IMG/VR virus record: IMGVR_UViG_3300034374_009254
Location: 1-64,000 of that record
Strand: one strand, 5' to 3'
DNA length: 64,000 nucleotides
Source: a virus
Each line of letters starts with the position of its first letter. Within the stretch, counting starts at the first letter, position 1. The position numbers were made by a program, and so were the translations under genes. This document shows positions 1 through 64,000 of the stretch, one piece after another. The notes under the pieces were generated by a model. That model saw only the letters and a list, made by a program, of their open reading frames with translations, did not search any database and was not told where the DNA came from.

Positions 1-348
1 ATTAACTATGATGATGGCTCTACCTACACTTTGGAAGAGAATCAAGAAATTTATATCAGTACGCCGAACAGTGCTTTGTTTAAGCGTCAGCTTATGAAAA
101 ACAAAGACACTTTTTTTCGTGTTCAAAAGCCTTGGACAAAGCGTGACTATGTGCCCGATCCCGATGGTACAGACGACATGGTTGTTGGCTCACACGAATG
201 GTGTGTAGCATATAAGCCTTGGCATGAAGGTCTCACGTTTAATATGATCTCATGGCAACGTGCTTGTGATACTAATAATGATGGAAAATATGGATGCGGT
301 GACGCGAAGTTCAACGCATCGGAAGACGGAGCAGTTTGCTCCTCTTGA
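1..348 (+). CDS. 3' end of an unrecognised phage protein
   Basis: The frame is open from base 1 (reading I-N-Y-D-D-G-S-T-Y-T) to the TGA at 346-348, so the gene begins upstream of the window and at least 115 residues are visible. The TTG at 31 is only an internal codon. The visible part is rich in Asp, Trp and Cys, with C-terminal elements DTNNDGKYGCGDAKF and GAVCSS, and has no transmembrane segment. The DTNNDGKYGCGD stretch resembles an acidic metal-binding loop, but this is only a visual resemblance. I do not recognise the family. A terminator follows within 7 bases, so this is the last gene of the upstream transcription unit. It could be a virion or a lysis-related protein; nothing here decides. 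Confidence 0.6.
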   Translation: MNYDDGSTYTLEENQEIYISTPNSALFKRQLMKNKDTFFRVQKPWTKRDYVPDPDGTDDMVVGSHEWCVAYKPWHEGLTFNMISWQRACDTNNDGKYGCGDAKFNASEDGAVCSS

Positions 349-354
349 TGAAGT

Positions 355-373
355 GGGGCTTCGGCCCCTTTTT
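355..373 (+). terminator. Rho-independent terminator after the first gene
   Basis: A 5-bp stem GGGGC/GCCCC closes a TTCG tetraloop and is followed by TTTTT, the classic intrinsic terminator form. A second small hairpin (GGAGCA-GTT-TGCTCC, 328-342) lies just before it in the end of the coding region. Confidence 0.85.
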
Positions 374-431
374 AAACTGCATTACTGAAAAGGATGCAAA
401 GCGTGTACCGAAAGGGCACAGGAGAAAAACC

Positions 432-857
432 ATGACAAAGCAAAATTTATTGAATATTAACGACTTTCACAAGTTCTTTTTGGGACTTGATCTTCATCCA
501 GATTTCTTTTCAAACTCCCCCATGACTGGCTACCCTCGCTACAATGTTGTGCGAGTAGGTAGTACTGGCTATCGTGTAGAGGTCGCAGTTCCGGGATGGG
601 ATAAGGAAGATATCGAAGTTACATTGCATAAAAATGAGTTGAAAATTGAAGGAACTCAAAAGCAAGTAGTAGAAGGAGATGAATCATATCTTTATAAAGG
701 GCTAAGCGGCAAAACTTTCACTCGGGTATTCAAGGTTGGAAACAACATTGAACTTGAAGAAGCATCTATGAAAAATGGACTTCTTTGTGTAAGTTTAGTA
801 GAGCATGTTCCTGAAGAAGATAAGCCCAAAAGGATAGAAATTATAGATGCAGCATAA
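432..857 (+). CDS. Small heat-shock protein Hsp20 (IbpA-like)
   Basis: 141-residue ATP-independent chaperone of the alpha-crystallin/Hsp20 family. The family forms cytoplasmic oligomers that hold unfolding proteins. An alpha-crystallin domain occupies about residues 35-130, with the typical strands YRVEVAVPGWDKEDIEV and LKIEGTQ, then YLYKGLSGKTFTRVFKV. The C-terminal KPKRIEI carries the I-x-I anchor that docks into a neighbouring subunit. The start at 432 is chosen because AGGAGA lies 6 bases upstream; a longer frame from 336 would run through the terminator. Phage-borne hsp20 genes are known in marine phages such as cyanophages. It stands alone between two terminators, so it is probably expressed from upstream read-through or from a promoter I could not see. 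A role in protecting phage or host proteins during infection is inference. Confidence 0.9.
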   Translation: MTKQNLLNINDFHKFFLGLDLHPDFFSNSPMTGYPRYNVVRVGSTGYRVEVAVPGWDKEDIEVTLHKNELKIEGTQKQVVEGDESYLYKGLSGKTFTRVFKVGNNIELEEASMKNGLLCVSLVEHVPEEDKPKRIEIIDAA

Positions 858-958
858 AGAAGTTTTTCGTAGGCTAAATACCTACGGTATATACTTACTG
901 TCCATATGGGCAGCTTCTGGCATCTGGTTGAGCTTATCTCAATTAGTGTAGCTTTTAT

Positions 959-987
959 GCCCGGGTCGTATCAAGCCCGGGCCTTTT
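959..987 (+). terminator. Probable intrinsic terminator after hsp20
   Basis: A 7-bp GC stem GCCCGGG/CCCGGGC with a 10-base loop is followed by CTTTT. The U-tract is short, so termination may be partial. The spacer before it (858-958) also holds the hairpin CGTAGG-ctaaata-CCTACG (868-886), with no T-tract after it. Confidence 0.55.
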
Positions 988-1001
988 AAGAGGAATCTAA
1001 T

Positions 1002-1142
1002 GTGGATTGGGAAGGGTGGATTTTTACAGCAGCATTAGTATTTTGTTTGCTTGCAATGGTACAATGTGAGCCCAGACAAAGAAACTGTGATATTAGACAT
1101 CCAGCAGGTGCTCCATCGCATCTTTGTGAGAGATATAAATGA
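1002..1142 (+). CDS. 46-aa single-pass membrane micro-protein
   Basis: GTG start with AGAGGAAT upstream (989-996); the overlapping ATG at 1000 gives only 12 codons. A short acidic N-terminus (MDWEGW) leads to one hydrophobic helix (about residues 6-20, IFTAALVFCLLAMV), then a polar tail with three cysteines (CEPRQRNCDIRH and SHLCERYK). The layout is one membrane helix plus a Cys-rich tail, possibly periplasmic and disulfide-bonded. VQC is not a lipobox because position -1 is Gln. It ends in an ATGA overlap with the next micro-gene, so the two are translationally coupled. Its place in front of two muralytic enzymes suggests a lysis role (holin or spanin component), which is inference. Confidence 0.5.
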   Translation: MDWEGWIFTAALVFCLLAMVQCEPRQRNCDIRHPAGAPSHLCERYK

Positions 1143-1225
1143 TTGAACCTTATGTATATGTACTGCTTTTAATTCTTGGAGCGGCAATCTTCTCTTGGTA
1201 TTGGCCGTGGGGAGGAGGAACATGA
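1139..1225 (+). CDS. 28-aa hydrophobic micro-protein
   Basis: ATG at 1139 overlaps the stop of the preceding micro-gene (ATGA). The product MIEPYVYVLLLILGAAIFSW plus a WPWGGGT tail is essentially one transmembrane helix. The stop overlaps the next start (ATGA at 1222). There is no own ribosome-binding site; translation is presumably by re-initiation. A holin-like or regulatory membrane peptide is possible, and function is not decidable from sequence. Confidence 0.4.
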   Translation: MIEPYVYVLLLILGAAIFSWYWPWGGGT

Positions 1226-1326
1226 ACCCAGAAGAAGCAATATTTTTATTTTCACTTGTAGCAGCAATTATAATGGTAGCAGGAATGAAGTATGGAGACT
1301 GGAAGTCATCTCGAAGAGGTAAATAA
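1222..1326 (+). CDS. 34-aa single-pass membrane micro-protein
   Basis: ATG at 1222 is preceded by GGGGAGGAGG (1209-1218), an excellent Shine-Dalgarno site, and sits in an ATGA overlap with the upstream gene. The acidic N-terminus MNPEEA, a helix of about 16 residues (IFLFSLVAAIIMVAGM) and the basic tail KYGDWKSSRRGK predict an N-out/C-in membrane peptide by the positive-inside rule. Its 3' end overlaps the next gene by 35 bases. It is a candidate holin or antiholin in the lysis module. Confidence 0.5.
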   Translation: MNPEEAIFLFSLVAAIIMVAGMKYGDWKSSRRGK

Positions 1327-1471
1327 ATCTTATTTCGAACATTTGTTAGGAGCCTGGAAAGTAGCACTTATACTACTGGTACACGGGCTTCTACCAAATG
1401 TATGGAGGTATAAAGCGAGTGATTTACTTAGGAAAGAGACTAGGAGTAGCGGTATTCGTATTGTTGATTAG
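1292..1471 (+). CDS. Small membrane protein, resembles DUF6356
   Basis: 59-residue frame that overlaps both neighbours in other frames. The core SYFEHLLGAWKVALILLVHG continuing LLPNVW matches what I remember of DUF6356 proteins of marine bacteria and phages (Y/F-EH, hydrophobic helix, VHxLLP). One membrane helix spans about residues 22-38. The match to a known pattern, plus the lack of stops across 180 bases, is the reason to call it. No strong ribosome-binding site precedes it, and the overlap with the lipoprotein gene (1419-1471) is unusual. Function of the family is unknown to me. Confidence 0.5.
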   Translation: METGSHLEEVNKSYFEHLLGAWKVALILLVHGLLPNVWRYKASDLLRKETRSSGIRIVD

Positions 1472-1559
1472 CGGATGTGCTACAGTAGAAATTAAAAGAG
1501 TTGATTGCAGTGTAAATCAGAACTGGCCGAACTGTAGAGTTGTAGCCGAGGAGGTTTAA
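1419..1559 (+). CDS. Small predicted lipoprotein, Rz1-like spanin candidate
   Basis: 46 residues: a basic N-terminus (MIYLGKR), a hydrophobic stretch LGVAVFVLL and the lipobox ISGC with Cys20, so signal peptidase II cleavage and lipidation are predicted. The mature part is about 27 residues with two more Cys. The GTG at 1419 is preferred over the in-frame ATG at 1398 because GGAGGT (1403-1408) sits 10 bases ahead of it. Small outer-membrane lipoproteins beside lysozyme genes are often o-spanins, which help disrupt the outer membrane of Gram-negative hosts. Against this, there is no proline-rich mature part and no obvious i-spanin coiled coil nearby. Confidence 0.55.
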   Translation: MIYLGKRLGVAVFVLLISGCATVEIKRVDCSVNQNWPNCRVVAEEV

Positions 1560-1940
1560 ATGTATTCAGAAAAGGTACTAGATCATTATGAAAATCCCAG
1601 GAATGTCGGAAAGCTTGACAAAGATGCTCCAGATGTCGGAACAGGCCTCACAGGTGCTCCAGCGTGTGGAGACGTCATGCAACTTCAAATCAGAGTATCG
1701 CCCGACGGAATTATTGAAGATGCTAAATTCAAAACTTACGGATGCGGCAGTGCTATTGCTTCTTCATCACTTCTCACAGAATGGGTTCGAGGAAAGTCCC
1801 TTGACGAAGCGGGAGAAATCAGCAATGTCCAAATTGCTAAAGAACTATCACTCCCGCCTGTGAAGATACACTGTAGTGTACTAGCGGAAGATGCAATTAA
1901 AGCAGCCATCACGGATTACAGGAGTAAACATGGATCGTGA
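1560..1940 (+). CDS. iscU: IscU-like Fe-S cluster assembly scaffold
   Basis: 126 residues, full length for IscU, the scaffold on which IscS sulfur and iron are built into a [2Fe-2S] cluster before the HscA/HscB chaperones release it. All cluster ligands are present: Cys36 in GAPACGDVM with Asp38, Cys62 in YGCGSAIASSS, and His104-Cys105 in KIHCSVLAEDAIKAAI. The HscA recognition motif LPPVK is intact at 98-102, so the protein should plug into a host Isc system. The start follows GAGGAGG. It overlaps the lysozyme gene by 11 bases. Similarity to proteobacterial housekeeping IscU is very high, implying acquisition from a host. I see no phage-encoded IscS, IscA or HscA in the window. Target apoproteins are unknown; see the tail-tip finding. 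Confidence 0.93.
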   Translation: MYSEKVLDHYENPRNVGKLDKDAPDVGTGLTGAPACGDVMQLQIRVSPDGIIEDAKFKTYGCGSAIASSSLLTEWVRGKSLDEAGEISNVQIAKELSLPPVKIHCSVLAEDAIKAAITDYRSKHGS

Positions 1941-2385
1941 AAAATTATATGAAGAAATTAAAGCAGATGAAGGAGAAGTTCTGGAGGTCTATCTCGACCA
2001 CTTGGGATACCCTACTATTGGTGTCGGACACTTGGTCACAGCAAAAGATGAAGAATTTGGAAAACCTCCCGGGACAGCCATTACAGCTGAGAGAAGCCGA
2101 GAGCTCTTCGCTCGAGACATTCAGTCTGCCATTGAGGACTGCGAAAGACTTTTCGGACAATGGCACAACTGGCCGGAGGAAGTCCAACGTATAATGGTAA
2201 ATATGTGTTTTAATCTTGGGGCATCAAGATTAGCATACTTTACAAAAATGAGATTTCAACTTTCTCAGCGCAACTGGAGACAGGCGGCAGAAGAAGGAAG
2301 AGATTCTAAGTGGTATCGACAAGTACCTAACCGAGCTGAAAGGCTCATGACAAGACTGGAGAATGTTAGTAATGGAAGTAATTGA
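1930..2385 (+). CDS. T4-type lysozyme (GH24 endolysin)
   Basis: 151-residue muramidase that cuts the MurNAc-GlcNAc bond of peptidoglycan. The GH24 catalytic triad is visible with exact T4 spacing: Glu14 in DEGE, Asp23 in YLDHLG and Thr29 in TIGVGH (T4: E11, D20, T26). The C-terminal half keeps the family pattern MVNMCFNLG ... FTKMRFQLSQRNW ... RDSKWYRQVPNRAERL. The ATG at 1930 is preceded by CAGGAGTAAAC. There is no signal peptide or SAR helix, so export would need a holin. It overlaps iscU upstream and the M15 peptidase gene downstream, making a tight lysis operon. Confidence 0.93.
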   Translation: MDREKLYEEIKADEGEVLEVYLDHLGYPTIGVGHLVTAKDEEFGKPPGTAITAERSRELFARDIQSAIEDCERLFGQWHNWPEEVQRIMVNMCFNLGASRLAYFTKMRFQLSQRNWRQAAEEGRDSKWYRQVPNRAERLMTRLENVSNGSN

Positions 2386-2875
2386 TTCTTCTACACTTTA
2401 TAAAGACCAAATATTTTTTCTAAATGATTCTTCTTGGAGGATGCTCGAAACTATTGACAGTAGACTTGCTGTAATGGTTCAACATGCAATTGGTATGTCA
2501 GACATTGAGTTTCAAGTAATTGAAGGAAGAAGAACAACTAAAATGCATAACCTGTTATATTCTAAAGGAGCTACTCAAGACGGAGTACATTCTTCGCATT
2601 TTTATGGGATGGCAGTAGACCTATTAGTTATTTTAGAAGGCAAACCTATTCTAGAAATAGAGCCATATAGAGATGTTGCACAGTGTATGCAGTATGCTGC
2701 CGAACATATAGGAGTGCCTATAATGTGGGGAGGAGCTCCACACATTGAAGATTTAAGAGGAACCAAAGATTTCTATGAAGATCTTACAAATAGTTTTATA
2801 GATATTTGTAGAAATGATGATCCACCCAGAACCCCTACATTGAATCCACATCATTTTGAGATACCTGTAGAATAA
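2372..2875 (+). CDS. Peptidase M15-family endopeptidase (VanY/endolysin type)
   Basis: 167 residues. M15 metallopeptidases cleave peptide stems of peptidoglycan (D-Ala carboxypeptidases, L-Ala-D-Glu endopeptidases such as T5 Lys). The zinc site is visible as SSHFYGMAVDLL (His then Asp, the H-x6-D motif) and the late HHFEI histidines. The start at 2372 has GGAGA at 2358-2362 about 10 bases upstream; the ATG at 2363 would be too close to it. Paired with the GH24 enzyme it would attack both glycan and peptide bonds. No transmembrane segment or signal peptide is present. It is the last gene before promoter P1. Confidence 0.85.
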   Translation: MEVIDSSTLYKDQIFFLNDSSWRMLETIDSRLAVMVQHAIGMSDIEFQVIEGRRTTKMHNLLYSKGATQDGVHSSHFYGMAVDLLVILEGKPILEIEPYRDVAQCMQYAAEHIGVPIMWGGAPHIEDLRGTKDFYEDLTNSFIDICRNDDPPRTPTLNPHHFEIPVE

Positions 2876-2878
2876 ATG

Positions 2879-2919
2879 TTGACTTTATTTTTCAATCAGT
2901 GTATAATATATGCTGATTG
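2879..2919 (+). promoter_or_regulatory. Promoter P1 with inverted repeat around the -10
   Basis: TTGACT (2879-2884), 17-base spacer, TATAAT (2902-2907) followed by ATATG. CAATCAG (2893-2899) and CTGATTG (2913-2919) form a 7-bp inverted repeat whose loop contains the -10. The right arm falls at the expected transcription start and touches the GGAGG ribosome-binding site (2918-2922) of the next gene. Confidence 0.88.
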
Positions 2920-2927
2920 GAGGACTT

Positions 2928-3524
2928 ATGAATCTTTTTTACCTCGATGAGGATTTAGACGCGTGTGCAGAAGCTCACGTTGACAAACATATTGTAAAAA
3001 TGCCGTTGGAAGTTGCCCAGATATGCTGCACAGCTATTTGGGTAGACGTGCATCTAGGTTTTATACCCCGGGCTTTAACAAAACAAGAGTCCGATTACCT
3101 AAACTCCTTGAAGAAGGAGATTAAACACCTACCACCTGAAAGCAGACCACTCACTCCCTACTTGCCTATGATGTACAATCATCCTTGTACTATATGGGCA
3201 CGTAGTTCTTTGGATAATTATGAGTGGACTCATTGCTACGGTAATGCTCTTGGAGAAGAATATCGCTACCGTTATGGAAAGCAACACAAATCAGTCACAG
3301 TCATCAACGAGCTACCGGAGCCTCTCAAAATGGAAAGACTTGGATTTACCACTTTCGGACTGGCAATGCCGGACGTGCTCAAAGACTATGATAACCCTAT
3401 ACAGTCTTATCGTGACTATTATCATCTCGACAAGGCTACTTTTGCCATTTGGTCTCACAGACCCAAACCCAGTTGGTGGGACGATGATCTTGCAGACTAT
3501 GAGAAGAGGATTACAGCGAAATGA
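2928..3524 (+). CDS. Conserved phage protein with VDKHIVKM motif, function unknown
   Basis: 198 residues. The start at 2928 is fixed by GGAGG 5 bases upstream; earlier in-frame ATG codons lie inside the promoter. The N-terminus NLFYLDEDLDACAEAHVDKH followed by IVKM is a pattern I recognise from uncharacterised proteins of many large phages (the xDKHVVKM proteins). The rest is rich in aromatic residues and His/Tyr (for example YRYRYGKQHKSV), with no membrane segment. The conserved Asp, His and Lys could be catalytic or nucleic-acid-binding, but I know of no tested function. It is the first gene after promoter P1 and starts an operon of small early genes overlapping by ATGA. Confidence 0.75.
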   Translation: MNLFYLDEDLDACAEAHVDKHIVKMPLEVAQICCTAIWVDVHLGFIPRALTKQESDYLNSLKKEIKHLPPESRPLTPYLPMMYNHPCTIWARSSLDNYEWTHCYGNALGEEYRYRYGKQHKSVTVINELPEPLKMERLGFTTFGLAMPDVLKDYDNPIQSYRDYYHLDKATFAIWSHRPKPSWWDDDLADYEKRITAK

Positions 3525-3748
3525 AAGTTGAAATTGATATTAATTCTGATACCGCAGATTTTTTAATTGTAGAAAACCTAAAGCAAACAATTGCGGATAT
3601 GAAGCATAATTTAAAAGCTCGCGGAGAAGAAACCGAGACCTGCGGGGGCTTTTTCTCTACTGATAAAGAGGAAGATTTGATTGAAATGGCCAAGCATATA
3701 GAGGCGTTTAAACTTACACTAAGTTATTTTGGAGTAACTGATGAGTAA
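3521..3748 (+). CDS. Small hypothetical early protein (75 aa)
   Basis: Starts at an ATGA overlap with the gene before. The sequence (MKVEIDINSDTADFLIVENL, then a charged helix LKQTIADMKHNL and the C-terminal helix EMAKHIEAFKLTLSYFGV) looks like a compact mixed alpha/beta protein with no membrane helix. Similar small acidic proteins are common in phage early operons. I recognise no domain. It overlaps the next gene by 8 bases. Confidence 0.7.
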   Translation: MKVEIDINSDTADFLIVENLKQTIADMKHNLKARGEETETCGGFFSTDKEEDLIEMAKHIEAFKLTLSYFGVTDE

Positions 3749-4037
3749 CTCAATTTTTGATTTAGAACAAGAGATGCTACAATTTGCGAATGTTACTGAC
3801 GACATTGAAAGAGTAACTAAGTATTTTGTAGAAAGCCCTGATTGGGAAGGCATGGACGGCAGATTAGCTGATGCCCTTATGAACAAGTATTTTGCCATAA
3901 AAGAATTGTACGAAATCAAATTTGACACTATGTGGGATACTTTTGAAAAGGTTTGTGAAGAGTATCATATTGCCCATAAATTAGCAGGTCTTGAGCGAGA
4001 AGAACAGTTACAGAGTTTGTTTGATGAGAAAATATAA
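3741..4037 (+). CDS. Hypothetical acidic early protein (98 aa)
   Basis: Mostly helical, acidic, no membrane segment or metal motif. The aromatic centre YFVESPDWEGMDGRLADALM may form a short beta turn between helices. It starts 8 bases before the upstream stop and overlaps the following gene by 14 bases, so it is part of the promoter P1 operon. Family not recognised. Confidence 0.7.
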   Translation: MSNSIFDLEQEMLQFANVTDDIERVTKYFVESPDWEGMDGRLADALMNKYFAIKELYEIKFDTMWDTFEKVCEEYHIAHKLAGLEREEQLQSLFDEKI

Positions 4038-4206
4038 AATAATAGAAGCTCACTACGGTGAAAAACATAGCTTTTGGAGAGTTGTTGTAACTTCAGAGCA
4101 AGGTGAACAGTTTCAAACTGTAGGAAAATTTCCCACAAGAGAGCAGGCAGATAAGTATGTAGAATACTTAGTACAATCTCAAGACAAGAGGCACAACCAA
4201 TGGTAG
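4024..4206 (+). CDS. Small hypothetical protein (60 aa)
   Basis: ATG at 4024 inside the end of the previous gene. The product begins MRKYKIIEAHYGEKHSFWRV and continues with strands and a helix (PTREQADKYVEYLVQ). The beta-beta-alpha look with EQADKYVEYL resembles tiny phage proteins of unknown role. A frame extension upstream to 3991 lacks a convincing start. It overlaps the DUF3310 gene by 7 bases. Confidence 0.65.
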   Translation: MRKYKIIEAHYGEKHSFWRVVVTSEQGEQFQTVGKFPTREQADKYVEYLVQSQDKRHNQW

Positions 4207-4565
4207 ACACAGTAAATCAGCCACCGCACTATCGTGCACATCCGAGTGGAGTAGAGTGTATTCAAATTACTGAACATATGAATTTTTGTTTGGGTAATGC
4301 AATAAAATATATTTGGAGAGCTGGAGTTAAAAGCCAAGACCCAGTAGAAGATTTAAGCAAAGCAGTATGGTATCTAAATAGGGAGATAGCAAAAATTGAG
4401 AAGGATCAAAAAGAAAGAGTCAGAGAACTTGTCCGATACCAATATACAGAAAGTGATAACCCTCTTGAGTGCGCAGGATGGGGCCTCCCCGATAACAAAG
4501 AAGGAAGCTTGCGGTATCCTGAATATAGCGTACAATACAACACGACTCCAGAAAATCATAGATGA
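4200..4565 (+). CDS. DUF3310 protein with an unusually overlapping C-terminus
   Basis: 121 residues. Residues 6-66 match DUF3310: QPPHYRAHPSGVECIQITEH, then NFCLGNAIKYIWRAGVKSQD-PVEDLSKAVWYLNREI. DUF3310 proteins are short and widespread in phages; their biochemical role is not established, though some databases label them nucleotide kinase. The domain ends near residue 66, but the frame continues for about 55 residues through the start of the next gene in another frame. That tail may be a real extension or just missing-stop read-through. Confidence 0.85.
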   Translation: MVDTVNQPPHYRAHPSGVECIQITEHMNFCLGNAIKYIWRAGVKSQDPVEDLSKAVWYLNREIAKIEKDQKERVRELVRYQYTESDNPLECAGWGLPDNKEGSLRYPEYSVQYNTTPENHR

Positions 4566-5097
4566 TTTTTTGGAAACGCAAGAGTACCGACAAAAACGAA
4601 AAGCACAAAATAGGGGAAGAGCAGCTACAAAATCCGAAGTGGCAGATGCGGTTACTGGATTCTTATCCGGCGAGCCCATCTCTGCAATTGCCTCAGGACT
4701 TTATCGTTCACCCGGATTTGTTAAAAGCATCATCGAAAGGGTGGGTGTACCTCAAAAAGAAGACGGACGGTACGATTACTTACCAGAAGAATGTGTGGCC
4801 GAATCGTTCGAAGAAGGCGAAATAGTCTGGTCGGCCAAATATCATGGCCCTGCCATAATTCGGGCAGAATTATCAGTAGACTATCAAGCAGAGCTTCCAG
4901 GCTATAAAGATGTAAACTATGAAAAGAAGTATGGTAGCAAAGCATACAATATTTGGGTACTTGAAAAAGTAGACGATGACTACAGTGAGCGTTGGACTAC
5001 TTCCACTGGCGGAGGCTTTAGTGCAACACAGCTTGCGTATGATTTAGGCAAGCTATCTCACCTTCAAGAATACGGAGTTGATTTATCACGTATCTAA
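4429..5097 (+). CDS. Conserved phage HTH-type protein of the SDTNIQKVI family
   Basis: 222 residues from a TTG at 4429, giving MSDTNIQKVITLLSAQDG, the N-terminus I remember for relatives in other large phages; an alternative TTG at 4396 adds 11 charged residues. An N-terminal winged-helix-like part (KKEACGILNIAYNTTRLQKI) is followed by a basic stretch (RQKRKAQNRGRAA). A second HTH-like unit, AIASGLYRSPGFVKSIIERV, then leads to a beta-rich C-terminal half. Sequence-specific DNA binding or transcription control is plausible but unproven. It overlaps the DUF3310 frame by 137 bases (170 from the earlier start), much more than other neighbours. The HTH unit resembles those in the genes at 5161 and 8115. 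Confidence 0.7.
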   Translation: MSDTNIQKVITLLSAQDGASPITKKEACGILNIAYNTTRLQKIIDDFLETQEYRQKRKAQNRGRAATKSEVADAVTGFLSGEPISAIASGLYRSPGFVKSIIERVGVPQKEDGRYDYLPEECVAESFEEGEIVWSAKYHGPAIIRAELSVDYQAELPGYKDVNYEKKYGSKAYNIWVLEKVDDDYSERWTTSTGGGFSATQLAYDLGKLSHLQEYGVDLSRI

Positions 5098-5106
5098 AAA
5101 TATTTC

Positions 5107-5151
5107 TTGACTTTCATCTTCAATAGAAGTATAATATGTGTATTGAAGATG
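5107..5151 (+). promoter_or_regulatory. Promoter P2 with 11-bp inverted repeat around the -10
   Basis: TTGACT (5107-5112), 17-base spacer, TATAAT (5130-5135). CATCTTCAATA (5115-5125) pairs perfectly with TATTGAAGATG (5141-5151), leaving a 15-base loop that holds the -10. Transcription should start near 5142, inside the right arm. No T-tract follows, so this is not a terminator. Confidence 0.88.
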
Positions 5152-5160
5152 AGGGAACCA

Positions 5161-5616
5161 ATGGGCGACCGATTTTATTTATCACAACTAGCCGCGACAG
5201 GATCGTGTCCTGGCGCAAAACTTACACAACTTAGAAGGAAACGCAAAATGGCATGGGACGACGATAAGAAGGCACAGGCTGTATCTATGTATGAAGCAGC
5301 TGACCCTACTCCCGAAACGTCAATGGAAATTGTTAAAGACATTGCAGACGAACTGGAAGAATCTCCCAACGGTGTTCGTATGATTCTTACTAAAGCTGGT
5401 GTCTATGTAAAGAAGAGCCCCGCTTCTGGTGGCAGCAAACCAGCCTCGAATGGTGGTAGCGGGGGCCGAGTTTCAAAAGCTGCTGCTCAAGACGCGCTTA
5501 TTGCTGCAATTAGTGATGCTGGGCAAGAAGTAGACGAAGATGTTATTTCAAAACTAACTGGTAAAGCTGCTCAATACTTTACTACTGTTTTGAACGCAGT
5601 TAACGCAGCAAGTTAA
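5161..5616 (+). CDS. D5-like small HTH DNA-binding protein
   Basis: 151 residues from ATG 5161 (GAGG 6 bases upstream), or 122 from ATG 5248 (AGAAGGAAA upstream). I prefer 5161 because the extension, with GDRFYLSQL, a CPG and a basic run, resembles the N-terminus of relatives I remember. The core MEIVKDIADELEESPNGVRM followed by ILTKAGVYVKK is an HTH-like unit also seen four times in the protein at 8115. A Gly/Ser linker joins it to a C-terminal helical part (ALIAAISDAGQEVDEDVISK). Likely an abundant early DNA-binding or transcription-modulating protein, as T5 D5 is; specificity unknown. It is the sole gene between P2 and a strong terminator. Confidence 0.72.
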   Translation: MGDRFYLSQLAATGSCPGAKLTQLRRKRKMAWDDDKKAQAVSMYEAADPTPETSMEIVKDIADELEESPNGVRMILTKAGVYVKKSPASGGSKPASNGGSGGRVSKAAAQDALIAAISDAGQEVDEDVISKLTGKAAQYFTTVLNAVNAAS

Positions 5617-5631
5617 TTAATTTTTAATTAG

Positions 5632-5658
5632 CCTCCGAAACTTTGTTTCGGGGGTTTT
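5632..5658 (+). terminator. Rho-independent terminator after the D5-like gene
   Basis: A 9-bp stem CCTCCGAAA/TTTCGGGGG (one G-T pair), 5-base loop, followed by TTTT. Strong intrinsic terminator. Confidence 0.88.
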
Positions 5659-5729
5659 CTGCATTTCAGTATTACAACCTAAAACCTAGAGCAGTAAAAA
5701 ACTTTGCTAACCTTGGTATAGGAGTAATA

Positions 5730-5996
5730 ATGAAAAAGGAAGACTTAGCAAATACACTGCGTGAATATGGGGATGCCATAATCACGTACAGAAGCGAAAA
5801 GTCCAATAAACTAAAATATAATGTTTGCACTTTAGACTTCTCTACCCCATATATTCAAACGAAGAAAAATAGAGCAAAAGAGTCCTCCGAAACGTTGCTT
5901 ACGTTTTGTTGGGACACAGACTCTTATCGCCTATTAAAACCTGCGAATATAACCAGTATCATCCCACTCTCTTCAGTTTTGAAGAACGAGAGGTAG
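5730..5996 (+). CDS. Conserved small phage protein (88 aa)
   Basis: Start at 5730 with TAGGAGTAATA upstream; the longer frame from 5643 runs through the terminator. The sequence contains the pattern TLDFSTPYIQTKKNRAKESS and TLLTFCWDTDSYRLLKPANI with a hydrophobic end (SIIPLSSVL), which I recall from uncharacterised small proteins of cyanophages and other marine phages. It looks like a small beta-barrel and may bind nucleic acid, but no function is known to me. Its end lies 2 bases before the PC4-like gene, so the two are a pair. Confidence 0.75.
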   Translation: MKKEDLANTLREYGDAIITYRSEKSNKLKYNVCTLDFSTPYIQTKKNRAKESSETLLTFCWDTDSYRLLKPANITSIIPLSSVLKNER

Positions 5997-5998
5997 AT

Positions 5999-6301
5999 AT
6001 GGAACTTTACGCGTCCCCAGAGCTTTACGAAAAAATCATTCATTACGATGAAGAAAAAGAAACGCAAGTAAGGCTAACAGTTGGAACCTTTAGAGGTGTA
6101 GAATATCTTCATTTACGCAAGTATTTTTTAAGTTTTGACGAAGAGTGGTGCCCTACACCAGATGGAATTGCATTTCCTTTAGACATGGATAATTCAAAAG
6201 AACTATTTAGAGGCTTAGTAGAAATATTAAGCCTAGCGGAAAGTAAAAAGATTATTCAAGAAGAATTTTCTGAACTTATCCAGGACATTTATATAAAATA
6301 A
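5999..6301 (+). CDS. PC4-like transcriptional coactivator / ssDNA-binding protein
   Basis: 100 residues. Residues 22-55 fit the PC4/p15 fold: VRLTVGTFRGVEYLHLRKYF, then an EEWCPTPDGIAFPLD strand, with a helical C-terminus (LFRGLVEILSLAESKKI). PC4-like proteins bind ssDNA or melted promoters as dimers, and phage and bacterial members are known. The start at 5999 is preceded by GAGAGGTAG. Coupled to the gene before it; the next promoter (P3) follows the stop immediately. A role in replication or transcription of melted DNA is inference from the family. Confidence 0.75.
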   Translation: MELYASPELYEKIIHYDEEKETQVRLTVGTFRGVEYLHLRKYFLSFDEEWCPTPDGIAFPLDMDNSKELFRGLVEILSLAESKKIIQEEFSELIQDIYIK

Positions 6302-6304
6302 TTC

Positions 6305-6333
6305 TTGACTTTTCTTTCTCTTTTCTGTATAAT
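6305..6333 (+). promoter_or_regulatory. Promoter P3 driving the ligase N-terminal gene
   Basis: TTGACT (6305-6310), 17-base spacer, TATAAT (6328-6333) followed by ATATG. The -35 begins 4 bases after the previous stop codon. No clear inverted repeat around this one. GAGTGAGGA (6343-6351) provides the ribosome-binding site of the next gene. Confidence 0.88.
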
Positions 6334-6357
6334 ATATGTTCTGAGTGAGGATAGTAA

Positions 6358-7305
6358 ATGAAAGATTTTATTGAAAAAGCAGCGTGTGCTTATTACTCTG
6401 GGTATCCTATTATTTCGGATGAAGAGTTTGACGCGATTGTTGCAAAGTACAACTACAATGCTGTTGGTCATCAGGTTACTGATGGTGTTCCGCATATGTT
6501 TCGTATGTACTCACTTCAAAAAGTTTTTAGCTTAGATGACATTCCTACTCCCAACTCAAAGTACATTCGTACTCCGAAGTTGGATGGCGCTGCTGTCTCT
6601 TTACTTTATGTAAATGGGCACTTCGCACTCGGATTGACACGAGGAGACGGTAATCTTGGCCGAGATATTACCCTCAAACTAGAAGAGCTGGTTCCTGTTA
6701 GTATCCCCATGAAGGGAGAAGTACAGATTACTGGCGAAGTAGTTTGTCCCTCGTCTGTCCCCAATGCTCGTAACGTCGCCTCGGGGTCGCTAAACCTCAA
6801 AGATATTCATGAATTTCGGGCAAGAGCCCGGGATTTAGTCTTTGTTGCTTACGACATGCAGTTTGAAAAAGACTACTCAAACTACATTGATGCTATGAAT
6901 GCATTGGCCCATGAAGGCTTTAATGTTGTTACTACCTTCGACCACTCTAACTATCCTACGGATGGTTGGGTGTACCGTATTAATGACCAGAAGTCTTTTC
7001 AAAAAATGGGATATACAGCTCATCACCCTCGCGGCGCTTTTGCTCTTAAAGAGCAGAAAGAGGGTGTACATACAGAATTGCTCGATGTTGTGTGGCAAGT
7101 TGGTAAATCAGGTGTAGTCAGCCCAGTTGCCATTCTTGATCCGGTCGAAGTGGAAGGTGCTCTCGTGAGCAGGGCAACTCTACACAACATTGAGTACATT
7201 CGCTCCCTAGAACTAGAAATAGGATGCACTGTCGAAGTAATTCGGAGTGGAGAAATTATACCTCGAATTTTAGGACGGGTAGACCTTCCAAAAAATAGTT
7301 CTTGA
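6358..7305 (+). CDS. ligA: NAD-dependent DNA ligase, N-terminal part (adenylation and OB domains)
   Basis: 315 residues covering domain Ia (YYSGYPIISDEEFDAIVAKY), the nucleotidyltransferase domain and the OB fold of bacterial-type LigA. The adenylated lysine is Lys74 in KLDGAAV; downstream are TRGDGNLGRDIT and ITGEVV, and ARNVASGSL motifs. The OB part ends GCTVEVIRSGEIIPRILG. The enzyme joins nicks using NAD+ to form ligase-AMP. The zinc finger, HhH and BRCT domains are absent here and are encoded by the next gene, a split also found in T5. It has its own promoter (P3). The -35 of the next promoter overlaps its last codons. Confidence 0.93.
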   Translation: MKDFIEKAACAYYSGYPIISDEEFDAIVAKYNYNAVGHQVTDGVPHMFRMYSLQKVFSLDDIPTPNSKYIRTPKLDGAAVSLLYVNGHFALGLTRGDGNLGRDITLKLEELVPVSIPMKGEVQITGEVVCPSSVPNARNVASGSLNLKDIHEFRARARDLVFVAYDMQFEKDYSNYIDAMNALAHEGFNVVTTFDHSNYPTDGWVYRINDQKSFQKMGYTAHHPRGAFALKEQKEGVHTELLDVVWQVGKSGVVSPVAILDPVEVEGALVSRATLHNIEYIRSLELEIGCTVEVIRSGEIIPRILGRVDLPKNSS

Positions 7306-7330
7306 CTTTTATCTCATATTTTCGTATAAT
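7302..7330 (+). promoter_or_regulatory. Promoter P4 between the two ligase genes
   Basis: TTGACT (7302-7307), 17-base spacer, TATAAT (7325-7330). TAGTTCT (7296-7302) is complementary to AGAACTA (7348-7354), but the 45-base loop makes this pairing less convincing than at P1 and P2. CGGAGA (7345-7350) lies ahead of the ATG at 7358. Confidence 0.88.
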
Positions 7331-7357
7331 ATATTTAACTTTTTCGGAGAACTAAAA

Positions 7358-8137
7358 ATGTTCATAGAGATTGTGCCCCCTACGGACTGTCCGTCCTGCG
7401 GGTCTGCGCTTCAGTGGATAAATCACATCTTATATTGTAAGAGTGAGTCATGTGAAGCTCAAAAATCAAAGAAAATTGAACATTTTGCAAAAACTCTGAA
7501 GATTAAGGGCTTAGGCCCTGCCGCTATCGAGAAACTAGAGGTTGAAGATTTTGACGAAATATATTCTATCTCTTTAGAGTATATTTGCGATCGTCTAGGA
7601 GATAAATTGGGTACTAAACTGTACAAAGAAATAAAAAACTCGGCTTCTGCCCCTCTTGATATGGTACTCCCTGCTTTTGGTATTCCCCTAATCGGAAAAA
7701 CGGCAACGAAGAAGCTGTCTGAGACTATTAAATCTATTACTGAAATTACACCAGACACTTGTACGCGTGCCGGATTGGGCCCAAAAGCTACCGAGAGCCT
7801 ATGCAATTGGCTAGATAGACACTTTTATTGCTTTTATGACGGTGCGCTACCGTTTGATATGAAGTTCAAAGAAAGTAGTCCTGGCCTTAAAGTTGCAGGC
7901 GTTGTTTGCATTAGTGGACGTTTGAAGAGTTTCAAAACTAAAGCTGATGCAACTGAAGCATTGTCAGAAGCAGGTTTTATAGTAAAACCTAATTTGACTA
8001 AAGATGTGACAATTCTTGTGAACGAAAGTGGTATTGAATCGTCAAAAACTAAACAAGCCAGCCAGTCTGGTATAACTATCATTACAGATTTACAATCTTT
8101 TTTGGAGAAAAAATATGGCACTTCCCAAGTGGACTGA
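7358..8137 (+). CDS. ligB: NAD-dependent DNA ligase, C-terminal part (Zn finger, HhH, BRCT)
   Basis: 259 residues. A four-Cys zinc finger (Cys11, Cys14, Cys27, Cys32) is followed by helix-hairpin-helix repeats (LKIKGLGPAAIEKLEVEDF, FGIPLIGKTATKKLSE, RAGLGPKATESL). A BRCT domain covers about residues 185-255 (VAGVVCISGRLKSFKTKADA). These are the DNA-clamping and product-release modules missing from the gene at 6358, so the two products most likely work as a heterodimeric ligase. The separate promoter between the halves means the subunits can be made in unequal amounts. It overlaps the next gene by 23 bases. Confidence 0.9.
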   Translation: MFIEIVPPTDCPSCGSALQWINHILYCKSESCEAQKSKKIEHFAKTLKIKGLGPAAIEKLEVEDFDEIYSISLEYICDRLGDKLGTKLYKEIKNSASAPLDMVLPAFGIPLIGKTATKKLSETIKSITEITPDTCTRAGLGPKATESLCNWLDRHFYCFYDGALPFDMKFKESSPGLKVAGVVCISGRLKSFKTKADATEALSEAGFIVKPNLTKDVTILVNESGIESSKTKQASQSGITIITDLQSFLEKKYGTSQVD

Positions 8138-8840
8138 TGAGCGTACTGCAGAACTCACCTCTTTTGTAGGTAATGAGTCTCCAGTATCTCAAGAAACTGT
8201 AGCAGAAGCTGCGGACCGTCTCGAAACTTCGACTCGTTCTGTATCTTCTAAGCTGCGTAAAATGGGCTTTGAAGTAGAGCTGGCATCTGCCCGCGCTTCC
8301 AAGTCTTTCACTGAAGCTCAAGAATCAACTCTCGTTGCTTTCTTGGAGTCAAACAGTGGTGAGTATACTTATGCTCAAATCGCTGACCATTTTGAAAATG
8401 GCGCGTTCTCTGCCAAGCAACTGCAAGGCAAAATTCTTTCTATGGAGCTTACCGCTCATGTCAAGCCTGCTCCCAAGGTGGAGTCAGTTAAGACTTACTC
8501 AGATGCCGAAGAAGCAACTTTTGTTTCTATGGTAAATGATGGCAAGTTCGTAGAAGAGATCGCTGAAGCTCTCGGCCGTTCTGTTAACAGCATTCGTGGT
8601 AAGGCTTTGAGCCTTCTTCGTTCTGGTGACATTGACGCTATTCCGCGTCAAGAGACTACTAAGGGTTCTGCGAAAGCTGATCCTTTTGAAGACTTGGGCG
8701 ACATCTCTGCCATGACGGTAGAGGCCATTGCCGAAGCTATTGGCAAAACTGCTCGCGGTGTTAAGACTATGCTGACTCGTCGTGGTTTGGCTGCTGCCGA
8801 CTATGACGGTGCTGCAAAAGCTGCAAAAGCCGCAGAGTAA
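8115..8840 (+). CDS. D5-like DNA-binding protein with repeated HTH units
   Basis: 241 residues made of about four related units. Examples are AEAADRLETSTRSVSSKLRKMGFEV (in part), an ESNSGEYTYAQIADHFENGAF unit, VEEIAEALGRSVNSIRGKAL and VEAIAEAIGKTARGVKTML. Each looks like a SANT/HTH-type helical triplet ending in a basic recognition helix. The opening MALPKWTDERTAEL resembles T5 D5, an abundant early DNA-binding protein implicated in control of replication and late transcription. The C-terminal tail is Ala/Lys-rich. The ATG follows TTGGAGAAAAAAT and overlaps ligB. It ends the operon at a strong terminator. Confidence 0.75.
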   Translation: MALPKWTDERTAELTSFVGNESPVSQETVAEAADRLETSTRSVSSKLRKMGFEVELASARASKSFTEAQESTLVAFLESNSGEYTYAQIADHFENGAFSAKQLQGKILSMELTAHVKPAPKVESVKTYSDAEEATFVSMVNDGKFVEEIAEALGRSVNSIRGKALSLLRSGDIDAIPRQETTKGSAKADPFEDLGDISAMTVEAIAEAIGKTARGVKTMLTRRGLAAADYDGAAKAAKAAE

Positions 8841-8857
8841 AACCTATTTATAGGTGA

Positions 8858-8886
8858 GCTGGCTTTCTTAGGAAGGCCAGCTTTTT
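8858..8886 (+). terminator. Rho-independent terminator after the D5-like gene
   Basis: A 9-bp stem GCTGGCTTT/AAGGCCAGC (one T-G pair), 6-base loop, then TTTTT. It closes the ligB/D5-like operon. No promoter is visible between it and the helicase start at 8909, so the helicase depends on read-through or on an unseen promoter. Confidence 0.88.
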
Positions 8887-8908
8887 CGTGTTCGTTGGGG
8901 AGATATAG

Positions 8909-10261
8909 TTGAACGTCGCTAGTGCGCTCATTAAGCAAATTATTACGCTTCAGGATTTTGAAACCTGGAGTTATGTGCGTAAGCACTATTTGCCAAAAGA
9001 GTATCACACTATATTTTCCGTAGTAGATAAGCACTGTGAAACTTACCACAAACTCCCATCACTTGACGAACTTAAATTATCTACAAGAGACACAAATACT
9101 CTTGATAAGATATATGCTATTGAAAGTGTAGAGGTTGATACCGACCCCTACATTCTTCTACAGTATCTAAAGAATGAATTCACTCAGAAGGAAATTTTGA
9201 GCGAACTTGATGATTATGTAGAAAATTCAATATCTTTTGAAGATGCAGAAGAGAGTGTACAACACCTTCATGACATCATTATTCGAGTCGAAGAAAAAGT
9301 AGAACTCGAAGAGCCTCAGGAAAGTATGCAACGTATTTCTCTGTTTGAGGCAGAAGAAGAACTTGGAAAGTACCTGCGCCTCGGTTTGAATACTCGATAC
9401 GACGATCAAATCCAATTCTCCCCTCGGGATTTGATTTTAGTAGGAGGTCGCCGAGGCGCAGGGAAATCCCTTACCTGTGCAAATATAGCCAACTCTGTAT
9501 ATGAAAGTGGTAAATCTGCTTTATACTTTACTATTGAAATGGACTCCAGGTCTATTCTTCAACGACAGTGCTCAATTGCTACAGGAGTACCTCAAGGTAG
9601 GCTCAGGTCTAAAAATTTAAATGTAAGTGAGTGGGAACGAGTAGCCGAATGGTGGGCAGGTCGTTTTACTCGCGGTCAAGAGCTTCTTTCAGAGTATCGA
9701 GAACATAGAAAGTTTGAAGATTTTCATAAAAGACTTACTACAACGTGTGAGCTAGATCCTAAGAGACAGCTTGATGTTATTTATGATCCTTCTCTTACTC
9801 TTGGTAAGATTCGGACAGAAGTTGAGATGAAAGTTAAATCTTCTATGGATATTGGTGTAGTTATTGTTGACTATATTAACCAAGTAAAAAGATCTAATAT
9901 ACCTTCGAGAGGCGGACAATACGATTGGACTGAACAAATAGAAGTTAGTAAAGCTTTAAAATCAATGGCACAAGAGTATAAAATACCTTTCTTCTCTCCG
10001 TATCAAACAGATGCAACAGGAGAAGCAAGATTTGCAAAAGGTATTCTTGATGCAGCAGATGCAGCATTTGCTCTTGAACCTTGGAACCACGAAGATGGTT
10101 GTGTAACTTTTAAATGTGTAAAAATAAGAAACAATGAGCCTATAGATTTTACTTCTACGATGGACTGGCAGACCCTCAAAATGGGGCCAGAAAGTGCTCT
10201 TACGCCGGATCAAAGAGAGGCATCTGAGCATAAAACCGGAGAAGAAATCCAAGATATCTAA
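8909..10261 (+). CDS. DnaB-like replicative helicase
   Basis: 450 residues, RecA-fold helicase that unwinds DNA 5'-3' ahead of the replisome. Walker A is GGRRGAGKS (179-187), Walker B is GVVIVDYINQV (Asp321), and the helicase motif YFTIEMDSRSILQR resembles DnaB motif H1a. A late KCVKIRNNEP is typical of the DnaB C-terminal strand. The first 150 residues are a helical N-terminal domain without DnaB-N similarity that I can see. The TTG start is placed by GGGGAG (8897-8902). It starts a replication run continued after P5 with primase and polymerase. Nothing here suggests an attached primase domain. Confidence 0.88.
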   Translation: MNVASALIKQIITLQDFETWSYVRKHYLPKEYHTIFSVVDKHCETYHKLPSLDELKLSTRDTNTLDKIYAIESVEVDTDPYILLQYLKNEFTQKEILSELDDYVENSISFEDAEESVQHLHDIIIRVEEKVELEEPQESMQRISLFEAEEELGKYLRLGLNTRYDDQIQFSPRDLILVGGRRGAGKSLTCANIANSVYESGKSALYFTIEMDSRSILQRQCSIATGVPQGRLRSKNLNVSEWERVAEWWAGRFTRGQELLSEYREHRKFEDFHKRLTTTCELDPKRQLDVIYDPSLTLGKIRTEVEMKVKSSMDIGVVIVDYINQVKRSNIPSRGGQYDWTEQIEVSKALKSMAQEYKIPFFSPYQTDATGEARFAKGILDAADAAFALEPWNHEDGCVTFKCVKIRNNEPIDFTSTMDWQTLKMGPESALTPDQREASEHKTGEEIQDI

Positions 10262-10270
10262 AAATAATTC

Positions 10271-10299
10271 TTGACACTCCCGCTGAATTGTAGTATAAT
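10271..10299 (+). promoter_or_regulatory. Promoter P5, full-consensus -35, nested in a terminator hairpin
   Basis: TTGACA (10271-10276), 17-base spacer, TATAAT (10294-10299): both hexamers are perfect sigma-70 consensus. The left arm of the terminator hairpin described next overlaps its spacer. Confidence 0.92.
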
Positions 10300-10324
10300 A
10301 TATACTTCATTGCGGGAGTTTTTT
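10276..10324 (+). terminator. Terminator-like hairpin enclosing promoter P5
   Basis: ACTCCCGC (10276-10283) pairs with GCGGGAGT (10312-10319) across a 28-base loop holding the -10 and the start site, followed by TTTTT (10320-10324). RNA from the upstream helicase gene could fold it and terminate. RNA started at P5 (about 10306) lacks the left arm and could not. Confidence 0.6.
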
Positions 10325-10328
10325 ATTT

Positions 10329-10622
10329 ATGGGAATGATATATGGTTCAATTAGACACACCACATCTGGCAGAGTTAAGAAGAAAGTTCAAAGAAGAGCT
10401 AAGAGAGTTATGCGGGCGGTTTCCGTTGACTCTACAGAGCCTTTCCGACGATCCACTCCTGAGTACCCAAGCGGCTCCGATACAGTTGGAGTTGCCGCTC
10501 GAGTGGAATCGCCACGTTACACCGGAACACTTGTTAAAGGTATCGGAACCATGCACAAATCAAACGCAGTCCCCATCATCAATGAAGAAGAAATGAAAGA
10601 TATTGCAAGGATGAGAAGATAA
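10329..10622 (+). CDS. Conserved small basic phage protein (MHKSNAVPI motif)
   Basis: 97 residues, strongly basic (VKKKVQRRAKRVMR), with YPSGSDTVGVAARV, YTGTLVKGIGTMHKSNAVPI and NEEEMKDIARMRR. This C-terminal pattern is familiar from uncharacterised short proteins of many marine and enteric phages. It is the first gene after P5. A competing frame at 10342-10596 is rejected for lack of any such pattern. Its stop overlaps the next start (TAATG). A nucleic-acid-binding role is suggested only by its charge. Confidence 0.75.
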   Translation: MGMIYGSIRHTTSGRVKKKVQRRAKRVMRAVSVDSTEPFRRSTPEYPSGSDTVGVAARVESPRYTGTLVKGIGTMHKSNAVPIINEEEMKDIARMRR

Positions 10623-10852
10623 TGCACGACGCACTTATAGAACATTGGAAAACTCCAGACACTTGCCCCCATTGTGGAGAACATCTAGTTGGTGATGGAT
10701 ATAGCAATGGGGATCCTGTAAGATGTCCCAATGCTTTAGAAGAAGATTGGTGGTATTCTGAGCCCGATAGTGGCCCTTGGTATTGTAATGAAGATAATTA
10801 CGATGAGCCATCAGAGTATGATGAGTGGCAAAGCTATGACCCGGATTGTTAA
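10622..10852 (+). CDS. Small acidic zinc-ribbon-like protein
   Basis: 76 residues. CPHC near residue 15, with Cys at about 35 and 54, gives a partial zinc-ribbon look (TCPHCGEHLVGDGYSNGD). The C-terminal half is very acidic and aromatic (EEDWWYSEPDSGPWYCNEDN, then SEYDEWQSYDPD). It starts by TAATG overlap after the preceding gene and ends in a TAATG overlap with the primase gene, so it is coupled to replication genes. Acidic DNA-mimic behaviour is possible but purely inferred. Confidence 0.65.
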   Translation: MHDALIEHWKTPDTCPHCGEHLVGDGYSNGDPVRCPNALEEDWWYSEPDSGPWYCNEDNYDEPSEYDEWQSYDPDC

Positions 10853-11679
10853 TGATTGTAGAAGATTTATTACAGGATAAAAAAATTCCTTACTATGCAA
10901 AAGGTAAGGATTTTCTTGTTAGCTGTTTAAACCTAGAGCATGACGATTCTAATCCTAGTATGAGAATCGACCAGATTACAGGAATATTTAATTGTTTTTC
11001 TTGCGGGTTTAAAGGTAATTTATTTTATCATTTTGGAGAGAAAGCAAATCAGCTACAGCTACGTCGAGAAAATTTAAAGAAAAAAATAAGACAAAAAATG
11101 GCAGAAGGCGCAGGTCTTTCTATGCCTTCTGGTTATTTACCGTACTCTGGCAATTGGAGAGGTATAAAGCCTGAAACATACAATGCATTTGGCGCATTTA
11201 CTCACCATGAAAAAGATCACATAGGAAGAGTAGTATTTCCAATAAAAGATATTGGAGGAAGAGTAGTTGCTTTTAATGGTAGGCATATGTCAGGAGGAGT
11301 ACCTAAATATATGATTACTCCAAGAGGCGCAAAAATGCCTTTATTTCCTACAGTTAAAGCATTGAAAAATACAGTAATTCTTGTAGAAGGTATTTATGAT
11401 GCAATTAATTTGCATGATAAAGGCTTAACTAATGCTATATGTTGCTTTGGTACAAATAATATTAATGAAGAAAAGCTAGGTTTATTAACCCTGCAAGGAG
11501 TTACAAACATTGACATCTTTTTCGATGGAGATGAAGCAGGACAGAAAGCTGCAGAAAAAGTAAAAGATATGTGCGAGAAAATTGATCTCATACCCAGAAA
11601 TATTTATTTAGAAAATACAGACCCTGGGGCACTTGTTGAATCTCAAGTTGAAAAGTTAAAAAGGAGATTATATGGCTAA
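10852..11679 (+). CDS. DNA primase (zinc finger plus TOPRIM)
   Basis: 275 residues, shorter than DnaG but complete for a phage primase that makes RNA primers for lagging-strand synthesis. The CHC2-type zinc-binding part has Cys25, His30, Cys48 and Cys51 (FNCFSCGFKGN). A central catalytic stretch resembles DnaG (RVVFPIKDIGGRVVAFNGRH). The TOPRIM fold gives ILVEGIYDAINL with the metal Glu, then FFDGDEAGQKAAEK with the Asp-x-Asp pair. No helicase domain is attached; the helicase is separate at 8909. The start at 10852 is a TAATG overlap. It overlaps the polymerase start by 8 bases. Confidence 0.9.
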   Translation: MIVEDLLQDKKIPYYAKGKDFLVSCLNLEHDDSNPSMRIDQITGIFNCFSCGFKGNLFYHFGEKANQLQLRRENLKKKIRQKMAEGAGLSMPSGYLPYSGNWRGIKPETYNAFGAFTHHEKDHIGRVVFPIKDIGGRVVAFNGRHMSGGVPKYMITPRGAKMPLFPTVKALKNTVILVEGIYDAINLHDKGLTNAICCFGTNNINEEKLGLLTLQGVTNIDIFFDGDEAGQKAAEKVKDMCEKIDLIPRNIYLENTDPGALVESQVEKLKRRLYG

Positions 11680-13936
11680 CGTCGCCGTGATAGAGACGAA
11701 ACCCTCAAGAACAAATTTTGCTCGGGAGTTCGATGGAGCTTTTGAGTTTGATCAGTATCAACTTTGTTCAGATCCTACGATTAAAAAGGTTTTAAAAAGA
11801 GACTGTGATATTGATATTGATACAGATGCTTACGAATGGATTGTACTCGTAGGATCTGATGCGTTAAAATATTTTACAAGAATTAACTCAGTAACAGAAT
11901 ATTCAGGTAAAAAAGTTGAAGGTAAATTTTTACCTGTGATTAACCCTGCAATGCTTGCATTTAAGCCCGAAGCTAGAAAAACTTGGGAAGACTCCAAAGC
12001 TAGTATTATTTCTTACATTCGTGGTGAAATAGAAGATATAATAATTGATGAAAGTATTGCGTTTGGAATACAAGATACGGAGACAGCAAATGCTTTTATC
12101 GAACAGGCTATTAGACATGAAGGAGACTATGTTGCTCTGGACTCAGAGACTACTGGACTCTATCCTAGGGACGGTCATATGCTGGGTATTAGTCTTAGCT
12201 ATAATGGGACTAACGGGGCTTATATTGACACCGATTGTTTTGATGATGATACTGAGCGATTACTTCAAGAACTTTTCGATAAGAAAAGTGTAATTTTTCA
12301 TAATGCAAAGTTTGACATGGCATTCTTTGAGTATCATTTCAATTTTAAATTTCCACGCTTTGAAGATACAATGTTACTGCACTATCTCATAGATGAAAAT
12401 CCTGGAACTCACGGACTAAAACAGCTTGCTATGAAGTTCACTCCTTACGGGGATTATGAGAAGCCTATGTACGATTGGATAGATCAGTATAGAAAAGAAA
12501 ATGGTATCTTAAAGGGAGACTTTCAATGGGGCTGGATTCCATTTGATGTAATGAAAACTTATGCAGCTATGGATGCTGTATGTACATTTTTACTCTACGA
12601 AAAGTTTGTAAAAATTAAGCAAAACAAAAAACTATGTTGGGTGTATGACAATATTCTTATTCCCGGGACTAGATTTTTAATAGATGCACAAGACAACGGA
12701 GTTCCATTTGACAAGAAAAGATTGTATACTGCACAGAATATTATGCAAGATGATATTGATACTGCAATAACAAAGTTATATGAAGATGATAGAGTACGAA
12801 AGTTTGAGCAGATACAAGGAAAAGAGTTCAACCCCAATAGTACTCTTCAATTACGAAAGTTATTATTCGATTTTCTAGGTCTTAATCCTACAGGTAAAAA
12901 GACAGGAACCGGAGCAGACTCAACAGATGCTGAAGTACTAAAAGAGTTATCTTCACAATCAGGAGTCCCCCAGTTAATTTTAGATATACGACAAAAATCT
13001 AAAATTAAAAATACTTATTTAGATAAAATTATACCTCAACTAGATAGAGATTCTCGTTTGCGTACAGGATTTAATTTGCATGGCACAACCAGTGGCCGAC
13101 TTTCTTCGAGCGGTAAACTGAACATGCAACAGCTACCTCGAGATAATCCTGCAGTAAAAGGATGTATTAAAGCCGCAACGGGGTCAAAGATAGTTGCAAT
13201 GGACTTAACCACTGCAGAAGTGTATGTTGCAGCAGTACTCGCAGAGGATGAAGCATTAATGGATGTTTTTCGCTCTGGAGGAAACTTTCATAGTACAATT
13301 GCACATAAAGTTTTTAAACTACCTTGCAAAGTAGAAGAAGTAGCAGAGCTATATTCCGATCGTCGACAAGCTGCCAAGGCTGTGACTTTTGGTATTATGT
13401 ATGGTGCAGGACCTGCAAAAATCAGTGAGCAAGTTACAAAAGATAGTGGAAAATATTTTTCCAAGCAAGAAGCCTCTGAAGTAATTAGTGACTACTTTAA
13501 GACTTTTCATAAATTAAAGTCTTGGATCGAAACTAATCAAAAGTTTATTGAACAAAATGGGTTTACATATAGTTACTTTGGGCGTAAAAGGAGATTGCCA
13601 AATGTCGCTTCAGAAGACAAAGGTATCAAATCTCATAGCATTAGGAGTGGTCTTAATTTTTTGGTGCAGTCTGCTGCTTCTGATATTAACCTCTTAGGTG
13701 CTATAGATATGAACGCATTTATAAAAAGCGAGAAACTAAAGTCAAGAATTTTTGCTCTTGTTCACGACTCAATTCTTGCCGAAGTACCCGAGGAAGAAAT
13801 TGATACCTATTGCAACAAACTACGAGAGCTTGTTCAGATGGATAGAGGTATTTTTATACCTGGAGCACCAATTGGATGTGACTTTGAGATTGGTGATGAC
13901 TACTCTATGGGCAAGTTTGAAAAACAATATTTGTGA
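11672..13936 (+). CDS. Family A DNA polymerase with 3'-5' exonuclease
   Basis: 754 residues, the replicative polymerase. The proofreading domain is intact: ALDSETTG (Asp157, Glu159), FHNAKFDMAFFEYH and YAAMDAVCTF. Polymerase motif A is MDLTTAEVYVAA, and motif B is R565-x3-K569-x3-F573-G-x2-Y577 in RRQAAKAVTFGIMYG. Motif C is VHDSILAEV, with Ser700 where E. coli Pol I has Glu in HDE. The residue matching E. coli Phe762 is Phe573. No 5' nuclease domain is fused; that activity is the separate gene at 20195. It starts after AAGGAGATTAT and overlaps both neighbours by 4-8 bases. Confidence 0.95.
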   Translation: MANVAVIETKPSRTNFAREFDGAFEFDQYQLCSDPTIKKVLKRDCDIDIDTDAYEWIVLVGSDALKYFTRINSVTEYSGKKVEGKFLPVINPAMLAFKPEARKTWEDSKASIISYIRGEIEDIIIDESIAFGIQDTETANAFIEQAIRHEGDYVALDSETTGLYPRDGHMLGISLSYNGTNGAYIDTDCFDDDTERLLQELFDKKSVIFHNAKFDMAFFEYHFNFKFPRFEDTMLLHYLIDENPGTHGLKQLAMKFTPYGDYEKPMYDWIDQYRKENGILKGDFQWGWIPFDVMKTYAAMDAVCTFLLYEKFVKIKQNKKLCWVYDNILIPGTRFLIDAQDNGVPFDKKRLYTAQNIMQDDIDTAITKLYEDDRVRKFEQIQGKEFNPNSTLQLRKLLFDFLGLNPTGKKTGTGADSTDAEVLKELSSQSGVPQLILDIRQKSKIKNTYLDKIIPQLDRDSRLRTGFNLHGTTSGRLSSSGKLNMQQLPRDNPAVKGCIKAATGSKIVAMDLTTAEVYVAAVLAEDEALMDVFRSGGNFHSTIAHKVFKLPCKVEEVAELYSDRRQAAKAVTFGIMYGAGPAKISEQVTKDSGKYFSKQEASEVISDYFKTFHKLKSWIETNQKFIEQNGFTYSYFGRKRRLPNVASEDKGIKSHSIRSGLNFLVQSAASDINLLGAIDMNAFIKSEKLKSRIFALVHDSILAEVPEEEIDTYCNKLRELVQMDRGIFIPGAPIGCDFEIGDDYSMGKFEKQYL

Positions 13937-14427
13937 TAATAACATACAGAAATATAGATAGAATTAATTTTCCTGTATTTAACTTACCAAACGGAAACTG
14001 GCAGCTCTTAGATGGGCTGCTTTTTCTAGACGAGTACATTCTTGATGATAAGAACATGGAAGGAGACAGTCTTGGTAAGCGCAGACTTCAAACGCCACAT
14101 GAAAACTTATTTGTTTTAAAAAAATCTTTAAATAGTCACCTAGGACTAATTAAATCCCGGGATAAACATTTTATTGATTCAAATGGCAAAGTTTTTATAT
14201 ATGAAAAAACTAAAATGTGCCCCATACAATATTACAGAATTAAAGAAGTAACTAGAAAAGAAGTAGCTTCTCTACTGCACTTGTATGGTGTAAAACAATC
14301 TTTTATTATTCCTCGACCTCCCGACCCTGATTGTACATGGGCAGGAGTTCTATTAATGTATAATATGCCGTGGCTTTTATACGACTATTCTACTGAGTGT
14401 TTAAAGAACAAGCGAAAGAAAGTATGA
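13933..14427 (+). CDS. Hypothetical protein between polymerase and helicase (164 aa)
   Basis: GTG start in a GTGA overlap with the polymerase stop. The N-terminal pattern NLPNGNWQLLDGLLFLDEYI followed by DDKNMEGDSLGKRRLQTP resembles conserved phage proteins next to polymerase or helicase genes; function unknown to me. It has no catalytic motif, membrane segment or metal site. Its coding region carries the terminator-like hairpin GCAGC-N10-GCTGC-TTTTT at 14001-14025. It overlaps the helicase start by 4 bases, so translation is coupled. Confidence 0.75.
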   Translation: MIITYRNIDRINFPVFNLPNGNWQLLDGLLFLDEYILDDKNMEGDSLGKRRLQTPHENLFVLKKSLNSHLGLIKSRDKHFIDSNGKVFIYEKTKMCPIQYYRIKEVTRKEVASLLHLYGVKQSFIIPRPPDPDCTWAGVLLMYNMPWLLYDYSTECLKNKRKKV

Positions 14428-15707
14428 AAGCAGTCATAAGTAATAGAATACTTTTGGAAGTTACTCCAGAGTATAAGGAGCATCTTAGTAAAGAACTGAC
14501 CTATAAAGTTCCTGCTCCTAATCCCAAAGACCCTCCTCTTGTTATAAAAAATATGGCAAGAGTTAGGGAGAACTTAGTAAGCATACCAATTGGAAGAACG
14601 GATTTAATACCAGATGAATATGAAATTATTGACAAGAGGATTATGGTTCCTGCTAATTTTCCTTCTTTTCAGTACGTACTTCGCGAATCTCAACAAGCCG
14701 TTTACGACGAGCTCTCCGATAATAGTATCATCAATGCGTGGGTAAGTTGGGGAAAGACTTTCACGGGGTTGGCGATAGCAGGAAAATTAGGGCAAAAGAC
14801 ATTAGTAATAACACACACAGTACCCTTGAGAAATCAGTGGGCAAAGGAGGTAGAAAAAGTCTATGGAATCACTCCAGGAATTATTGGTTCTGGTTCTTTT
14901 AACACCGATTCTTGTATTGTGGTTGGTAATACCCAAACACTCTACAGAAACATCGATCGAGTTCGAAAAATGTTTGGAACAATTATCTTGGACGAAATGC
15001 ACCATGTATCTTCGCCAACATTTTCCAAAATCATCGACACAAATCACGCAAGATACAAAATTGGTCTCAGCGGGACAATTGAAAGAAAAGATGGAAAACA
15101 TGTAGTATTTCGAGATTATTTTGGCCAGAAAATATTTAAGCCGCCAAAAGAAAATTTCATGACCCCAGTTGTAGATATTATAAAATCTGAAATAAGATTT
15201 ATGGATGGAGCTAGAATACCGTGGGCGAATCGAGTAACGAATCTAGCGAACAACGAAGAGTACATCCACACAGTTGCAATGTTGGCAGCTTTTTATGCGG
15301 CAAAGGGACACAAAGTTTTAGTTGTGTCAGACCGAGTGCAATTTTTAAAAAATTGTGCGCTTTTAGCCGGAGAAAAAGCTATCTGCGTTACGGGAGAGGT
15401 TCCTCATGAAGAACGAGAGGATCTTTTAAATCAGATAAACTATGGCAATAAAAATATTTTATTCGGTACTCAAGCAATATTTAGTGAAGGTATTTCGGTT
15501 AATGCCTTATCTGTCCTTATACTCGGTACCCCTATCAACAACGAACCTCTCCTCACACAACTTATCGGAAGAGTTATACGAGAACGGGAAGGAAAACAAA
15601 CACCTGTAATTGTAGATATTCATTTAAAAGGAAACACTGCTCGCAAGCAGGCGTCAAATAGAATGGGATACTACATAAAACAAGGTTGGCGAATCAATCA
15701 AGTATAG
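14424..15707 (+). CDS. SF2 DNA helicase, T5 D10 / T4 UvsW-like
   Basis: 427 residues. Helicase motifs in order: motif I SWGKTFTGLAIA (GKT at 110-112), Ia ITHTVPLRNQW, II LDEMHH (190-194), III LSGTIER, V TQAIFSEGISV and VI QLIGRVIREREG. The N-terminal 90 residues carry a DNA-contact domain ending at the Q-rich entry YVLRESQQAVYDEL. Such helicases remodel branched DNA and replication forks in recombination-dependent replication. The position right after polymerase matches D9-D10 of T5. The start is an ATGA overlap with the gene before. Promoter P6 follows its stop. Confidence 0.9.
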   Translation: MKAVISNRILLEVTPEYKEHLSKELTYKVPAPNPKDPPLVIKNMARVRENLVSIPIGRTDLIPDEYEIIDKRIMVPANFPSFQYVLRESQQAVYDELSDNSIINAWVSWGKTFTGLAIAGKLGQKTLVITHTVPLRNQWAKEVEKVYGITPGIIGSGSFNTDSCIVVGNTQTLYRNIDRVRKMFGTIILDEMHHVSSPTFSKIIDTNHARYKIGLSGTIERKDGKHVVFRDYFGQKIFKPPKENFMTPVVDIIKSEIRFMDGARIPWANRVTNLANNEEYIHTVAMLAAFYAAKGHKVLVVSDRVQFLKNCALLAGEKAICVTGEVPHEEREDLLNQINYGNKNILFGTQAIFSEGISVNALSVLILGTPINNEPLLTQLIGRVIREREGKQTPVIVDIHLKGNTARKQASNRMGYYIKQGWRINQV

Positions 15708-15718
15708 AAAAATAGTTC

Positions 15719-15747
15719 TTGACTTTTACCTCAGATTTTAGTATAAT
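15719..15747 (+). promoter_or_regulatory. Promoter P6, -10 box abutting a start codon
   Basis: TTGACT (15719-15724), 17-base spacer, TATAAT (15742-15747), directly followed by ATG at 15748. The predicted RNA start (about 15754) would lie inside the next reading frame. Confidence 0.88.
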
Positions 15748-16155
15748 ATGTTATTGTTCGATTGGAAAAAAATATATAATACCGCAGCGGGAGATCCTAC
15801 TGACATAGTAAGGATCCTTAGAATGTTGGTTGAAAAAAGAATACCAAAGAACAAATATGAAAAAGAGTATTTTTACTCACAAATGAATTTTGACGGTACA
15901 AGTTTTTTAGTACATCCTGAAAGACTGTTATATAATGGATATAAATTTACTTTTCGAGAAATGGCTGTATATACAGGTATTGCTGCTCTTAGGCCTCTTC
16001 CTGATTTCTATGCTTCTCATAAAATAACTTTAGATTTATTACATTTACCGGCAGAAACACTACCACACATATATGAAAATAGGCTACTGGAGATAGAAAA
16101 TGGACAAGTTCATTTTTTATACGAAAGAAGTCCCTCAAAACAGGAGATACATTAA
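15748..16155 (+). CDS. Conserved phage protein (135 aa) preceding SSB
   Basis: The opening MLLFDWKKIYNTAAGDPTDI with VRILRMLVEKRIPKN, and the core DGTSFLVHPERLLYNGYKF, match uncharacterised proteins I recall from other large marine phages, so the ATG at 15748 is probably the true protein start. That start is immediately after the -10 box of P6, so P6 RNA would not contain it. Either translation uses read-through RNA from the helicase gene, or a later start is used. No ribosome-binding site is visible. It is mixed helical, with no known domain. Stop and next start overlap (TAATG). Confidence 0.65.
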   Translation: MLLFDWKKIYNTAAGDPTDIVRILRMLVEKRIPKNKYEKEYFYSQMNFDGTSFLVHPERLLYNGYKFTFREMAVYTGIAALRPLPDFYASHKITLDLLHLPAETLPHIYENRLLEIENGQVHFLYERSPSKQEIH

Positions 16156-16790
16156 TGGCAATTACATTTAACAAAGCAAAGGGCGCAGCTCAAAAAAGTT
16201 CTATCAACACTTTTGTTCCACAGGACGGCGACAATAATGTTCGCCTTGTAGGCGACGTATTGGCACGTTACGTTTACTGGATCGAAGGAGAGAATGGTAA
16301 GAACATTCCTCTCGAATGTCTTTCTTTTGATAGAGATGAAGAGCGTTTCAACAACAAGGAAAAAGATTGGGTTCGTGAATATTATCCAGATCTGAAGTGT
16401 GGCTGGAGCTACGCAATGCAGTGTCTGCATAATGGAGAACTGAAAGTTTTCAATCTCAAGAAGAAGCTGTTCGAGCAGATTATGACTGCTGCAGAAGATC
16501 TAGGAGATCCTACTGATCCAGAAACTGGCTGGGATGTTAAATTCAAGCGAGTAAAGACTGGCCCTCTGCCTTACAATGTAGAGTACCAAGTACAGGTACT
16601 CAAGTGTAAGTCTCGTCCTCTTGACGAAGATGAACGAGCACTTATTGTTGATCTGAAGTCTATGGATGATGTTATGCCCCGTCCGACTCCAGACGCACAA
16701 AAAGAGCTACTCGATAGAGTACGAGAAGGCGTTAGTGATTCAACTAATGTCGATGAAGAAGCACTAGAGAATGAGTTTAATATTGCATGA
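16155..16790 (+). CDS. Probable single-stranded DNA-binding protein
   Basis: 211 residues. The opening MAITFNKAKGAAQKSSINTF with VPQDGDNNVRLVGDVLARYVYW is typical of phage SSB proteins that enter a beta-barrel after a basic tail. Two Cys and one His around 50-95 (LECLSF, LKCGWSYAMQCLH) might bind zinc as in T4 gp32, but the pattern is not exact. The C-terminal end is acidic (NVDEEALENEFNIA), the usual protein-interaction tail of SSBs. It sits between replication helicase and recombination nuclease genes, which supports the call. Its GC and codon use look higher than its neighbours, consistent with high expression. Start by TAATG; ATGA overlap with the nuclease gene. Confidence 0.7.
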   Translation: MAITFNKAKGAAQKSSINTFVPQDGDNNVRLVGDVLARYVYWIEGENGKNIPLECLSFDRDEERFNNKEKDWVREYYPDLKCGWSYAMQCLHNGELKVFNLKKKLFEQIMTAAEDLGDPTDPETGWDVKFKRVKTGPLPYNVEYQVQVLKCKSRPLDEDERALIVDLKSMDDVMPRPTPDAQKELLDRVREGVSDSTNVDEEALENEFNIA

Positions 16791-17746
16791 TTCTTTTTAC
16801 AGCAGACTGGCACATCAAACTGGGACAAAAAAATGTCCCAGTTTCTTGGGCTATAAATCGTTACAATAGTTTTTTTGAACAGATTCACAGTCTGGAAAAA
16901 ATGTGCAATATGCATATTATTGGGGGCGATCTTTTTGATCGCTCTCCTTCTTTAGAAGAATTAGAACTTTATTTTTCTTTTATAAAAAATGTTAAGGTTC
17001 CAACAGTAATTTATGATGGAAACCATGAAGCTACAAAGAAAAATAAAACTTTTTTTACTCAGTTAAAAGAAGTGAGTAGAGAAGTAAATCCTTTAGTACA
17101 GGTAATAGATATTTCATATATAGATAATGATACGGGCTTTAGTATTTTACCGTATGCAGAACTACATAAGAAAGATATTATAGATCATTTTCCTAAGCAC
17201 TATCCGTTGTTTACTCATGTTCGTGGAGAAATTCCTCCTCATGTCAAGCCAGAGCTGGACTTAGACTTGCTAGAGGATTTTCCAGTTGTCTTTGCAGGCG
17301 ACCTACACGCACACAGTAATACCCAACGAAATATTGTATACCCCGGGAGTCCAATGACGACTTCTTTTCATAGAAGTAGAGTATCTACAGGATACTTACT
17401 TATAAATGAAGAGGACTGGTCTTGGATATGGGAGCCTTTTGACCTTCCACAATTGATACGTAAAACCGTACAAAGTGAAGAAGAAATGGTTCCTACTGAC
17501 TACGATCATACAATCTACGAAATAGAGGGAGATATACAGGATTTAGCAGAGGTAAAAAACTCAGAGCTATTAGATAAAAAAGTAGTAAGACGAAGTACCG
17601 AAGCAACTCTCTTACTAGAAAAAGAAATGACAGTACAAGAAGAATTAAGTGAATACTTACAATTTGTACTAGAGATAGAAGAAGCAAAGATACCAGAAAT
17701 TATAGGAACTTTTAATGATTACGCTTCAAAAGTTACAATGGAATAA
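16787..17746 (+). CDS. SbcD/Mre11-like nuclease (T4 gp47 / T5 D12 type)
   Basis: 319 residues, metallophosphoesterase subunit of the SbcCD/Mre11-Rad50 complex that processes DNA ends. The five phosphoesterase motifs are visible: ADWHI (Asp7, His9), IIGGDLFDR, DGNHEATK, FTHVRGE and VFAGDLHAHSNTQ. A C-terminal capping and SbcC-binding part (about residues 230-319) is rich in Glu and Lys. The start is an ATGA overlap with SSB, and it overlaps the SbcC-like gene by 32 bases. Together they would resect ends for recombination-dependent replication or degrade host DNA. Confidence 0.92.
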   Translation: MILFTADWHIKLGQKNVPVSWAINRYNSFFEQIHSLEKMCNMHIIGGDLFDRSPSLEELELYFSFIKNVKVPTVIYDGNHEATKKNKTFFTQLKEVSREVNPLVQVIDISYIDNDTGFSILPYAELHKKDIIDHFPKHYPLFTHVRGEIPPHVKPELDLDLLEDFPVVFAGDLHAHSNTQRNIVYPGSPMTTSFHRSRVSTGYLLINEEDWSWIWEPFDLPQLIRKTVQSEEEMVPTDYDHTIYEIEGDIQDLAEVKNSELLDKKVVRRSTEATLLLEKEMTVQEELSEYLQFVLEIEEAKIPEIIGTFNDYASKVTME

Positions 17747-19511
17747 CTGCTTCAGTTATGGGCCCAATAATGAAATAGACCTGGACGGGCAAACAGTAAC
17801 ACAAATTCTTGGAACTAATGGAATGGGCAAGTCGTCCATTCCTCTTATTATTGAAGAAGCACTTTACAACAAAAATTCAAAAGGAATTAAAAAAGCAGAC
17901 ATTCCTAATCGTTATTTAAATAACGGTTATGATATCGTATTGAATTTTACAAAAGACGACGATGTATACAAAATTACTGTAAACAGAAAGTCAAACATCA
18001 AGATAAAGTTTGAAAAAAATGGAGAAGATATTTCTAGCCATACGGCTACAAATACCTATAAGTCGATTCAAGAAGTTATTGGAATAGACTTTAAAACATT
18101 TTCTCAATTGGTTTATCAAAATACAAACGCTAGTCTACAATTTCTTACAGCTACAGATACTAACCGTAAAAAGTTTTTAATTGAGCTATTAGCTCTTGAA
18201 AAATATGTAGAACTGTTTGAGATATTTAAGGCTGCTTCCAGGGATGTGTCTCTTCAAATTAATAGTATTGACAGTCAGGTAAAAACGATTGAAAAATGGT
18301 TGCAAGATAACAAATTGAGTGATACGAATGTACTTCCCATGTTAAATATAGAAATTGACACGGAAAAAGAAGAGAAAGAATTCCGATTTTTATCAAAAGA
18401 AATTGAAAATATTTCCGAAAAAAATAAAAAAATTTCTAAAAATAATCAGTACATCGAACTGTTGAAATCCATAAATTTAGCAGAAGCACAAAACTGTAAA
18501 ATTACTAACAAAGTATCATATGATGATCTACAAACAGAATCTGGGACTCTCAGCGGGGTCGTAGCGGGGTCTAAGAAACTTCTAGATAAGTTGAATAAGC
18601 TAGGAGATCACTGCCCCACGTGCGAGCAAGATGTTGACCCTGAGTTTAAAGAAAGTCTAATTGTAGCAGAATCAAGAAAAATTTCAGAAGCAAGGGAAAG
18701 ACAAGATGAAATTGCCAGAAGAATTACAGAAATTAAACGAGACAATGCAGAGTACGATCGAGCCCGTTCTATCGAAAGGGAGTGGGAAGAAATTTACAGA
18801 AGCATTGACCGAGATCTCCCAGTGGCCTTACTGGACAAAAACGAGCTGGAAGAGCGCTTGGCTAGAGTACGAGATGACTTGGGCCGAAGAAAAAGCGAAG
18901 TGGCAGATGCAGCGAAAGAAAATGAAAGAAGAACAAGACACAACACCCGAATCCAAGTAATTCAAGAACAAACAGAAGAATTCTTATCGCAGCTAGAGAA
19001 AGCAACAAACGAATTAAAAGAAATTTCTGTTCTTTCATCGAATTTAGAGCTGTTAAAAAAGTCTTTTAGTACAAACGGCCTTCTTGCATACAAGATAGAA
19101 AATCTTGTAAAAGAATTAGAAGAGCTTGCAAATTATTACCTAGCGGAACTTTCTGACGGAAGATTTACGCTAGAGTTTGTTGTTACAAATGATAAGCTAA
19201 ATGTTCAAGTAACCGACAATGGAAATATTGTAGATATTCTTGCACTCTCCAGCGGAGAACTCGCAAGAGTAAACACAGCTACTCTAATTGCAATACGCAA
19301 ACTTATGAGTAGTATATCAAAGTCAAGAATCAATGTATTATTTTTAGACGAAGTAATAAATGTTCTTGATGAAAACGGTCGAGAAAAAATGGTAGAAGTG
19401 TTACTCAAGGAAGAGTTAAATACTTATATTGTGAGTCACGGGTGGAGTCACCCACTGCTTGAAAAAATCGAGGTAATTAAGTGCGACAACGTCAGCAAAC
19501 TAGAGTACTAA
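17715..19511 (+). CDS. SbcC/Rad50-like ATPase (T4 gp46 / T5 D13 type)
   Basis: 598 residues. The Walker A is GTNGMGKSS (33-41). A long coiled coil runs from about 170 to 470, interrupted by the zinc hook CPTC at Cys300-Cys303, where two molecules join. The ABC signature LSSGELARVNTATL lies near 510, followed by Walker B NVLFLDEVINVLD and the H-loop YIVSHGW. It powers the partner nuclease at 16787 by ATP-driven opening of DNA. Length is near that of T4 gp46. Start chosen at 17715, inside the end of the partner gene. Confidence 0.93.
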   Translation: MITLQKLQWNNCFSYGPNNEIDLDGQTVTQILGTNGMGKSSIPLIIEEALYNKNSKGIKKADIPNRYLNNGYDIVLNFTKDDDVYKITVNRKSNIKIKFEKNGEDISSHTATNTYKSIQEVIGIDFKTFSQLVYQNTNASLQFLTATDTNRKKFLIELLALEKYVELFEIFKAASRDVSLQINSIDSQVKTIEKWLQDNKLSDTNVLPMLNIEIDTEKEEKEFRFLSKEIENISEKNKKISKNNQYIELLKSINLAEAQNCKITNKVSYDDLQTESGTLSGVVAGSKKLLDKLNKLGDHCPTCEQDVDPEFKESLIVAESRKISEARERQDEIARRITEIKRDNAEYDRARSIEREWEEIYRSIDRDLPVALLDKNELEERLARVRDDLGRRKSEVADAAKENERRTRHNTRIQVIQEQTEEFLSQLEKATNELKEISVLSSNLELLKKSFSTNGLLAYKIENLVKELEELANYYLAELSDGRFTLEFVVTNDKLNVQVTDNGNIVDILALSSGELARVNTATLIAIRKLMSSISKSRINVLFLDEVINVLDENGREKMVEVLLKEELNTYIVSHGWSHPLLEKIEVIKCDNVSKLEY

Positions 19512-19559
19512 ATAGACAACTATCACAGCGCAGACAATGGAGTTTACAAGAAGAAGAAA

Positions 19560-19769
19560 ATGAAGAAAGCAATAATTTCAGCCCTGAAGGCGAAGTACTT
19601 CGGTCAGATCGAGGAAGCCCGGGCAAATATAGAGATATATCTGGAAAACCCAGTTGGTATTGGAGAGCACCCCGAAATAATCGACGCAATTGATACCCAG
19701 ATATCCAAATTAGCAGAAGCTCAAGAGAAGTTTCAAGCACTAGAAGAACTTGACAATGGTCGACAGTAG
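19560..19769 (+). CDS. Small helical hypothetical protein (69 aa)
   Basis: The sequence (MKKAIISALKAKYFGQIEEA, then RANIEIYLENPVGIGEHPEI and a helical end LAEAQEKFQALEEL) is two long helices around a NPVGIGEHPE turn. That turn motif recurs in small proteins of T4-like and other marine phages. Function unknown to me. The start follows AAGAAGAAAATG-type purines. It overlaps the resolvase-like gene by 14 bases. Position between recombination genes suggests an accessory role. Confidence 0.7.
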   Translation: MKKAIISALKAKYFGQIEEARANIEIYLENPVGIGEHPEIIDAIDTQISKLAEAQEKFQALEELDNGRQ

Positions 19770-20214
19770 AGCAAAAGGAGCGCGGGGAGAATATTTAGTA
19801 CGAGATATGCTAAGAACTGCAACTGGATTACAGTTTGAACGAGTTCCTGCGTCGGGAGCATTAGAGTATTTAAAAGGCGATTTGTATGTTCCAAATGAAA
19901 AAAATCGTTTTTGTATTGAAGTAAAAAACTACTCTGATTCGCCCCTTTCAGATAAAATATTTACCGCGAAAAAAACAAATAATCTTATAAGATGGTGGAA
20001 AAAAATACAAGTACAAGCGGAAGGAGGAGACCAAGAACCTCTTTTATTTTTTAAATATAATCGTTCGCCCGTATTTGTAGTCACACATTTACAGCCAAAG
20101 CAAACAGAAGATTGGATATACATACAGTTTTTAAATTGTTTTGTTCTTCTTGCTGAAGTTTGGCTAGAATCAGAAACAGTGGAGTTTTTAAAAAATGGGA
20201 TTCAGTTTCAATGA
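19756..20214 (+). CDS. Holliday-junction-resolvase-like PDDEXK nuclease
   Basis: 152 residues. The N-terminal half follows the Hjc/RecB-like pattern: SRAKGARGEYLVRDML (Glu12), FERVPASGA, GDLYVP (Asp42), then FCIEVKNYS (Glu55-Val-Lys57). This Glu, Asp and E-x-K set is the metal-binding active site of the PDDEXK superfamily. Resolution or trimming of branched DNA in replication and packaging is the likely job. The ATG at 19756 is preferred to the TTG at 19750. It lies between SbcC-like and flap-nuclease genes and overlaps the latter by 20 bases. Confidence 0.75.
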   Translation: MVDSRAKGARGEYLVRDMLRTATGLQFERVPASGALEYLKGDLYVPNEKNRFCIEVKNYSDSPLSDKIFTAKKTNNLIRWWKKIQVQAEGGDQEPLLFFKYNRSPVFVVTHLQPKQTEDWIYIQFLNCFVLLAEVWLESETVEFLKNGIQFQ

Positions 20215-21028
20215 AAAGCTTGAGTCAAACTCAACGCTAATTGTAGACGCCCTGAACTTAGCTTTTAGATGGAAGCACCAAGGAAGAACAGACTTTCGAT
20301 ATGACTTTGATAGAACAATACAAAGTTTAGCAGTATCTTACTCATGTAGTCGTATTATAGTTGCATCAGATTGGGGCTCCTCTTCTTATAGAAAAATTAT
20401 AAGCGATAAGTATAAGCAAAATCGAAAAGATAAGTTTGCAGAGCAAACAGAAGAAGAAAAGATTGCTTTTGAAGAGTTTTTTGAAGAGTATGAAGCAAGT
20501 CTAGAAGTAGCCGCAGAAAATTACATGGTGCTTCGATATCAAGGAGTGGAGGCAGATGATATTGCAGCCCACCTTGTAAAATACAAAGAAAAGTATAATT
20601 TAGGATCTATTTGGCTAATCTCAAGTGACCGAGACTGGGACCTACTAATAAAAGAAGATGTTAGTAGATTTTCTTATGTAACGAGGAAGGAAGTTACGCT
20701 AGAAAACTGGGATACACACTACGACTGTACGCCGGAAGAATATATCTCCGTAAAATGTTTAATGGGAGACAAGGGCGATAATGTTGAAGGGTTTCCAGGT
20801 ATCGGACCAAAAAGAGCTGTAAGCTTGGTAAAAGAGTATGGAAGTGCTTATGATATATATGAAGCAATTCCTATAAATAGTAGATATAAATTTATTCAAG
20901 GACTTAATGAAAATCCAGATCAAATATTAAGAAACTATGAATTAATGGATTTAATCACATACTGTGATGATGCTCTAGGTAAAAATTACTTAGAAGATAT
21001 TCGAGGGAGAATGTTGGGTGAGTTATAA
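20195..21028 (+). CDS. 5'-3' exonuclease / flap endonuclease (T5 D15 type)
   Basis: 277 residues of the FEN family, which removes RNA primers and 5' flaps. Visible metal-site acids: IVDALNLAFR at the N-terminus, VASDWGSSSYRK, YQGVEADDIAAH, ISSDRDWDLL and MGDKGDNVEGFPGIGPKRAV, the last including the helix-2-turn-helix that grips DNA. This set matches T5 D15 and the 5' nuclease domain of Pol I, which is absent from the phage polymerase. It overlaps the ribonucleotide reductase gene by 11 bases. The D10-D12-D13-D15 order of T5 is kept. Confidence 0.93.
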   Translation: MGFSFNEKLESNSTLIVDALNLAFRWKHQGRTDFRYDFDRTIQSLAVSYSCSRIIVASDWGSSSYRKIISDKYKQNRKDKFAEQTEEEKIAFEEFFEEYEASLEVAAENYMVLRYQGVEADDIAAHLVKYKEKYNLGSIWLISSDRDWDLLIKEDVSRFSYVTRKEVTLENWDTHYDCTPEEYISVKCLMGDKGDNVEGFPGIGPKRAVSLVKEYGSAYDIYEAIPINSRYKFIQGLNENPDQILRNYELMDLITYCDDALGKNYLEDIRGRMLGEL

Positions 21029-22799
21029 TATAAAAGTTGATTATGCGCGAGACGCGTATCTTTCTGAATTTAGTAAAAAAACTTTATCAGATAGATACAT
21101 GATTGATGGTGAGTTATCACCTCAAGATGCTTTCGCGCGTGCTGCAAAAGCATTTGCTAATGATGAAGCTCATGCTCAGAGACTATATGACTATGCTAGT
21201 AAACTTTGGTTTATGTTTAGTACCCCGGTTCTTTCAAATGGAGGGACTACTCGAGGATTGCCAATTAGTTGTTTCCTAAACTATGTAGAGGACAGTCGCG
21301 AAGGCATCACAAATCATTACACCGAGAATGCTTTTTTAAGTAGTGTTGGCGGAGGTGTCGGAGGATGTTGGAACGGGGTTCGGAGTGTAGGCTCGAAAAC
21401 GAGCAATGGCTCCGAGAGTACTGGAGTTATTCCGTTTATGAAAGTTGTTGATGCCGAAATGCTTGCATTTAGTCAAGGCGTCACTCGACGAGGTAGCTAT
21501 GCAGCATATCTCGATATGTCCCACCCTGAAATAGAGGAATTTTTAGATGTTCGAAAACCCACTGGAGGCGATATTAACCGCAAGTCTACTAATCTACATC
21601 ATGGAGTGGTGGTACCAGATAGATTTATGGCCCTTATAGAAGGGGCTACAAGAGAGGAAGGATTTGACGATAGCTGGGATCTTCGTGATCCTCATACGGG
21701 TCGTATTGTAAAAACTGTGTCTGCAAAAACACTTTGGGTAAAACTTATTCAAAATCGTGTAGAAACCGGAGAACCTTACATTATGTTTGGGGATACCGTA
21801 CAAGATGCCTTGCCTGATTGTCAAAAAGAGAAAGGACTAAAAGTACATCATTCAAATCTTTGTAGTGAGATTACACTTGCTACAGCAGAAGATAGAACAG
21901 CAGTATGCTGCTTGTCAAGTGTAAATCTGGAAGAGTTTGATGAATGGCAGCATAATCCTCTTTTTATTCCTGATCTAATTGGAATGCTTGATAATGTATT
22001 GACTTACTTTATTGATAACGCACCTCGAGAGCTATGGAGAGCTGCACATAGTGCTATGCAAGAAAGAAGTATTGGACTAGGTGCAATGGGATTTCATGCC
22101 TACTTGCAAAGACACAATCAACCATTTGAAGGTATAATGGCAAAGAGTGCAAACATGAGAATGTTTAAGCACATAAAATCGGAGGCGGATCGTGCAACTC
22201 GTGAATTGGCTATTGAAAGGGGTGAAGCACCTGATGCAGTTGGTTATGGAGTTCGGAACGTTCATTTGCTCGCTGTTGCTCCTAATGCTAGTAGTTCCAT
22301 TATTTGCGGTAATACTAGTCCAAGTATCGAGCCTTATCGCGCTAATGCGTTTACTCAAAAAACTAAATCAGGATCCAGCTTACAAAAAAATGAATATCTA
22401 GAGCACATTCTTCAAGAGTTAGGAGAAGATACAGATGAAGTATGGAAAGGAATTATTACAAACGGCGGTTCGGTTCAACATCTTGACTTTCTTGATGATT
22501 GGACAAAAGACGTCTTTAAAACTGCAGTGGAAATTGACCAAAGATGGGTTATCGATCTTGCAGCCGATCGACAACAATATATCTGTCAAAGTCAATCTTT
22601 AAATGTATTTTTTCCTGCAAATGTATCAAAGCAAGAACTTCATGCTATTCATATGATGGCATGGAAAAAGAAAGTAAAAACTTTATATTATTTAAGAAGT
22701 GAAGCGTACAAGCGAGCAGAAAAAGTATCTGATGAAGCATTACGTCAGTACATTTTTGATAGCATTGACGAAGGCGCGTGTTTAGCGTGTGAGGGTTAA
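21018..22799 (+). CDS. nrdA: Class I ribonucleotide reductase, large subunit
   Basis: 593 residues; reduces ribonucleoside diphosphates to supply dNTPs. The redox and radical residues are present: Cys85 (ISCFLNYV), thiyl Cys282 with Glu284 (SNLCSEI), partner Cys297 (CLSSVNLEEF), the substrate loop NASSSIICGNTSPSIEPYRA, the Tyr pair in KTLYYLR and the C-terminal Cys588/Cys591 in CLACEG. The N-terminal ATP cone of E. coli NrdA is missing, so dATP overall activity inhibition is probably lost. The GTG start at 21018 overlaps the exonuclease gene. The gene is paired with nrdB. Confidence 0.95.
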   Translation: MSYNIKVDYARDAYLSEFSKKTLSDRYMIDGELSPQDAFARAAKAFANDEAHAQRLYDYASKLWFMFSTPVLSNGGTTRGLPISCFLNYVEDSREGITNHYTENAFLSSVGGGVGGCWNGVRSVGSKTSNGSESTGVIPFMKVVDAEMLAFSQGVTRRGSYAAYLDMSHPEIEEFLDVRKPTGGDINRKSTNLHHGVVVPDRFMALIEGATREEGFDDSWDLRDPHTGRIVKTVSAKTLWVKLIQNRVETGEPYIMFGDTVQDALPDCQKEKGLKVHHSNLCSEITLATAEDRTAVCCLSSVNLEEFDEWQHNPLFIPDLIGMLDNVLTYFIDNAPRELWRAAHSAMQERSIGLGAMGFHAYLQRHNQPFEGIMAKSANMRMFKHIKSEADRATRELAIERGEAPDAVGYGVRNVHLLAVAPNASSSIICGNTSPSIEPYRANAFTQKTKSGSSLQKNEYLEHILQELGEDTDEVWKGIITNGGSVQHLDFLDDWTKDVFKTAVEIDQRWVIDLAADRQQYICQSQSLNVFFPANVSKQELHAIHMMAWKKKVKTLYYLRSEAYKRAEKVSDEALRQYIFDSIDEGACLACEG

Positions 22800-22800
22800 T

Positions 22801-23763
22801 ATGAGTAATTTGTTACATGAAAGAGAATATTATAAGCCATTTAATTATCCGTGGGCTTATGAACATTATAAAACACAACAGCACATGCACTGGCTTCCTG
22901 ACGAAGTAAATCTTGCTGATGATCTTCGAGACTATAGGGATAAACTAACTCCTGAGAATCGCAGACTTATTAATCAAATTTTTAGATTTTTTACACAGGC
23001 TGATGTAGATGTTTGCTGTGGATATGCAAAACACTATCTGCCTACATTTAAGCAGCCTGAAGTAAGAATGATGCTATCTGCTTTTGCAGCAATGGAAGCG
23101 GTGCACCAAGAAGCTTACTCTTTATTGCTTGAAACTCTTGGTTTTGGAGACGACGAATACCAAAAGTTTTTTGAGCATAAAGAAATGATGGATAAACACG
23201 AGTACCTTTCAAATTTTGGAATGGACAGTCCAATGAATATTGCAAAAACTATGGCAATTTACTCTGGATTTACAGAAGGAGTACAATTATTTAGTAGTTT
23301 TGCAATTCTACTGAATTTTCCAAGACATAACCTTATGAAAGGTATGGGGCAAATTATAACTTGGTCAGTTCGTGACGAAACTCTTCATGTAGAAGGTATG
23401 AGTCAATTGTTTCGAACATTCATAAAAGAGCATCCCGAGCTGTGGAACGATGATCTAAAGTATGAGATTTATTGTGCTGCAGAGCGTACTGTAGAATTAG
23501 AAGATGCTTTTATTGATTTATGCTTTGCTGGAGCATCTATACCTGATTTGACTCCAGAGGAAGTAAAAGAATATATTCGATACATTGCAGACCGTAGGCT
23601 TTTAGGTCTTGGAATGAAGAAAATATTTGGAAGTGAAAATAATCCTTTACCCTGGCTTGACTATATGTTGAATGGAGTAGAGCATACTAACTTTTTTGAA
23701 AACCGTGCCACAGAGTATGCTCGTGCGAGCACTACTGGAAACTGGCAAGATATATTTAAATAG
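22801..23763 (+). CDS. nrdB: Class I ribonucleotide reductase, small subunit
   Basis: 320-residue ferritin-like radical-generating subunit. The metal ligands fit the family: Asp68, Glu99 and His102 (MEAVHQEAYS), Glu159 (SGFTEGVQLF), Glu193 and His196 (RDETLHVEG). The radical-tyrosine position is Tyr106, four residues after His102 as in E. coli (H118/Y122), so this is a tyrosyl-radical type, not one of the tyrosine-less phage forms. Whether the site holds iron or manganese cannot be told. It starts 1 base after nrdA. ATG at 22801 is chosen over upstream in-frame codons inside nrdA. Confidence 0.95.
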   Translation: MSNLLHEREYYKPFNYPWAYEHYKTQQHMHWLPDEVNLADDLRDYRDKLTPENRRLINQIFRFFTQADVDVCCGYAKHYLPTFKQPEVRMMLSAFAAMEAVHQEAYSLLLETLGFGDDEYQKFFEHKEMMDKHEYLSNFGMDSPMNIAKTMAIYSGFTEGVQLFSSFAILLNFPRHNLMKGMGQIITWSVRDETLHVEGMSQLFRTFIKEHPELWNDDLKYEIYCAAERTVELEDAFIDLCFAGASIPDLTPEEVKEYIRYIADRRLLGLGMKKIFGSENNPLPWLDYMLNGVEHTNFFENRATEYARASTTGNWQDIFK

Positions 23764-23772
23764 GAATAAATT

Positions 23773-24039
23773 ATGACTGAAGAAATTGAAGATCGTCCAA
23801 AAATAACTTTTGACGGAGAAGAGTATATCTATGCAGATTTACCCGATCTAGCAAAATATTATGTAGGACAACTACAAACACTGAACAAGGAAATAACCGC
23901 TTCTCAAAGTGCCACGCACAGACTGGAGCTTTCTAGAGAAGGGTTTATTAACTTGTTAAGACTTGAAATAAATAAAGAAAGCGAAGAAATAACTCCCATA
24001 CCGGAGATTGATGTAGAGGAGGCCGCTAAAGATGAGTGA
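23773..24039 (+). CDS. Small phage protein resembling DUF6447
   Basis: 88 residues with the pattern ITFDGEEYIYADLPDLAKYY, then a helical part VGQLQTLNKEITASQSATHR ... GFINLLRLEI. The D-G-x-x-Y strand followed by a coiled coil is what I remember of DUF6447-type small proteins. Function unknown. The C-terminus is acidic. The start is 9 bases after nrdB and overlaps the next gene by 8 bases. It is probably co-transcribed with ribonucleotide reductase. Confidence 0.65.
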   Translation: MTEEIEDRPKITFDGEEYIYADLPDLAKYYVGQLQTLNKEITASQSATHRLELSREGFINLLRLEINKESEEITPIPEIDVEEAAKDE

Positions 24040-24286
24040 TATTGATATTCCCTTGGCCCCAGAAGAGGGGTGGGAAGAGTCCCCCGATAATTTAGCTCGT
24101 CAGCCAAAAGTAAAAAGTGAAGGGGTTGATCCAAATAATTTATCTGAAAGAGCAATAACATATTTGGCTCAAATTCAAGACTTACAACAGCAACTTGAAC
24201 AAGAACATTTAAAAGTTCAACGTCTTGAAATGGCTATAAAAGGATTTAGTATCGCACTTCAAGAAGAAATGAAAAAGGGGCAATAA
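24032..24286 (+). CDS. Coiled-coil hypothetical protein (84 aa)
   Basis: An acidic, Pro-rich N-terminus is followed by a coiled coil from about residue 35 to 75 (LSERAITYLAQIQDLQQQLE, then VQRLEMAIKGFSIALQEEMK). It looks related in plan to the preceding gene, which also ends in a coiled coil, and the two may form a complex; this is inference. Its stop codon lies inside the loop of the bidirectional terminator that ends the rightward half. Confidence 0.65.
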   Translation: MSDIDIPLAPEEGWEESPDNLARQPKVKSEGVDPNNLSERAITYLAQIQDLQQQLEQEHLKVQRLEMAIKGFSIALQEEMKKGQ

Positions 24287-24297
24287 GCCCCTTTTTT
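24272..24297. terminator. Bidirectional terminator between convergent genome halves
   Basis: AAAAAGGGGC-AATAA-GCCCCTTTTTT: a 5-bp GC stem with A-tract before and T-tract after, so it works on both strands. The + strand gene at 24032 stops inside it, and the - strand fibre gene stops at 24299. Confidence 0.92.
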
Positions 24298-24298
24298 A

Positions 24299-26797
24299 TT
24301 ATCCCTGTAACGCTGCTGTGGGTGGTGTGAAGTTTGCTGTGTATCGAGCGACGCCTTTGGTGATGCGCGCATCTGATATATAACCAGTAAAGTAATTAGC
24401 AAACCCACTGCTTGTAGTTATTGCCCCCACAGTTACAGATTCTCCTGATCCGGGACCGGTTAAACTACTAGAAGTAGCAACGCTCAAAACTTGCGTTCCA
24501 TCAATAAACAACTTTAAAGTTCCGTTTTCTCGACTAGCCGCGACGTGTTGCCATTGATTAGTGACAATTGCCGTACTGCTTGCCCGATTTGTAGTGCCGT
24601 CGAACAAACTTAAATAGTTGTTCGTGTGTGCCCTAAAAATAAATCCAGCGGTAGTGCCTGACCAATGCTCTGCTATAAATGTGTCGTTAGAATTTAACGT
24701 TGTTGGGTATACCCAAGCCTCTAAAGTAAAATCTCCAGTTCCAAGCTCTGCACTATCAGAGGTAGAGATGCTATCACCCGTCCCATCAAAATACATTGAC
24801 GAAGTTAGGTACTTGCTCTGAGTTGTAGATGACTTCACATCACCACTGAGTGTTAATGTTTGCAATGACTGCGACTTATCAATGATGCCTGCGTTTGTAC
24901 CACTAAGAAGAAGTTTAGTATTAGTGATAGCTGTTAATGGTGTAGTAGGAATAGTTAAAGAAGTTCCTTGATATGCGCTAGGAATCGTACCTCGAATAAT
25001 TCGGAGATCTGAGATGTTTCCAGCCCATGCTTGTTGATCTTGAGAGTAACGGCTAGCAATAATAAGACTATTTGAGTTATAATCTCCTGTATCTGATACA
25101 CTTGCTTCCGATACTCCATTTACAAATAATTTTCTTGTTCCGTTATATCTAACAACAGCTACATGATACCATTGATTTAATGTTTTTGTTGTTCCTGTTA
25201 ATTGCGACGAGAGAGGCTCAGAATAACTAGCGAATTGATTAGAGGAGGTAAAAGCTAAATTTAATCCATTTGCCGCGCCTCTATTATCAACAACTTGAGC
25301 TGCACCACTAGGAGTTGCTGTTGGATATACCCACGCTTCTATTACAAAATCATCTGAGGTTCCAAATTCAAAATCACTAGAGGTTACACTTAAATAATTT
25401 GTTCCGGTTCCATCATTTGTTAAAGACCCGCCATTGTCTGCAGCAGAATATCTTTCATATTTATAAGGAGAGAAAGGAGCCAACTCTCCATTCGTCCATG
25501 TTATAGATTCTGTGTCGGCCGCGTCATATGTAAAAGTAGGTCTATTAGAGAAAAGTAAGAGTGATGTACCAGATATAGCAGTTAGGGACTCAGTTGGTAC
25601 ATCATACGTAGCACCACTATAAACAGCAGTGCCTTTTACTACTCGATAATCTTTAAGGTATCCTCCCCCAGCATCTGCAACCCCACCACCTGCAAAGGAG
25701 TTTTTAAACAAACTCCATCTATTTGCATCTAGTGACTGGGTAAACGAGGCTGTAGCATTTCTAGAACCGTCTACGTATGCTTCTAACGTACCGCTATTTC
25801 TTTGTAAAGCAATGTGGTGCCAGCTACGGGCTGTAATAGGACCGCCAGTTGTTACAATGCGTTGCACGTTACCAGTTGCAACTTGATAGTTTCCATCTGT
25901 TCCGATAGAAAATGCACCAATGTATTGGTTTCCGTTTGTTTCTGAAGGACGAAGGTCTGCAAGAATGATTCCAGATGATAAATCATTTAGCCAGACCCAC
26001 ATCTCTATAGTAAAATCGCCAGTACCAAAATCTAATGCAGCAGTAGGAGATAGGATCTGAAAATAGTCTGTTCCACTTCCATCCCAGTAATAACTATACC
26101 CGCCGTGTCGATAAGGGCTAAACGTACTTTGAGTTACATTTCCAGTAGCAGTAATCGTATGACTGTTGGTACTTGAATCTATAAAATTATTATTAACTTG
26201 ATTATTCGTACCTACAGAAGTGATAAGTGCAGTCGTATAGTTACTATTTTCAATAATAAACTGTAAAGTAAAGCTGCTTACTGCTGTCGCAATATTGACT
26301 CCATCACTTGCACGGAATGTAAGTGAGAATGTTCCTGCATTCACATCGTTTGTAGAAGGAGTAATCGTAAATACATTTGCATTCTGAGTAACTGTAGCGA
26401 TACTACCTGAAGTATCGCTTGCAATACTATAAGTAATCGGCAATCCTTCTGGATCTGTAGCCACAATTGTAATTGTAGTTGCGGTGCCATCACTTGCAAG
26501 TATATAAGAAGAATCAGGCTGAGTAGTCCAAGTGGGAGTGCTATTTACAAGTGCAATATTATACCAACCGGAACCATTCCAAATGTAAAGACGATTTGTG
26601 CCGCTTACAAATGCTTGATCTCCTGTTAGTGCAGTTCCAGGCAAATCGTTTACAGTTGCATAAGTTTTAGCTGTGGGGCCTACAACTTCTGTAGCTGTAG
26701 TATCCCACTTATTTTTTGCACTATTGTATGTGTAAGTTTTTCCGCTGATTACTTGCGTTGCTCCATCTGCGGGACTGTCTGTAAAATTAATTGCCAT
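24299..26797 (-). CDS. Tail fibre / receptor-binding candidate with three LamG domains
   Basis: 832 residues from MAINFTDSPADG (start at 26797 in a TAATG overlap, with GGTGGA upstream). Module order: adaptor (1-35); LYIWNGSGWYNIALVN module (about 60-85); Ig-like repeat (about 90-185, TDPEGLPITYSIASD ... SLTFRASDGVNIA); then three concanavalin/LamG-type domains (about 200-400, 430-615, 640-832), each with GTGDFTIEMWVW-like strands and closing on YTANFTPPTAAL. LamG folds bind glycans, so host-surface recognition is likely. This is the last gene of the leftward run. It could be one of several alternative fibres or part of a composite tip. Confidence 0.78.
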   Translation of the reverse strand: MAINFTDSPADGATQVISGKTYTYNSAKNKWDTTATEVVGPTAKTYATVNDLPGTALTGDQAFVSGTNRLYIWNGSGWYNIALVNSTPTWTTQPDSSYILASDGTATTITIVATDPEGLPITYSIASDTSGSIATVTQNANVFTITPSTNDVNAGTFSLTFRASDGVNIATAVSSFTLQFIIENSNYTTALITSVGTNNQVNNNFIDSSTNSHTITATGNVTQSTFSPYRHGGYSYYWDGSGTDYFQILSPTAALDFGTGDFTIEMWVWLNDLSSGIILADLRPSETNGNQYIGAFSIGTDGNYQVATGNVQRIVTTGGPITARSWHHIALQRNSGTLEAYVDGSRNATASFTQSLDANRWSLFKNSFAGGGVADAGGGYLKDYRVVKGTAVYSGATYDVPTESLTAISGTSLLLFSNRPTFTYDAADTESITWTNGELAPFSPYKYERYSAADNGGSLTNDGTGTNYLSVTSSDFEFGTSDDFVIEAWVYPTATPSGAAQVVDNRGAANGLNLAFTSSNQFASYSEPLSSQLTGTTKTLNQWYHVAVVRYNGTRKLFVNGVSEASVSDTGDYNSNSLIIASRYSQDQQAWAGNISDLRIIRGTIPSAYQGTSLTIPTTPLTAITNTKLLLSGTNAGIIDKSQSLQTLTLSGDVKSSTTQSKYLTSSMYFDGTGDSISTSDSAELGTGDFTLEAWVYPTTLNSNDTFIAEHWSGTTAGFIFRAHTNNYLSLFDGTTNRASSTAIVTNQWQHVAASRENGTLKLFIDGTQVLSVATSSSLTGPGSGESVTVGAITTSSGFANYFTGYISDARITKGVARYTANFTPPTAALQG

Positions 26798-28092
26798 TAT
26801 GTCCACCTCAATAGTATTATGCCAGAACCTCCAGCACCCGCTGCAGCTTGAACACTGCTTCGAAATTGGCCTCCACCGCCGCCGCTTCCTGTATTAGCAA
26901 GTCCATTCGTCGCGTTTTGTTCTCCATTTGTATTGTTTGAGCCATTTCCTCCTCCGCCATAACCTCCTGAAGATGTACCAGCAGATGCATTAGCTTCTAT
27001 TGCACCCCCTCCGCCCCCTGCAATGTACCAAGTTCCATTTACTTCTTCACCTGCAGATGCTCCTTGAAGCCAATCAGAATATGTAGAACTTCCTACACCT
27101 CCATCGCTCATTCCCGCTGTGTAGGAACCACAGTCTGTTCCACCATTAGAGCCTACGGCACCTGCTCCTCCGCCACCACCTGCTGAAGAGCAACCAGTTC
27201 CTCCGCTTTGGCCGCCAGCATTTCCTTGTCCAGCGGTACCTGCACCACCTGCTGAGGGAGATCCGTCGCGACCTCCACCTCCTCCAGATCCGCCCGATGA
27301 TCCTGCAGTTCCATAAGCTCCACCGGCACCACCACCAATCGCATCAGTTTGCCCGGTAAATGTAGAATTTGATCCATTCGATCCTACTGCTCCTCCGTCA
27401 CCTACTATAGCAGAATAAGTTCCTGCAGCAAGAGATTGATTTGAAGCATACACAAGGCCTCCTGCTCCTCCTCCGCCACCGCCGTTTGTTCCTGTGCCTC
27501 CGCCTCCACCACCGCCTGCAATAATTAGTATATCTGCAGTTATAGATGAATTAAGTACAAAATTTCCATCAGCAGTAAATTTTGCATAATTATATGTAGT
27601 GCCGCCTGATGTATATGTACCTAAACTTCCTCCTCCAGTAACAGAAGGCAAATCAGTTGCACCATCTTTGCTGAATAAAGTCCAATCAGTTGTTGATTTT
27701 GCAATTGCAAATTGTCCTGTACTAGTAATGTAAGCTAAATCTCCTATTACATTATTACTCGTAGGTAAATCAGAAACTGCACTATATGTTGTAATACTAG
27801 CATCAGCTCCGTCGGCACCATCAGCACCATCAGCACCATCTGAGCCGCCCGAAGGATTCATTTGAACCCATTGATTTGAAGATCCATCATTGTAGTAAAC
27901 ATATGTTTTTGCTACACTGGAATCAAACCATAAATCTCCACCCCCGGGGTTACTCGGAGGAGTATCTGAGATTGTAACAGCTTCTCCAGCAGCAGCCTTC
28001 CACACACCTTTTGTTGAATTATATGTATATACAGTACCGCCAAATGTATGTGTGGCTCCGTTTGAGGGACTGCTTGGAAAGTTCGTTGCCAT
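26797..28092 (-). CDS. Fibre-type protein with glycine-rich C-terminal domain
   Basis: 431 residues: adaptor MATNFPSSPSNGATH (1-37), a GDLWFDSSVAKTYVYYNDG module, four collagen-like GAD triplets (about 90-103), a second YSAVSDLPTSNNVIGDLAYI module, then from about 190 a Gly-rich domain (IIAGGGGGGGTGTNGG and similar runs) ending GSGIILLRWT. Gly-rich polyproline-II-bundle tips act as receptor-binding heads in other phages, so this is a candidate adhesin tip. It has no Ig-like or LamG domain. It shares the adaptor with six other genes here. Confidence 0.75.
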   Translation of the reverse strand: MATNFPSSPSNGATHTFGGTVYTYNSTKGVWKAAAGEAVTISDTPPSNPGGGDLWFDSSVAKTYVYYNDGSSNQWVQMNPSGGSDGADGADGADGADASITTYSAVSDLPTSNNVIGDLAYITSTGQFAIAKSTTDWTLFSKDGATDLPSVTGGGSLGTYTSGGTTYNYAKFTADGNFVLNSSITADILIIAGGGGGGGTGTNGGGGGGAGGLVYASNQSLAAGTYSAIVGDGGAVGSNGSNSTFTGQTDAIGGGAGGAYGTAGSSGGSGGGGGRDGSPSAGGAGTAGQGNAGGQSGGTGCSSAGGGGGAGAVGSNGGTDCGSYTAGMSDGGVGSSTYSDWLQGASAGEEVNGTWYIAGGGGGAIEANASAGTSSGGYGGGGNGSNNTNGEQNATNGLANTGSGGGGGQFRSSVQAAAGAGGSGIILLRWT

Positions 28093-28096
28093 AATA

Positions 28097-30787
28097 TTAT
28101 CCTTCTAAAGCTGCTGTGGGTGGTGTGAAGTTTGCGGTGTATCGAGCTAGTCCTTTGGTTACTCGGAAATCGGACATATAACCTGTAATAGTTCTTGAGG
28201 TTGGAGCATAAAATCCGCCTCCAAGATAAAAATCTCCGCCGTCCGCTACCGTGTAATTACCTGTATAAGTTGAACCGTCTTGCGTGCCATTTACAAATAA
28301 TTTTGTTTCATTGCCCGATCTTGTGACAGCAATATGATTCCAACTACTGGTTATTATATTTGTTGAGCCTGTAATTACATAAGCACCGGAGTTAGCCGCG
28401 TAAATGTACAAAGCAACATAATTGTTACTACTACTAAACTCTAATGACCAAGTTATACTCGACAAACCTCCGGGAGAGCCTTTTGAAAATATTCCAGCAG
28501 TGCCTCCCTGTGCAGAGATCCAAGCCCAACATTCAACGGTATAGTCTGAGCTACCAAGTTCTATCGACCGCATCAGCATATGATCATTTCCATCAAATTT
28601 TATTGATGAAGTTAAATATTTACTCTCAGTTGTAGATGATTTAGTATCTCCCATAAGCTTGACTGATTTTACTGCTTGAGCTTTATCAATAATACCAGCG
28701 TTCGTTCCTTGCACTAGCAAAGACGTGTTCGTGATTGTTGTTAACGGTGCTGTGGGTGGTGTGAAGTCTGCCGTATAAACTGCCGCTCCTTTTACTACAC
28801 GAAAATCTGCAATATTACTTTCAGCTAAGACGTTAGAGCCATCTGCTCCCATTGTACCTATAATAAAAGGATGTCCATTATCAGTTACAGTAATAGAACT
28901 AGTAACTGATACCCCCGCCTTTCCATTTATATATAATTTAAAGCTAGTTCCATTTCTTACAATTGCAAAATGATTCCACTGGCCAGTTTTAAAAGTTATA
29001 CTTGAAGCTGTGTTGATTGCCCAGGAACCAGACTGTGCAACTAAAAGGGAGGGTTGGCCCGTGCTAGTGCCTCCAAAATATATTAAAATTCCGTTTGCTT
29101 CACTGCTATTTGCTCGTTTTGAAAGCAATCCATTACTTCCTCCCGGAGTTACAACTGGATAATACCAACCTTCTATTGTAAAATCAGAGCTGCCCATGTC
29201 TAAGTCCGCATGATCTGCAATACTTAAATAATCGCCAGTACCATCAAAATACATCGACCCGCCATGACTACCGGCTGAGTATTCTTGTGAGTCGTATGGC
29301 GAAAATGGTTCTGTTTTGGTGTTGCCGCTGGAAGTTAAATTTTTATTATTTGTTGAGCCATCGGCAATGTAAGGTAAATGGCAAGCTAGTACGCTAGTAT
29401 TGGTGATTGCTGTGAGTCGTTCTGTCGGAGGGGTAAAATTAGAAGTATAGACTGCACTGCCATTTACAACGCGAAAATCAGTAATATATCCATTTATACT
29501 TCCAGCAGCTTGAGTTCCTAGACCTCCAATATAGGCTATCGAGTTATACCCAAGAGTAGCGCTATTTGTTGCAGTAGTTGCCGATGCTACTCCATTTAAG
29601 TAAACAGATACAGTACTTCCGCTACGAACTAATGCGACATGATTCCACTCATTTGCAGCAGGAACAATGTCTGTTGGAGAAAAGGTTGCCCCCCCAGAAT
29701 TTAAATAAATATTAAAACCTCCCCCAAAATTTACATTAAAAGCAAAATACGAGCCGTGTACATAGAGACTTTTATCTCCAGTGTCTAATGAATATACCCA
29801 TCCTTCTATAGTAAAGTCACCTGTAAATTGATTATCAGTAGAAGCTGGTATGTTTAAGCTCGTGCCCGCTGTAGTCCTCATAGAATACCCACCATGGCGA
29901 TAAGGACTAAACGTAGTCTGTGTTGCATTACCAGCAGCAGTGATAGTATGACTATTGGTACTTGAATCTACAAAAGTACTATTTGTAGCATTATTCGTAC
30001 CAACCGATGTAATTAATGCAGTAGTATATTTTTGATTTACAACTTTAAATTGCAATGTAAAAGTCGCCGGAGCAGTCGCAATATTGACTCCATCCGAAGC
30101 ACGGAATGTAAGACTGAACGAACCGGCATTTGCAGTATTCGTTGAAGGTGTGATCGTAAATACATTTGCATTCTGAGTGACGGTTGCAATGTTTCCAGAC
30201 GTATCAGAAGCAATACTATAAGTAATTGGGAGGCCTTCAGGATCCGTAGCAGTAATCGTGACTGTTGTAGCTGTACCATCAATTGCTAATCCATAACTTG
30301 AAGATACGCCACTAATACTGGGCGTTGTATTGATTAAAGCGATATTATACCATCCACTACCATTCCAAAGGTAGAGACGATTACTTGCTGTAACAAATGC
30401 TTGGTCTCCTGCGCTCGCAGTTCCAGGCAAATCATCTACAGTTGCATATACCGCAGCACTTCCATCCGCACCTGCAGGACCTGTAGCTCCGTCAGCTCCG
30501 TCAGCTCCTGCGGCTCCGGCAGAACCAATTACTTCTACCCACTGAGCTGAGTCAGTATCTTCATAGTATACGAACATACCTCCATCATGGGTATCATACC
30601 ACAGATCTCCATCACTCGGGCTACTTGGAGCAGTATCATCGGTAGTCACCGAAGCGCCGCCTCCCCCGGCTCCGCCGGAAGCAGCGGCTGTCCAGTAACC
30701 TTTACTGGAGCTATAAGTATATGTAATTCCTCCGACGTCTTGAGTATCGCCGTCCGAAGGACTATCGGGAAAATTTATTACTGCCAT
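28097..30787 (-). CDS. Tail fibre / receptor-binding candidate with three LamG domains
   Basis: 896 residues. The start at 30787 (MAVINFPDSPSDGDTQ) follows AAGGATAATACT; the frame stays open upstream to 30859, but that stretch lies in the previous gene. Order: adaptor, AASGGAGGGGASV linker, GDLWYDTHDGGMFVYYED module, collagen-like triplets (GAAGADGADGATGPAGADG), LYLWNGSGWYNIALIN module, Ig-like repeat, three LamG-type domains. The C-terminus (YTANFTPPTAALEG) and Ig-like region are close copies of those in the genes at 24299 and 30792. The glycine-rich linker DNA is identical over 44 bases to that at 34759. Glycan binding by the LamG part is inferred from the fold. Confidence 0.78.
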   Translation of the reverse strand: MAVINFPDSPSDGDTQDVGGITYTYSSSKGYWTAAASGGAGGGGASVTTDDTAPSSPSDGDLWYDTHDGGMFVYYEDTDSAQWVEVIGSAGAAGADGADGATGPAGADGSAAVYATVDDLPGTASAGDQAFVTASNRLYLWNGSGWYNIALINTTPSISGVSSSYGLAIDGTATTVTITATDPEGLPITYSIASDTSGNIATVTQNANVFTITPSTNTANAGSFSLTFRASDGVNIATAPATFTLQFKVVNQKYTTALITSVGTNNATNSTFVDSSTNSHTITAAGNATQTTFSPYRHGGYSMRTTAGTSLNIPASTDNQFTGDFTIEGWVYSLDTGDKSLYVHGSYFAFNVNFGGGFNIYLNSGGATFSPTDIVPAANEWNHVALVRSGSTVSVYLNGVASATTATNSATLGYNSIAYIGGLGTQAAGSINGYITDFRVVNGSAVYTSNFTPPTERLTAITNTSVLACHLPYIADGSTNNKNLTSSGNTKTEPFSPYDSQEYSAGSHGGSMYFDGTGDYLSIADHADLDMGSSDFTIEGWYYPVVTPGGSNGLLSKRANSSEANGILIYFGGTSTGQPSLLVAQSGSWAINTASSITFKTGQWNHFAIVRNGTSFKLYINGKAGVSVTSSITVTDNGHPFIIGTMGADGSNVLAESNIADFRVVKGAAVYTADFTPPTAPLTTITNTSLLVQGTNAGIIDKAQAVKSVKLMGDTKSSTTESKYLTSSIKFDGNDHMLMRSIELGSSDYTVECWAWISAQGGTAGIFSKGSPGGLSSITWSLEFSSSNNYVALYIYAANSGAYVITGSTNIITSSWNHIAVTRSGNETKLFVNGTQDGSTYTGNYTVADGGDFYLGGGFYAPTSRTITGYMSDFRVTKGLARYTANFTPPTAALEG

Positions 30788-30791
30788 AGTA

Positions 30792-33326
30792 TTATCCTTG
30801 TAAAGCTGCTGTGGGTGGAGTGAAGTTAGCTGTGTATCGAGCGAGGCCTTTGGTGACACGAAAATCTGACATATAACCGTCTAACTTAAAAGTAGCGGAT
30901 GTATCCACATTATCTCTTAGAGTCGCAATTAACATTGATTCGTCAGTTAAATTAATACTTGATGTTGCAGTATTGACTGAAGATCCTGCAACATAAACAG
31001 TTATTGTTGATCCACTTCTAACAACAGCAACATGAGTCCATGTTGAATTAGTAATACTACCACCCACAGTAAAAGTTGAATTATTTACAACCATCCTCCA
31101 CTCATTGCCAGATGTTACATACAAAGCAACGCCAGTTGTAGATGTGTTTGTTGTTCTTGTATCCCAAATACCTTGATTTTTACTTGAATTTAAATATACC
31201 CAACATTCAACAGTATAATCACCGCTGCCTAATGCATGAATCTCAGATGATGAAATATTTAAATAATCCCCTGTCCCATCAAAAGCCATTGACGACGTTA
31301 GGTACTTTGTCTGAGCTGTAGACGACTTCACGTCACCGTTTAACGTGATCGTTTTAACGGACTGTGATTTATCAATAATGCCAGCGTTGGTACCGTTGAT
31401 TAATAACTCAGTGCCACTGATTGCTGTTAGTGGTGCTGTGGGTGGAGTGAAGTTGCCGTTATATACATATCCTCCTCTTACGTACCTAAAGTCAGCAATG
31501 TGACCAGAAAACGCTCCATAATGCGGACTCTCTCCAATGCGGAGACTTGTGTCAGACATATTACTATAGGCTGTTGTAGTTCCGAAAGAAGTTCCATTGA
31601 CATACAGAGTTGTTGTTGATCCAACTTTTTCAACACACAAATGAGTCCACTGATTCAAATAAGACAGCCCAGACGCCGTTACGTCTGCGCTGTCTGAATA
31701 TATCCGAATTGTTGAGGGGTCCAAAACAGTCAAGGTAAAACCGCTTGCGCTGGAAGCGGGGGTTCGTGTATCAAAAATAGCATCGTCGGATGCTTGCGAA
31801 ACATTTATCCAGCACTCATAACAAAAATCGCCAGTACCGGGAGCGGTGGGCGAAGCGGTTAAATACGCATTGCCATCTGAAAAATACATTGACCCGCCGT
31901 TGGTACCAGCTGAATATTTAATGTAATCATACGGAGCTGTAGGTGCTGACACAAATGTGCTAGGAACAGTAAAGGTTCTATTATTACTCGAGTAATCTTT
32001 TATCTCTAAGCCTACACCTGTAAAAAAGGCATCAGTAGCGTTAGAGGTAGTCTGAGGCTCTGTTGGAGTAGTAGGCGCGTTACCGCTATACACTGCAGTA
32101 CTCAAACTAAATCGAGCTTCTTTTATGCTTCCTTTGAAACGGCTGCTTGCAACACCGCCTATTATCCAATTACCAGTTGCACCGGGTGTTTCTGAATTAG
32201 AAAAACTAGTTTCTAGTGATCCATCAGCCCAATAATAATAAGTACCATTATATCTCTCCCAAACAAGATAGTGCCATTTTCCATCTCGTAAATCAGTATT
32301 ACACGTTGGAGTTTCTACACCAACGTTTGTATGAGTCATCATATATCCTGTTGTACCTGATACACCAAAGGCTTCTAATTGATTTCCCCCACCATATTTT
32401 CCTAGCACAATAGCATCACCCGTATACCCATCAAGTTTCATCCAACATTCGAATGTCCAGTCACCAGGTTGTAAAGTAGAAAACCCTAAATCCATTACGT
32501 TGGCACCATCACAGTAAATGCTATATCCACCATGGCGATACGGACTAAACGTATTTTGAGTTACATTTCCAGCTACAGTAATCGTATGACTATTGGTACT
32601 TGAATCTACAAAAGTATTATTGACTTGATTATTAGTACCTACTGATGTAATCAATGCAGTCGTATAGTTGCTGTTTTGTACCTGAAATGCCAAAGTAAAC
32701 TCAGAAATTGCGGATGCAATATTCACACCGTCAGAAGCTCGGAATGTAAGTGAGAATGTTCCTGCATCTGCATCGTTTGTAGATGGAGTAATTGTGAATA
32801 CATTTGTGTTTGCTCCAGTGCCTTGTGTTACGGTCGCAGTATTTCCCGAAGTATCACTTGCTATACTATAAGTAATTGGAAGTCCTTCTGGATCTGTAGC
32901 AGTAATTGTAACTACAGTTGGAGTACCATCAGTTGCAAGACCATAGCTTGAAGAGGCTCCAGAAATAGTTGGATTTGTATTGATCAAAGCAATATTATAC
33001 CATCCGCTACCGTTCCATAGATATAGTCGATTGCTTGCTGTTACAAATGCAAGATCTCCTGCATTTGCAGTTTCTGGAAGCAAGTCTATAGTTGCGTAAA
33101 CTGTAACACCGCTTTGATCCGCAAACTCAAGAGCTGTACCACCAGAATTTACTTTTGCAATCTGGCCCGCAGTTCCGAGAGCTGAAGGAGTGTCAGACAG
33201 TCCTGTAAAAGAAGTGACTGCTGTCTGTGAAGCAGCACTTTGCCATACTCCTAAAGTAGAGTTGTATACAAAACCCTGATGAGTATCACCATTTGAAGGA
33301 CTTGCTGGAAAATTAATTGCTGCCAT
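30792..33326 (-). CDS. Tail fibre / receptor-binding candidate with three LamG domains
   Basis: 844 residues. Adaptor MAAINFPASPSNGDTHQGFV is shorter than in the paralogues; then a FTGLSDTPSALGTAGQIAKV segment also common in phage fibres; the LYLWNGSGWYNIALIN module; an Ig-like repeat (with a small TGANT insert); three LamG-type domains, the first with YYWADGSLETSFS. It starts after AAGGAGTAAACA, the same leader as the genes at 37925 and 39702. It lacks the collagen-like triplets. The C-terminal domain is almost the same as in the genes at 24299 and 28097, the middle ones differ, as expected for recombining receptor-binding modules. Confidence 0.78.
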   Translation of the reverse strand: MAAINFPASPSNGDTHQGFVYNSTLGVWQSAASQTAVTSFTGLSDTPSALGTAGQIAKVNSGGTALEFADQSGVTVYATIDLLPETANAGDLAFVTASNRLYLWNGSGWYNIALINTNPTISGASSSYGLATDGTPTVVTITATDPEGLPITYSIASDTSGNTATVTQGTGANTNVFTITPSTNDADAGTFSLTFRASDGVNIASAISEFTLAFQVQNSNYTTALITSVGTNNQVNNTFVDSSTNSHTITVAGNVTQNTFSPYRHGGYSIYCDGANVMDLGFSTLQPGDWTFECWMKLDGYTGDAIVLGKYGGGNQLEAFGVSGTTGYMMTHTNVGVETPTCNTDLRDGKWHYLVWERYNGTYYYWADGSLETSFSNSETPGATGNWIIGGVASSRFKGSIKEARFSLSTAVYSGNAPTTPTEPQTTSNATDAFFTGVGLEIKDYSSNNRTFTVPSTFVSAPTAPYDYIKYSAGTNGGSMYFSDGNAYLTASPTAPGTGDFCYECWINVSQASDDAIFDTRTPASSASGFTLTVLDPSTIRIYSDSADVTASGLSYLNQWTHLCVEKVGSTTTLYVNGTSFGTTTAYSNMSDTSLRIGESPHYGAFSGHIADFRYVRGGYVYNGNFTPPTAPLTAISGTELLINGTNAGIIDKSQSVKTITLNGDVKSSTAQTKYLTSSMAFDGTGDYLNISSSEIHALGSGDYTVECWVYLNSSKNQGIWDTRTTNTSTTGVALYVTSGNEWRMVVNNSTFTVGGSITNSTWTHVAVVRSGSTITVYVAGSSVNTATSSINLTDESMLIATLRDNVDTSATFKLDGYMSDFRVTKGLARYTANFTPPTAALQG

Positions 33327-33336
33327 TGTTTACTCC

Positions 33337-34902
33337 TTACGTAAATATAAAGTTTTTAAACTGTGTTATAAGAGTATCTATAGGAGCACTATTATTCATT
33401 ACTCCAACACCCCCTACCTTATGGCTCATAGTGCCTCTAGCAACATATCCTGCTACTGGGGAAGGCGCATTTGCCCCAAAAAAGGCCATATGATTATCAT
33501 ATGTTCCGTCTATAGGTAAGTAACATAAGCCATACCCTTGGGAACCTCCACTTGTAGTTTCATCAAGCCATGTATTATCAGTAACATTATAAATTCTTGC
33601 ATCAAAACCCGCACCCGCACCTGTCGCTAGTTGTATTGCAATAATGTACCATTTACCTGTAGTTAAAGAATTGCTCCCTGAATAGTACCCGCTACTAGTT
33701 CCGAACGCCCAACCTGCTCCAGAGTATGCTATATCTTGTAAACCTCTACTAGAATTATCAACTGCACTTATACCAATTGATGCACCCCCTAAATAATCAT
33801 ATTGCACAGCATATACTAGTATTCTATCGCTAGAGGTAGGATCAAAACTAAATGCGGGCATACCGGTAAAGAGTATAAGTTCTCCTGTATTATCTATTCT
33901 ACCTGCATCATTTTGCAGTAAGGCATCTGAAACTGTATCGGCTAATGTTACTGTGGTTCCTCCACCACTTCCAATTATTTGTGTACCGTCGCCTGCTACT
34001 AGATAGGGACCATCAAAAAATTGTAAGCTAATTGTTGATGTTCGTGCACTAACATTTAATCCATCGCTAGCTTTTGATCTAAATGTGAACGCTCCTGCGT
34101 CCGAAAGAGTTGTGGAAGGAGTAAAAGTAAAAGTACCGGCACTTTGACTTATTGTTGCCTGTGTTTGGTTGCTGGGGCTAGTATCATAACTATATGTAAT
34201 ATCGAATCCTTCAGGATCAGTTGCAGCAACAGTAAAAGACGAAGTAGAGCCATCAATAGCTAGATCTATTCTTTCAGGAGGTTCTGTAGTCCATGTGACA
34301 TCTTCGTTTGGGCCATTGTAAATTCTATCCCACTCTGTACCATCCCACATATAAAGTGCTTTTGTATCTTGAGCTACAGCTAGGTCTCCAAGAGTATTTC
34401 CAGTAGAAGGAAATGCAGCGAGGTTTGTATAAGACTGTGCGGATCCGTCAGCTCCGTCAGCTCCGTCAGCTCCAGGAACACTTGTACTAACCCACTGACT
34501 TGAGTCAGTATCCGTATAATAAATATACATAACTGCTTCGGAAGAGCTCCACCACAGGTCTCCTGCAGAAGGACTAGTAGGTGCTGTTTCTGATACAGTT
34601 ACAGATGCACCTCCAGACGCGCCGCCTCCACTACCTGTAGGATTGCTTTGTACCCACTGATTTGCAGTGCCGTCATTATAATATACAAATGTTTTGAGTA
34701 CGCTCGGATCAAACCAAAGATCGCCTTCACTCGGACTAGTAGGTGCTGTTTCTGATACAGTCACCGAAGCGCCGCCTCCCCCGGCTCCGCCGGAAGCAGC
34801 GGTAGTTTTCCACGCACCTTTTGTAGAATTATATGTATATACAATTCCATTTATTGTTACTGTATCTCCGTTTGATGGGCTATCAGGAAAATTATATGCC
34901 AT
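33337..34902 (-). CDS. Fibre-type protein, shared N-terminal modules with unique C-terminal head
   Basis: 521 residues: adaptor MAYNFPDSPSNGDTVTI, glycine linker, two tandem GDLW modules (GDLWFDPSVLKTFVYYNDG, GDLWWSSSEAVMYIYYTD), short GAD triplets, a YTNLAAFPSTGNTLGDLAVA plus LYMWDGTEWDRIYNG module, an Ig-like repeat (TDPEGFDITYSYDTS ... FRSKASDGLNVS). The C-terminal half of about 210 residues has no LamG or Gly-rich pattern. It has beta-rich sequence such as GDGTQIIGSGGGTTVTLADT and ISAVDNSSRGLQDIAYSG and may be a jelly-roll-like head. Receptor binding is inferred from the paralogues. Confidence 0.75.
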   Translation of the reverse strand: MAYNFPDSPSNGDTVTINGIVYTYNSTKGAWKTTAASGGAGGGGASVTVSETAPTSPSEGDLWFDPSVLKTFVYYNDGTANQWVQSNPTGSGGGASGGASVTVSETAPTSPSAGDLWWSSSEAVMYIYYTDTDSSQWVSTSVPGADGADGADGSAQSYTNLAAFPSTGNTLGDLAVAQDTKALYMWDGTEWDRIYNGPNEDVTWTTEPPERIDLAIDGSTSSFTVAATDPEGFDITYSYDTSPSNQTQATISQSAGTFTFTPSTTLSDAGAFTFRSKASDGLNVSARTSTISLQFFDGPYLVAGDGTQIIGSGGGTTVTLADTVSDALLQNDAGRIDNTGELILFTGMPAFSFDPTSSDRILVYAVQYDYLGGASIGISAVDNSSRGLQDIAYSGAGWAFGTSSGYYSGSNSLTTGKWYIIAIQLATGAGAGFDARIYNVTDNTWLDETTSGGSQGYGLCYLPIDGTYDNHMAFFGANAPSPVAGYVARGTMSHKVGGVGVMNNSAPIDTLITQFKNFIFT

Positions 34903-34912
34903 TAGTTACTCC

Positions 34913-35839
34913 TTAGAACCAAGACTCTGTTTCAGTAGGGCCACCGCCACCGCCTCCAGAGCCTGCAACATTACTTGCAATTCCTCTGGAAATATTATAC
35001 TCTTTAATTGTTCCTTCCAATTTTTGAAGTTCTGTTAAACTAAAAGGAACTATACCACTATTTGCTCGAATACTTTCTCGAAACTCCTCTAAAAGTGAAA
35101 CAATAGAAGATCGTTTTGCGGAAATTTGCAGTCTTTCATTTACATTAAAAGTAGGAGCGGTGTATGAAGTAGGCACAGCCCGAGTTAAATTTGCAAAAGG
35201 ATTTACAGATTGTAAAAGACCCGCCGCTGGAACAGTTGTTGTTCTATCTGGATCGAACATATACATTGCAGAATAATTATCAAATGAATATGTTCCGGCT
35301 GTAAAAGTCTTTTCATATACAGCCTCATCAGTTCCACTGTCTTGAACAATATTTCCAGCATTTCCGATATTTGTCCAGCCGGTCAGATCAACACCACTCC
35401 AATTTGTTTGCCGTATCATATAAACAGTTGTTGTAAATATGAAAGTAATATCAATTGCATCACTTGTATTGATTTCTCGAGTTGCAACAAGTCCTTGCAA
35501 ATCAACTCCAATATTTGACTGAGTATTTTGTAGATTATTATAGGTAGTCCAACTAGCTGTGGGACTATATAGTTGAAGCCCATTTACTGCAATTCCAAGA
35601 GGCTGTGCCCAACTTGACGACAGTGTAACTCCAGAGTTTTCGACACTTAAAGTATCCGTTGCTGTCACCGTAGTAGACGCCCCCGTAGAATTTAATATAA
35701 AAGCTCCTAAGTCGTAAGTAGTGGTCCCTTGCAGAGACCACGCAGGATACCCATCTACATCTATAGTTAGCGTATCACGAGGATACGCTAACTTTATAGA
35801 AGGATCAGAAGTTGATCTTATTGTAGCGGTATTTGACAT
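34913..35839 (-). CDS. Fibre-associated protein without the shared adaptor (308 aa)
   Basis: MSNTATIRSTSDPSIKLAYP opens a beta-rich protein with many Thr, Ser and Asn and no recognised family. Residues about 150-200 (VYMIRQTNWSGVDLTGW ... FTAGTYSFDNYSAMYMFDPD) resemble the C-terminal module of the protein at 39702. A helical stretch near 235-290 (SSIVSLLEEFRESIRANSGI) is followed by a Gly hexamer linker and the end GPTETESWF. The helix and the Gly linker could trimerise or attach a partner. Located inside the fibre array, with the usual AG-rich leader. A structural or attachment role is likely; no enzyme motif is seen. Confidence 0.7.
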   Translation of the reverse strand: MSNTATIRSTSDPSIKLAYPRDTLTIDVDGYPAWSLQGTTTYDLGAFILNSTGASTTVTATDTLSVENSGVTLSSSWAQPLGIAVNGLQLYSPTASWTTYNNLQNTQSNIGVDLQGLVATREINTSDAIDITFIFTTTVYMIRQTNWSGVDLTGWTNIGNAGNIVQDSGTDEAVYEKTFTAGTYSFDNYSAMYMFDPDRTTTVPAAGLLQSVNPFANLTRAVPTSYTAPTFNVNERLQISAKRSSIVSLLEEFRESIRANSGIVPFSLTELQKLEGTIKEYNISRGIASNVAGSGGGGGGPTETESWF

Positions 35840-35840
35840 T

Positions 35841-37670
35841 TTAGATACTCACATTTGCTACGATATCACTTACACCAGAGGCCGTAATAATTATATCTAC
35901 ATTTACGTCCGCACTTGTAGAAGTGCTCACAGTCGTAGTAGTTGCTCCTCCTGCAAATGTCATTGTAGAACCCTCAATAGAAAGAGCCACCGTTGTAGCA
36001 ATTCTATCCCCTGATATATTATAAGCACTTACTGCAACTGTACTATTAATATCGGTTCCTGTATGGTTATATGAATTAGAAGCAGGAGTAATGGTAATAC
36101 GTACAGGAATAGACGGAGTAATTACATGAGTTTCCAAATATTCGGCATCTTTATTTTGTGCAGTTGCCATAATTCTGCCAGTACTGTCTCTTCCAATTGA
36201 ATAAATTTTATTCGTTAAAGTAGTTGATAACTCCCAACCATTGGTATTATCCCAATTATAGAAATAAAATGCATCTGCTCCCATAACTCCAAGAAGAGTT
36301 TTTGCGTCATTAAAAAACATTGCATTTTTTGCAGTTTCAGGAATTGTAACGGTAGAATGATGAGTAAGTACAGTTGCATCAGCAGCATCTACAGAATAAG
36401 TAATAAAAGTACGACCATCCGTTGTGCTGTCATGAATACGATGCTCTCCCGCCATATACATAAGAGTGAGATAACGATTTCCACCGCTTACAAAAGATTC
36501 GTTCCATACAACGCCTCGGAATCCATAGGAATCATTTGTAGTTCCCATAAGATTCAACATATGAGTGGAGCTTAAATCACCACTAATTGATGTAACTTGG
36601 TCTCTTGTAAAAGTATCCGTAGTTTTATCCCACTTAAATACCCATGGGTGATAGTTATAGCTCGTATCAAAATACGGAGTATACCATACACGATTTCCTG
36701 CACTTGCTGGATCTTCAAAATGTTTGGAAGAAAACTTTATCATTTGAGCCATTGTAGCGTTCATTGTACGAGCACCACCATAACTAGTTCCTGCCGCTGC
36801 TGGAGCTGTGTTAAACGTATGAAGATCCGTTGTATTATTACTCGAATAATTTAATCGCGTAATATAGTGTTGGTAGTCCGTGTCGTGATGAGTGTACAAA
36901 TACAACGGAAGATCAGAATTGTCAGCTCCAATATATTGAACCCAGTATGGGTTTCGTCGAGACAAATTCATATTCATCTGAGAATCATCAAAATTGGAAA
37001 AGCTATTTCTTGCTATTCCCATCCAAGGTCTAAAGTTATAGCCCCATCGATTCGTTGCAGAAATTCCTCCCACATAATCACCATTTGGGTCTTTGTGCAC
37101 ATAAATTGTAGGCATTTGAGTGTCACTTGAGCCTGTTGTTCCTCCATACCCCCAAATGTTTGTAGGAAGTACTTCATAAAGCTCTTTATTGGAAGGCACG
37201 TTGTACCATACATGAGTGTAATACCAATTATAAGAAATCATTGTTTCATTCCAAATAATTAACTCATTTCCATTTGCATCTGTAAAACGATTTAAGTAAG
37301 AACTAGGAGTATCCGGATCAATACAAAATTGATGCTCATACTGAACATTATTTAAGGTATTTGCTCCGTGGCCTCCTTCGTAATGCCAGCAATACATTGT
37401 TTCGTCTGCAAGAACTTGACACATCGGAGTACCCGCGCGAAGAGTATATCCGTTACCGTCTGTATTTCGAGTATAATTCGAAGAGTCATTATAGCCCATT
37501 TGTGCTTTCTTTTCAGACGAGGCCCTCATCTGAATAGTTCCATTAAAAATCGGAGCAAGAGTAGTTTTGTCATAAGCATCGTGGTCCAAATAGATAGTAT
37601 TCTTTCCAGGCCTTGGGTCCTCAAAAATTGTACAAACTCTAAAGGATCGTGCGTCTTTAATCTTTGCCAT
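35841..37670 (-). CDS. Large fibre-array protein, possible beta-propeller with Ig-like end
   Basis: 609 residues starting MAKIKDARSFRVCTIFEDPR. The middle (about 100-500) is full of Tyr, Trp, Asn and His with recurring strands such as HYITRLNYSSNNTTDLHTFN and YHPWVFKWDKTTDTFTRDQV, each reading like a blade of a beta-propeller; the blade count cannot be judged by eye. The last 100 residues (PVRITITPASNSYNHTGTDI ... AGGATTTTVSTSTSADVNVD) look like a bacterial Ig-like domain. No adaptor or LamG is present. Receptor-binding or baseplate decoration is the likely role, by context. Confidence 0.65.
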   Translation of the reverse strand: MAKIKDARSFRVCTIFEDPRPGKNTIYLDHDAYDKTTLAPIFNGTIQMRASSEKKAQMGYNDSSNYTRNTDGNGYTLRAGTPMCQVLADETMYCWHYEGGHGANTLNNVQYEHQFCIDPDTPSSYLNRFTDANGNELIIWNETMISYNWYYTHVWYNVPSNKELYEVLPTNIWGYGGTTGSSDTQMPTIYVHKDPNGDYVGGISATNRWGYNFRPWMGIARNSFSNFDDSQMNMNLSRRNPYWVQYIGADNSDLPLYLYTHHDTDYQHYITRLNYSSNNTTDLHTFNTAPAAAGTSYGGARTMNATMAQMIKFSSKHFEDPASAGNRVWYTPYFDTSYNYHPWVFKWDKTTDTFTRDQVTSISGDLSSTHMLNLMGTTNDSYGFRGVVWNESFVSGGNRYLTLMYMAGEHRIHDSTTDGRTFITYSVDAADATVLTHHSTVTIPETAKNAMFFNDAKTLLGVMGADAFYFYNWDNTNGWELSTTLTNKIYSIGRDSTGRIMATAQNKDAEYLETHVITPSIPVRITITPASNSYNHTGTDINSTVAVSAYNISGDRIATTVALSIEGSTMTFAGGATTTTVSTSTSADVNVDIIITASGVSDIVANVSI

Positions 37671-37682
37671 CAGTTTTTCTCC

Positions 37683-37913
37683 TTAGGCCTGAGCTTGATA
37701 CCAAGCTACTACTTCATTGAGGTCTGTCCAGTCTGCACGACTGCCATCATCTTGAGTTTTCCAAGGTTGTAAGACCACAGATGTGTGATTATTTTCAGAA
37801 TCTACTACAAAAATTTCTGCAACTCCGTCTGTAAGAGTTGCGTGAAAATTTTCAGTAACGTCAACAGGGTTTCCATCTTCATCTGGAACCTGTATAATTT
37901 TTGTAAAATCCAT
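37683..37913 (-). CDS. Small hypothetical protein in the fibre array (76 aa)
   Basis: MDFTKIIQVPDEDGNPVDVT begins an acidic protein with several short strands and a Trp-rich end (LQPWKTQDDGSRADWTDLNE followed by VVAWYQAQA). The size and place between fibre genes would suit a fibre assembly chaperone or a small capping protein, but I recognise no family. It starts after AAGGAGATAATC and is separated by 12 bases from the larger gene upstream at 37925. Confidence 0.65.
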   Translation of the reverse strand: MDFTKIIQVPDEDGNPVDVTENFHATLTDGVAEIFVVDSENNHTSVVLQPWKTQDDGSRADWTDLNEVVAWYQAQA

Positions 37914-37924
37914 AGATTATCTCC

Positions 37925-39691
37925 TTAAGTTCTCTTGTGGATAAATTGTAAATATAAATCTGAGCCAATAGCACTTGTACCAACATTTGTGATATCGACA
38001 GTTAAGTAGTCTCCTTCAGCCATTGTCAAAGTAGGATTGCTAACTGTTCCACTTGTGTTTCCTGCAGAAACAGTTACTGTTTGAGCCGATGTTCCGTTTT
38101 TCTTTACATCTGCTACAACATCAGCATCCGCTAGACCCCCTAACTTCGCATTTATTTTACTAACTTCCAGATTGAATGGTGCATACCATCTTTTAGTCCC
38201 TGTTCCAACCTCTAAAGACCCGATTTTATGCATATTTATTGCTAACGGCGTATTATCTCTAACAGTTGCAGGTAAAGACGTCGTTGTTGCAAATTGAGTT
38301 GTATTTGTTTCTACAATTTTTTCAATTTTTGCTTGAAATTGAACAGTATCATCTAGATATTCTCCCATATCTTTTACTTTGAATTTGTCCGTTGTGGCAT
38401 CATATACAAGACACAAGTTTCCAATATCTGCAACAGTAGGAACTGGCTTAACTTCTACTGGAGTAACGTGTCCTTCTTGATCATGTTGAAAAAATAATCT
38501 ATAGTTTCCATTTTCGTAAGTCTCTACTTCGAGAGGCTTAATATTTATTTGCCCTCGCATAGCAGAATGATTACCGCACTGATAGTACAAAGTATCCGGC
38601 GCGTCGCTTGGAACTACAAATACTAAAGTTCCACTTTCGTTTCTGGAGCCTGTTACACCGCTTGTATACTCTCCTATATAACTTCCTGCTGAAAAATTTG
38701 TTCCATCATCTGTTGTTAAGTAGAAAGGATGGCCCGAAAGAGAAGCGTCTAAATTGAAAGTATAAGTTCCTCCCTTGTAAAGAGGGCCAAGAGTAGGATT
38801 GTTTCCAGAAGCAGTTCCACTAAAGGTGTAGTACCCTGTCGTTGCAAATTCAACATCATAAGTTACAGTGGGAGCAGTAAGAGTAGGTGCTGTAATTGTT
38901 GAGGGTACAGCAATAACAAGTCTTTGAACTTCAGTAGCTTGTCCTCCATTTATTGCAGGATTTGTAACTCCTGTAACATTAAGTGTGGAAGTAGACCAAC
39001 TTACATTATTATCTGTGCCTGCACCTTCAATCCACTTTAAATAAATTTTATGAGTTTGAGTCATACTACCATGAAGGTCGTGTGCCGCAAAATTATTTAC
39101 TGTATAAGTTCCCTGATTATATAAAGGTACTACAGATTGCTGTTGATTTTCAATCTTTGTTCTAGCATAAGCTACTGTTCCTGCATCCCAAGTCCATAGC
39201 CAATCTGCCCCATGGCCTGCCGTAGGATCGTCTACATTAATTGTAAATGTTTCTGGAGTAATTGAAAGGTCTACTTCAAAACCTGGATTAGTTGCTAAAT
39301 CTTGTTGTACTTGAGTAAAATTAACGGCACCTGCTGTAGTTGCTGTAGTAGTAGTTTTTCCATCTTGAGTTACAACTAAAGCTGTAGGGTTTGGAACTTC
39401 TGTAGTAGGTGGAGGAATAATTGCAATATTACCATTTGTTTCATCTGTTGTAATTTTTGCATCCCCGAGATTAATTGTTCCCGCAGATACATACAAGTCT
39501 CTCCACTTATTTGTAGAAGACCCCAGATCATAAACTTCATTTCCTACAGGAAGCCAATGTTGTCCAACATTTACAGGCAGTCCTTCTGGATCTGGAGTCC
39601 AAGCGCCCACAGTAGAGTCATAAGTAAATGTCTTACCTCCTGAGGTATGTGTGTCGCCGTTATTTGGACTGTCTGGAAAATTTATTGCCAT
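37925..39691 (-). CDS. Fibre-type protein with cupredoxin-like copper-site domain
   Basis: 588 residues: adaptor MAINFPDSPNNGDTHTSGGK, a WLPVGNEVYDLGSSTNKWRD trimeric-fibre module (about 45-70) and a NFAAHDLHGSMTQTHKIYLK beta domain. Residues about 285-390 end in YYQCGNHSAMRGQINI. That region reads as a cupredoxin fold with His321 (GHPFYL), Cys372, His375 and Met378, the order H...C-x2-H-x2-M of type 1 copper sites. The C-terminal part (VQFQAKIEKIVETNTTQF and a final beta domain GTKRWYAPFNLEVSKINAKL) is typical of marine phage structural proteins. Whether copper is bound is unknown; related domains may be structural only. Confidence 0.75.
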   Translation of the reverse strand: MAINFPDSPNNGDTHTSGGKTFTYDSTVGAWTPDPEGLPVNVGQHWLPVGNEVYDLGSSTNKWRDLYVSAGTINLGDAKITTDETNGNIAIIPPPTTEVPNPTALVVTQDGKTTTTATTAGAVNFTQVQQDLATNPGFEVDLSITPETFTINVDDPTAGHGADWLWTWDAGTVAYARTKIENQQQSVVPLYNQGTYTVNNFAAHDLHGSMTQTHKIYLKWIEGAGTDNNVSWSTSTLNVTGVTNPAINGGQATEVQRLVIAVPSTITAPTLTAPTVTYDVEFATTGYYTFSGTASGNNPTLGPLYKGGTYTFNLDASLSGHPFYLTTDDGTNFSAGSYIGEYTSGVTGSRNESGTLVFVVPSDAPDTLYYQCGNHSAMRGQINIKPLEVETYENGNYRLFFQHDQEGHVTPVEVKPVPTVADIGNLCLVYDATTDKFKVKDMGEYLDDTVQFQAKIEKIVETNTTQFATTTSLPATVRDNTPLAINMHKIGSLEVGTGTKRWYAPFNLEVSKINAKLGGLADADVVADVKKNGTSAQTVTVSAGNTSGTVSNPTLTMAEGDYLTVDITNVGTSAIGSDLYLQFIHKRT

Positions 39692-39701
39692 TGTTTACTC
39701 C

Positions 39702-40916
39702 TTAAGGTAGATCAGCTCCATAATACTGAATACTATCTTTGGTGCCATCTTGTGCTGTAATAAAATACATTCCTGAAAATGTATCTAAATTATAAGTTCC
39801 TGCTGAAACATCTTTTCGATATACATTTACCGCACCTTGTCCAGGTATAGCATCAGAAGAAAGAGTTGCATGGGAAGTATATGTATTTATATCAGATACT
39901 GCATTCCAAGAAGAATCGTTTCTTAATAGCCAAATTCTAACCGGGCCATCAAAAGTTATAGATCCTGCATCCGCTTGGCCACTATTTACATCTGTAGTAC
40001 CCCAAGCCCCTTCTAAATATGGAGCAAGCGTAGATAAATTACTTGCATAAGCGACCCAGTTACCTCCATTTGCAGTTAGTGTTAAGCCGTCTGTTATTTT
40101 TGCCATCGGAGCTAGAGAATGATGTTGCCAATTAGTAATATCTGCAACAATAAAGCTCAAACTGAAGTCTACAAAACGAGTTGTAATTCTTGCTCCATCC
40201 GACGCACTTAAACGTGCTCGAAAAGTTCCTGCATTTGCTTTTGTAGTAGTTGGCGTAAAAGTATATACACCGGTACTTTGATTTATAGTTGTATCTGCAC
40301 TAAGCTGGGAAGGTCTTGCATTATTCGCAGTTTTATAAGCAATTCCATAAGTAATATCAAAACCTTCGGGGTCTTGTGCCACCATTGTAACTGTACTTGT
40401 AGTTCCATCACTATTTAATTCTTGTGTAGTAGGCGGCTCTGTAGTAATTACAGGACTTTCATCATTTCCTGCAGCTATTCGATCCCACTCTGTACCATCC
40501 CATACATAAAGTGTTTTTGTATCAGAAGTAAAAGCAAAATCTCCTACAGTATTTCCGCTAGTAGGAACTGCTGCAAAATTTGCATAAGCAGTTACAGAAG
40601 AACCATCAGCACCATCAGCACCATCAGCACCATTGGCTCCTGCGGGTCCTGCAGGTCCTGCGGGTCCAGATACACCTACCCATTGACTTGAAGATCCGTC
40701 ACTATAGTAAACATAAAGACTACTAACATCTGTACGATACCACAAGTCTCCCGCTTTTGGATTTAAAGGAGCAGTATCAGAAGAAGTAACTGTCGCGGGC
40801 AAAACTCCTACAGCAGTATCCTTCCATACTCCTTTTGTCGAGTTATAGGCATACGTTACACCATTTAGTGTAAATGTATCTCCGTTACTCGGACTATCTG
40901 GAAAATTATATGCCAT
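39702..40916 (-). CDS. Fibre-type protein with collagen-like stalk and short head
   Basis: 404 residues: adaptor MAYNFPDSPSNGDTFTLNGV, GDLWYRTDVSSLYVYYSDG module, eight G-x-y collagen-like triplets (GPAGPAGPAGANGADGADG), a YANFAAVPTSGNTVGDFAFT plus LYVWDGTEWDRIAAG module, an Ig-like repeat and a 150-residue head. The head's SWNAVSDINTYTSHATLSSD and DVSAGTYNLDTFSGMYFITA strands echo the protein at 34913. The triplets should trimerise the fibre. It starts after AAGGAGTAAAA. Confidence 0.75.
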   Translation of the reverse strand: MAYNFPDSPSNGDTFTLNGVTYAYNSTKGVWKDTAVGVLPATVTSSDTAPLNPKAGDLWYRTDVSSLYVYYSDGSSSQWVGVSGPAGPAGPAGANGADGADGADGSSVTAYANFAAVPTSGNTVGDFAFTSDTKTLYVWDGTEWDRIAAGNDESPVITTEPPTTQELNSDGTTSTVTMVAQDPEGFDITYGIAYKTANNARPSQLSADTTINQSTGVYTFTPTTTKANAGTFRARLSASDGARITTRFVDFSLSFIVADITNWQHHSLAPMAKITDGLTLTANGGNWVAYASNLSTLAPYLEGAWGTTDVNSGQADAGSITFDGPVRIWLLRNDSSWNAVSDINTYTSHATLSSDAIPGQGAVNVYRKDVSAGTYNLDTFSGMYFITAQDGTKDSIQYYGADLP

Positions 40917-40925
40917 TTTTACTCC

Positions 40926-42227
40926 TTATACAAATGTGATCGTGCAAGATCCGTTACTATTTGCGGTTCCTCCACTTGTTGTAGTGCTTCCATTAGTAAC
41001 TACATTTGAATCAAAATATCCTGAGCCACCCGCTCCTCCAGACCCTGCGTCGGGAAATACAATAGCTCCCCCGCCTCCGCCATAGTAGCCACCACCCCCA
41101 CCTCCAGCTCCGCCGCCCGAAGGAAAGAAGCAACCTATGCCGCCATTTCCAAATCCCGGGCCAGAGTTTGCCGGATTGGGATTAGTATAACCTCCTCCCG
41201 ATGAAGTTCCTGCAGGTGCCGCACCACCATTTCTTCCGGATCCAGGATTTCCATTGTATCTATTACCTCCAGCACCTCCACCTGCACCGGTTTGAGTACC
41301 TCCTCCCGCTGGAGTATCATTTGAGTTGGTGCTAGTGTCACTACCAGCACCTCCTGTAGTGCCTCCACCCCCGCCGGTTTGAGTGCCTCCATTCATGCTA
41401 CCGCCACCACCACCAGCTACCATTATAGGAACTTCTCCAGAACCGTAAGTACCTGTGTAAATGCCAGTACCTTCTCCGCCATTTCCTCCATATCTTGAAT
41501 CTGTGCCATTATTACCTTTAGCCCCTACTAAAAGATTAATACTTGAATTCGCAGCAAGAGTATATCTACCTGATGTAAGCCCTCCTGCACCCCCGCCTAA
41601 CCCATCGCTACTTCTACCTCCACCTGCTCCACCTTCTAAATCAAAATCTAAATCAAAATCAGCGGCAGTATTATTACTTAAAGTATAAACGGTATTAGCT
41701 GCAAATCCTGTTACACTTCCTGATGTAAAAGTTGTATTTCCACTTACTGCAGGAGATACTGTAAGTGTAGCAAAAGCAAGATATACAGTCGACGTTGTTC
41801 GTACTACTTTTCTTCCATCGTCTGCTTTAATTCTTAGTGTAAAGTTTCCCGCATTAGCAGAATTTGTAGATGGTGTAATTGTAAAAGTTCCATCATTATT
41901 ATTTACAATTGTTGCTTGTGACTGATCTGCTGGAAGCACGTCATAGCTATATGTTACAGGAAACCCTTCTGGGTCCGAAGCCGCTACCGTAACTGTAGTA
42001 GCTGTACCATCAGATGCAAGAACATAAGAAGATTGTGCTTCTGTAGTAAAAATTAGACCTGCATCAGGACCAGAAGCTACACGATCCCACCTACTACCTT
42101 TCCAAACATGCAAAGTTCCTGTTGCTTGATCTACAATAATTTCACCTGTATTACCGCTTGCAGGAAAACTTGCAGAGTTTGCAAAACTTTTTTTACCTCT
42201 TGCTTTTATGTCTGAATAGTTTGCCAT
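40926..42227 (-). CDS. Fibre-type protein with MANYS adaptor and glycine-rich head
   Basis: 433 residues. The N-terminus MANYSDIKARGKKSFANSAS differs from the NFPDSP adaptor and is shared only with the next gene upstream (42227). Then come the LHVWKGSRWDRVASG module, an Ig-like repeat (SDPEGFPVTYSYDVLPADQS ... LRIKADDGRKVVR) and, from about 180, a Gly-rich domain with many GGG runs (EGGAGGGRSSDGLGGGAGGL). It ends SCTITFV. Gly-rich heads of phage adhesins bind host receptors in other systems; here this is inference. Confidence 0.75.
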   Translation of the reverse strand: MANYSDIKARGKKSFANSASFPASGNTGEIIVDQATGTLHVWKGSRWDRVASGPDAGLIFTTEAQSSYVLASDGTATTVTVAASDPEGFPVTYSYDVLPADQSQATIVNNNDGTFTITPSTNSANAGNFTLRIKADDGRKVVRTTSTVYLAFATLTVSPAVSGNTTFTSGSVTGFAANTVYTLSNNTAADFDLDFDLEGGAGGGRSSDGLGGGAGGLTSGRYTLAANSSINLLVGAKGNNGTDSRYGGNGGEGTGIYTGTYGSGEVPIMVAGGGGGSMNGGTQTGGGGGTTGGAGSDTSTNSNDTPAGGGTQTGAGGGAGGNRYNGNPGSGRNGGAAPAGTSSGGGYTNPNPANSGPGFGNGGIGCFFPSGGGAGGGGGGYYGGGGGAIVFPDAGSGGAGGSGYFDSNVVTNGSTTTSGGTANSNGSCTITFV

Positions 42228-43477
42228 TATGGTACCGGTGTCATCACAATTTTGCCGCCTGCTTGTTCTGCTCCTCCCGCCGTGTTAGAAACTGAAGTTG
42301 CTCCATTTCCTATAAAACCGGAGCCACCGCCACCGCCTGCACCACCCGCAGAAGCGCCTCCGCCTCCACCGCCGTAGTAGCCTCCGCCACCACCACCTTG
42401 CCAGCCGTCTCCACCTTTGTATCCTCCTCTACCTCCAGGAGCCCATCCATCACCTCCTGGACCATTTGTAGAGTTATAGAATCCATTGCCTCCTTGTCTA
42501 AAAGAGCCCGCGCTACCGCTTCCACGATCGCCAGATCCTCCACCGCCTCCAGCAGTTTGAGTACCTCCACCGCCTCCGTATGCGTTCCAACCACTTACTT
42601 TTGTTCCGCCACCGCCCGAGTCACCTCCTCCATTACCTCCTGTAGTATTACCACTACCGCCACCACCACCGCCTACGATATATGGAGTATCTGCATTTGT
42701 ACTACTATAAACTGCAGAAGCCCCTCCTCCAGACCCCGTACCAGGCGCAGCAGCTCCTACACGTAATTTAATGGATCCGCCCGCAGGAATAGAATAAGTA
42801 GCAATAGCACGACCTCCCGTACCGGCAGAACTGCCACCTTGAACATGTCCTGAACCTCCTTGTACATCAAACTGAAGTACGACAGCATTAGTATTATTAT
42901 TTGTAACTGTGTATTCTTGGGTTGTATCAGTCAAAGAAATTGAAGCTGCTCCATTAACTGAGTCCCAGCTACTAGCTCCATCTATAGAGGGGCTGAAGTC
43001 AAGAAGGCCAGAATAGAAAGATAAATTCATAGTGCTTGTTTTTGAAGATACATTCACACCGTCACTTGCTTTAAATCTTAAACTAAACGTGCCGGCATCT
43101 GCCTCCGTAGTAGTAGGTGTTACAGTAAAGGTTCCACCGCTATTTGTGATTGTAGCCTGTGCTTGATTACTTGGAACAGTATCATGTGAATATGTTATTG
43201 GAAATCCTTCTGGATCAGTCGCAGCAACAGTAATCACTGTTGCAGTACCGTCATCATTTAAGTCATAACTTGCAGCGGGTTCTGTTGTAAACTCTGGAAG
43301 TTCGTCTGCTCCAGAAGCTACACGATCCCACTCTGATCCATCCCAGACATAAATACCTCCAGTATCTAAAGCAAGTACAAGGTCTCCTGCACTATTTCCA
43401 CTGGAAGGAAACGCAGCAAAGTTTGCATAAGATTTAACTATTGCTCCGCTTGCTTTTACGTCAGAATAATTTGCCAT
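42227..43477 (-). CDS. Fibre-type protein with MANYS adaptor and glycine-rich head (paralogue)
   Basis: 416 residues from MANYSDVKASGAIVKSYANF. The start at 43477 overlaps the stop of the gene upstream (TAATGG). It has the same order as the neighbour at 40926: LYVWDGxEWDR-type module (IYVWDGSEWDRVASG), an Ig-like repeat (TDPEGFPITYSHDTVPSNQA), then a Gly-rich head with a different pattern (GGGTKVSGWNAYGGGGGTQT) ending GGKIVMTPVP. The two proteins are likely recent duplicates whose heads have diverged. It may form a trimeric or heterotrimeric tip. Confidence 0.75.
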   Translation of the reverse strand: MANYSDVKASGAIVKSYANFAAFPSSGNSAGDLVLALDTGGIYVWDGSEWDRVASGADELPEFTTEPAASYDLNDDGTATVITVAATDPEGFPITYSHDTVPSNQAQATITNSGGTFTVTPTTTEADAGTFSLRFKASDGVNVSSKTSTMNLSFYSGLLDFSPSIDGASSWDSVNGAASISLTDTTQEYTVTNNNTNAVVLQFDVQGGSGHVQGGSSAGTGGRAIATYSIPAGGSIKLRVGAAAPGTGSGGGASAVYSSTNADTPYIVGGGGGGSGNTTGGNGGGDSGGGGTKVSGWNAYGGGGGTQTAGGGGGSGDRGSGSAGSFRQGGNGFYNSTNGPGGDGWAPGGRGGYKGGDGWQGGGGGGYYGGGGGGASAGGAGGGGGSGFIGNGATSVSNTAGGAEQAGGKIVMTPVP

Positions 43478-46400
43478 TATCGCTCCGTCATTACCCAACC
43501 TTGAGTAGCATTATAGTATACTAATCCAAAGGCTGCTCTATCTACATCAATTGTTAAATCTGTTGCGCTACCTTCAATATTATGTCCATTTCGTGCTATT
43601 GTAATATTATTTGTTGCCGCATTTCCAGTACCATCAATAATTCTTATTTCATCGCCAAGTACTGCAGCTACAGGAAGTGTAACTGTTACTGCAGTTGAAG
43701 TATCTACAATCAACCTGTCTCCAGCTTCTGCAGTATAGGCTGCTGTTTTCTCTGCCCAAGTACTACTACTTCCACCCCCAGAAGGATTAGTTTTTACCCA
43801 TTGAGTAGATGAACCATCATCAATGTATACATACAAGAAAAGATCGTCATCGTCAAACCACAGGTCCCCTGCCGTTGGCGAAGTAGGTGCGGTATTCCCT
43901 ACAGTTACAGAGGCACCACCACTTGAGCCTCCTGAGCTACCGCCCGCTCCAGAGGGATTAGTTTGTACCCATTGATTTGATGTGCCGTCATTGTAGTATA
44001 CATATAATACTAAATCTACATCGTCAAACCATAGATCTCCTGCGGACGGACTACTCGGAGCTGTTCCTGATACGGTTACAGAAGCTCCGCCTCCGCCTCC
44101 AAGTCCTGAGATTGCAGCTTGAACAAACGCAGTAGTTGCAATTTGAGTTGTATTCGTACCACTTGTAGCAGTAGGTGCAGTAGGTGTCCCTGTCAGTGCA
44201 GGATCTGCAAGAGGTGCTTTTAAAGCTAGATTATTTGTTACTGTTGTAGAAAAGTTTGCATCATCCCCCAAAGCTGCTGCAAGTTCATTGAGAGTGTCTA
44301 AAGCTCCTGGCGCTGAATCTATAAGATTTGCAATTTCTGTATCTACATAGGAAACAGAAGCAGCATCAGTAATACCATAACCTGCCAAGGTAGTAGGAGT
44401 ACCTGTAAGGCTACTCCAAGCTCCGTCAAAAATTTGAGAGTTATTTGCAAGTTCTACCCAGTTACCTGCATGAGCAAAATAGGCTTTTCCTGTTCCATGA
44501 ACGTGTGCAAACATACCATGATAGGTTGATGCACTTGGTAAGTCTCCTGTAGTTGCAAACATATTTGCATAGTACGCCTTACCTGTAGTAATAAAATCGT
44601 TGCTACCAATATCTATATCTAATAAAGTACTAGCACCATCTGTAATACCATATCCTGCAAGAGTAGTGGGCTTTCCAGTAATTGTACTAAATGTTACGGG
44701 CTTATCAAATGTGCCTCTAGAATCTGATACCTGTATGGAAGTTGCATTGAGTGCTTTACCAGCAATAACAGTACTAACAGTAGTAGAAATAGTGCCGTTA
44801 TCTTGTACATACATTGTTGTATCAGGAGTAAGCGATGAGTGTACATCACTAATTGCTCCAGCAAGCATTACAGTTACTGTATCGCCATCTGCAACAGTTG
44901 ATTGTGCAATTCCTAAGTAAGAATCTTTTGTACTTGCAGCAGAAGTACGGAAAAACGAAGTATAGATATTACTATTATTACTAGGATAAGTGTCCCTATC
45001 GCTAGATACCATTGCAAGATAGCCCGCAGGATCATTCTCCCCCGCAGGGAATCTTAGCGAAGCACTACCATAATCTCTTGTTACTACTAGAGTAGCTCCT
45101 AGCTCATTTGCAAATACCCCAGAAGTCGAAACAGATGCTAAAGCTCTATGAATAGTTCCATCATCATATTTTGTAAGAATACCAAACTTATCATCTGTTT
45201 TTGAACACTTTATTGTATGCTCTAAGATATAATAATTTGCATTATTATTTCCAGGCCCCATACTAAGTACATTTGATTCTGCGTTTGAAGCAAATGCAAA
45301 AGTACTTCCATTAAAAGTAGAGCTTCTCATCATTAAATCGACAGGAGCCCCTACATACCAATAATTTCTTCGGCTAGAAATGAGCATTTCAGAGCCTACG
45401 TGGTAGAATATTTGATTTCCGTTAGTTGCCCAAGTCGTATTTGTTGCAGCAGTAGACCAAGTAATACTTGTTCCAGAAATTGTACCAATCGAGTATGTTA
45501 CAGTTCCTCCAGAAAGAGAAGCTGCAACCAATTTATTATAAAGTTTTGACCACTCAAAAGCTCCATAAGCTGGAGTAAGACCAATTGCTATTGCGCTACC
45601 AAAAGTAATTGTAGTTCCTGATACTGTTACAAAATGACAGTCAGAACCATTTAATGCAATTAAATCACCAGTTTCAGTAGTAATAATTTTACTATACGCA
45701 CCCACATTATTTGCGGGACCTATAGATAAAGTTCCTGAACTATTTGTAACAATATAAGAATTCGTTCCAACTTTAAGAATACCTGTTGAAGTCCCATTAA
45801 TATGAAAATACTTATCAGGAGTAAGACTAGATAAAAGAGTTTGAGGAGTTCCAGGACTAAAAGTTAGAGTAGCAAGATTTGTATTCCAAATTACACCTAC
45901 AGTTTGACCACTAGTATTCTGATAAAATTGTTGGTATACTCCGTCTTGATCGTTGTAATCAAGAGCATCTTTTTGAGTATAATAATGAGTAGTGCTACTA
46001 CTATTTGCCAATTGCGCATGAGCGCCTGCTACAGGCGCTGTAGCTACTGCCGTTACCTCTCCAGTAGTTGCTCCAAGAGTTACTGCAGTTCCAGAAGTAA
46101 TTGCACCATCTGCAATAAAATCTATTTGAGAGTCTCCGCCTGATGTACTAAATCCTGCGATCTCTCCTTGTACAAATGCAGTTGTTGCAAGTTGTGTGCT
46201 ACTATCTCCTGTTGTTGCCGTCGGGGCTGCGGGAGTACCTGTAAATGTTGGAGAAGCTAAAGGTGCAGCATCTGTGATACCATATCCTGAAAGAGTAGTA
46301 GGAGTACCTGTTAGTGAGCTAAACGCTGCGTCAAAAGTACTGTAGTCAGTGCCTGCCACCGCTGCACTAATATTTCCTGCTCCGTCTGCTTTTACAATGC

Positions 46401-48222
46401 CATTAATTGCACCGACTACAGGATCAGTTTCTGTATAACTTGTGAGATAGCTACTTAAATCGGCGGGAGTAAATGTAAATACGCCCGTAGTATTATTATA
46501 TGATAATCCACCGTTAGAATTTGGAGTGCCAGTAGTTACACTAAAACTATTAAGACTAGCATTTCCAAAACTAGAAGTATCTGCAGGAGTAAAGGTAAAT
46601 ACACCTGTAGTATTATTATAGCTAAGGGCGCCTCCTGAAGATGCACTCACAGTACTTACACTTAAATCCGTAAGTTCAATATCATTTGCCACTGCGGTCT
46701 GTACAAACTCCGTTGTAGCAATTTGAGTAGTGTTTGTTCCACTTGTTGCTGTCGGAGCTGTTGGAGTACCTGTTAATGCAGGATCTGCTAAAGGAGCTTT
46801 GGTTGCTAAACTATTTGTAACTGTAGTTGCAAAATTTGCATCATCATTTAATGCTGCGGCTAATTCATTTAAGGTATCTAAACTTGTAGGCGCAGAGTCT
46901 ACAAGATTTGCAATTTCGGTATCAACATATAGCTGAGTTGCATAAGTGCTTAAATTAACAGGAGTAAAGTCAAATACGCCTGTAGATGAGTTATATGATA
47001 AAGCATTCGTTCCTGCTGCTAACGTATTAACAGAAAAATCTTGTAGTTCTGTTTTTGTACTAGAAAGAGCATATAAATCTATAGTAGAAGTTGAGTATAA
47101 GAATAGTGTTGAAGCTGACTGTGCTACACCTATTTTTACATCATTATCAAATTGTCTACTATTACGAAGAGTTCCTGTTACTCCAATAAATACTTCATCT
47201 CCTGCAGTCAGCCCAGAGAGTCCAGTAACTGGACCTGAAATAATAACTTCTACAGAGTTGCCTGTAGATGCTGTAGAATTTGCAAAACCTATGAAAGTAT
47301 CATTAGAAGTACTTATTGTAGAAACAGTACCATCACTGTTTAAAACAAGAGCATCTTTAGCCGTAATATTTCCAGATGCAGTTAAAGACGTTTTTAAAGA
47401 GCGATTAGGTCCAGAGGTAGTAGCCCCCACACCTTTATCTAGTTCTGTTGAAATTAAGTTTCGTGGTACTACACTATCATCATCACCAATTGATGAATTT
47501 ACAGGAAGTACTAAACCACCTGCAGTACCTTGAGAAAGACCTGCGGTACCAATAAAAACAGTATTATTTGCAAAGTGGCCTTCCTTAAAAGGCTTAGCTG
47601 CTGTACCAATTGTTGAATTTAACCCTACAGGAATTATAGAATTAACATACAAAGTATCCCAAGGACTAGTACTATTACCTAAGTTATTTACAGCATTAAC
47701 ATTAGAGCTAAGAGGTGATACATCTCCTACAACATTTTCTAGATGATATGTTACATAGCCTGAAGTAACTATTGTTGATGTATTAGCTTGGGCTTGCGTA
47801 TAGCTTAGTGATTGTATATACTGTGGTACAGTAAAAGTATTAGAAGCGGATAAATCAGCTTTAGTAGCTAGGTCAGCAAAAAGTGCTGCATTTCCCAGTT
47901 GAGAATCATTTTGAACACTTAAAATAGGAGCAACTACGTCCTGAACAAACTGTGTATTAGCTATACTAATACTATCGTCTGAGGCCGCAATTGTCCTATT
48001 TAAAGTTGCATTTCCTGTTAATGAAGGGGCTGCCAATGGTGCCAGAGTAGCACTTGCATACTGCTCAAATTGAATAATGGCTTCTTTTAAGTTGATAAAA
48101 TTTGTATCAACTTCTAAAACAGAAAGCAGTCTGTTAACAGCATTCGAGCTGCTACCATCACTATACGATTGAGCAGTATCTTTTGTTACAATAACAATGT
48201 TAGTGCCGATATGTGCAGACAT
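43477..48222 (-). CDS. Giant tail fibre with repeated lambda-Stf-like cassettes (1581 aa)
   Basis: Starts MSAHIGTNIVIVTKDTAQSY. It contains long trimeric-fibre repeats: NLGNSTSPWDTLYVNSI, two copies of a cassette PLADPALTGTPTAPTATSGT with TTQIATTxFVQ, a third degenerate copy, several SLTGTPTTLxGYGITDA units, and FTPADLSSYLTSYTETDPVV. Near the C-terminus lie two GDLWFDDxDLxLYVY modules like those in the smaller fibre proteins, and it ends NGHNIEGSATDLTIDVDRAA ... GWVMTER. The middle (about 700-1100) holds an irregular beta-rich domain that may be the head or an enzymatic insert. Side tail fibre function is inferred. Confidence 0.8.
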   Translation of the reverse strand: MSAHIGTNIVIVTKDTAQSYSDGSSSNAVNRLLSVLEVDTNFINLKEAIIQFEQYASATLAPLAAPSLTGNATLNRTIAASDDSISIANTQFVQDVVAPILSVQNDSQLGNAALFADLATKADLSASNTFTVPQYIQSLSYTQAQANTSTIVTSGYVTYHLENVVGDVSPLSSNVNAVNNLGNSTSPWDTLYVNSIIPVGLNSTIGTAAKPFKEGHFANNTVFIGTAGLSQGTAGGLVLPVNSSIGDDDSVVPRNLISTELDKGVGATTSGPNRSLKTSLTASGNITAKDALVLNSDGTVSTISTSNDTFIGFANSTASTGNSVEVIISGPVTGLSGLTAGDEVFIGVTGTLRNSRQFDNDVKIGVAQSASTLFLYSTSTIDLYALSSTKTELQDFSVNTLAAGTNALSYNSSTGVFDFTPVNLSTYATQLYVDTEIANLVDSAPTSLDTLNELAAALNDDANFATTVTNSLATKAPLADPALTGTPTAPTATSGTNTTQIATTEFVQTAVANDIELTDLSVSTVSASSGGALSYNNTTGVFTFTPADTSSFGNASLNSFSVTTGTPNSNGGLSYNNTTGVFTFTPADLSSYLTSYTETDPVVGAINGIVKADGAGNISAAVAGTDYSTFDAAFSSLTGTPTTLSGYGITDAAPLASPTFTGTPAAPTATTGDSSTQLATTAFVQGEIAGFSTSGGDSQIDFIADGAITSGTAVTLGATTGEVTAVATAPVAGAHAQLANSSSTTHYYTQKDALDYNDQDGVYQQFYQNTSGQTVGVIWNTNLATLTFSPGTPQTLLSSLTPDKYFHINGTSTGILKVGTNSYIVTNSSGTLSIGPANNVGAYSKIITTETGDLIALNGSDCHFVTVSGTTITFGSAIAIGLTPAYGAFEWSKLYNKLVAASLSGGTVTYSIGTISGTSITWSTAATNTTWATNGNQIFYHVGSEMLISSRRNYWYVGAPVDLMMRSSTFNGSTFAFASNAESNVLSMGPGNNNANYYILEHTIKCSKTDDKFGILTKYDDGTIHRALASVSTSGVFANELGATLVVTRDYGSASLRFPAGENDPAGYLAMVSSDRDTYPSNNSNIYTSFFRTSAASTKDSYLGIAQSTVADGDTVTVMLAGAISDVHSSLTPDTTMYVQDNGTISTTVSTVIAGKALNATSIQVSDSRGTFDKPVTFSTITGKPTTLAGYGITDGASTLLDIDIGSNDFITTGKAYYANMFATTGDLPSASTYHGMFAHVHGTGKAYFAHAGNWVELANNSQIFDGAWSSLTGTPTTLAGYGITDAASVSYVDTEIANLIDSAPGALDTLNELAAALGDDANFSTTVTNNLALKAPLADPALTGTPTAPTATSGTNTTQIATTAFVQAAISGLGGGGGASVTVSGTAPSSPSAGDLWFDDVDLVLYVYYNDGTSNQWVQTNPSGAGGSSGGSSGGASVTVGNTAPTSPTAGDLWFDDDDLFLYVYIDDGSSTQWVKTNPSGGGSSSTWAEKTAAYTAEAGDRLIVDTSTAVTVTLPVAAVLGDEIRIIDGTGNAATNNITIARNGHNIEGSATDLTIDVDRAAFGLVYYNATQGWVMTER

Positions 48223-48253
48223 TAAAAACCCCTATATTAACTTACTTTGTAAA

Positions 48254-49747
48254 TTACGGCGTGTCTTTCAATTGTACAGACCAAGTAATTTGCAGAGTAT
48301 CATCAGTTGCTTTATTTACTACGTTGAATGTGGTACGACACAGCATAGTTTGACTAATAGCACCCTTAGTAGAACCTGGAGCGTTAAGAGTAACGATTGA
48401 GCCTCCCAAAGTATTAGTTTGTGCTGTACCTGTTCCGCCGCTTGGAAGAAGGGGTGGATCAAATGAAGTTAAGTCTGCATTGGTATTAGCATCTACATCA
48501 GGCTCCAGAGCATTAAAAATACCTGCTTCTACGATTGGGCACTCGGTGCCTCCACCTGTAAAAGTTGTGCCAGTCGGAGCAGGATTCTGCTCTTTAAAAG
48601 TAGCTACGTATACAATACGAGTACCGGTCTTTTTAGTACCTGCAACAGCATTCGGAGGGCTAGTATTTGTGGGATCCGAAGTGTCAACAGGACTAGGCTG
48701 AGAACCATAATCATTTTCACTAGTTGGGTACCCTTCAGGATCTACACCTTGGTCAATTACAACACTACTACCCGCAACAGTACCTTGGAATACTCCGTCA
48801 ACAGAAGTACCAAATTGAACAAAAGGATCACCATATGCAATATCTACAGGTACATCGTCTGCGTCTCCAAAAAATGGGGGCACTGGATCACTGGTGCCAT
48901 TAATACCAGCATCTCCCTGATTGTAGTAGCCTCCAATAATGCCTCGAGTAGGAATGTTTCCAGATCCACCAAGATCTGCAGAATTAACACCAGTTACATC
49001 CCCCGCGCCACTCCAGCTAACTGTAGATTCTACAACTCCTGTTGATGGATTCAAACGACCAACCTGACTTTGAATAGGTGTAAACGTTAATGTTACAGGG
49101 GTGCCTGCAGTAGCAAATGCAGAGTTAGTGGTATCAATAGTAGCGTCCAAAGTAAACTCCAACAGACCGTCAGAATTAATATTTTTTGCAAGAATTTTTG
49201 TCCCGTCGGGAAAAGCTTTAGTGCCTCCTGACGTAGTATCGCTTACTGTCATAATTGCGTCACCAATGTTACCACCTGGCGCACGGATATATCTAGCATT
49301 GTAAGCATCTGATCCTTGGTTGGTTGTAGGGGCAATAGTAAGAGTTGTGCCTGAAGCTCTCAGATATGGAGCAGGAAGCGTGTCTGCAAAGTCTACAGTA
49401 AAAGTTGCATACTCTGCATTAAAAGACGTATCTCTTTTAACTTGTACACGAAGCCCTTCTTCAAATTCCAAGGCACGATCAGTTGCACTAGTGGTAGTAA
49501 ATGAACCTACATTACCACCTCTACTTGCGTCTGCTTGGCCTGAGCCAATCGCCATATGGCTCATCATTCGAGGAATAACATGGCTTCCTCGAATATCTTG
49601 TTTTGGGTCTATTAAACGGCCGACAATATGGGCCAAACCGTAGTTTGTTACCATATTTCGAATAGTTTTATGTTGTTTTACTCGACCCGCGTTATCTCTC
49701 AAAACGAGATTGACAATTCCCTTGATTTGAGCACTGTCTTTTTGCAT
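48254..49747 (-). CDS. Structural protein upstream of the giant fibre (497 aa)
   Basis: MQKDSAQIKGIVNLVLRDNA followed by GRVKQHKTIRNMVTNYGLAH and IVGRLIDP is a conserved N-terminus I recall from virion proteins of cyanophages and related phages. The rest is beta-rich, with an insertion of a DPEGYPTSENDYG type, many Asp/Pro turns and no catalytic motif. It probably sits at the fibre base or baseplate as an attachment protein; exact role unknown. It is separated by 11 bases from the gene at 49759. Confidence 0.7.
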   Translation of the reverse strand: MQKDSAQIKGIVNLVLRDNAGRVKQHKTIRNMVTNYGLAHIVGRLIDPKQDIRGSHVIPRMMSHMAIGSGQADASRGGNVGSFTTTSATDRALEFEEGLRVQVKRDTSFNAEYATFTVDFADTLPAPYLRASGTTLTIAPTTNQGSDAYNARYIRAPGGNIGDAIMTVSDTTSGGTKAFPDGTKILAKNINSDGLLEFTLDATIDTTNSAFATAGTPVTLTFTPIQSQVGRLNPSTGVVESTVSWSGAGDVTGVNSADLGGSGNIPTRGIIGGYYNQGDAGINGTSDPVPPFFGDADDVPVDIAYGDPFVQFGTSVDGVFQGTVAGSSVVIDQGVDPEGYPTSENDYGSQPSPVDTSDPTNTSPPNAVAGTKKTGTRIVYVATFKEQNPAPTGTTFTGGGTECPIVEAGIFNALEPDVDANTNADLTSFDPPLLPSGGTGTAQTNTLGGSIVTLNAPGSTKGAISQTMLCRTTFNVVNKATDDTLQITWSVQLKDTP

Positions 49748-49758
49748 TTTAAAATCTC

Positions 49759-52700
49759 CTAAAAACTGGCGGATTTGCCATCTTCGCTGACATAAGGCTC
49801 CAAAAAGTATGAAGCGCAGTACACGGGTATAAAGGCGGATCCAGGGTCAGCAACCTCGACCGTTTCCGTATGTGTTCTATCAAAATGTCTCAGCTGTTGT
49901 ACAAATGTATTGTCTGTCGCTGAATTTTCTGAAGCTATAAATATTGGAGAAAGTGTTTCTCCAGGTACTGGAGTCTGTTTGTCAACAAGAGTTAAATAAC
50001 TAGCTTGTTGCCAGCTAGTACCGCTACCATTTCCTACTTGACTATTGCTTATATTTCCTGATGTCAAGACTCCCGAACCATAATAAAGAATTACATATAA
50101 GTGATCGTTAGAGCCTTTCAGTAGTTTAAGGCGGGGGTTACTTGCGTATCCTGGGCCGCCTCCGGGATTATTTATATTATAGTTTATATCTCCCGCATAA
50201 ATGGCCTCTATATTACCTAAGTTTCTCCACCTAAATTCAGACTGTAATCCACTAGGTATATTATACGTTGGATAGAGTATATAATCATTTATTAAACCTC
50301 CATTAACTGTATCTTCATATGTAAAATTTCCTGCAGAAGGTCTAGTTGGGTCGGTTCTATTAGTTAAAGGCTGTATAAATCCATTTTGCCCATAAGAACC
50401 TAAAATATTAGAAATAGATATATCTATATCAGTAACTAGTACCCAATATCCTGCAACAGAGTTCCACAAAAAAGCAGTTTTAGTGGCAGAATTATAATAG
50501 TAAGGAGTGGAAAGAGTACTACCGTCATGCGCTAAATAACTACCTTTCCAAAAAAATCCAGTACTATAATTAAAGCTCCCTAAAGTTGAAGTACCAGGGC
50601 CATAGCCTGGTCGCTGCCAGCTTTCAAGAACATTGTTTGGAGTATAAGTATTATAAGCTGTATACGTATACCCCCCTACATCCGTTCTACGATTAACTAA
50701 AATACTTTCTGAAGCATATAAATTTTTACCCCATCTACGAAGTTGATATAATGATGAAGGAGCTTCTTTATTTAAATTTATAAGTGCCCCTGAGCTATCA
50801 AAGTCAGGAATAATTTCATATAAACTAACTTCACCGTCATTAATATAGGTTTCTCGAGCTTTTGAAACTTTTTCATTTCCTATATAAAAACGATCTGAAA
50901 CTATAGGAGAACTACCTGATATAACTAAAGGAAAGTCTTGAAAGTTTAAAGTTTCGTTAGGGGCGCCTTCAATTCCTTCAATTAATTGTTGAACTTGATT
51001 TATTATTAACTTTCTACTAGAATTTTTAAAGTTCTTTCCTACAGTTTCCAATTTTACGTCATACAAATAATTTCCAAGTGCATCATGTATTGGACCTATA
51101 TAAGACAATAAAATATCGTCTTTTTGTACTCGATTAGGAGTCATTTTAACATCAGAAGTTCCGTCTGCCCCGCTTCTTCTACTTCTAACAAATCCTGTAT
51201 CTAAGGGAAAGCGAGGAAGTGCATATGATATATTTGTAAGAATACTTTTTTCAGCAAATGAAGATTCTGCACCTCCAAATAGTCCTTCAATATATTGATT
51301 ATCAAAAGGATTTAAAAATGTTTTTCTATGGTAATTTGAAAAGTGTTTACTTATAGTTTCTAATTTTACGTCATATAAATAATTTCCTAATGCATCATTT
51401 ACAGGACCTACATACCCCGCTCTTAAGAAACTCTTTATAGGTCCACGAGTTTCTTTTAATATAACATCTTCTGGTGTTCCGACAGGATTTTGAAGATAGG
51501 GGTAGAAAAATGCACCTACTCTATCCGTTTGTACGCTTGTGTTCCCAGAACTCGATATTAAAGGCGGCGTTACTTTTATTCCTGCATTGTTTGATAAAAA
51601 CGGCGTTAGTGATCGACGCTTCTGAAAAGTTCCTCCAAGTAGTCCTAAACGCGCTAGTTTTTGAAATACAGTAATTCCCGAGTATCTTAATCTACCTTTA
51701 TTATACCCCGATTGATATTTAACGCCCTGAGAATTTATTAAGTATCTGGGAGCTCTTGAGTCATTTAAGTCTCTATTAGTAAACTCTCTATAAAATAAGA
51801 CTCTTTTACCTTGGGCATCCTTTGTAGGAAAATAACTATAGGGTCCAGAAAACCAAGTTTGAAACGGGTTTGTCCAATATCTATATCGAGTTTTATAGCC
51901 TGTTCCCATAAAGCTATAAAAATCTCCCTCTAAACTATATTCCGCATCTGCAACTAAAGCGTAATCTTCCCTTCTTCCACTGTCTGCTTGAAACCAAGCT
52001 AACTCTCTATTTGGAAGAGTTGGAAATGTGTTTGTTCCGTCTATCCAATGTCCTGCTCCGTACATAGAGCTTATATTAGGATATGTAGGTTGATATACTG
52101 GAGGAACCCAAACACCCGAAGAATTCCAATAGCCTCCTTGAGTTTGTTTTAGCTGATGTTTATAAAAAGTATTCCAAGCTCTCTCATAGTAAGAATCTGT
52201 TACTTGGTTAAAACTAGTATGCGATTTAATTTTTGGAGCGCCGGGAGTTCTTGCAGAGACTCCTGACTGTTGAAAATCCGTTATAAATTCTACCGGTAGA
52301 TCTTTGTTTATAAAGTATTTTTCTTTTCTTACTTCTTCAAAATGTAATCTATCTTTAAACGTTTTTGTTGCGGAACTAAGCTGAGGTAGCTTATCCGTAA
52401 GTTCTACTTCAGATAAAGGATTTTTTCCTGGCCCTAAATCTACAAAACCTAAAGTGTGTCTCGGTGCAGCTGGTACGCCAGGATGGGGGCGAGTCTGCGG
52501 ATATCTTCGTACAGTAATCCCTACTTCTTCTTGGGTTTCGTCTCTGATACCCTGTATGGATAATAAAGGATTGTGAGGATTAACTTCTAAAACTCTGTGC
52601 GAATTTGCTATTGTCTTCTTCTGTGAACTTACAAAATTTATTCTATCAGTATTTAGAAGAGCATCTGAAAAAACTAAAGCATCTTCTTTTACAAATGCAT

Positions 52701-54177
52701 CTTCACTTTTTAAGCCAAGAGTCGCTCCCAGTTTTACAAAATTAAATAAAGGATCTGCAGCTCTTTCTGCTTGTACTGCAACAATAAAATCTAACCCGGG
52801 CTTTTGAGCAACTCTACCATCTCCAAAGGGATCTACTAGTTGCGTAGCATGTCTTGCAAATTTATTAAATAGCCAAGGAGCATCATCTTCTTGATAAATT
52901 TTATCGCTTAAAAGATGACTTTTTGCTGAAAGAATAGAATCTAAAGTTTTTAAGTTATCTTGTACAGGCTTATGAGACTGTTTAAGAATTAATTTAAACT
53001 TTCCTGGAACAGATTGAGCATATACAATATTTTTGTTAGTAGTACCAGCACTACTAATAGCATTTATATTTAACTGCTTTCCAAATAACCAAGTTGCAGT
53101 ATCTAGTGTGCGAAGCCTATCTTGCTGTATATCTGTAACTTTTGATATTGATGCTATACTGTCCGAGCTAGAAACTTTATCTTGCTTTAATTTACCTATT
53201 AAAGTGAATTTAACAAAATTTAGTAAAGGATTAGTAGCCGCACTATTTCTTGCTGTAGTAGTGTAAAAAATATCTTTACTGGGAGTATTAGCATTTGTAT
53301 TAAATTGTTTTCCAATTGTTTTATCTTCTTCTTGAGATGTAAATACTTTATCTTTAGGATCTACAATTCTACTTATAATAAAGTTTTCGACAGAAGAAGC
53401 TCCTTGTTGTATAGGAGCACGGAAAAGAAGAGTATTAATTCTTTCATCTAAAAATTCTACAATGTGATCGAAGCCCGGCTTTTGAGGTACACTACCATCA
53501 CCAAAAGGGTCTACTAACTGCGTCTCATGAGGAGCTGTAATAGCTTGGACGCGTTTAATAGAATCTTCTAAAAATACTAAATCTCTTGGATTAGTATACC
53601 TATAGATATTTGGAACTTCTAATACTCTTGCTGCATCAAATTGAGGACGATTTCTTATTAAAATAAAGTCTATTTGTTCGTCAAAAAACTCTACAATAAA
53701 ATCAAAATCTGATTTTTCATCCTTAGTAGCGTGTCGAGCTGTTATGTCAGGCAGTCTTTTGGACACCCGATCGCTTGTAAACAAAAGTTCATTTTTTGTT
53801 TTAACTTTAGGAGTAACTATAGAATCTGAAAACAGTATGTTTTCTTGCGGCAGTCGTCTACGAAGGTGAAAATAATCAAACTTTTCTACAGTAAGTAGCT
53901 CTTCATCTTCACTAAGAGCTGGCTGCTTAGATACTAACTCAGGAGTAATTAATACTTCATTGAACTTTCGTCTATAGTGTACAATTTTTGCAAAAACATC
54001 CTCTTGAAATACTTCATCCAAGAGAAAAAATCGTAAAAGCTGTTCGTGAGTAATTCTTACATCTAAAAAAGATAGAAGAGATACCGAAGCAGCATCGATT
54101 TCTATAGCAGTATCGCTAGTATCTGCTATTAATAAAGAGTTCTCTATTAAAGAATCTATGCGAAACTTTCCGCTCAT
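49759..54177 (-). CDS. Very large virion protein with internal repeats (1472 aa)
   Basis: The first 550 residues are built from short recurring units with D-x-I/V-x-x-x-D and K/R spacing. These include two near-copies HETQLVDPFGDGSVPQKPGF and HATQLVDPFGDGRVAQKPGL and several variants of FDFIVEFFDEQIDFILIR. Around 920-1060 another duplicated unit appears (GPVNDALGNYLYDVKLETIS and GPIHDALGNYLYDVKLETVG). The C-terminal half is Tyr/Asn/Gly-rich and may form a beta-structured head. No enzyme motif is seen. Such repeat-rich giants are present in marine phage structural modules; I infer a fibre or tail-tip shaft. It overlaps the 54174 gene by 4 bases. Confidence 0.7.
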   Translation of the reverse strand: MSGKFRIDSLIENSLLIADTSDTAIEIDAASVSLLSFLDVRITHEQLLRFFLLDEVFQEDVFAKIVHYRRKFNEVLITPELVSKQPALSEDEELLTVEKFDYFHLRRRLPQENILFSDSIVTPKVKTKNELLFTSDRVSKRLPDITARHATKDEKSDFDFIVEFFDEQIDFILIRNRPQFDAARVLEVPNIYRYTNPRDLVFLEDSIKRVQAITAPHETQLVDPFGDGSVPQKPGFDHIVEFLDERINTLLFRAPIQQGASSVENFIISRIVDPKDKVFTSQEEDKTIGKQFNTNANTPSKDIFYTTTARNSAATNPLLNFVKFTLIGKLKQDKVSSSDSIASISKVTDIQQDRLRTLDTATWLFGKQLNINAISSAGTTNKNIVYAQSVPGKFKLILKQSHKPVQDNLKTLDSILSAKSHLLSDKIYQEDDAPWLFNKFARHATQLVDPFGDGRVAQKPGLDFIVAVQAERAADPLFNFVKLGATLGLKSEDAFVKEDALVFSDALLNTDRINFVSSQKKTIANSHRVLEVNPHNPLLSIQGIRDETQEEVGITVRRYPQTRPHPGVPAAPRHTLGFVDLGPGKNPLSEVELTDKLPQLSSATKTFKDRLHFEEVRKEKYFINKDLPVEFITDFQQSGVSARTPGAPKIKSHTSFNQVTDSYYERAWNTFYKHQLKQTQGGYWNSSGVWVPPVYQPTYPNISSMYGAGHWIDGTNTFPTLPNRELAWFQADSGRREDYALVADAEYSLEGDFYSFMGTGYKTRYRYWTNPFQTWFSGPYSYFPTKDAQGKRVLFYREFTNRDLNDSRAPRYLINSQGVKYQSGYNKGRLRYSGITVFQKLARLGLLGGTFQKRRSLTPFLSNNAGIKVTPPLISSSGNTSVQTDRVGAFFYPYLQNPVGTPEDVILKETRGPIKSFLRAGYVGPVNDALGNYLYDVKLETISKHFSNYHRKTFLNPFDNQYIEGLFGGAESSFAEKSILTNISYALPRFPLDTGFVRSRRSGADGTSDVKMTPNRVQKDDILLSYIGPIHDALGNYLYDVKLETVGKNFKNSSRKLIINQVQQLIEGIEGAPNETLNFQDFPLVISGSSPIVSDRFYIGNEKVSKARETYINDGEVSLYEIIPDFDSSGALINLNKEAPSSLYQLRRWGKNLYASESILVNRRTDVGGYTYTAYNTYTPNNVLESWQRPGYGPGTSTLGSFNYSTGFFWKGSYLAHDGSTLSTPYYYNSATKTAFLWNSVAGYWVLVTDIDISISNILGSYGQNGFIQPLTNRTDPTRPSAGNFTYEDTVNGGLINDYILYPTYNIPSGLQSEFRWRNLGNIEAIYAGDINYNINNPGGGPGYASNPRLKLLKGSNDHLYVILYYGSGVLTSGNISNSQVGNGSGTSWQQASYLTLVDKQTPVPGETLSPIFIASENSATDNTFVQQLRHFDRTHTETVEVADPGSAFIPVYCASYFLEPYVSEDGKSASF

Positions 54178-54542
54178 GTATAATCATCCCGCACCTGTAT
54201 AGTAATTTGTTCAAAAGTTGTATAAACTTCTGTCAAAGGATTATTACTCTCATCGACGCCTGCGGGTACAATAAACTCTACCTCTGCTTCATAAAAATCA
54301 TCGTCTACATCGGCATGAGTTAAAAAAGGCTTCAAATTAAAAACATATTGGCCTTGAGTATCTGTAGATTTAAATTCGTCTGCCGCAACACTCACAATTG
54401 CAGTAGGAGTATCTTTTCGTCGAATATTTAAAAATACATTAGCAGAATCAGTGACAAACCTGTCATTGTTTTCATTTTTAACAATAACTACAGTTAAATC
54501 AGGTCCTGTATCGTTTTTAACAAGTGTCACTAATCTATTCAT
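54174..54542 (-). CDS. Small Ig-like baseplate/fibre protein (122 aa)
   Basis: A beta-rich protein: LVTLVKNDTGPDLTVVIVKN, DSANVFLNIRRKDTPTAIVS, GQYVFNLKPFLTHADVDDDF, YEAEVEFIVPAG, then a C-terminal strand EQITIQVRDDYT. This follows the plan of Ig-like domains such as the N-terminal BppU-type fold of siphophage baseplates (R-x-T-x-x-x-A-x-V-x-x-x-I/L). Likely an adaptor for the larger protein that follows. It is the first gene after promoter P7, with a leader of about 50 bases holding an AT hairpin. Confidence 0.65.
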   Translation of the reverse strand: MNRLVTLVKNDTGPDLTVVIVKNENNDRFVTDSANVFLNIRRKDTPTAIVSVAADEFKSTDTQGQYVFNLKPFLTHADVDDDFYEAEVEFIVPAGVDESNNPLTEVYTTFEQITIQVRDDYT

Positions 54543-54556
54543 TGGAAGGGCGCTAA

Positions 54557-54580
54557 CTTCTTATTTAAGAAGGCTTTTTT
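54557..54580 (+). other. Hairpin plus T-tract reading rightward in the P7 leader
   Basis: CTTCTT-ATTT-AAGAAG (54557-54572) is followed on the + strand by GGC and TTTTTT (54575-54580). It is thus a weak + strand terminator pointing at P7. On the - strand it is a leader hairpin between P7 and the 54174 gene. The AT-rich stem makes its strength doubtful. Confidence 0.4.
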
Positions 54581-54592
54581 TAAATATTCTAT

Positions 54593-54627
54593 GGTATGAT
54601 TATAACAAAGCATACCTGCCTTGTCAA
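54593..54627 (-). promoter_or_regulatory. Promoter P7, full consensus, with inverted repeat around the -10
   Basis: On the - strand TTGACA (54627-54622), exactly 17 bases, TATAAT (54604-54599). GGTATG (54616-54611) and CATACC (54598-54593) form a 6-bp inverted repeat with the -10 in its 12-base loop. It reads toward 54174 and the whole fibre array. It is the only intergenic promoter I found on the - strand. Confidence 0.85.
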
Positions 54628-54655
54628 GATATATTTTTTGTAAGGGTATTAGTAG

Positions 54656-54880
54656 TTAAGAAAATGCAATGTCGCATACAGCACGTACTTTTTCATCTCG
54701 TTGAGAATAATCATCCTCGGCATAAATTACATAACGATGAAAAGAAGAAGAAAGTAAATTACCATCTTCTAAAATTTTTGTTTTTTCTCTTACTTGAACA
54801 GCGACTATAGTATTAAAGGACTCATCTTGAGTTTCTACAATCTCTATTCTATCAACCACTGTCTGTTTAGTTAACGCCAT
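54656..54880 (-). CDS. Small conserved tail-module protein (74 aa)
   Basis: MALTKQTVVDRIEIVETQDE leads to VAVQVREKTKILEDGNLLSS-SFHRYVIYAEDDYS. This pattern (T-V-D-x-I-E-V-V, then x-V-R-x-K-T-x-I-x-E-D-G, S-x-F-H-R, D-D-Y-S) is familiar from short proteins in tail-fibre regions of many marine phages. Function is unproven; it may be an assembly or attachment factor. It lies between the fibre gene at 54893 and promoter P7, and the 113 bases after it are the longest - strand spacer in the tail region. Confidence 0.75.
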   Translation of the reverse strand: MALTKQTVVDRIEIVETQDESFNTIVAVQVREKTKILEDGNLLSSSFHRYVIYAEDDYSQRDEKVRAVCDIAFS

Positions 54881-54892
54881 TTTTTACTCTCC

Positions 54893-57800
54893 TTATGTCG
54901 TTTGATAAGCTATTCCAAATGATAAACCAGTATTGGTTCCTAGCATAGATCCTGGTACGGCTGTTGGAGACCCCGATGCGGTATTATACTCTAAATATAA
55001 AGTGCTTGTCCCCGCTATAGCGGTTACATAAATACTTGCCCCAGAAACACTAGTAGCAGAATTCGTTATTCTTACAGGAGCAGTGCCGGATCTACCTATA
55101 GCAAAGGGTAGCCCTGTTATTGGAATGGCACCAGCTGTACTAGTACCTATATTAAATGCAGACACACTAACATGAACCAACTTTCCTGTTTTTACGTAGT
55201 ATTGAGTTCCTCCAGAATTTCCCGCGATAGTACAAGTCCAAGTTCCAGATTCTACTACATCCAGATCCGATTGCGGAACGTTTTCAAAAGCACTGTTTCC
55301 GCTATCGTAAACAAGAACATCCCCTTGAGTTGCACCAAGAATATTTACATCTGTTAGTCCAGCAAGAGTTTGTCCTGCACTTGCTTGATTTACCCAAGTA
55401 AAGTCGCTAGTAGTTCCATCCCAAGCTAAAATTTGTCCAGATGTTGCACTAGAGGTATTTAGTCCATAAGGCAGCACACTGTCTACTTCATTTCTAAAAT
55501 CATTTGATGAGATATCTATATGATAAAAGGGAAGGTGGCGAGAATGCCACTCATTACCGTCCCAAGATAAAACGTGGTAGGTACCACCGGTATCTACAGC
55601 GGAGTCTACATTACTTAAACTACCTAATGTTATGCTGGTGCCGGGAGCTTGAGCCACCCATTTGCTGTCTATAGACCTCCAAGTTAATACATCGCCATTT
55701 GATCTACCTCCTACTGCCGTATCTGCTAAGTTAAATAGATAAAGCATTTGAGGTTCCCACTCACTATTTGTGGCATCCCATTTTAAAACAGAGTCAGAAG
55801 AAAAAGGAACATTACTACTAACATCCCCTAGATCTCCTAAGTTAAAAGTACTAAAAGCTTTATTTTGCCACTCTCCGGCTGTAGTATCCCAAAGCAGTAA
55901 TTCATTATCTGTCGCTGGAGGGTTAGGGCTATATGCTACATCATTAAAGGTAGCTATACTTGGCTGTGCATTTACCCAGCCTCCTGTGGGCCCTTGGTAG
56001 AAAAGGTAACTACCGGACTGAATACTTGTTATTGTTACATCAGTAAGTCCTGCGACGTCAAGAGTAGCCTGTACATTTAAGTTACCTGTTCCTATTATAG
56101 AATTTCCATTAATTGTATATACATCTGTAAGGTACCCCGCACCATTTGTTAATTGATTATTATTTGTAGGTATACTTGGTAAATTACTTAAATCATTATA
56201 ATTACCTGTAGTAGCTACAGTTGCAAAACTCCCTGAAGTTAAAAATCCTGAATCATTAGTTAAGTCACTAGTTTTTGTAGGTATAGTTGGTTTATTACTT
56301 AAATCATTATAGTTGCCTGAAAAAAGCAAATTAGTAGTATCAGTTAGATCACTAACATCACTAGGTATTTGTGCACTTGTAATAAACCCAGAGTCATTTG
56401 TTAAATCACTAGTTTTTGTCGGTATGCTTGGTTTATTAATTAAATCATTATAAGAGCCTGATGTTGCTACTGCATGAAGATTTGGAGTACCATTTAAATC
56501 ACTATAATTACCACTTGTGGCTACTGCATGAAGGCTGGTCGAAGTAACATAGTTTGCATCATTAGCTAGAACAGAAACATTATCCCCCGGCTGTACTGCG
56601 GAATCTGCTTTTGCTCCTTGAGCTGCGGTAGCAGCATCGGTAATCCCATAACCTGCTAAAGTTGTGGGAGTATTAGTTAAGTCAGAAAATGCTACTGTTC
56701 CAGGACCCCAATTTGTACCATCATATTTTAAAAGTTTATTCGCGGTAGCCCCAGTAGAAACATTTGTTAAACTTTCTAACGTATAATCAATATAGCTTAA
56801 TTTTGTACCATCATGCTGTAAAATTTGAGTGCTAGAACCTCCTGCTACTTTCAGTCCTCCTGTTCCTATATCTGCGGCGTTTGCAAATAATTCTCCCCAT
56901 CTTTTAGCTGAACTACCAATATCATAACTATTTGCTGTAGTAGGAATTAAATTTTCTTCAATTTCCGCATTAAAAGTAACTACATCGGTAGAAGAAGTTC
57001 CAAGTAAAACATTTTCTCTTAAATGAGTAGAGCCATAAACAGATAGACCATCAGCAACTGTCCATTGAATATTAGATTCCCATGCAGGCCCCGTACCTCC
57101 AGATCCATCTGGTAAAGAAGAAGCAATATTATATTGAATTGCTGCAAAAGCTCCGTCAAGAGTAATACCTCCTCCTTGTGCTGCTGCAGCATTTCCTGCA
57201 CCATCTGCAAGAACTATATTTTTATCGTCTACAGTCATAATAGTACTATTTACTTCTGTTGTAGTACCATCTACTTGTAAATTTCCTGCAATAATTACAG
57301 TACCCGTATCGTCTCCATGAACTGCTGGGTCAATTACAAAGTTAGCAGGACCTCTTAGCCAGCCTCTTAATTCTAAATTATTCATTTTAGAATTAATGTC
57401 TGTACCATCGTAAGTTATAAAGTCTCCTGCTGCTGGATCTCCTATAGCTACTTTATGTAAACCGTCTGTAGGATCTACGCCGAACCAAAAACCGGTACCA
57501 ACACCGTAATCAGTCATTCCCCCACGAATACTTCCTCCAGCTACGTCAATTCCGGCATTTGGACCATTTATTGTAATTCCATCACTTGTTCCTGTTTCTG
57601 CTTGCTGCTGAGGATTTAAATTAGAAACAGCGCCTATAAAGGAACGATTTAGTATAAAGTTTAATACGTAAGGTGGCCCATCAGGACCTCTAAGAACTTG
57701 TGCAAGAACAGCGTCATTAGAATAGTTAGGACGATAAACAGCTCTATAAGCTGCTTGAACTTGAAGTTCGGTTTCAAAAGAACGATCTAAAGTAACTTGG

Positions 57801-58573
57801 GTATCACTGTTAATTTCTATTACTTTGGCCCCTAATCCTAAGTATTCGTCATTAATAGAGCCTACAGGAAAAGTTACAGTATCATTAACTTTAAGAGATT
57901 GTCTAAACCCTGAACCTGTCATTATACCGTCAGTTGATACCGCAACATTTCCAATGCTAAGCCAATTACTGCTATGATCCATAGCACGCGTGCCATCCCC
58001 CATAAATCTCCAAAACGGTAATGTTGGCATTGCATGTTTGTCCCACTCCACTAAATGAATGGTTCTATACTGCGCTTGAAATAGTATATAAAGTTCGCGT
58101 GTCTCGTCAGGAACTACTCCATCTAAGTTTACTACTTGAGGCTCTGATACTGTGATTGCATTTTGAGGATTTACTATTGAAGATATATTAACAGGATAGC
58201 TTTCAAAAGTGTAATCAAATTCGTCAAAATCTTCTGTAGGTTGAGGATTTAAAACGGTTCCTTCATAAGTCCAGCCGTCAGGATATAACTCTGCTACTAA
58301 ATCTCTTAAGAAAGGCCAATTTATTAAACCCCTATACCTACTAGATACAGGATCTCCTGCTCCTTCCTCTGTACTTTGAGTTTCATCGGCTCTAAAGGAA
58401 TTGACTGTATCTGCATTAAAACTAGCATATGCACCTTTGGGCATACCATCATGAATACGAGGGCCTATAAGAGTAAACTTTTGCCCATCTCTATTTATCC
58501 GTACTGTTTTAAATTCAGAATAGTTTCCTTTATGAGAAACACTTCTTACTTTAAATGTAATTTCTTCTGACAT
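54893..58573 (-). CDS. Long tail fibre downstream of the J-like gene (1226 aa)
   Basis: MSEEITFKVRSVSHKGNYSE begins a fibre with a unique N-terminal part (about 1-330, with a pre-chain FWRFMGDGTRAMDHSSNWLS region). Then come the trimeric repeats typical of phage fibres: SYDIGSSAKRWGELFANAAD, DLTNTPTTLAGYGITDA, and a run of SDLTNDSGFITS / GNYNDLSNKPTIPTKT units (about 730-870). Further GDLGDVSSNVPFSSDSVLKW-type repeats follow, and a C-terminal beta domain (about 1130-1226, WTCTIAGNSGGTQYYVKTGK) likely forms the receptor-binding tip. Its start overlaps the J-like stop by one base. Probably the main long fibre. Confidence 0.85.
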   Translation of the reverse strand: MSEEITFKVRSVSHKGNYSEFKTVRINRDGQKFTLIGPRIHDGMPKGAYASFNADTVNSFRADETQSTEEGAGDPVSSRYRGLINWPFLRDLVAELYPDGWTYEGTVLNPQPTEDFDEFDYTFESYPVNISSIVNPQNAITVSEPQVVNLDGVVPDETRELYILFQAQYRTIHLVEWDKHAMPTLPFWRFMGDGTRAMDHSSNWLSIGNVAVSTDGIMTGSGFRQSLKVNDTVTFPVGSINDEYLGLGAKVIEINSDTQVTLDRSFETELQVQAAYRAVYRPNYSNDAVLAQVLRGPDGPPYVLNFILNRSFIGAVSNLNPQQQAETGTSDGITINGPNAGIDVAGGSIRGGMTDYGVGTGFWFGVDPTDGLHKVAIGDPAAGDFITYDGTDINSKMNNLELRGWLRGPANFVIDPAVHGDDTGTVIIAGNLQVDGTTTEVNSTIMTVDDKNIVLADGAGNAAAAQGGGITLDGAFAAIQYNIASSLPDGSGGTGPAWESNIQWTVADGLSVYGSTHLRENVLLGTSSTDVVTFNAEIEENLIPTTANSYDIGSSAKRWGELFANAADIGTGGLKVAGGSSTQILQHDGTKLSYIDYTLESLTNVSTGATANKLLKYDGTNWGPGTVAFSDLTNTPTTLAGYGITDAATAAQGAKADSAVQPGDNVSVLANDANYVTSTSLHAVATSGNYSDLNGTPNLHAVATSGSYNDLINKPSIPTKTSDLTNDSGFITSAQIPSDVSDLTDTTNLLFSGNYNDLSNKPTIPTKTSDLTNDSGFLTSGSFATVATTGNYNDLSNLPSIPTNNNQLTNGAGYLTDVYTINGNSIIGTGNLNVQATLDVAGLTDVTITSIQSGSYLFYQGPTGGWVNAQPSIATFNDVAYSPNPPATDNELLLWDTTAGEWQNKAFSTFNLGDLGDVSSNVPFSSDSVLKWDATNSEWEPQMLYLFNLADTAVGGRSNGDVLTWRSIDSKWVAQAPGTSITLGSLSNVDSAVDTGGTYHVLSWDGNEWHSRHLPFYHIDISSNDFRNEVDSVLPYGLNTSSATSGQILAWDGTTSDFTWVNQASAGQTLAGLTDVNILGATQGDVLVYDSGNSAFENVPQSDLDVVESGTWTCTIAGNSGGTQYYVKTGKLVHVSVSAFNIGTSTAGAIPITGLPFAIGRSGTAPVRITNSATSVSGASIYVTAIAGTSTLYLEYNTASGSPTAVPGSMLGTNTGLSFGIAYQTT

Positions 58574-61500
58574 TAATCAAATCCTGGAAAGTTTATTGAC
58601 TTTTCTGTGGTGGTTACAGGAGACACTACTGTATCTGCAGTATGTACTATTTCAAAATGACTAATCCATTCGTCATTTTCTGGTCTATCCCACGATAATA
58701 AAATTTCAGAGAATGGAGTAGCTTGAGGGCCTTCAAATGAGGCGTGCAGATTTTTAACTGAAGGAATGACATCAGGCTCTTTTTCTGCATAAGCACTAGG
58801 GGGTATAGCTCCTAAGTCATATTCTTTTTCTATTTCTCCGAATTTTTGATTATAGTGCTCCACGGCCGTTACAGCAAATATATTTTTAGATTCTTTTGCT
58901 ATATCTAAAACTTTATACGTTTTTGCTGACCCTAATATTTCGGCCCCGTCTGAATTTATTTCTCGTATAGACCAAATTAAATTTGCTCGAGGAACCTTAT
59001 CTAAACTACTAGCTAAGTTAATGGACGATGTTGTAACTGTCCCGGGGTTAGTTATATCTACTTTTTGCACATAAGTTGCAGAATGCCAAGACATTTGAAG
59101 TAATGTATCTCCAGCAGAACTAGAAAATGCATTTGAAGCTTTACTCTCACTATCTAGACTTGTTAAAATATAGTCTTTGCCATTAAAAACATAAGCTTCT
59201 GGTATTCTATCGTTAGTATTATAAGTTGTTCCATTTATAGCAATTGATTGAGCTCCGGTATAAAAAGCCGCGGGCTCTGTAATTACTAGGTACATTTCAT
59301 AGTCACTTGTAGAATTAAAAGTTATCTCTCTGTCTAAAACTAAAGAATTAAGAGTCCCTCCACTACTAAGTCTTCCGCCATACGAAATTCCATATCGATC
59401 TCCATCTTGTACTGTTATTACGTCCCCTGGCCTTATGAAAGCACTACCAAAAGACGTCTTAAATGTAACGACTTCTCTTTGATTCTGTGCCGTCCATAGT
59501 TTCCACTTTCCCATTCGTATTGCTTGACTTTCAGAAGTACAACCAAAGGCTACTACTTCTTTTGTCCTAATTTGTCCAGTTTTTGCAATATCTGATTTGT
59601 CTTCTATAAGTAGAGGGACTAGCTCATAGTTTGCAGCAGGGTCATTCCAAGTTACAATTATTTGATTAAATTTTGTATTCTCAGGAGTTCCTTCATACGC
59701 AAAACGCCCATCAATAACATTAGCTTTTGTAAAGTTATAAACGGGATCAGAAGGAACATCTTGTACTAAACTTATTTGACCGTCTAGCCAATAAATTATA
59801 GAGGCAAAATTGGTTGCCATATCTTTCAATACTTTATAAATTTCGATCGGCTTAGTAAGAAGTACATTCATTCTATACCGAGGTTCTAATAATTCTGCCG
59901 TTCCTTCCATATCAGAAGGAGCGCTATCTGTAGGACGTATGTACCTAAATTCTGTTCCCACATTTCCATCAGGAGCTCCTATGTCTGTCCAAGGTATTGC
60001 TCCTGTTGTTTTAATTCTATAAAACTCTCCTGTTTTAAAACTAGTAAAACCTGCAATTTTACCTGTACCTACTAGCTCATCACAATATCTAGCAATTCTA
60101 TATAAAGAGTACTTATCGATATCAAACTCAGAAATGTACTGTCCGGCACCATACCTATTATTTGTTACTATATCATAAAAACACCAAGCAGGATTATCAG
60201 TATAGTGTAAAACTTTTTTAAAGTTTCCTCCCCAAAAATTTTCATACTCGGCTTTGCCCGTATGAGAGTACTCCCGAGGAGTGTAAGATTCGGGAATTTT
60301 TACTAACATTCCGCGCATTTCATAAGTTCTTCTGGGAGCTTTATTATACTGTTTAGAATTAAAAATTGTATTTACTAGTGCTGTGTATGGGTAGGTGAAT
60401 TTATCTTTTATGACACATTGAATTTTACTAATTACCGATTCTGCAACCGTATAATAGTCTGTCTTATCATCTTCACTGCCTGCCGATCTTCCAGTTGAGT
60501 AAACAGGTAGCCCTGCACTTCTAGTTTGTCTAGCTACTTGTAGTACAAAAGTATCAAAAGGTCTGAAACTTTCTAAGTCTATAATATGTTCATAAGAAAT
60601 TCCTGCTCTTGTTCTTCCCCAATGTCTAACAGAATTTCCAAATAAATCAACCCAAGGTCCTGTAATTCCATTTGTTGTAAATTTTATTCTAAATTTGTAT
60701 ATAGCATAACAAGTCAATAGACTTCCATCCTCTTGATTCATTGTATGTAATCCTTGAGGGTAGGTAATCATTAAAGAAATTTGATCCATTTCGTTTATTT
60801 TTGCATTATTTGCAAAAGCACTTGATGGAATATCTGTAGGATTATTTACAGTATGTGCGTTTAACTCCAGCTGACCTAACCCTGTTCTATTTACATATCC
60901 ATTTTCTGGATCGATATTAGGAAGCCCGTGTATATCAAAAATTGTTATTGATTCATTGGTATTTTTGCCGTAGTCTGAAAGAGTAGGATTATTAGGATCT
61001 GGGGCTAATATTTTTAAGTCTGTGGTAATTCCTCCTAAATTTCCTTCTGTAACTACGGCCGCCCCTACAGTGCCTACTTCTGATAAAGGCTCTTGTATCA
61101 AATAGCCCCTACGTTCTTGCGAATAAAGCCCTTCTACTTTTAAAAAATTACCCGCAGTTCTCCAGCCTCCAGACTGTCGATTATAGTAGTCTACCCAAGC
61201 GTCTTTTTCGTCGGGCAATAAATAATTTGGTGCATCGTCTACAGTAACTTCATCTGGTAATTCTATCTGGGATTCTTCTTCGAAATTAAACTGAAGAGAG
61301 CTTGTAATTGAAAATATATAATTTCCTGGTTGTGGTTCGTTTTCGGTTACAACACTTTTGTTGTTAGGAATACTAGCAAGAGCAAACTTTTTAGCAATAA
61401 ATAGTTTATACTTTTGGGGGTAAATGGCAACATAAGGATTTTTTGGTTCAAATATAATAGTATTTGCAATAGCATATACAGTCTGGCCCCCCATAACACT

Positions 61501-62070
61501 ACCAGCATCTGCTGCTACTAAAAAGGCGCGCGAATTTTCATCATTTAAGGTAATCCACCTTTGTATATCTCCGCTTAAATTATTTGCTGCATCAGCTGTA
61601 ATTCTTACTTGATTATTTGCATCTCTTACAGTAGATGTAATATCTAAGTCATCTACGAATAAATAATCAAATAAAATTATACTTTTTCCGGTTGCATAGT
61701 AATCTCCGGTACTGGTATCAATCATATAATCTGGTAGCGTACTCCCACTTGATAAAGTTCCATTTTTACCAGAAAATGCAATTCTAGTACTAGGATCTAT
61801 AGCGGAGCCTAATACTCCTTGGGGAGGAATATATCCTAAATATTTTGCATCTTTTACAGGAACATCATCAAAATAAATAGACCCTGTTCCATTTACCAAA
61901 CCTGCTACTGGGCCTTCACATATAGCATCAGTAATAGAAATATTTTGTATTACTGTGCCTGACCCAGTTTGAGTAAATACTCTTTCTGTTTGATTTACAT
62001 TACCTGAATTATTTGGTCCGCCAATACCTAAATTAAATAGGTAATTCGCACCCCCGATACCATCTGGCAT
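58573..62070 (-). CDS. Tail tip attachment protein J-like (central fibre)
   Basis: 1165 residues, homologue of lambda gpJ, which forms the tail-tip hub and contacts the receptor. The early ITDAICEGPVAGLVNGTGSI with YFDDVPVKD is the J hallmark (S/C-E-G-P-x-x-G-L-V, Y-x-D-D-x-P). Other J-type elements: HWGRTRAGISYEHIIDLESF, RTYEMRGMLVKIPESY, WCFYDIVTNNRYGAG and a hub domain GRFAYEGTPENTKFNQIIVT. A C-terminal fibronectin-like stretch (PFSEILLSWDRPENDEWISH) follows. The gene order L-K-I-J supports the call. Confidence 0.92.
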   Translation of the reverse strand: MPDGIGGANYLFNLGIGGPNNSGNVNQTERVFTQTGSGTVIQNISITDAICEGPVAGLVNGTGSIYFDDVPVKDAKYLGYIPPQGVLGSAIDPSTRIAFSGKNGTLSSGSTLPDYMIDTSTGDYYATGKSIILFDYLFVDDLDITSTVRDANNQVRITADAANNLSGDIQRWITLNDENSRAFLVAADAGSVMGGQTVYAIANTIIFEPKNPYVAIYPQKYKLFIAKKFALASIPNNKSVVTENEPQPGNYIFSITSSLQFNFEEESQIELPDEVTVDDAPNYLLPDEKDAWVDYYNRQSGGWRTAGNFLKVEGLYSQERRGYLIQEPLSEVGTVGAAVVTEGNLGGITTDLKILAPDPNNPTLSDYGKNTNESITIFDIHGLPNIDPENGYVNRTGLGQLELNAHTVNNPTDIPSSAFANNAKINEMDQISLMITYPQGLHTMNQEDGSLLTCYAIYKFRIKFTTNGITGPWVDLFGNSVRHWGRTRAGISYEHIIDLESFRPFDTFVLQVARQTRSAGLPVYSTGRSAGSEDDKTDYYTVAESVISKIQCVIKDKFTYPYTALVNTIFNSKQYNKAPRRTYEMRGMLVKIPESYTPREYSHTGKAEYENFWGGNFKKVLHYTDNPAWCFYDIVTNNRYGAGQYISEFDIDKYSLYRIARYCDELVGTGKIAGFTSFKTGEFYRIKTTGAIPWTDIGAPDGNVGTEFRYIRPTDSAPSDMEGTAELLEPRYRMNVLLTKPIEIYKVLKDMATNFASIIYWLDGQISLVQDVPSDPVYNFTKANVIDGRFAYEGTPENTKFNQIIVTWNDPAANYELVPLLIEDKSDIAKTGQIRTKEVVAFGCTSESQAIRMGKWKLWTAQNQREVVTFKTSFGSAFIRPGDVITVQDGDRYGISYGGRLSSGGTLNSLVLDREITFNSTSDYEMYLVITEPAAFYTGAQSIAINGTTYNTNDRIPEAYVFNGKDYILTSLDSESKASNAFSSSAGDTLLQMSWHSATYVQKVDITNPGTVTTSSINLASSLDKVPRANLIWSIREINSDGAEILGSAKTYKVLDIAKESKNIFAVTAVEHYNQKFGEIEKEYDLGAIPPSAYAEKEPDVIPSVKNLHASFEGPQATPFSEILLSWDRPENDEWISHFEIVHTADTVVSPVTTTEKSINFPGFD

Positions 62071-62086
62071 AAATTTACTCCTTTAC

Positions 62087-62923
62087 TTAATACTCAAATC
62101 TTGGAATAATACTTCGGTCCAAATCAGGCCCACTGGGTGGACGGGTCGGTTGAGTATCTCCACCATCACCCCCTCCATCAGTTCCTCCGCCATTGCCGCC
62201 ATCTGTATTTCCGTTATAATTATCTGTGCCTTCCTCATTTGTATTATCGGTATTTGGTGTGGCAGCGTTTAAAGGGTCTCTATGAACAAATACAGCAGCT
62301 GCATTAGCAGTTTGAAAACTAATTGGCCTCCCTGATATTCTTAACTGCCCGTAAAGCACCGGGACAGGATCTCCTTCAGCAATTACTTGTCCCGACCCCT
62401 GAAAAAGATAAGTATCCTCTTTTGATGCGCCACCATTATCTGTCGCAGGATCAGGCATCATCATTTCAGTTAATCCCTGCATTAAAAGTGCTCCCCCAAG
62501 AACTGCAAGTCCTAAAGCAGCACCTATTGCTAATCCACTAGCTCCTCCTGCCATAACGGTTGCAAATAATGTTTTTCCTGCTGCCGCCCCTAAAAACTGC
62601 ATTCCTGGAACGAATAAAAGTGCTACCATCAAGAAGCCTACAATTGCTTTTACAACTCCTCCAGAACCTGCTGGTATAGCACGAATTGTCATTGCGCCTG
62701 TATCATAGTGAAGCAAAAGCTCGGTCTCATCAGTAATAGGTGTATCATCTACTTCGCAAACAAATTCTATACCTTTTTCCGAAGATTCTATTAAATATGG
62801 ACGAAGCTCTGGAAAATTACAATCAAGGCATTTAACAACATCTTGGAAAGAAGATACGTCCATAGTAAATTCTTTTCCGAACTTTTCGCCTATATCCCCT
62901 TCTAAATATATTTTACGCATCAT
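62087..62923 (-). CDS. Tail assembly protein I-like
   Basis: 278 residues. Residues 1-80 form a ubiquitin-like fold (KIYLEGDIGEKFGKEFTMDV, then DVVKCLDCNFPELRPYLIES). Two hydrophobic stretches (about 88-112 VVKAIVGFLMVALLFVPGMQ and 125-155 ASGLAIGAALGLAVLGGALL) follow, as in lambda gpI. The SGQVIAEGDPVPVLYGQLRI segment is the I-type signature, and the end is an NGG/DGG-rich tail. gpI works with K and J in building the tip. Its start lies inside the end of the K-like gene (ATG at 62923 or 62920). Confidence 0.9.
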   Translation of the reverse strand: MMRKIYLEGDIGEKFGKEFTMDVSSFQDVVKCLDCNFPELRPYLIESSEKGIEFVCEVDDTPITDETELLLHYDTGAMTIRAIPAGSGGVVKAIVGFLMVALLFVPGMQFLGAAAGKTLFATVMAGGASGLAIGAALGLAVLGGALLMQGLTEMMMPDPATDNGGASKEDTYLFQGSGQVIAEGDPVPVLYGQLRISGRPISFQTANAAAVFVHRDPLNAATPNTDNTNEEGTDNYNGNTDGGNGGGTDGGGDGGDTQPTRPPSGPDLDRSIIPRFEY

Positions 62924-63605
62924 ATCTATAAACTCCTACAATTGTGGGGGCCCATCTTGGAAACAAAGATTCTCGGCAAGAAAGACGATGTACTGCATGG
63001 TGAAAAAACATATCCTTGCCTATATAAACTCCGCAATGATTTGGTACATCTGACTCCATTTGAAAAATTAATACATCATTTATCTGTAATTCTTTTTTAT
63101 CTACGCGTTTTCCTCCCCATTGCTTTGCCATATCATCAGTAAAATAATTTAAATCTTCTTTCTTCCACCAATTTTCTTCAAACAAAGCTCTAGGAGGGAT
63201 TTCTATATTTTGAGTTTTTAAATAGTCTCTAATAGCTTCGAAACAATCCATTACTCCAAATTTATATTCTCTACCTATTAAAGGAAATGCTTTTGTGGTT
63301 GGTTCTACTATATTTAAATTCATTTCCGAATCAAAAATATAGTAAGGTATTCCCGTACTGTTACATCCGTTTATATCAGATTCACTAGGTTCATTACTAG
63401 TATTTATATGGTTATGAACTATTCCTAAAATATCTGCTTTTTTAATTACATTTAAATAATCTTTTGAACACATTATAAAATCTTGATTATTTGTAGCAAT
63501 ATTTTTACAGGGAAACCATTGTTTTTTTCCTTCAACAATTCCTATAATTCCGCAGCCTTCTTTAGGATATTCTTTTGCAAAATGTTCTTGTATTTCATCT
63601 ATCAT
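62913..63605 (-). CDS. Tail tip protease K-like (JAMM plus NlpC/P60)
   Basis: 230 residues with the two domains of lambda gpK. The N-terminal Mov34/JAMM metalloprotease has Glu in PKEGCGIIG and the zinc motif IVHNHINTSNEPSESDI (H-x-H...S...D). The NlpC/P60 cysteine peptidase has Cys in GVMDCFEAIRDYL and His in VPNHCGVYIG, with a later FFHHAV. Such proteins process the tip or help DNA pass the cell wall. The start overlaps the L-like stop by 4 bases. Confidence 0.93.
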   Translation of the reverse strand: MIDEIQEHFAKEYPKEGCGIIGIVEGKKQWFPCKNIATNNQDFIMCSKDYLNVIKKADILGIVHNHINTSNEPSESDINGCNSTGIPYYIFDSEMNLNIVEPTTKAFPLIGREYKFGVMDCFEAIRDYLKTQNIEIPPRALFEENWWKKEDLNYFTDDMAKQWGGKRVDKKELQINDVLIFQMESDVPNHCGVYIGKDMFFHHAVHRLSCRESLFPRWAPTIVGVYRYDA

Positions 63606-64000
63606 TTAAATTTATTTGTTCCTATAAATCCGCCAAAAGGAAGAGGCAAATAAGTGTCTAAAACTCCAGGGGTACTAGTTGCTTGAAACCGAACTTTACA
63701 AGAGTTTACTCGTTTTCCACAAACATCTATTCTCTTCCAAACGCCTTTTTGAGTATTTGGATTTCTACCCTTGCTCGGATTAGTTGCCTCCCAAATTCTT
63801 ATATATCCATCTCCATTATAACCATCAGTAAAACTTATTTCAGTACCTTTTAGTATCGGGCCAAGAAATGCACGACTAAATGTAATTTTATATTCATATG
63901 ATAAAACAGTATTACCAGAGGTCATCCCGGGAGTAAGTGTAACATTAGTTACAAGACCTGGAGAATTTAAAGTACTAGGTATTAAATAATAATTATTTAT
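63602..64000 (-). CDS. Minor tail protein L-like, C-terminal part (runs off the window)
   Basis: The frame is open to base 64000, so about 132 residues are visible and the start is outside; the ATG at 63925 is probably internal, since the upstream codons (NSPGLVTNVTLTPG) read as the same domain. The end RIDVCGKRVNSCKVRFQAT ... LPLPFGGFIG matches the C-terminus of lambda gpL. In lambda gpL four cysteines hold a [4Fe-4S] cluster; here the last pair (C-G-K-R-x3-C) is present, while no earlier Cys pair is visible in this part. Gene order (L, K, I, J) fits a siphovirus tail tip. Confidence 0.85.
   Translation of the reverse strand: MNNYYLIPSTLNSPGLVTNVTLTPGMTSGNTVLSYEYKITFSRAFLGPILKGTEISFTDGYNGDGYIRIWEATNPSKGRNPNTQKGVWKRIDVCGKRVNSCKVRFQATSTPGVLDTYLPLPFGGFIGTNKFK

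What the first reader, a model, noticed from the sequence alone, without database searches (positions are those of the whole stretch)
5107..5151. Promoter -10 box held in the loop of a perfect 11-bp inverted repeat
CATCTTCAATA (5115-5125) and TATTGAAGATG (5141-5151) flank the TATAAT of promoter P2. Related dyads with different sequences frame the -10 of P1, P5 and P7. Because arm sequences differ while geometry is kept, a common operator is unlikely. Three readings fit: (a) RNA reading through from upstream folds a hairpin that hides or insulates the next gene, while RNA started at the promoter lacks the left arm; (b) a DNA cruciform helps melt the -10; (c) separate dimeric regulators. I know of no described phage promoter class of this form.
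Basis: partly seen in the sequence, partly recalled or inferred. Interest (0 to 1): 0.75.

Follow-up and report, generated by a model that had tools for sequence, protein, structure and literature searches.

The report
Promoter inside a ribosome-site-hiding RNA hairpin
In a marine T5-like phage, several neighbouring early-gene promoters sit inside an RNA hairpin that would hide the gene's ribosome-binding site in RNA running through from upstream but not in RNA started at that promoter, so each gene would be translated mainly from its own promoter; the trick is known from phage T4 late genes, but not, as far as I could find, used repeatedly in this way.

Summary
The dyad is real: 12 bp perfect (5114-5125 / 5141-5152), one pair longer than reported, around the -10 of a consensus sigma70-type promoter (P2) of a D3-like early gene in a 101-kb T5-like phage. 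Neither a common operator nor a cruciform fits well. RNA from upstream hides the site (opening cost 9.7 kcal/mol); RNA started at P2 begins at the right arm and does not (3.8). In relatives, arms covary at P1 and P5 (14.8 of about 17 phylogenetically independent changes matched, none opposed); G-U is tolerated and A-C avoided, pointing to RNA on the sense strand. Own spacers hide the site better than swapped spacers at P1, P2, P3 and P5, but not at P4 (ligB), an internal negative control. P5's hairpin is also an intrinsic terminator with the promoter in its loop. P2's own close clade shows no significant covariation. P6 and P7 do not belong. The design is known from T4 e, soc, 49 and I-TevI; four T5 promoters tested here show it weakly at most. 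No experimental data.

The parts
5107..5112 (+). P2 -35 hexamer TTGACT; its last two bases belong to the extended left arm
5111..5125 (+). P2 left arm, extended: CTTTCATCTTCAATA (perfect core 5114-5125); anti-Shine-Dalgarno strand present only in read-through RNA
5130..5135 (+). P2 -10 hexamer TATAAT, in the loop
5141..5155 (+). P2 right arm, extended: TATTGAAGATGAGGG (perfect core 5141-5152); begins at about the predicted +1 (5142) and ends with the Shine-Dalgarno TGAGGG 5150-5155
   Evidence: +1 inferred from -10 spacing
5161..5616 (+). gene expressed from P2: D3-like DNA-binding protein (phrog_1725)
2893..2899 (+). P1 left arm CAATCAG
2902..2907 (+). P1 -10 hexamer
2913..2919 (+). P1 right arm CTGATTG, abutting SD GGAGG of the gene at 2928
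10276..10283 (+). P5 left arm ACTCCCGC
10294..10299 (+). P5 -10 hexamer, in the terminator loop
10312..10324 (+). P5 right arm GCGGGAGT (contains SD GGGAG) running into a run of six T: intrinsic-terminator form
6312..6350 (+). P3 (LigA gene 6358): imperfect stem between promoter spacer and TGAGGA; SD opening 4.8-6.5 versus 0.9 kcal/mol
7302..7357 (+). P4 (LigB gene 7358): same promoter class, no hairpin; internal negative control

Best explanation
The dyad encodes an RNA hairpin that exists only in RNA reading through from upstream. Its 5' strand is written in the promoter's -35/-10 spacer (with the end of the -35), its 3' strand covers the leader and Shine-Dalgarno site of the gene that the promoter drives. 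Read-through RNA therefore folds with the ribosome-binding site hidden and the gene is poorly translated. RNA started at the promoter begins at or just before the right arm, lacks the left arm and is translated freely. The gene's output is thus tied to its own promoter. At P5 the same hairpin, followed by a run of U, should also terminate incoming transcription. Shown: the sequences, covariation (P1, P5), calculated hiding of the SD. Inferred: start of transcription, existence of read-through RNA, effect on translation, termination at P5.
For: Matched spacer/leader duplexes beat swapped ones: all 235 representatives z = -10; P1 p 2e-4, P3 p 0.001, P5 p 2e-4, P2 p 0.05, P4 p 0.97. SD-opening cost in read-through RNA is higher with the own spacer than with swapped spacers at P1 (5.8 v 4.4, p 0.006), P2 (4.0 v 3.0, p 0.002), P3 (5.9 v 5.2, p 0.04), P5 (9.3 v 4.7, p 6e-4), not at P4 (3.0 v 3.4, p 1), and far higher than in promoter-started RNA. 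Window: P2 9.7 v 3.8, P1 5.1-6.6 v 1.7, P3 4.8-6.5 v 0.9, P5 12 v 1.9, P4 2.6-2.9 v 6.5. Compensatory changes: P5 18 cells, P1 11 cells, none of 500 shuffles as high; on gene trees about 14.8 independent arm changes go together, none opposed. G-U 37 and A-C 1 in these stems against 57.6 and 21 expected if columns were independent: selection on the sense RNA strand.
Against: P2's own close clade shows no covariation beyond shuffles (81% of cells paired, 329/500 shuffles as high), and many relatives lack a strong P2 stem. Unassigned promoters of the class show duplex excess but no SD-opening effect (p 0.39). The predicted link with co-directional upstream genes could not be tested (only 7 promoters without one). 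A likely terminator after the D3 gene (about 5628-5655) would reduce read-through towards P3. Host, +1 sites and read-through are not measured.
Confidence: 0.77

Rival explanations
1. The hairpins mainly end or protect the 3' end of the upstream gene's RNA (terminator or exonuclease block), and hiding the SD is a by-product of compact gene spacing.
For: P5 has a GC-rich 8-bp covarying stem followed by T5-6. The hairpins lie just after upstream stop codons.
Against: P1, P2 and P3 have no T run after the stem. The stems reach into or abut the SD in each family, and own spacers specifically raise SD-opening cost.
Confidence: 0.12
2. DNA-level element: cruciform extrusion helping or hindering melting of the -10.
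For: The -10 lies in the loop at P1, P2 and P5.
Against: A-C mismatches are avoided while G-U is tolerated on the sense strand only; a DNA cruciform would treat them alike. P4, an equally good promoter, has no dyad. Right arms track the SD.
Confidence: 0.03
3. Operators for dimeric repressors, one per promoter.
For: Perfect symmetry at P2; the P2 gene product is a putative DNA-binding protein, so autoregulation is conceivable there.
Against: Arms differ completely between promoters and between relatives at the same promoter. The sense-strand G-U/A-C bias does not follow from protein binding. The loop length varies.
Confidence: 0.05
4. For P2 alone the 12-bp dyad is mostly chance or lineage accident, while P1 and P5 carry the real selected hairpins.
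For: No significant covariation in the P2 clade; P2 family duplex test only p 0.05.
Against: SD-opening swap test positive for P2 (p 0.002); strongest duplex of all -10-like sites in the genome; another P2 clade uses different complementary arms TTTTGAA/TTCAAAA.
Confidence: 0.15

Closest known systems
T4 gene e (lysozyme), soc, 49 and I-TevI/I-TevII/I-TevIII translational hairpins (PMC3014915, PMC2988022)
   Same: Promoter immediately upstream of, and within, an RBS-sequestering hairpin; upstream-started RNA is silenced, promoter-started RNA lacks the 5' strand and is translated; conserved as a stem in related phages.
   Different: In T4 the embedded promoters are late promoters (TATAAATA) on scattered late or intron genes and the purpose is timing. 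Here they are sigma70-type -35/-10 promoters of replication genes, at four of six successive promoters of one early region, with the 5' strand written in the -35/-10 spacer. Timing is unknown. No homology is claimed.
IS200 (and, from memory, IS10 and IS50) protection against impinging transcripts
   Same: Stem-loops in read-through RNA terminate it and/or occlude the transposase RBS (IS200: PMC3196728).
   Different: A single transposon gene protected from outside promoters; here consecutive genes of a phage's own operon.
T5 early promoters (N25, N26, ligA, ligB, P31)
   Same: Same gene order: a promoter before D2, D3, ligA and ligB.
   Different: Of four T5 promoters tested, N25, K28a and the T5.100 promoter show no extra hiding of the SD; only PligA shows a modest effect (4.2 v 0.1 kcal/mol). 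T5 P31B has a bulged spacer/leader stem.
N4-type vRNAP hairpin promoters
   Same: A hairpin at a phage promoter (from memory).
   Different: N4 promoters are small single-stranded DNA hairpins with tiny loops, bound by a phage polymerase; here ordinary sigma70-type boxes and loops of 11 nt or more.

Membership tests
T4-e-type RBS-sequestering hairpin with embedded promoter | SD or start codon paired in RNA that starts upstream | tested here: met
   (calculated, not measured)
T4-e-type RBS-sequestering hairpin with embedded promoter | promoter placed so that its RNA lacks the 5' strand of the stem | tested here: met
   left arm lies between -35 and -10, upstream of any plausible +1; +1 itself not mapped
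T4-e-type RBS-sequestering hairpin with embedded promoter | stem maintained by compensatory change in relatives | tested here: met
   P1 and P5. Not met for P2's close clade:
T4-e-type RBS-sequestering hairpin with embedded promoter | translation from upstream RNA reduced in infected cells | not testable with these tools
   needs reporters or ribosome profiling
T4-e-type RBS-sequestering hairpin with embedded promoter | embedded promoter is of a later temporal class than the read-through RNA | not testable with these tools
   all six promoters have the same sigma70-type boxes, which argues against a class difference
Intrinsic terminator (P5) | GC-rich stem directly followed by a T run | tested here: met
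   termination not measured
Common operator | the same binding sequence at each promoter | tested here: not met
Described Rfam family | covariance-model match at gathering score | tested here: not met
   none in 1-24500

The most novel reading that the evidence does not exclude
A whole early operon of a large marine T5-like phage clade is built of self-insulated promoters: each promoter's -35/-10 spacer doubles as the anti-ribosome-site strand for its own gene, so tandem genes can be densely packed yet each is translated only from its own transcript, except where co-translation is wanted (ligB after ligA); at P5 terminator, promoter and translational lock are one element.
Probability: 0.4. Interest if true: 0.7.

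Novelty: new variant of a known kind. Interest (0 to 1): 0.56.

Why it matters
It would show that phages use promoter spacers, usually taken as filler, as a second code that blocks translation of read-through RNA, giving independent control of tandem genes in a dense genome. It offers a simple design rule (promoter in the loop of an anti-RBS hairpin or terminator) for insulated expression units, and a cheap comparative test (spacer/leader covariation) for other phages.

Tried and rejected
Common operator: arms share no sequence across promoters or relatives. Cruciform: contradicted by G-U/A-C asymmetry. First crude G-U/A-C count over all promoters was confounded by T-rich spacers and G-rich leaders (shuffled control 70:44), so it was repeated with within-family swaps (ratio 4.6 v 2.0 for helices of 7 or more) and on anchored stems. 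Context test (co-directional v divergent upstream) had too few divergent cases. P7 dyad: chance level. T5 itself: little sign at four promoters tested. Rfam: nothing. No near relative in the phage collection at DNA level. Literature searches for promoters in terminator loops or T5-like cases found no description, but the library lacks most subscription journals.

Full report
WHAT IS THERE. The window is the first 64 kb of a 101,258-bp virus record. Gene content and order are T5-like: D3-like DNA-binding protein, split NAD ligase, D5-like regulator, DnaB-type helicase, primase, polymerase, SbcC-like D13, RNR. No record in the phage collection is near at DNA level. Six plus-strand promoters with TTGACT/TTGACA, 17-bp spacer and TATAATAT lie at 2879 (P1), 5107 (P2), 6305 (P3), 7302 (P4), 10271 (P5) and 15719 (P6). 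The matching T5 genes D2, D3, ligA and ligB also have their own promoters.

THE OBSERVATION. The P2 dyad is exact and 12 bp long (5114-5125 / 5141-5152). Long perfect repeats alone are not rare enough to impress in 64 kb (2 seen, 0-2 per shuffle), but none of 911 other -10-like sites in the genome has arms as strong as P2; P1 and P5 are at percentiles 0.010 and 0.002, P3 at 0.054, P4 and P6 at background. P7 (54627, minus) is background.

ANATOMY. The promoter spacer holds the left arm. The right arm starts about where transcription should start and ends in the Shine-Dalgarno site. With G-U pairs the P2 stem extends to 15 pairs, CTTTCATCTTCAATA with TATTGAAGATGAGGG, swallowing the SD. P1: CAATCAG/CTGATTG, then GGAGG. 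P5: ACTCCCGC/GCGGGAGT with the SD inside, followed by six T: an intrinsic-terminator form whose loop holds the -10.

RELATIVES. IMG/VR contigs were fetched with the P2, P5 and P1 proteins and with the promoter pattern, giving 581 distinct promoters, sorted by downstream gene. At P5, arms read ACTCCCGC/GCGGGAGT, ACTCCCGT/ACGGGAGT, ACTCCTGC/GCAGGAGT, ACTCCCAT/ATGGGAGT, AATCCCTGTG/CACAGGGATT, nearly all followed by T5-6. At P1: CAATCAG/CTGATTG, AGTTAGT/ACTAACT, CTAGTAGA/TCTACTAG, AAATTTAG/CTAAATTT. At P2: TCATCTTCAATA/TATTGAAGATGA, ATCTTCAATACA/TGTATTGAAGAT and, in another clade, TTTTGAA/TTCAAAA; many relatives have little.

TESTS. (1) Matched against swapped arms: strong for P1, P3, P5, borderline for P2, absent for P4. 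(2) Structure-anchored counts: compensatory cells exceed all 500 shuffles at P5 and P1 and collapse when the register is slid; P2's close clade is not significant. (3) Phylogeny: on trees built from the downstream genes, about 14.8 independent arm changes match, none opposes, about 2.3 are one-sided (summed over six pairs, so partly dependent). (4) Strand: A-C cells 1 against 21 expected, G-U 37 against 57.6, supported by within-family swaps. Only RNA of the sense strand makes this distinction. (5) Function in silico: opening the SD costs more with the own spacer than with a swapped one for P1, P2, P3 and P5, not P4; promoter-started RNA is open. In the window P2 and P5 have the most hidden SDs among genes with a credible SD and start codon.

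MECHANISM. Read-through RNA carries both strands and hides the ribosome site; promoter-started RNA lacks the left strand. The logic is that of T4 gene e and I-TevI and of IS200's protection from outside transcription. What differs is use at several successive sigma70-type promoters of one early region, with the promoter spacer as the hiding strand, and the fusion with a terminator at P5. P4, which drives ligB directly behind ligA, lacks the device; one reading is that ligB may be translated from ligA RNA as well, which would suit a two-subunit enzyme (inference).

LIMITS. No RNA data; +1 sites inferred; E. coli-type anti-SD assumed; host unknown. Context dependence could not be tested.

Noticed in passing
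15742-15760 (P6) and relatives L091, L093, L111, L148, L156, L189 and others: At P6 the -10 TATAAT is followed after 0-2 nt by the ATG (or GTG/TTG) of the next gene (phrog_4258) in 16 of 17 promoters found for this gene. RNA started at the usual distance would lack this start codon; the gene may be translated only from read-through RNA, or starts elsewhere. Unexplained.
   Followed up: partly
93190-93440 of the full record (L007:9190-9440): Three minus-strand promoters about 85-100 bp apart, each in a repeat with GCAATTGTGCAAAAAGTAC-TTGACA, facing a plus-strand promoter at 93434; little coding room, possibly a promoter array or small RNA genes.
   Followed up: no
90564 and 92663 of the full record (L007): Two promoters share a leader motif GGGGATTGGCCC shortly after the -10.
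   Followed up: no
5161-5247: The D3-like proteins of this clade have an N-terminal extension MGDRFYLSQLAATGSCPGAKL, conserved in marine relatives (matches from residue 1) but outside the match to T5-group D3 (from residue 24).
   Followed up: no
8115-8840: D5-like regulator (phrog_323) with a match to sigma-70 region 4 (PF08281) above the curated cut-off.
   Followed up: no
5628-5655 and 8856-8892: Probable intrinsic terminators after the D3 gene (CCTCCGAAAC..GTTTCGGGGG-TTTT) and before the helicase gene.
   Followed up: no
P5 relatives (A3): 12 arm haplotypes need at least 16 changes on the gene tree, suggesting that promoter segments recombine apart from the genes they drive.
   Followed up: no
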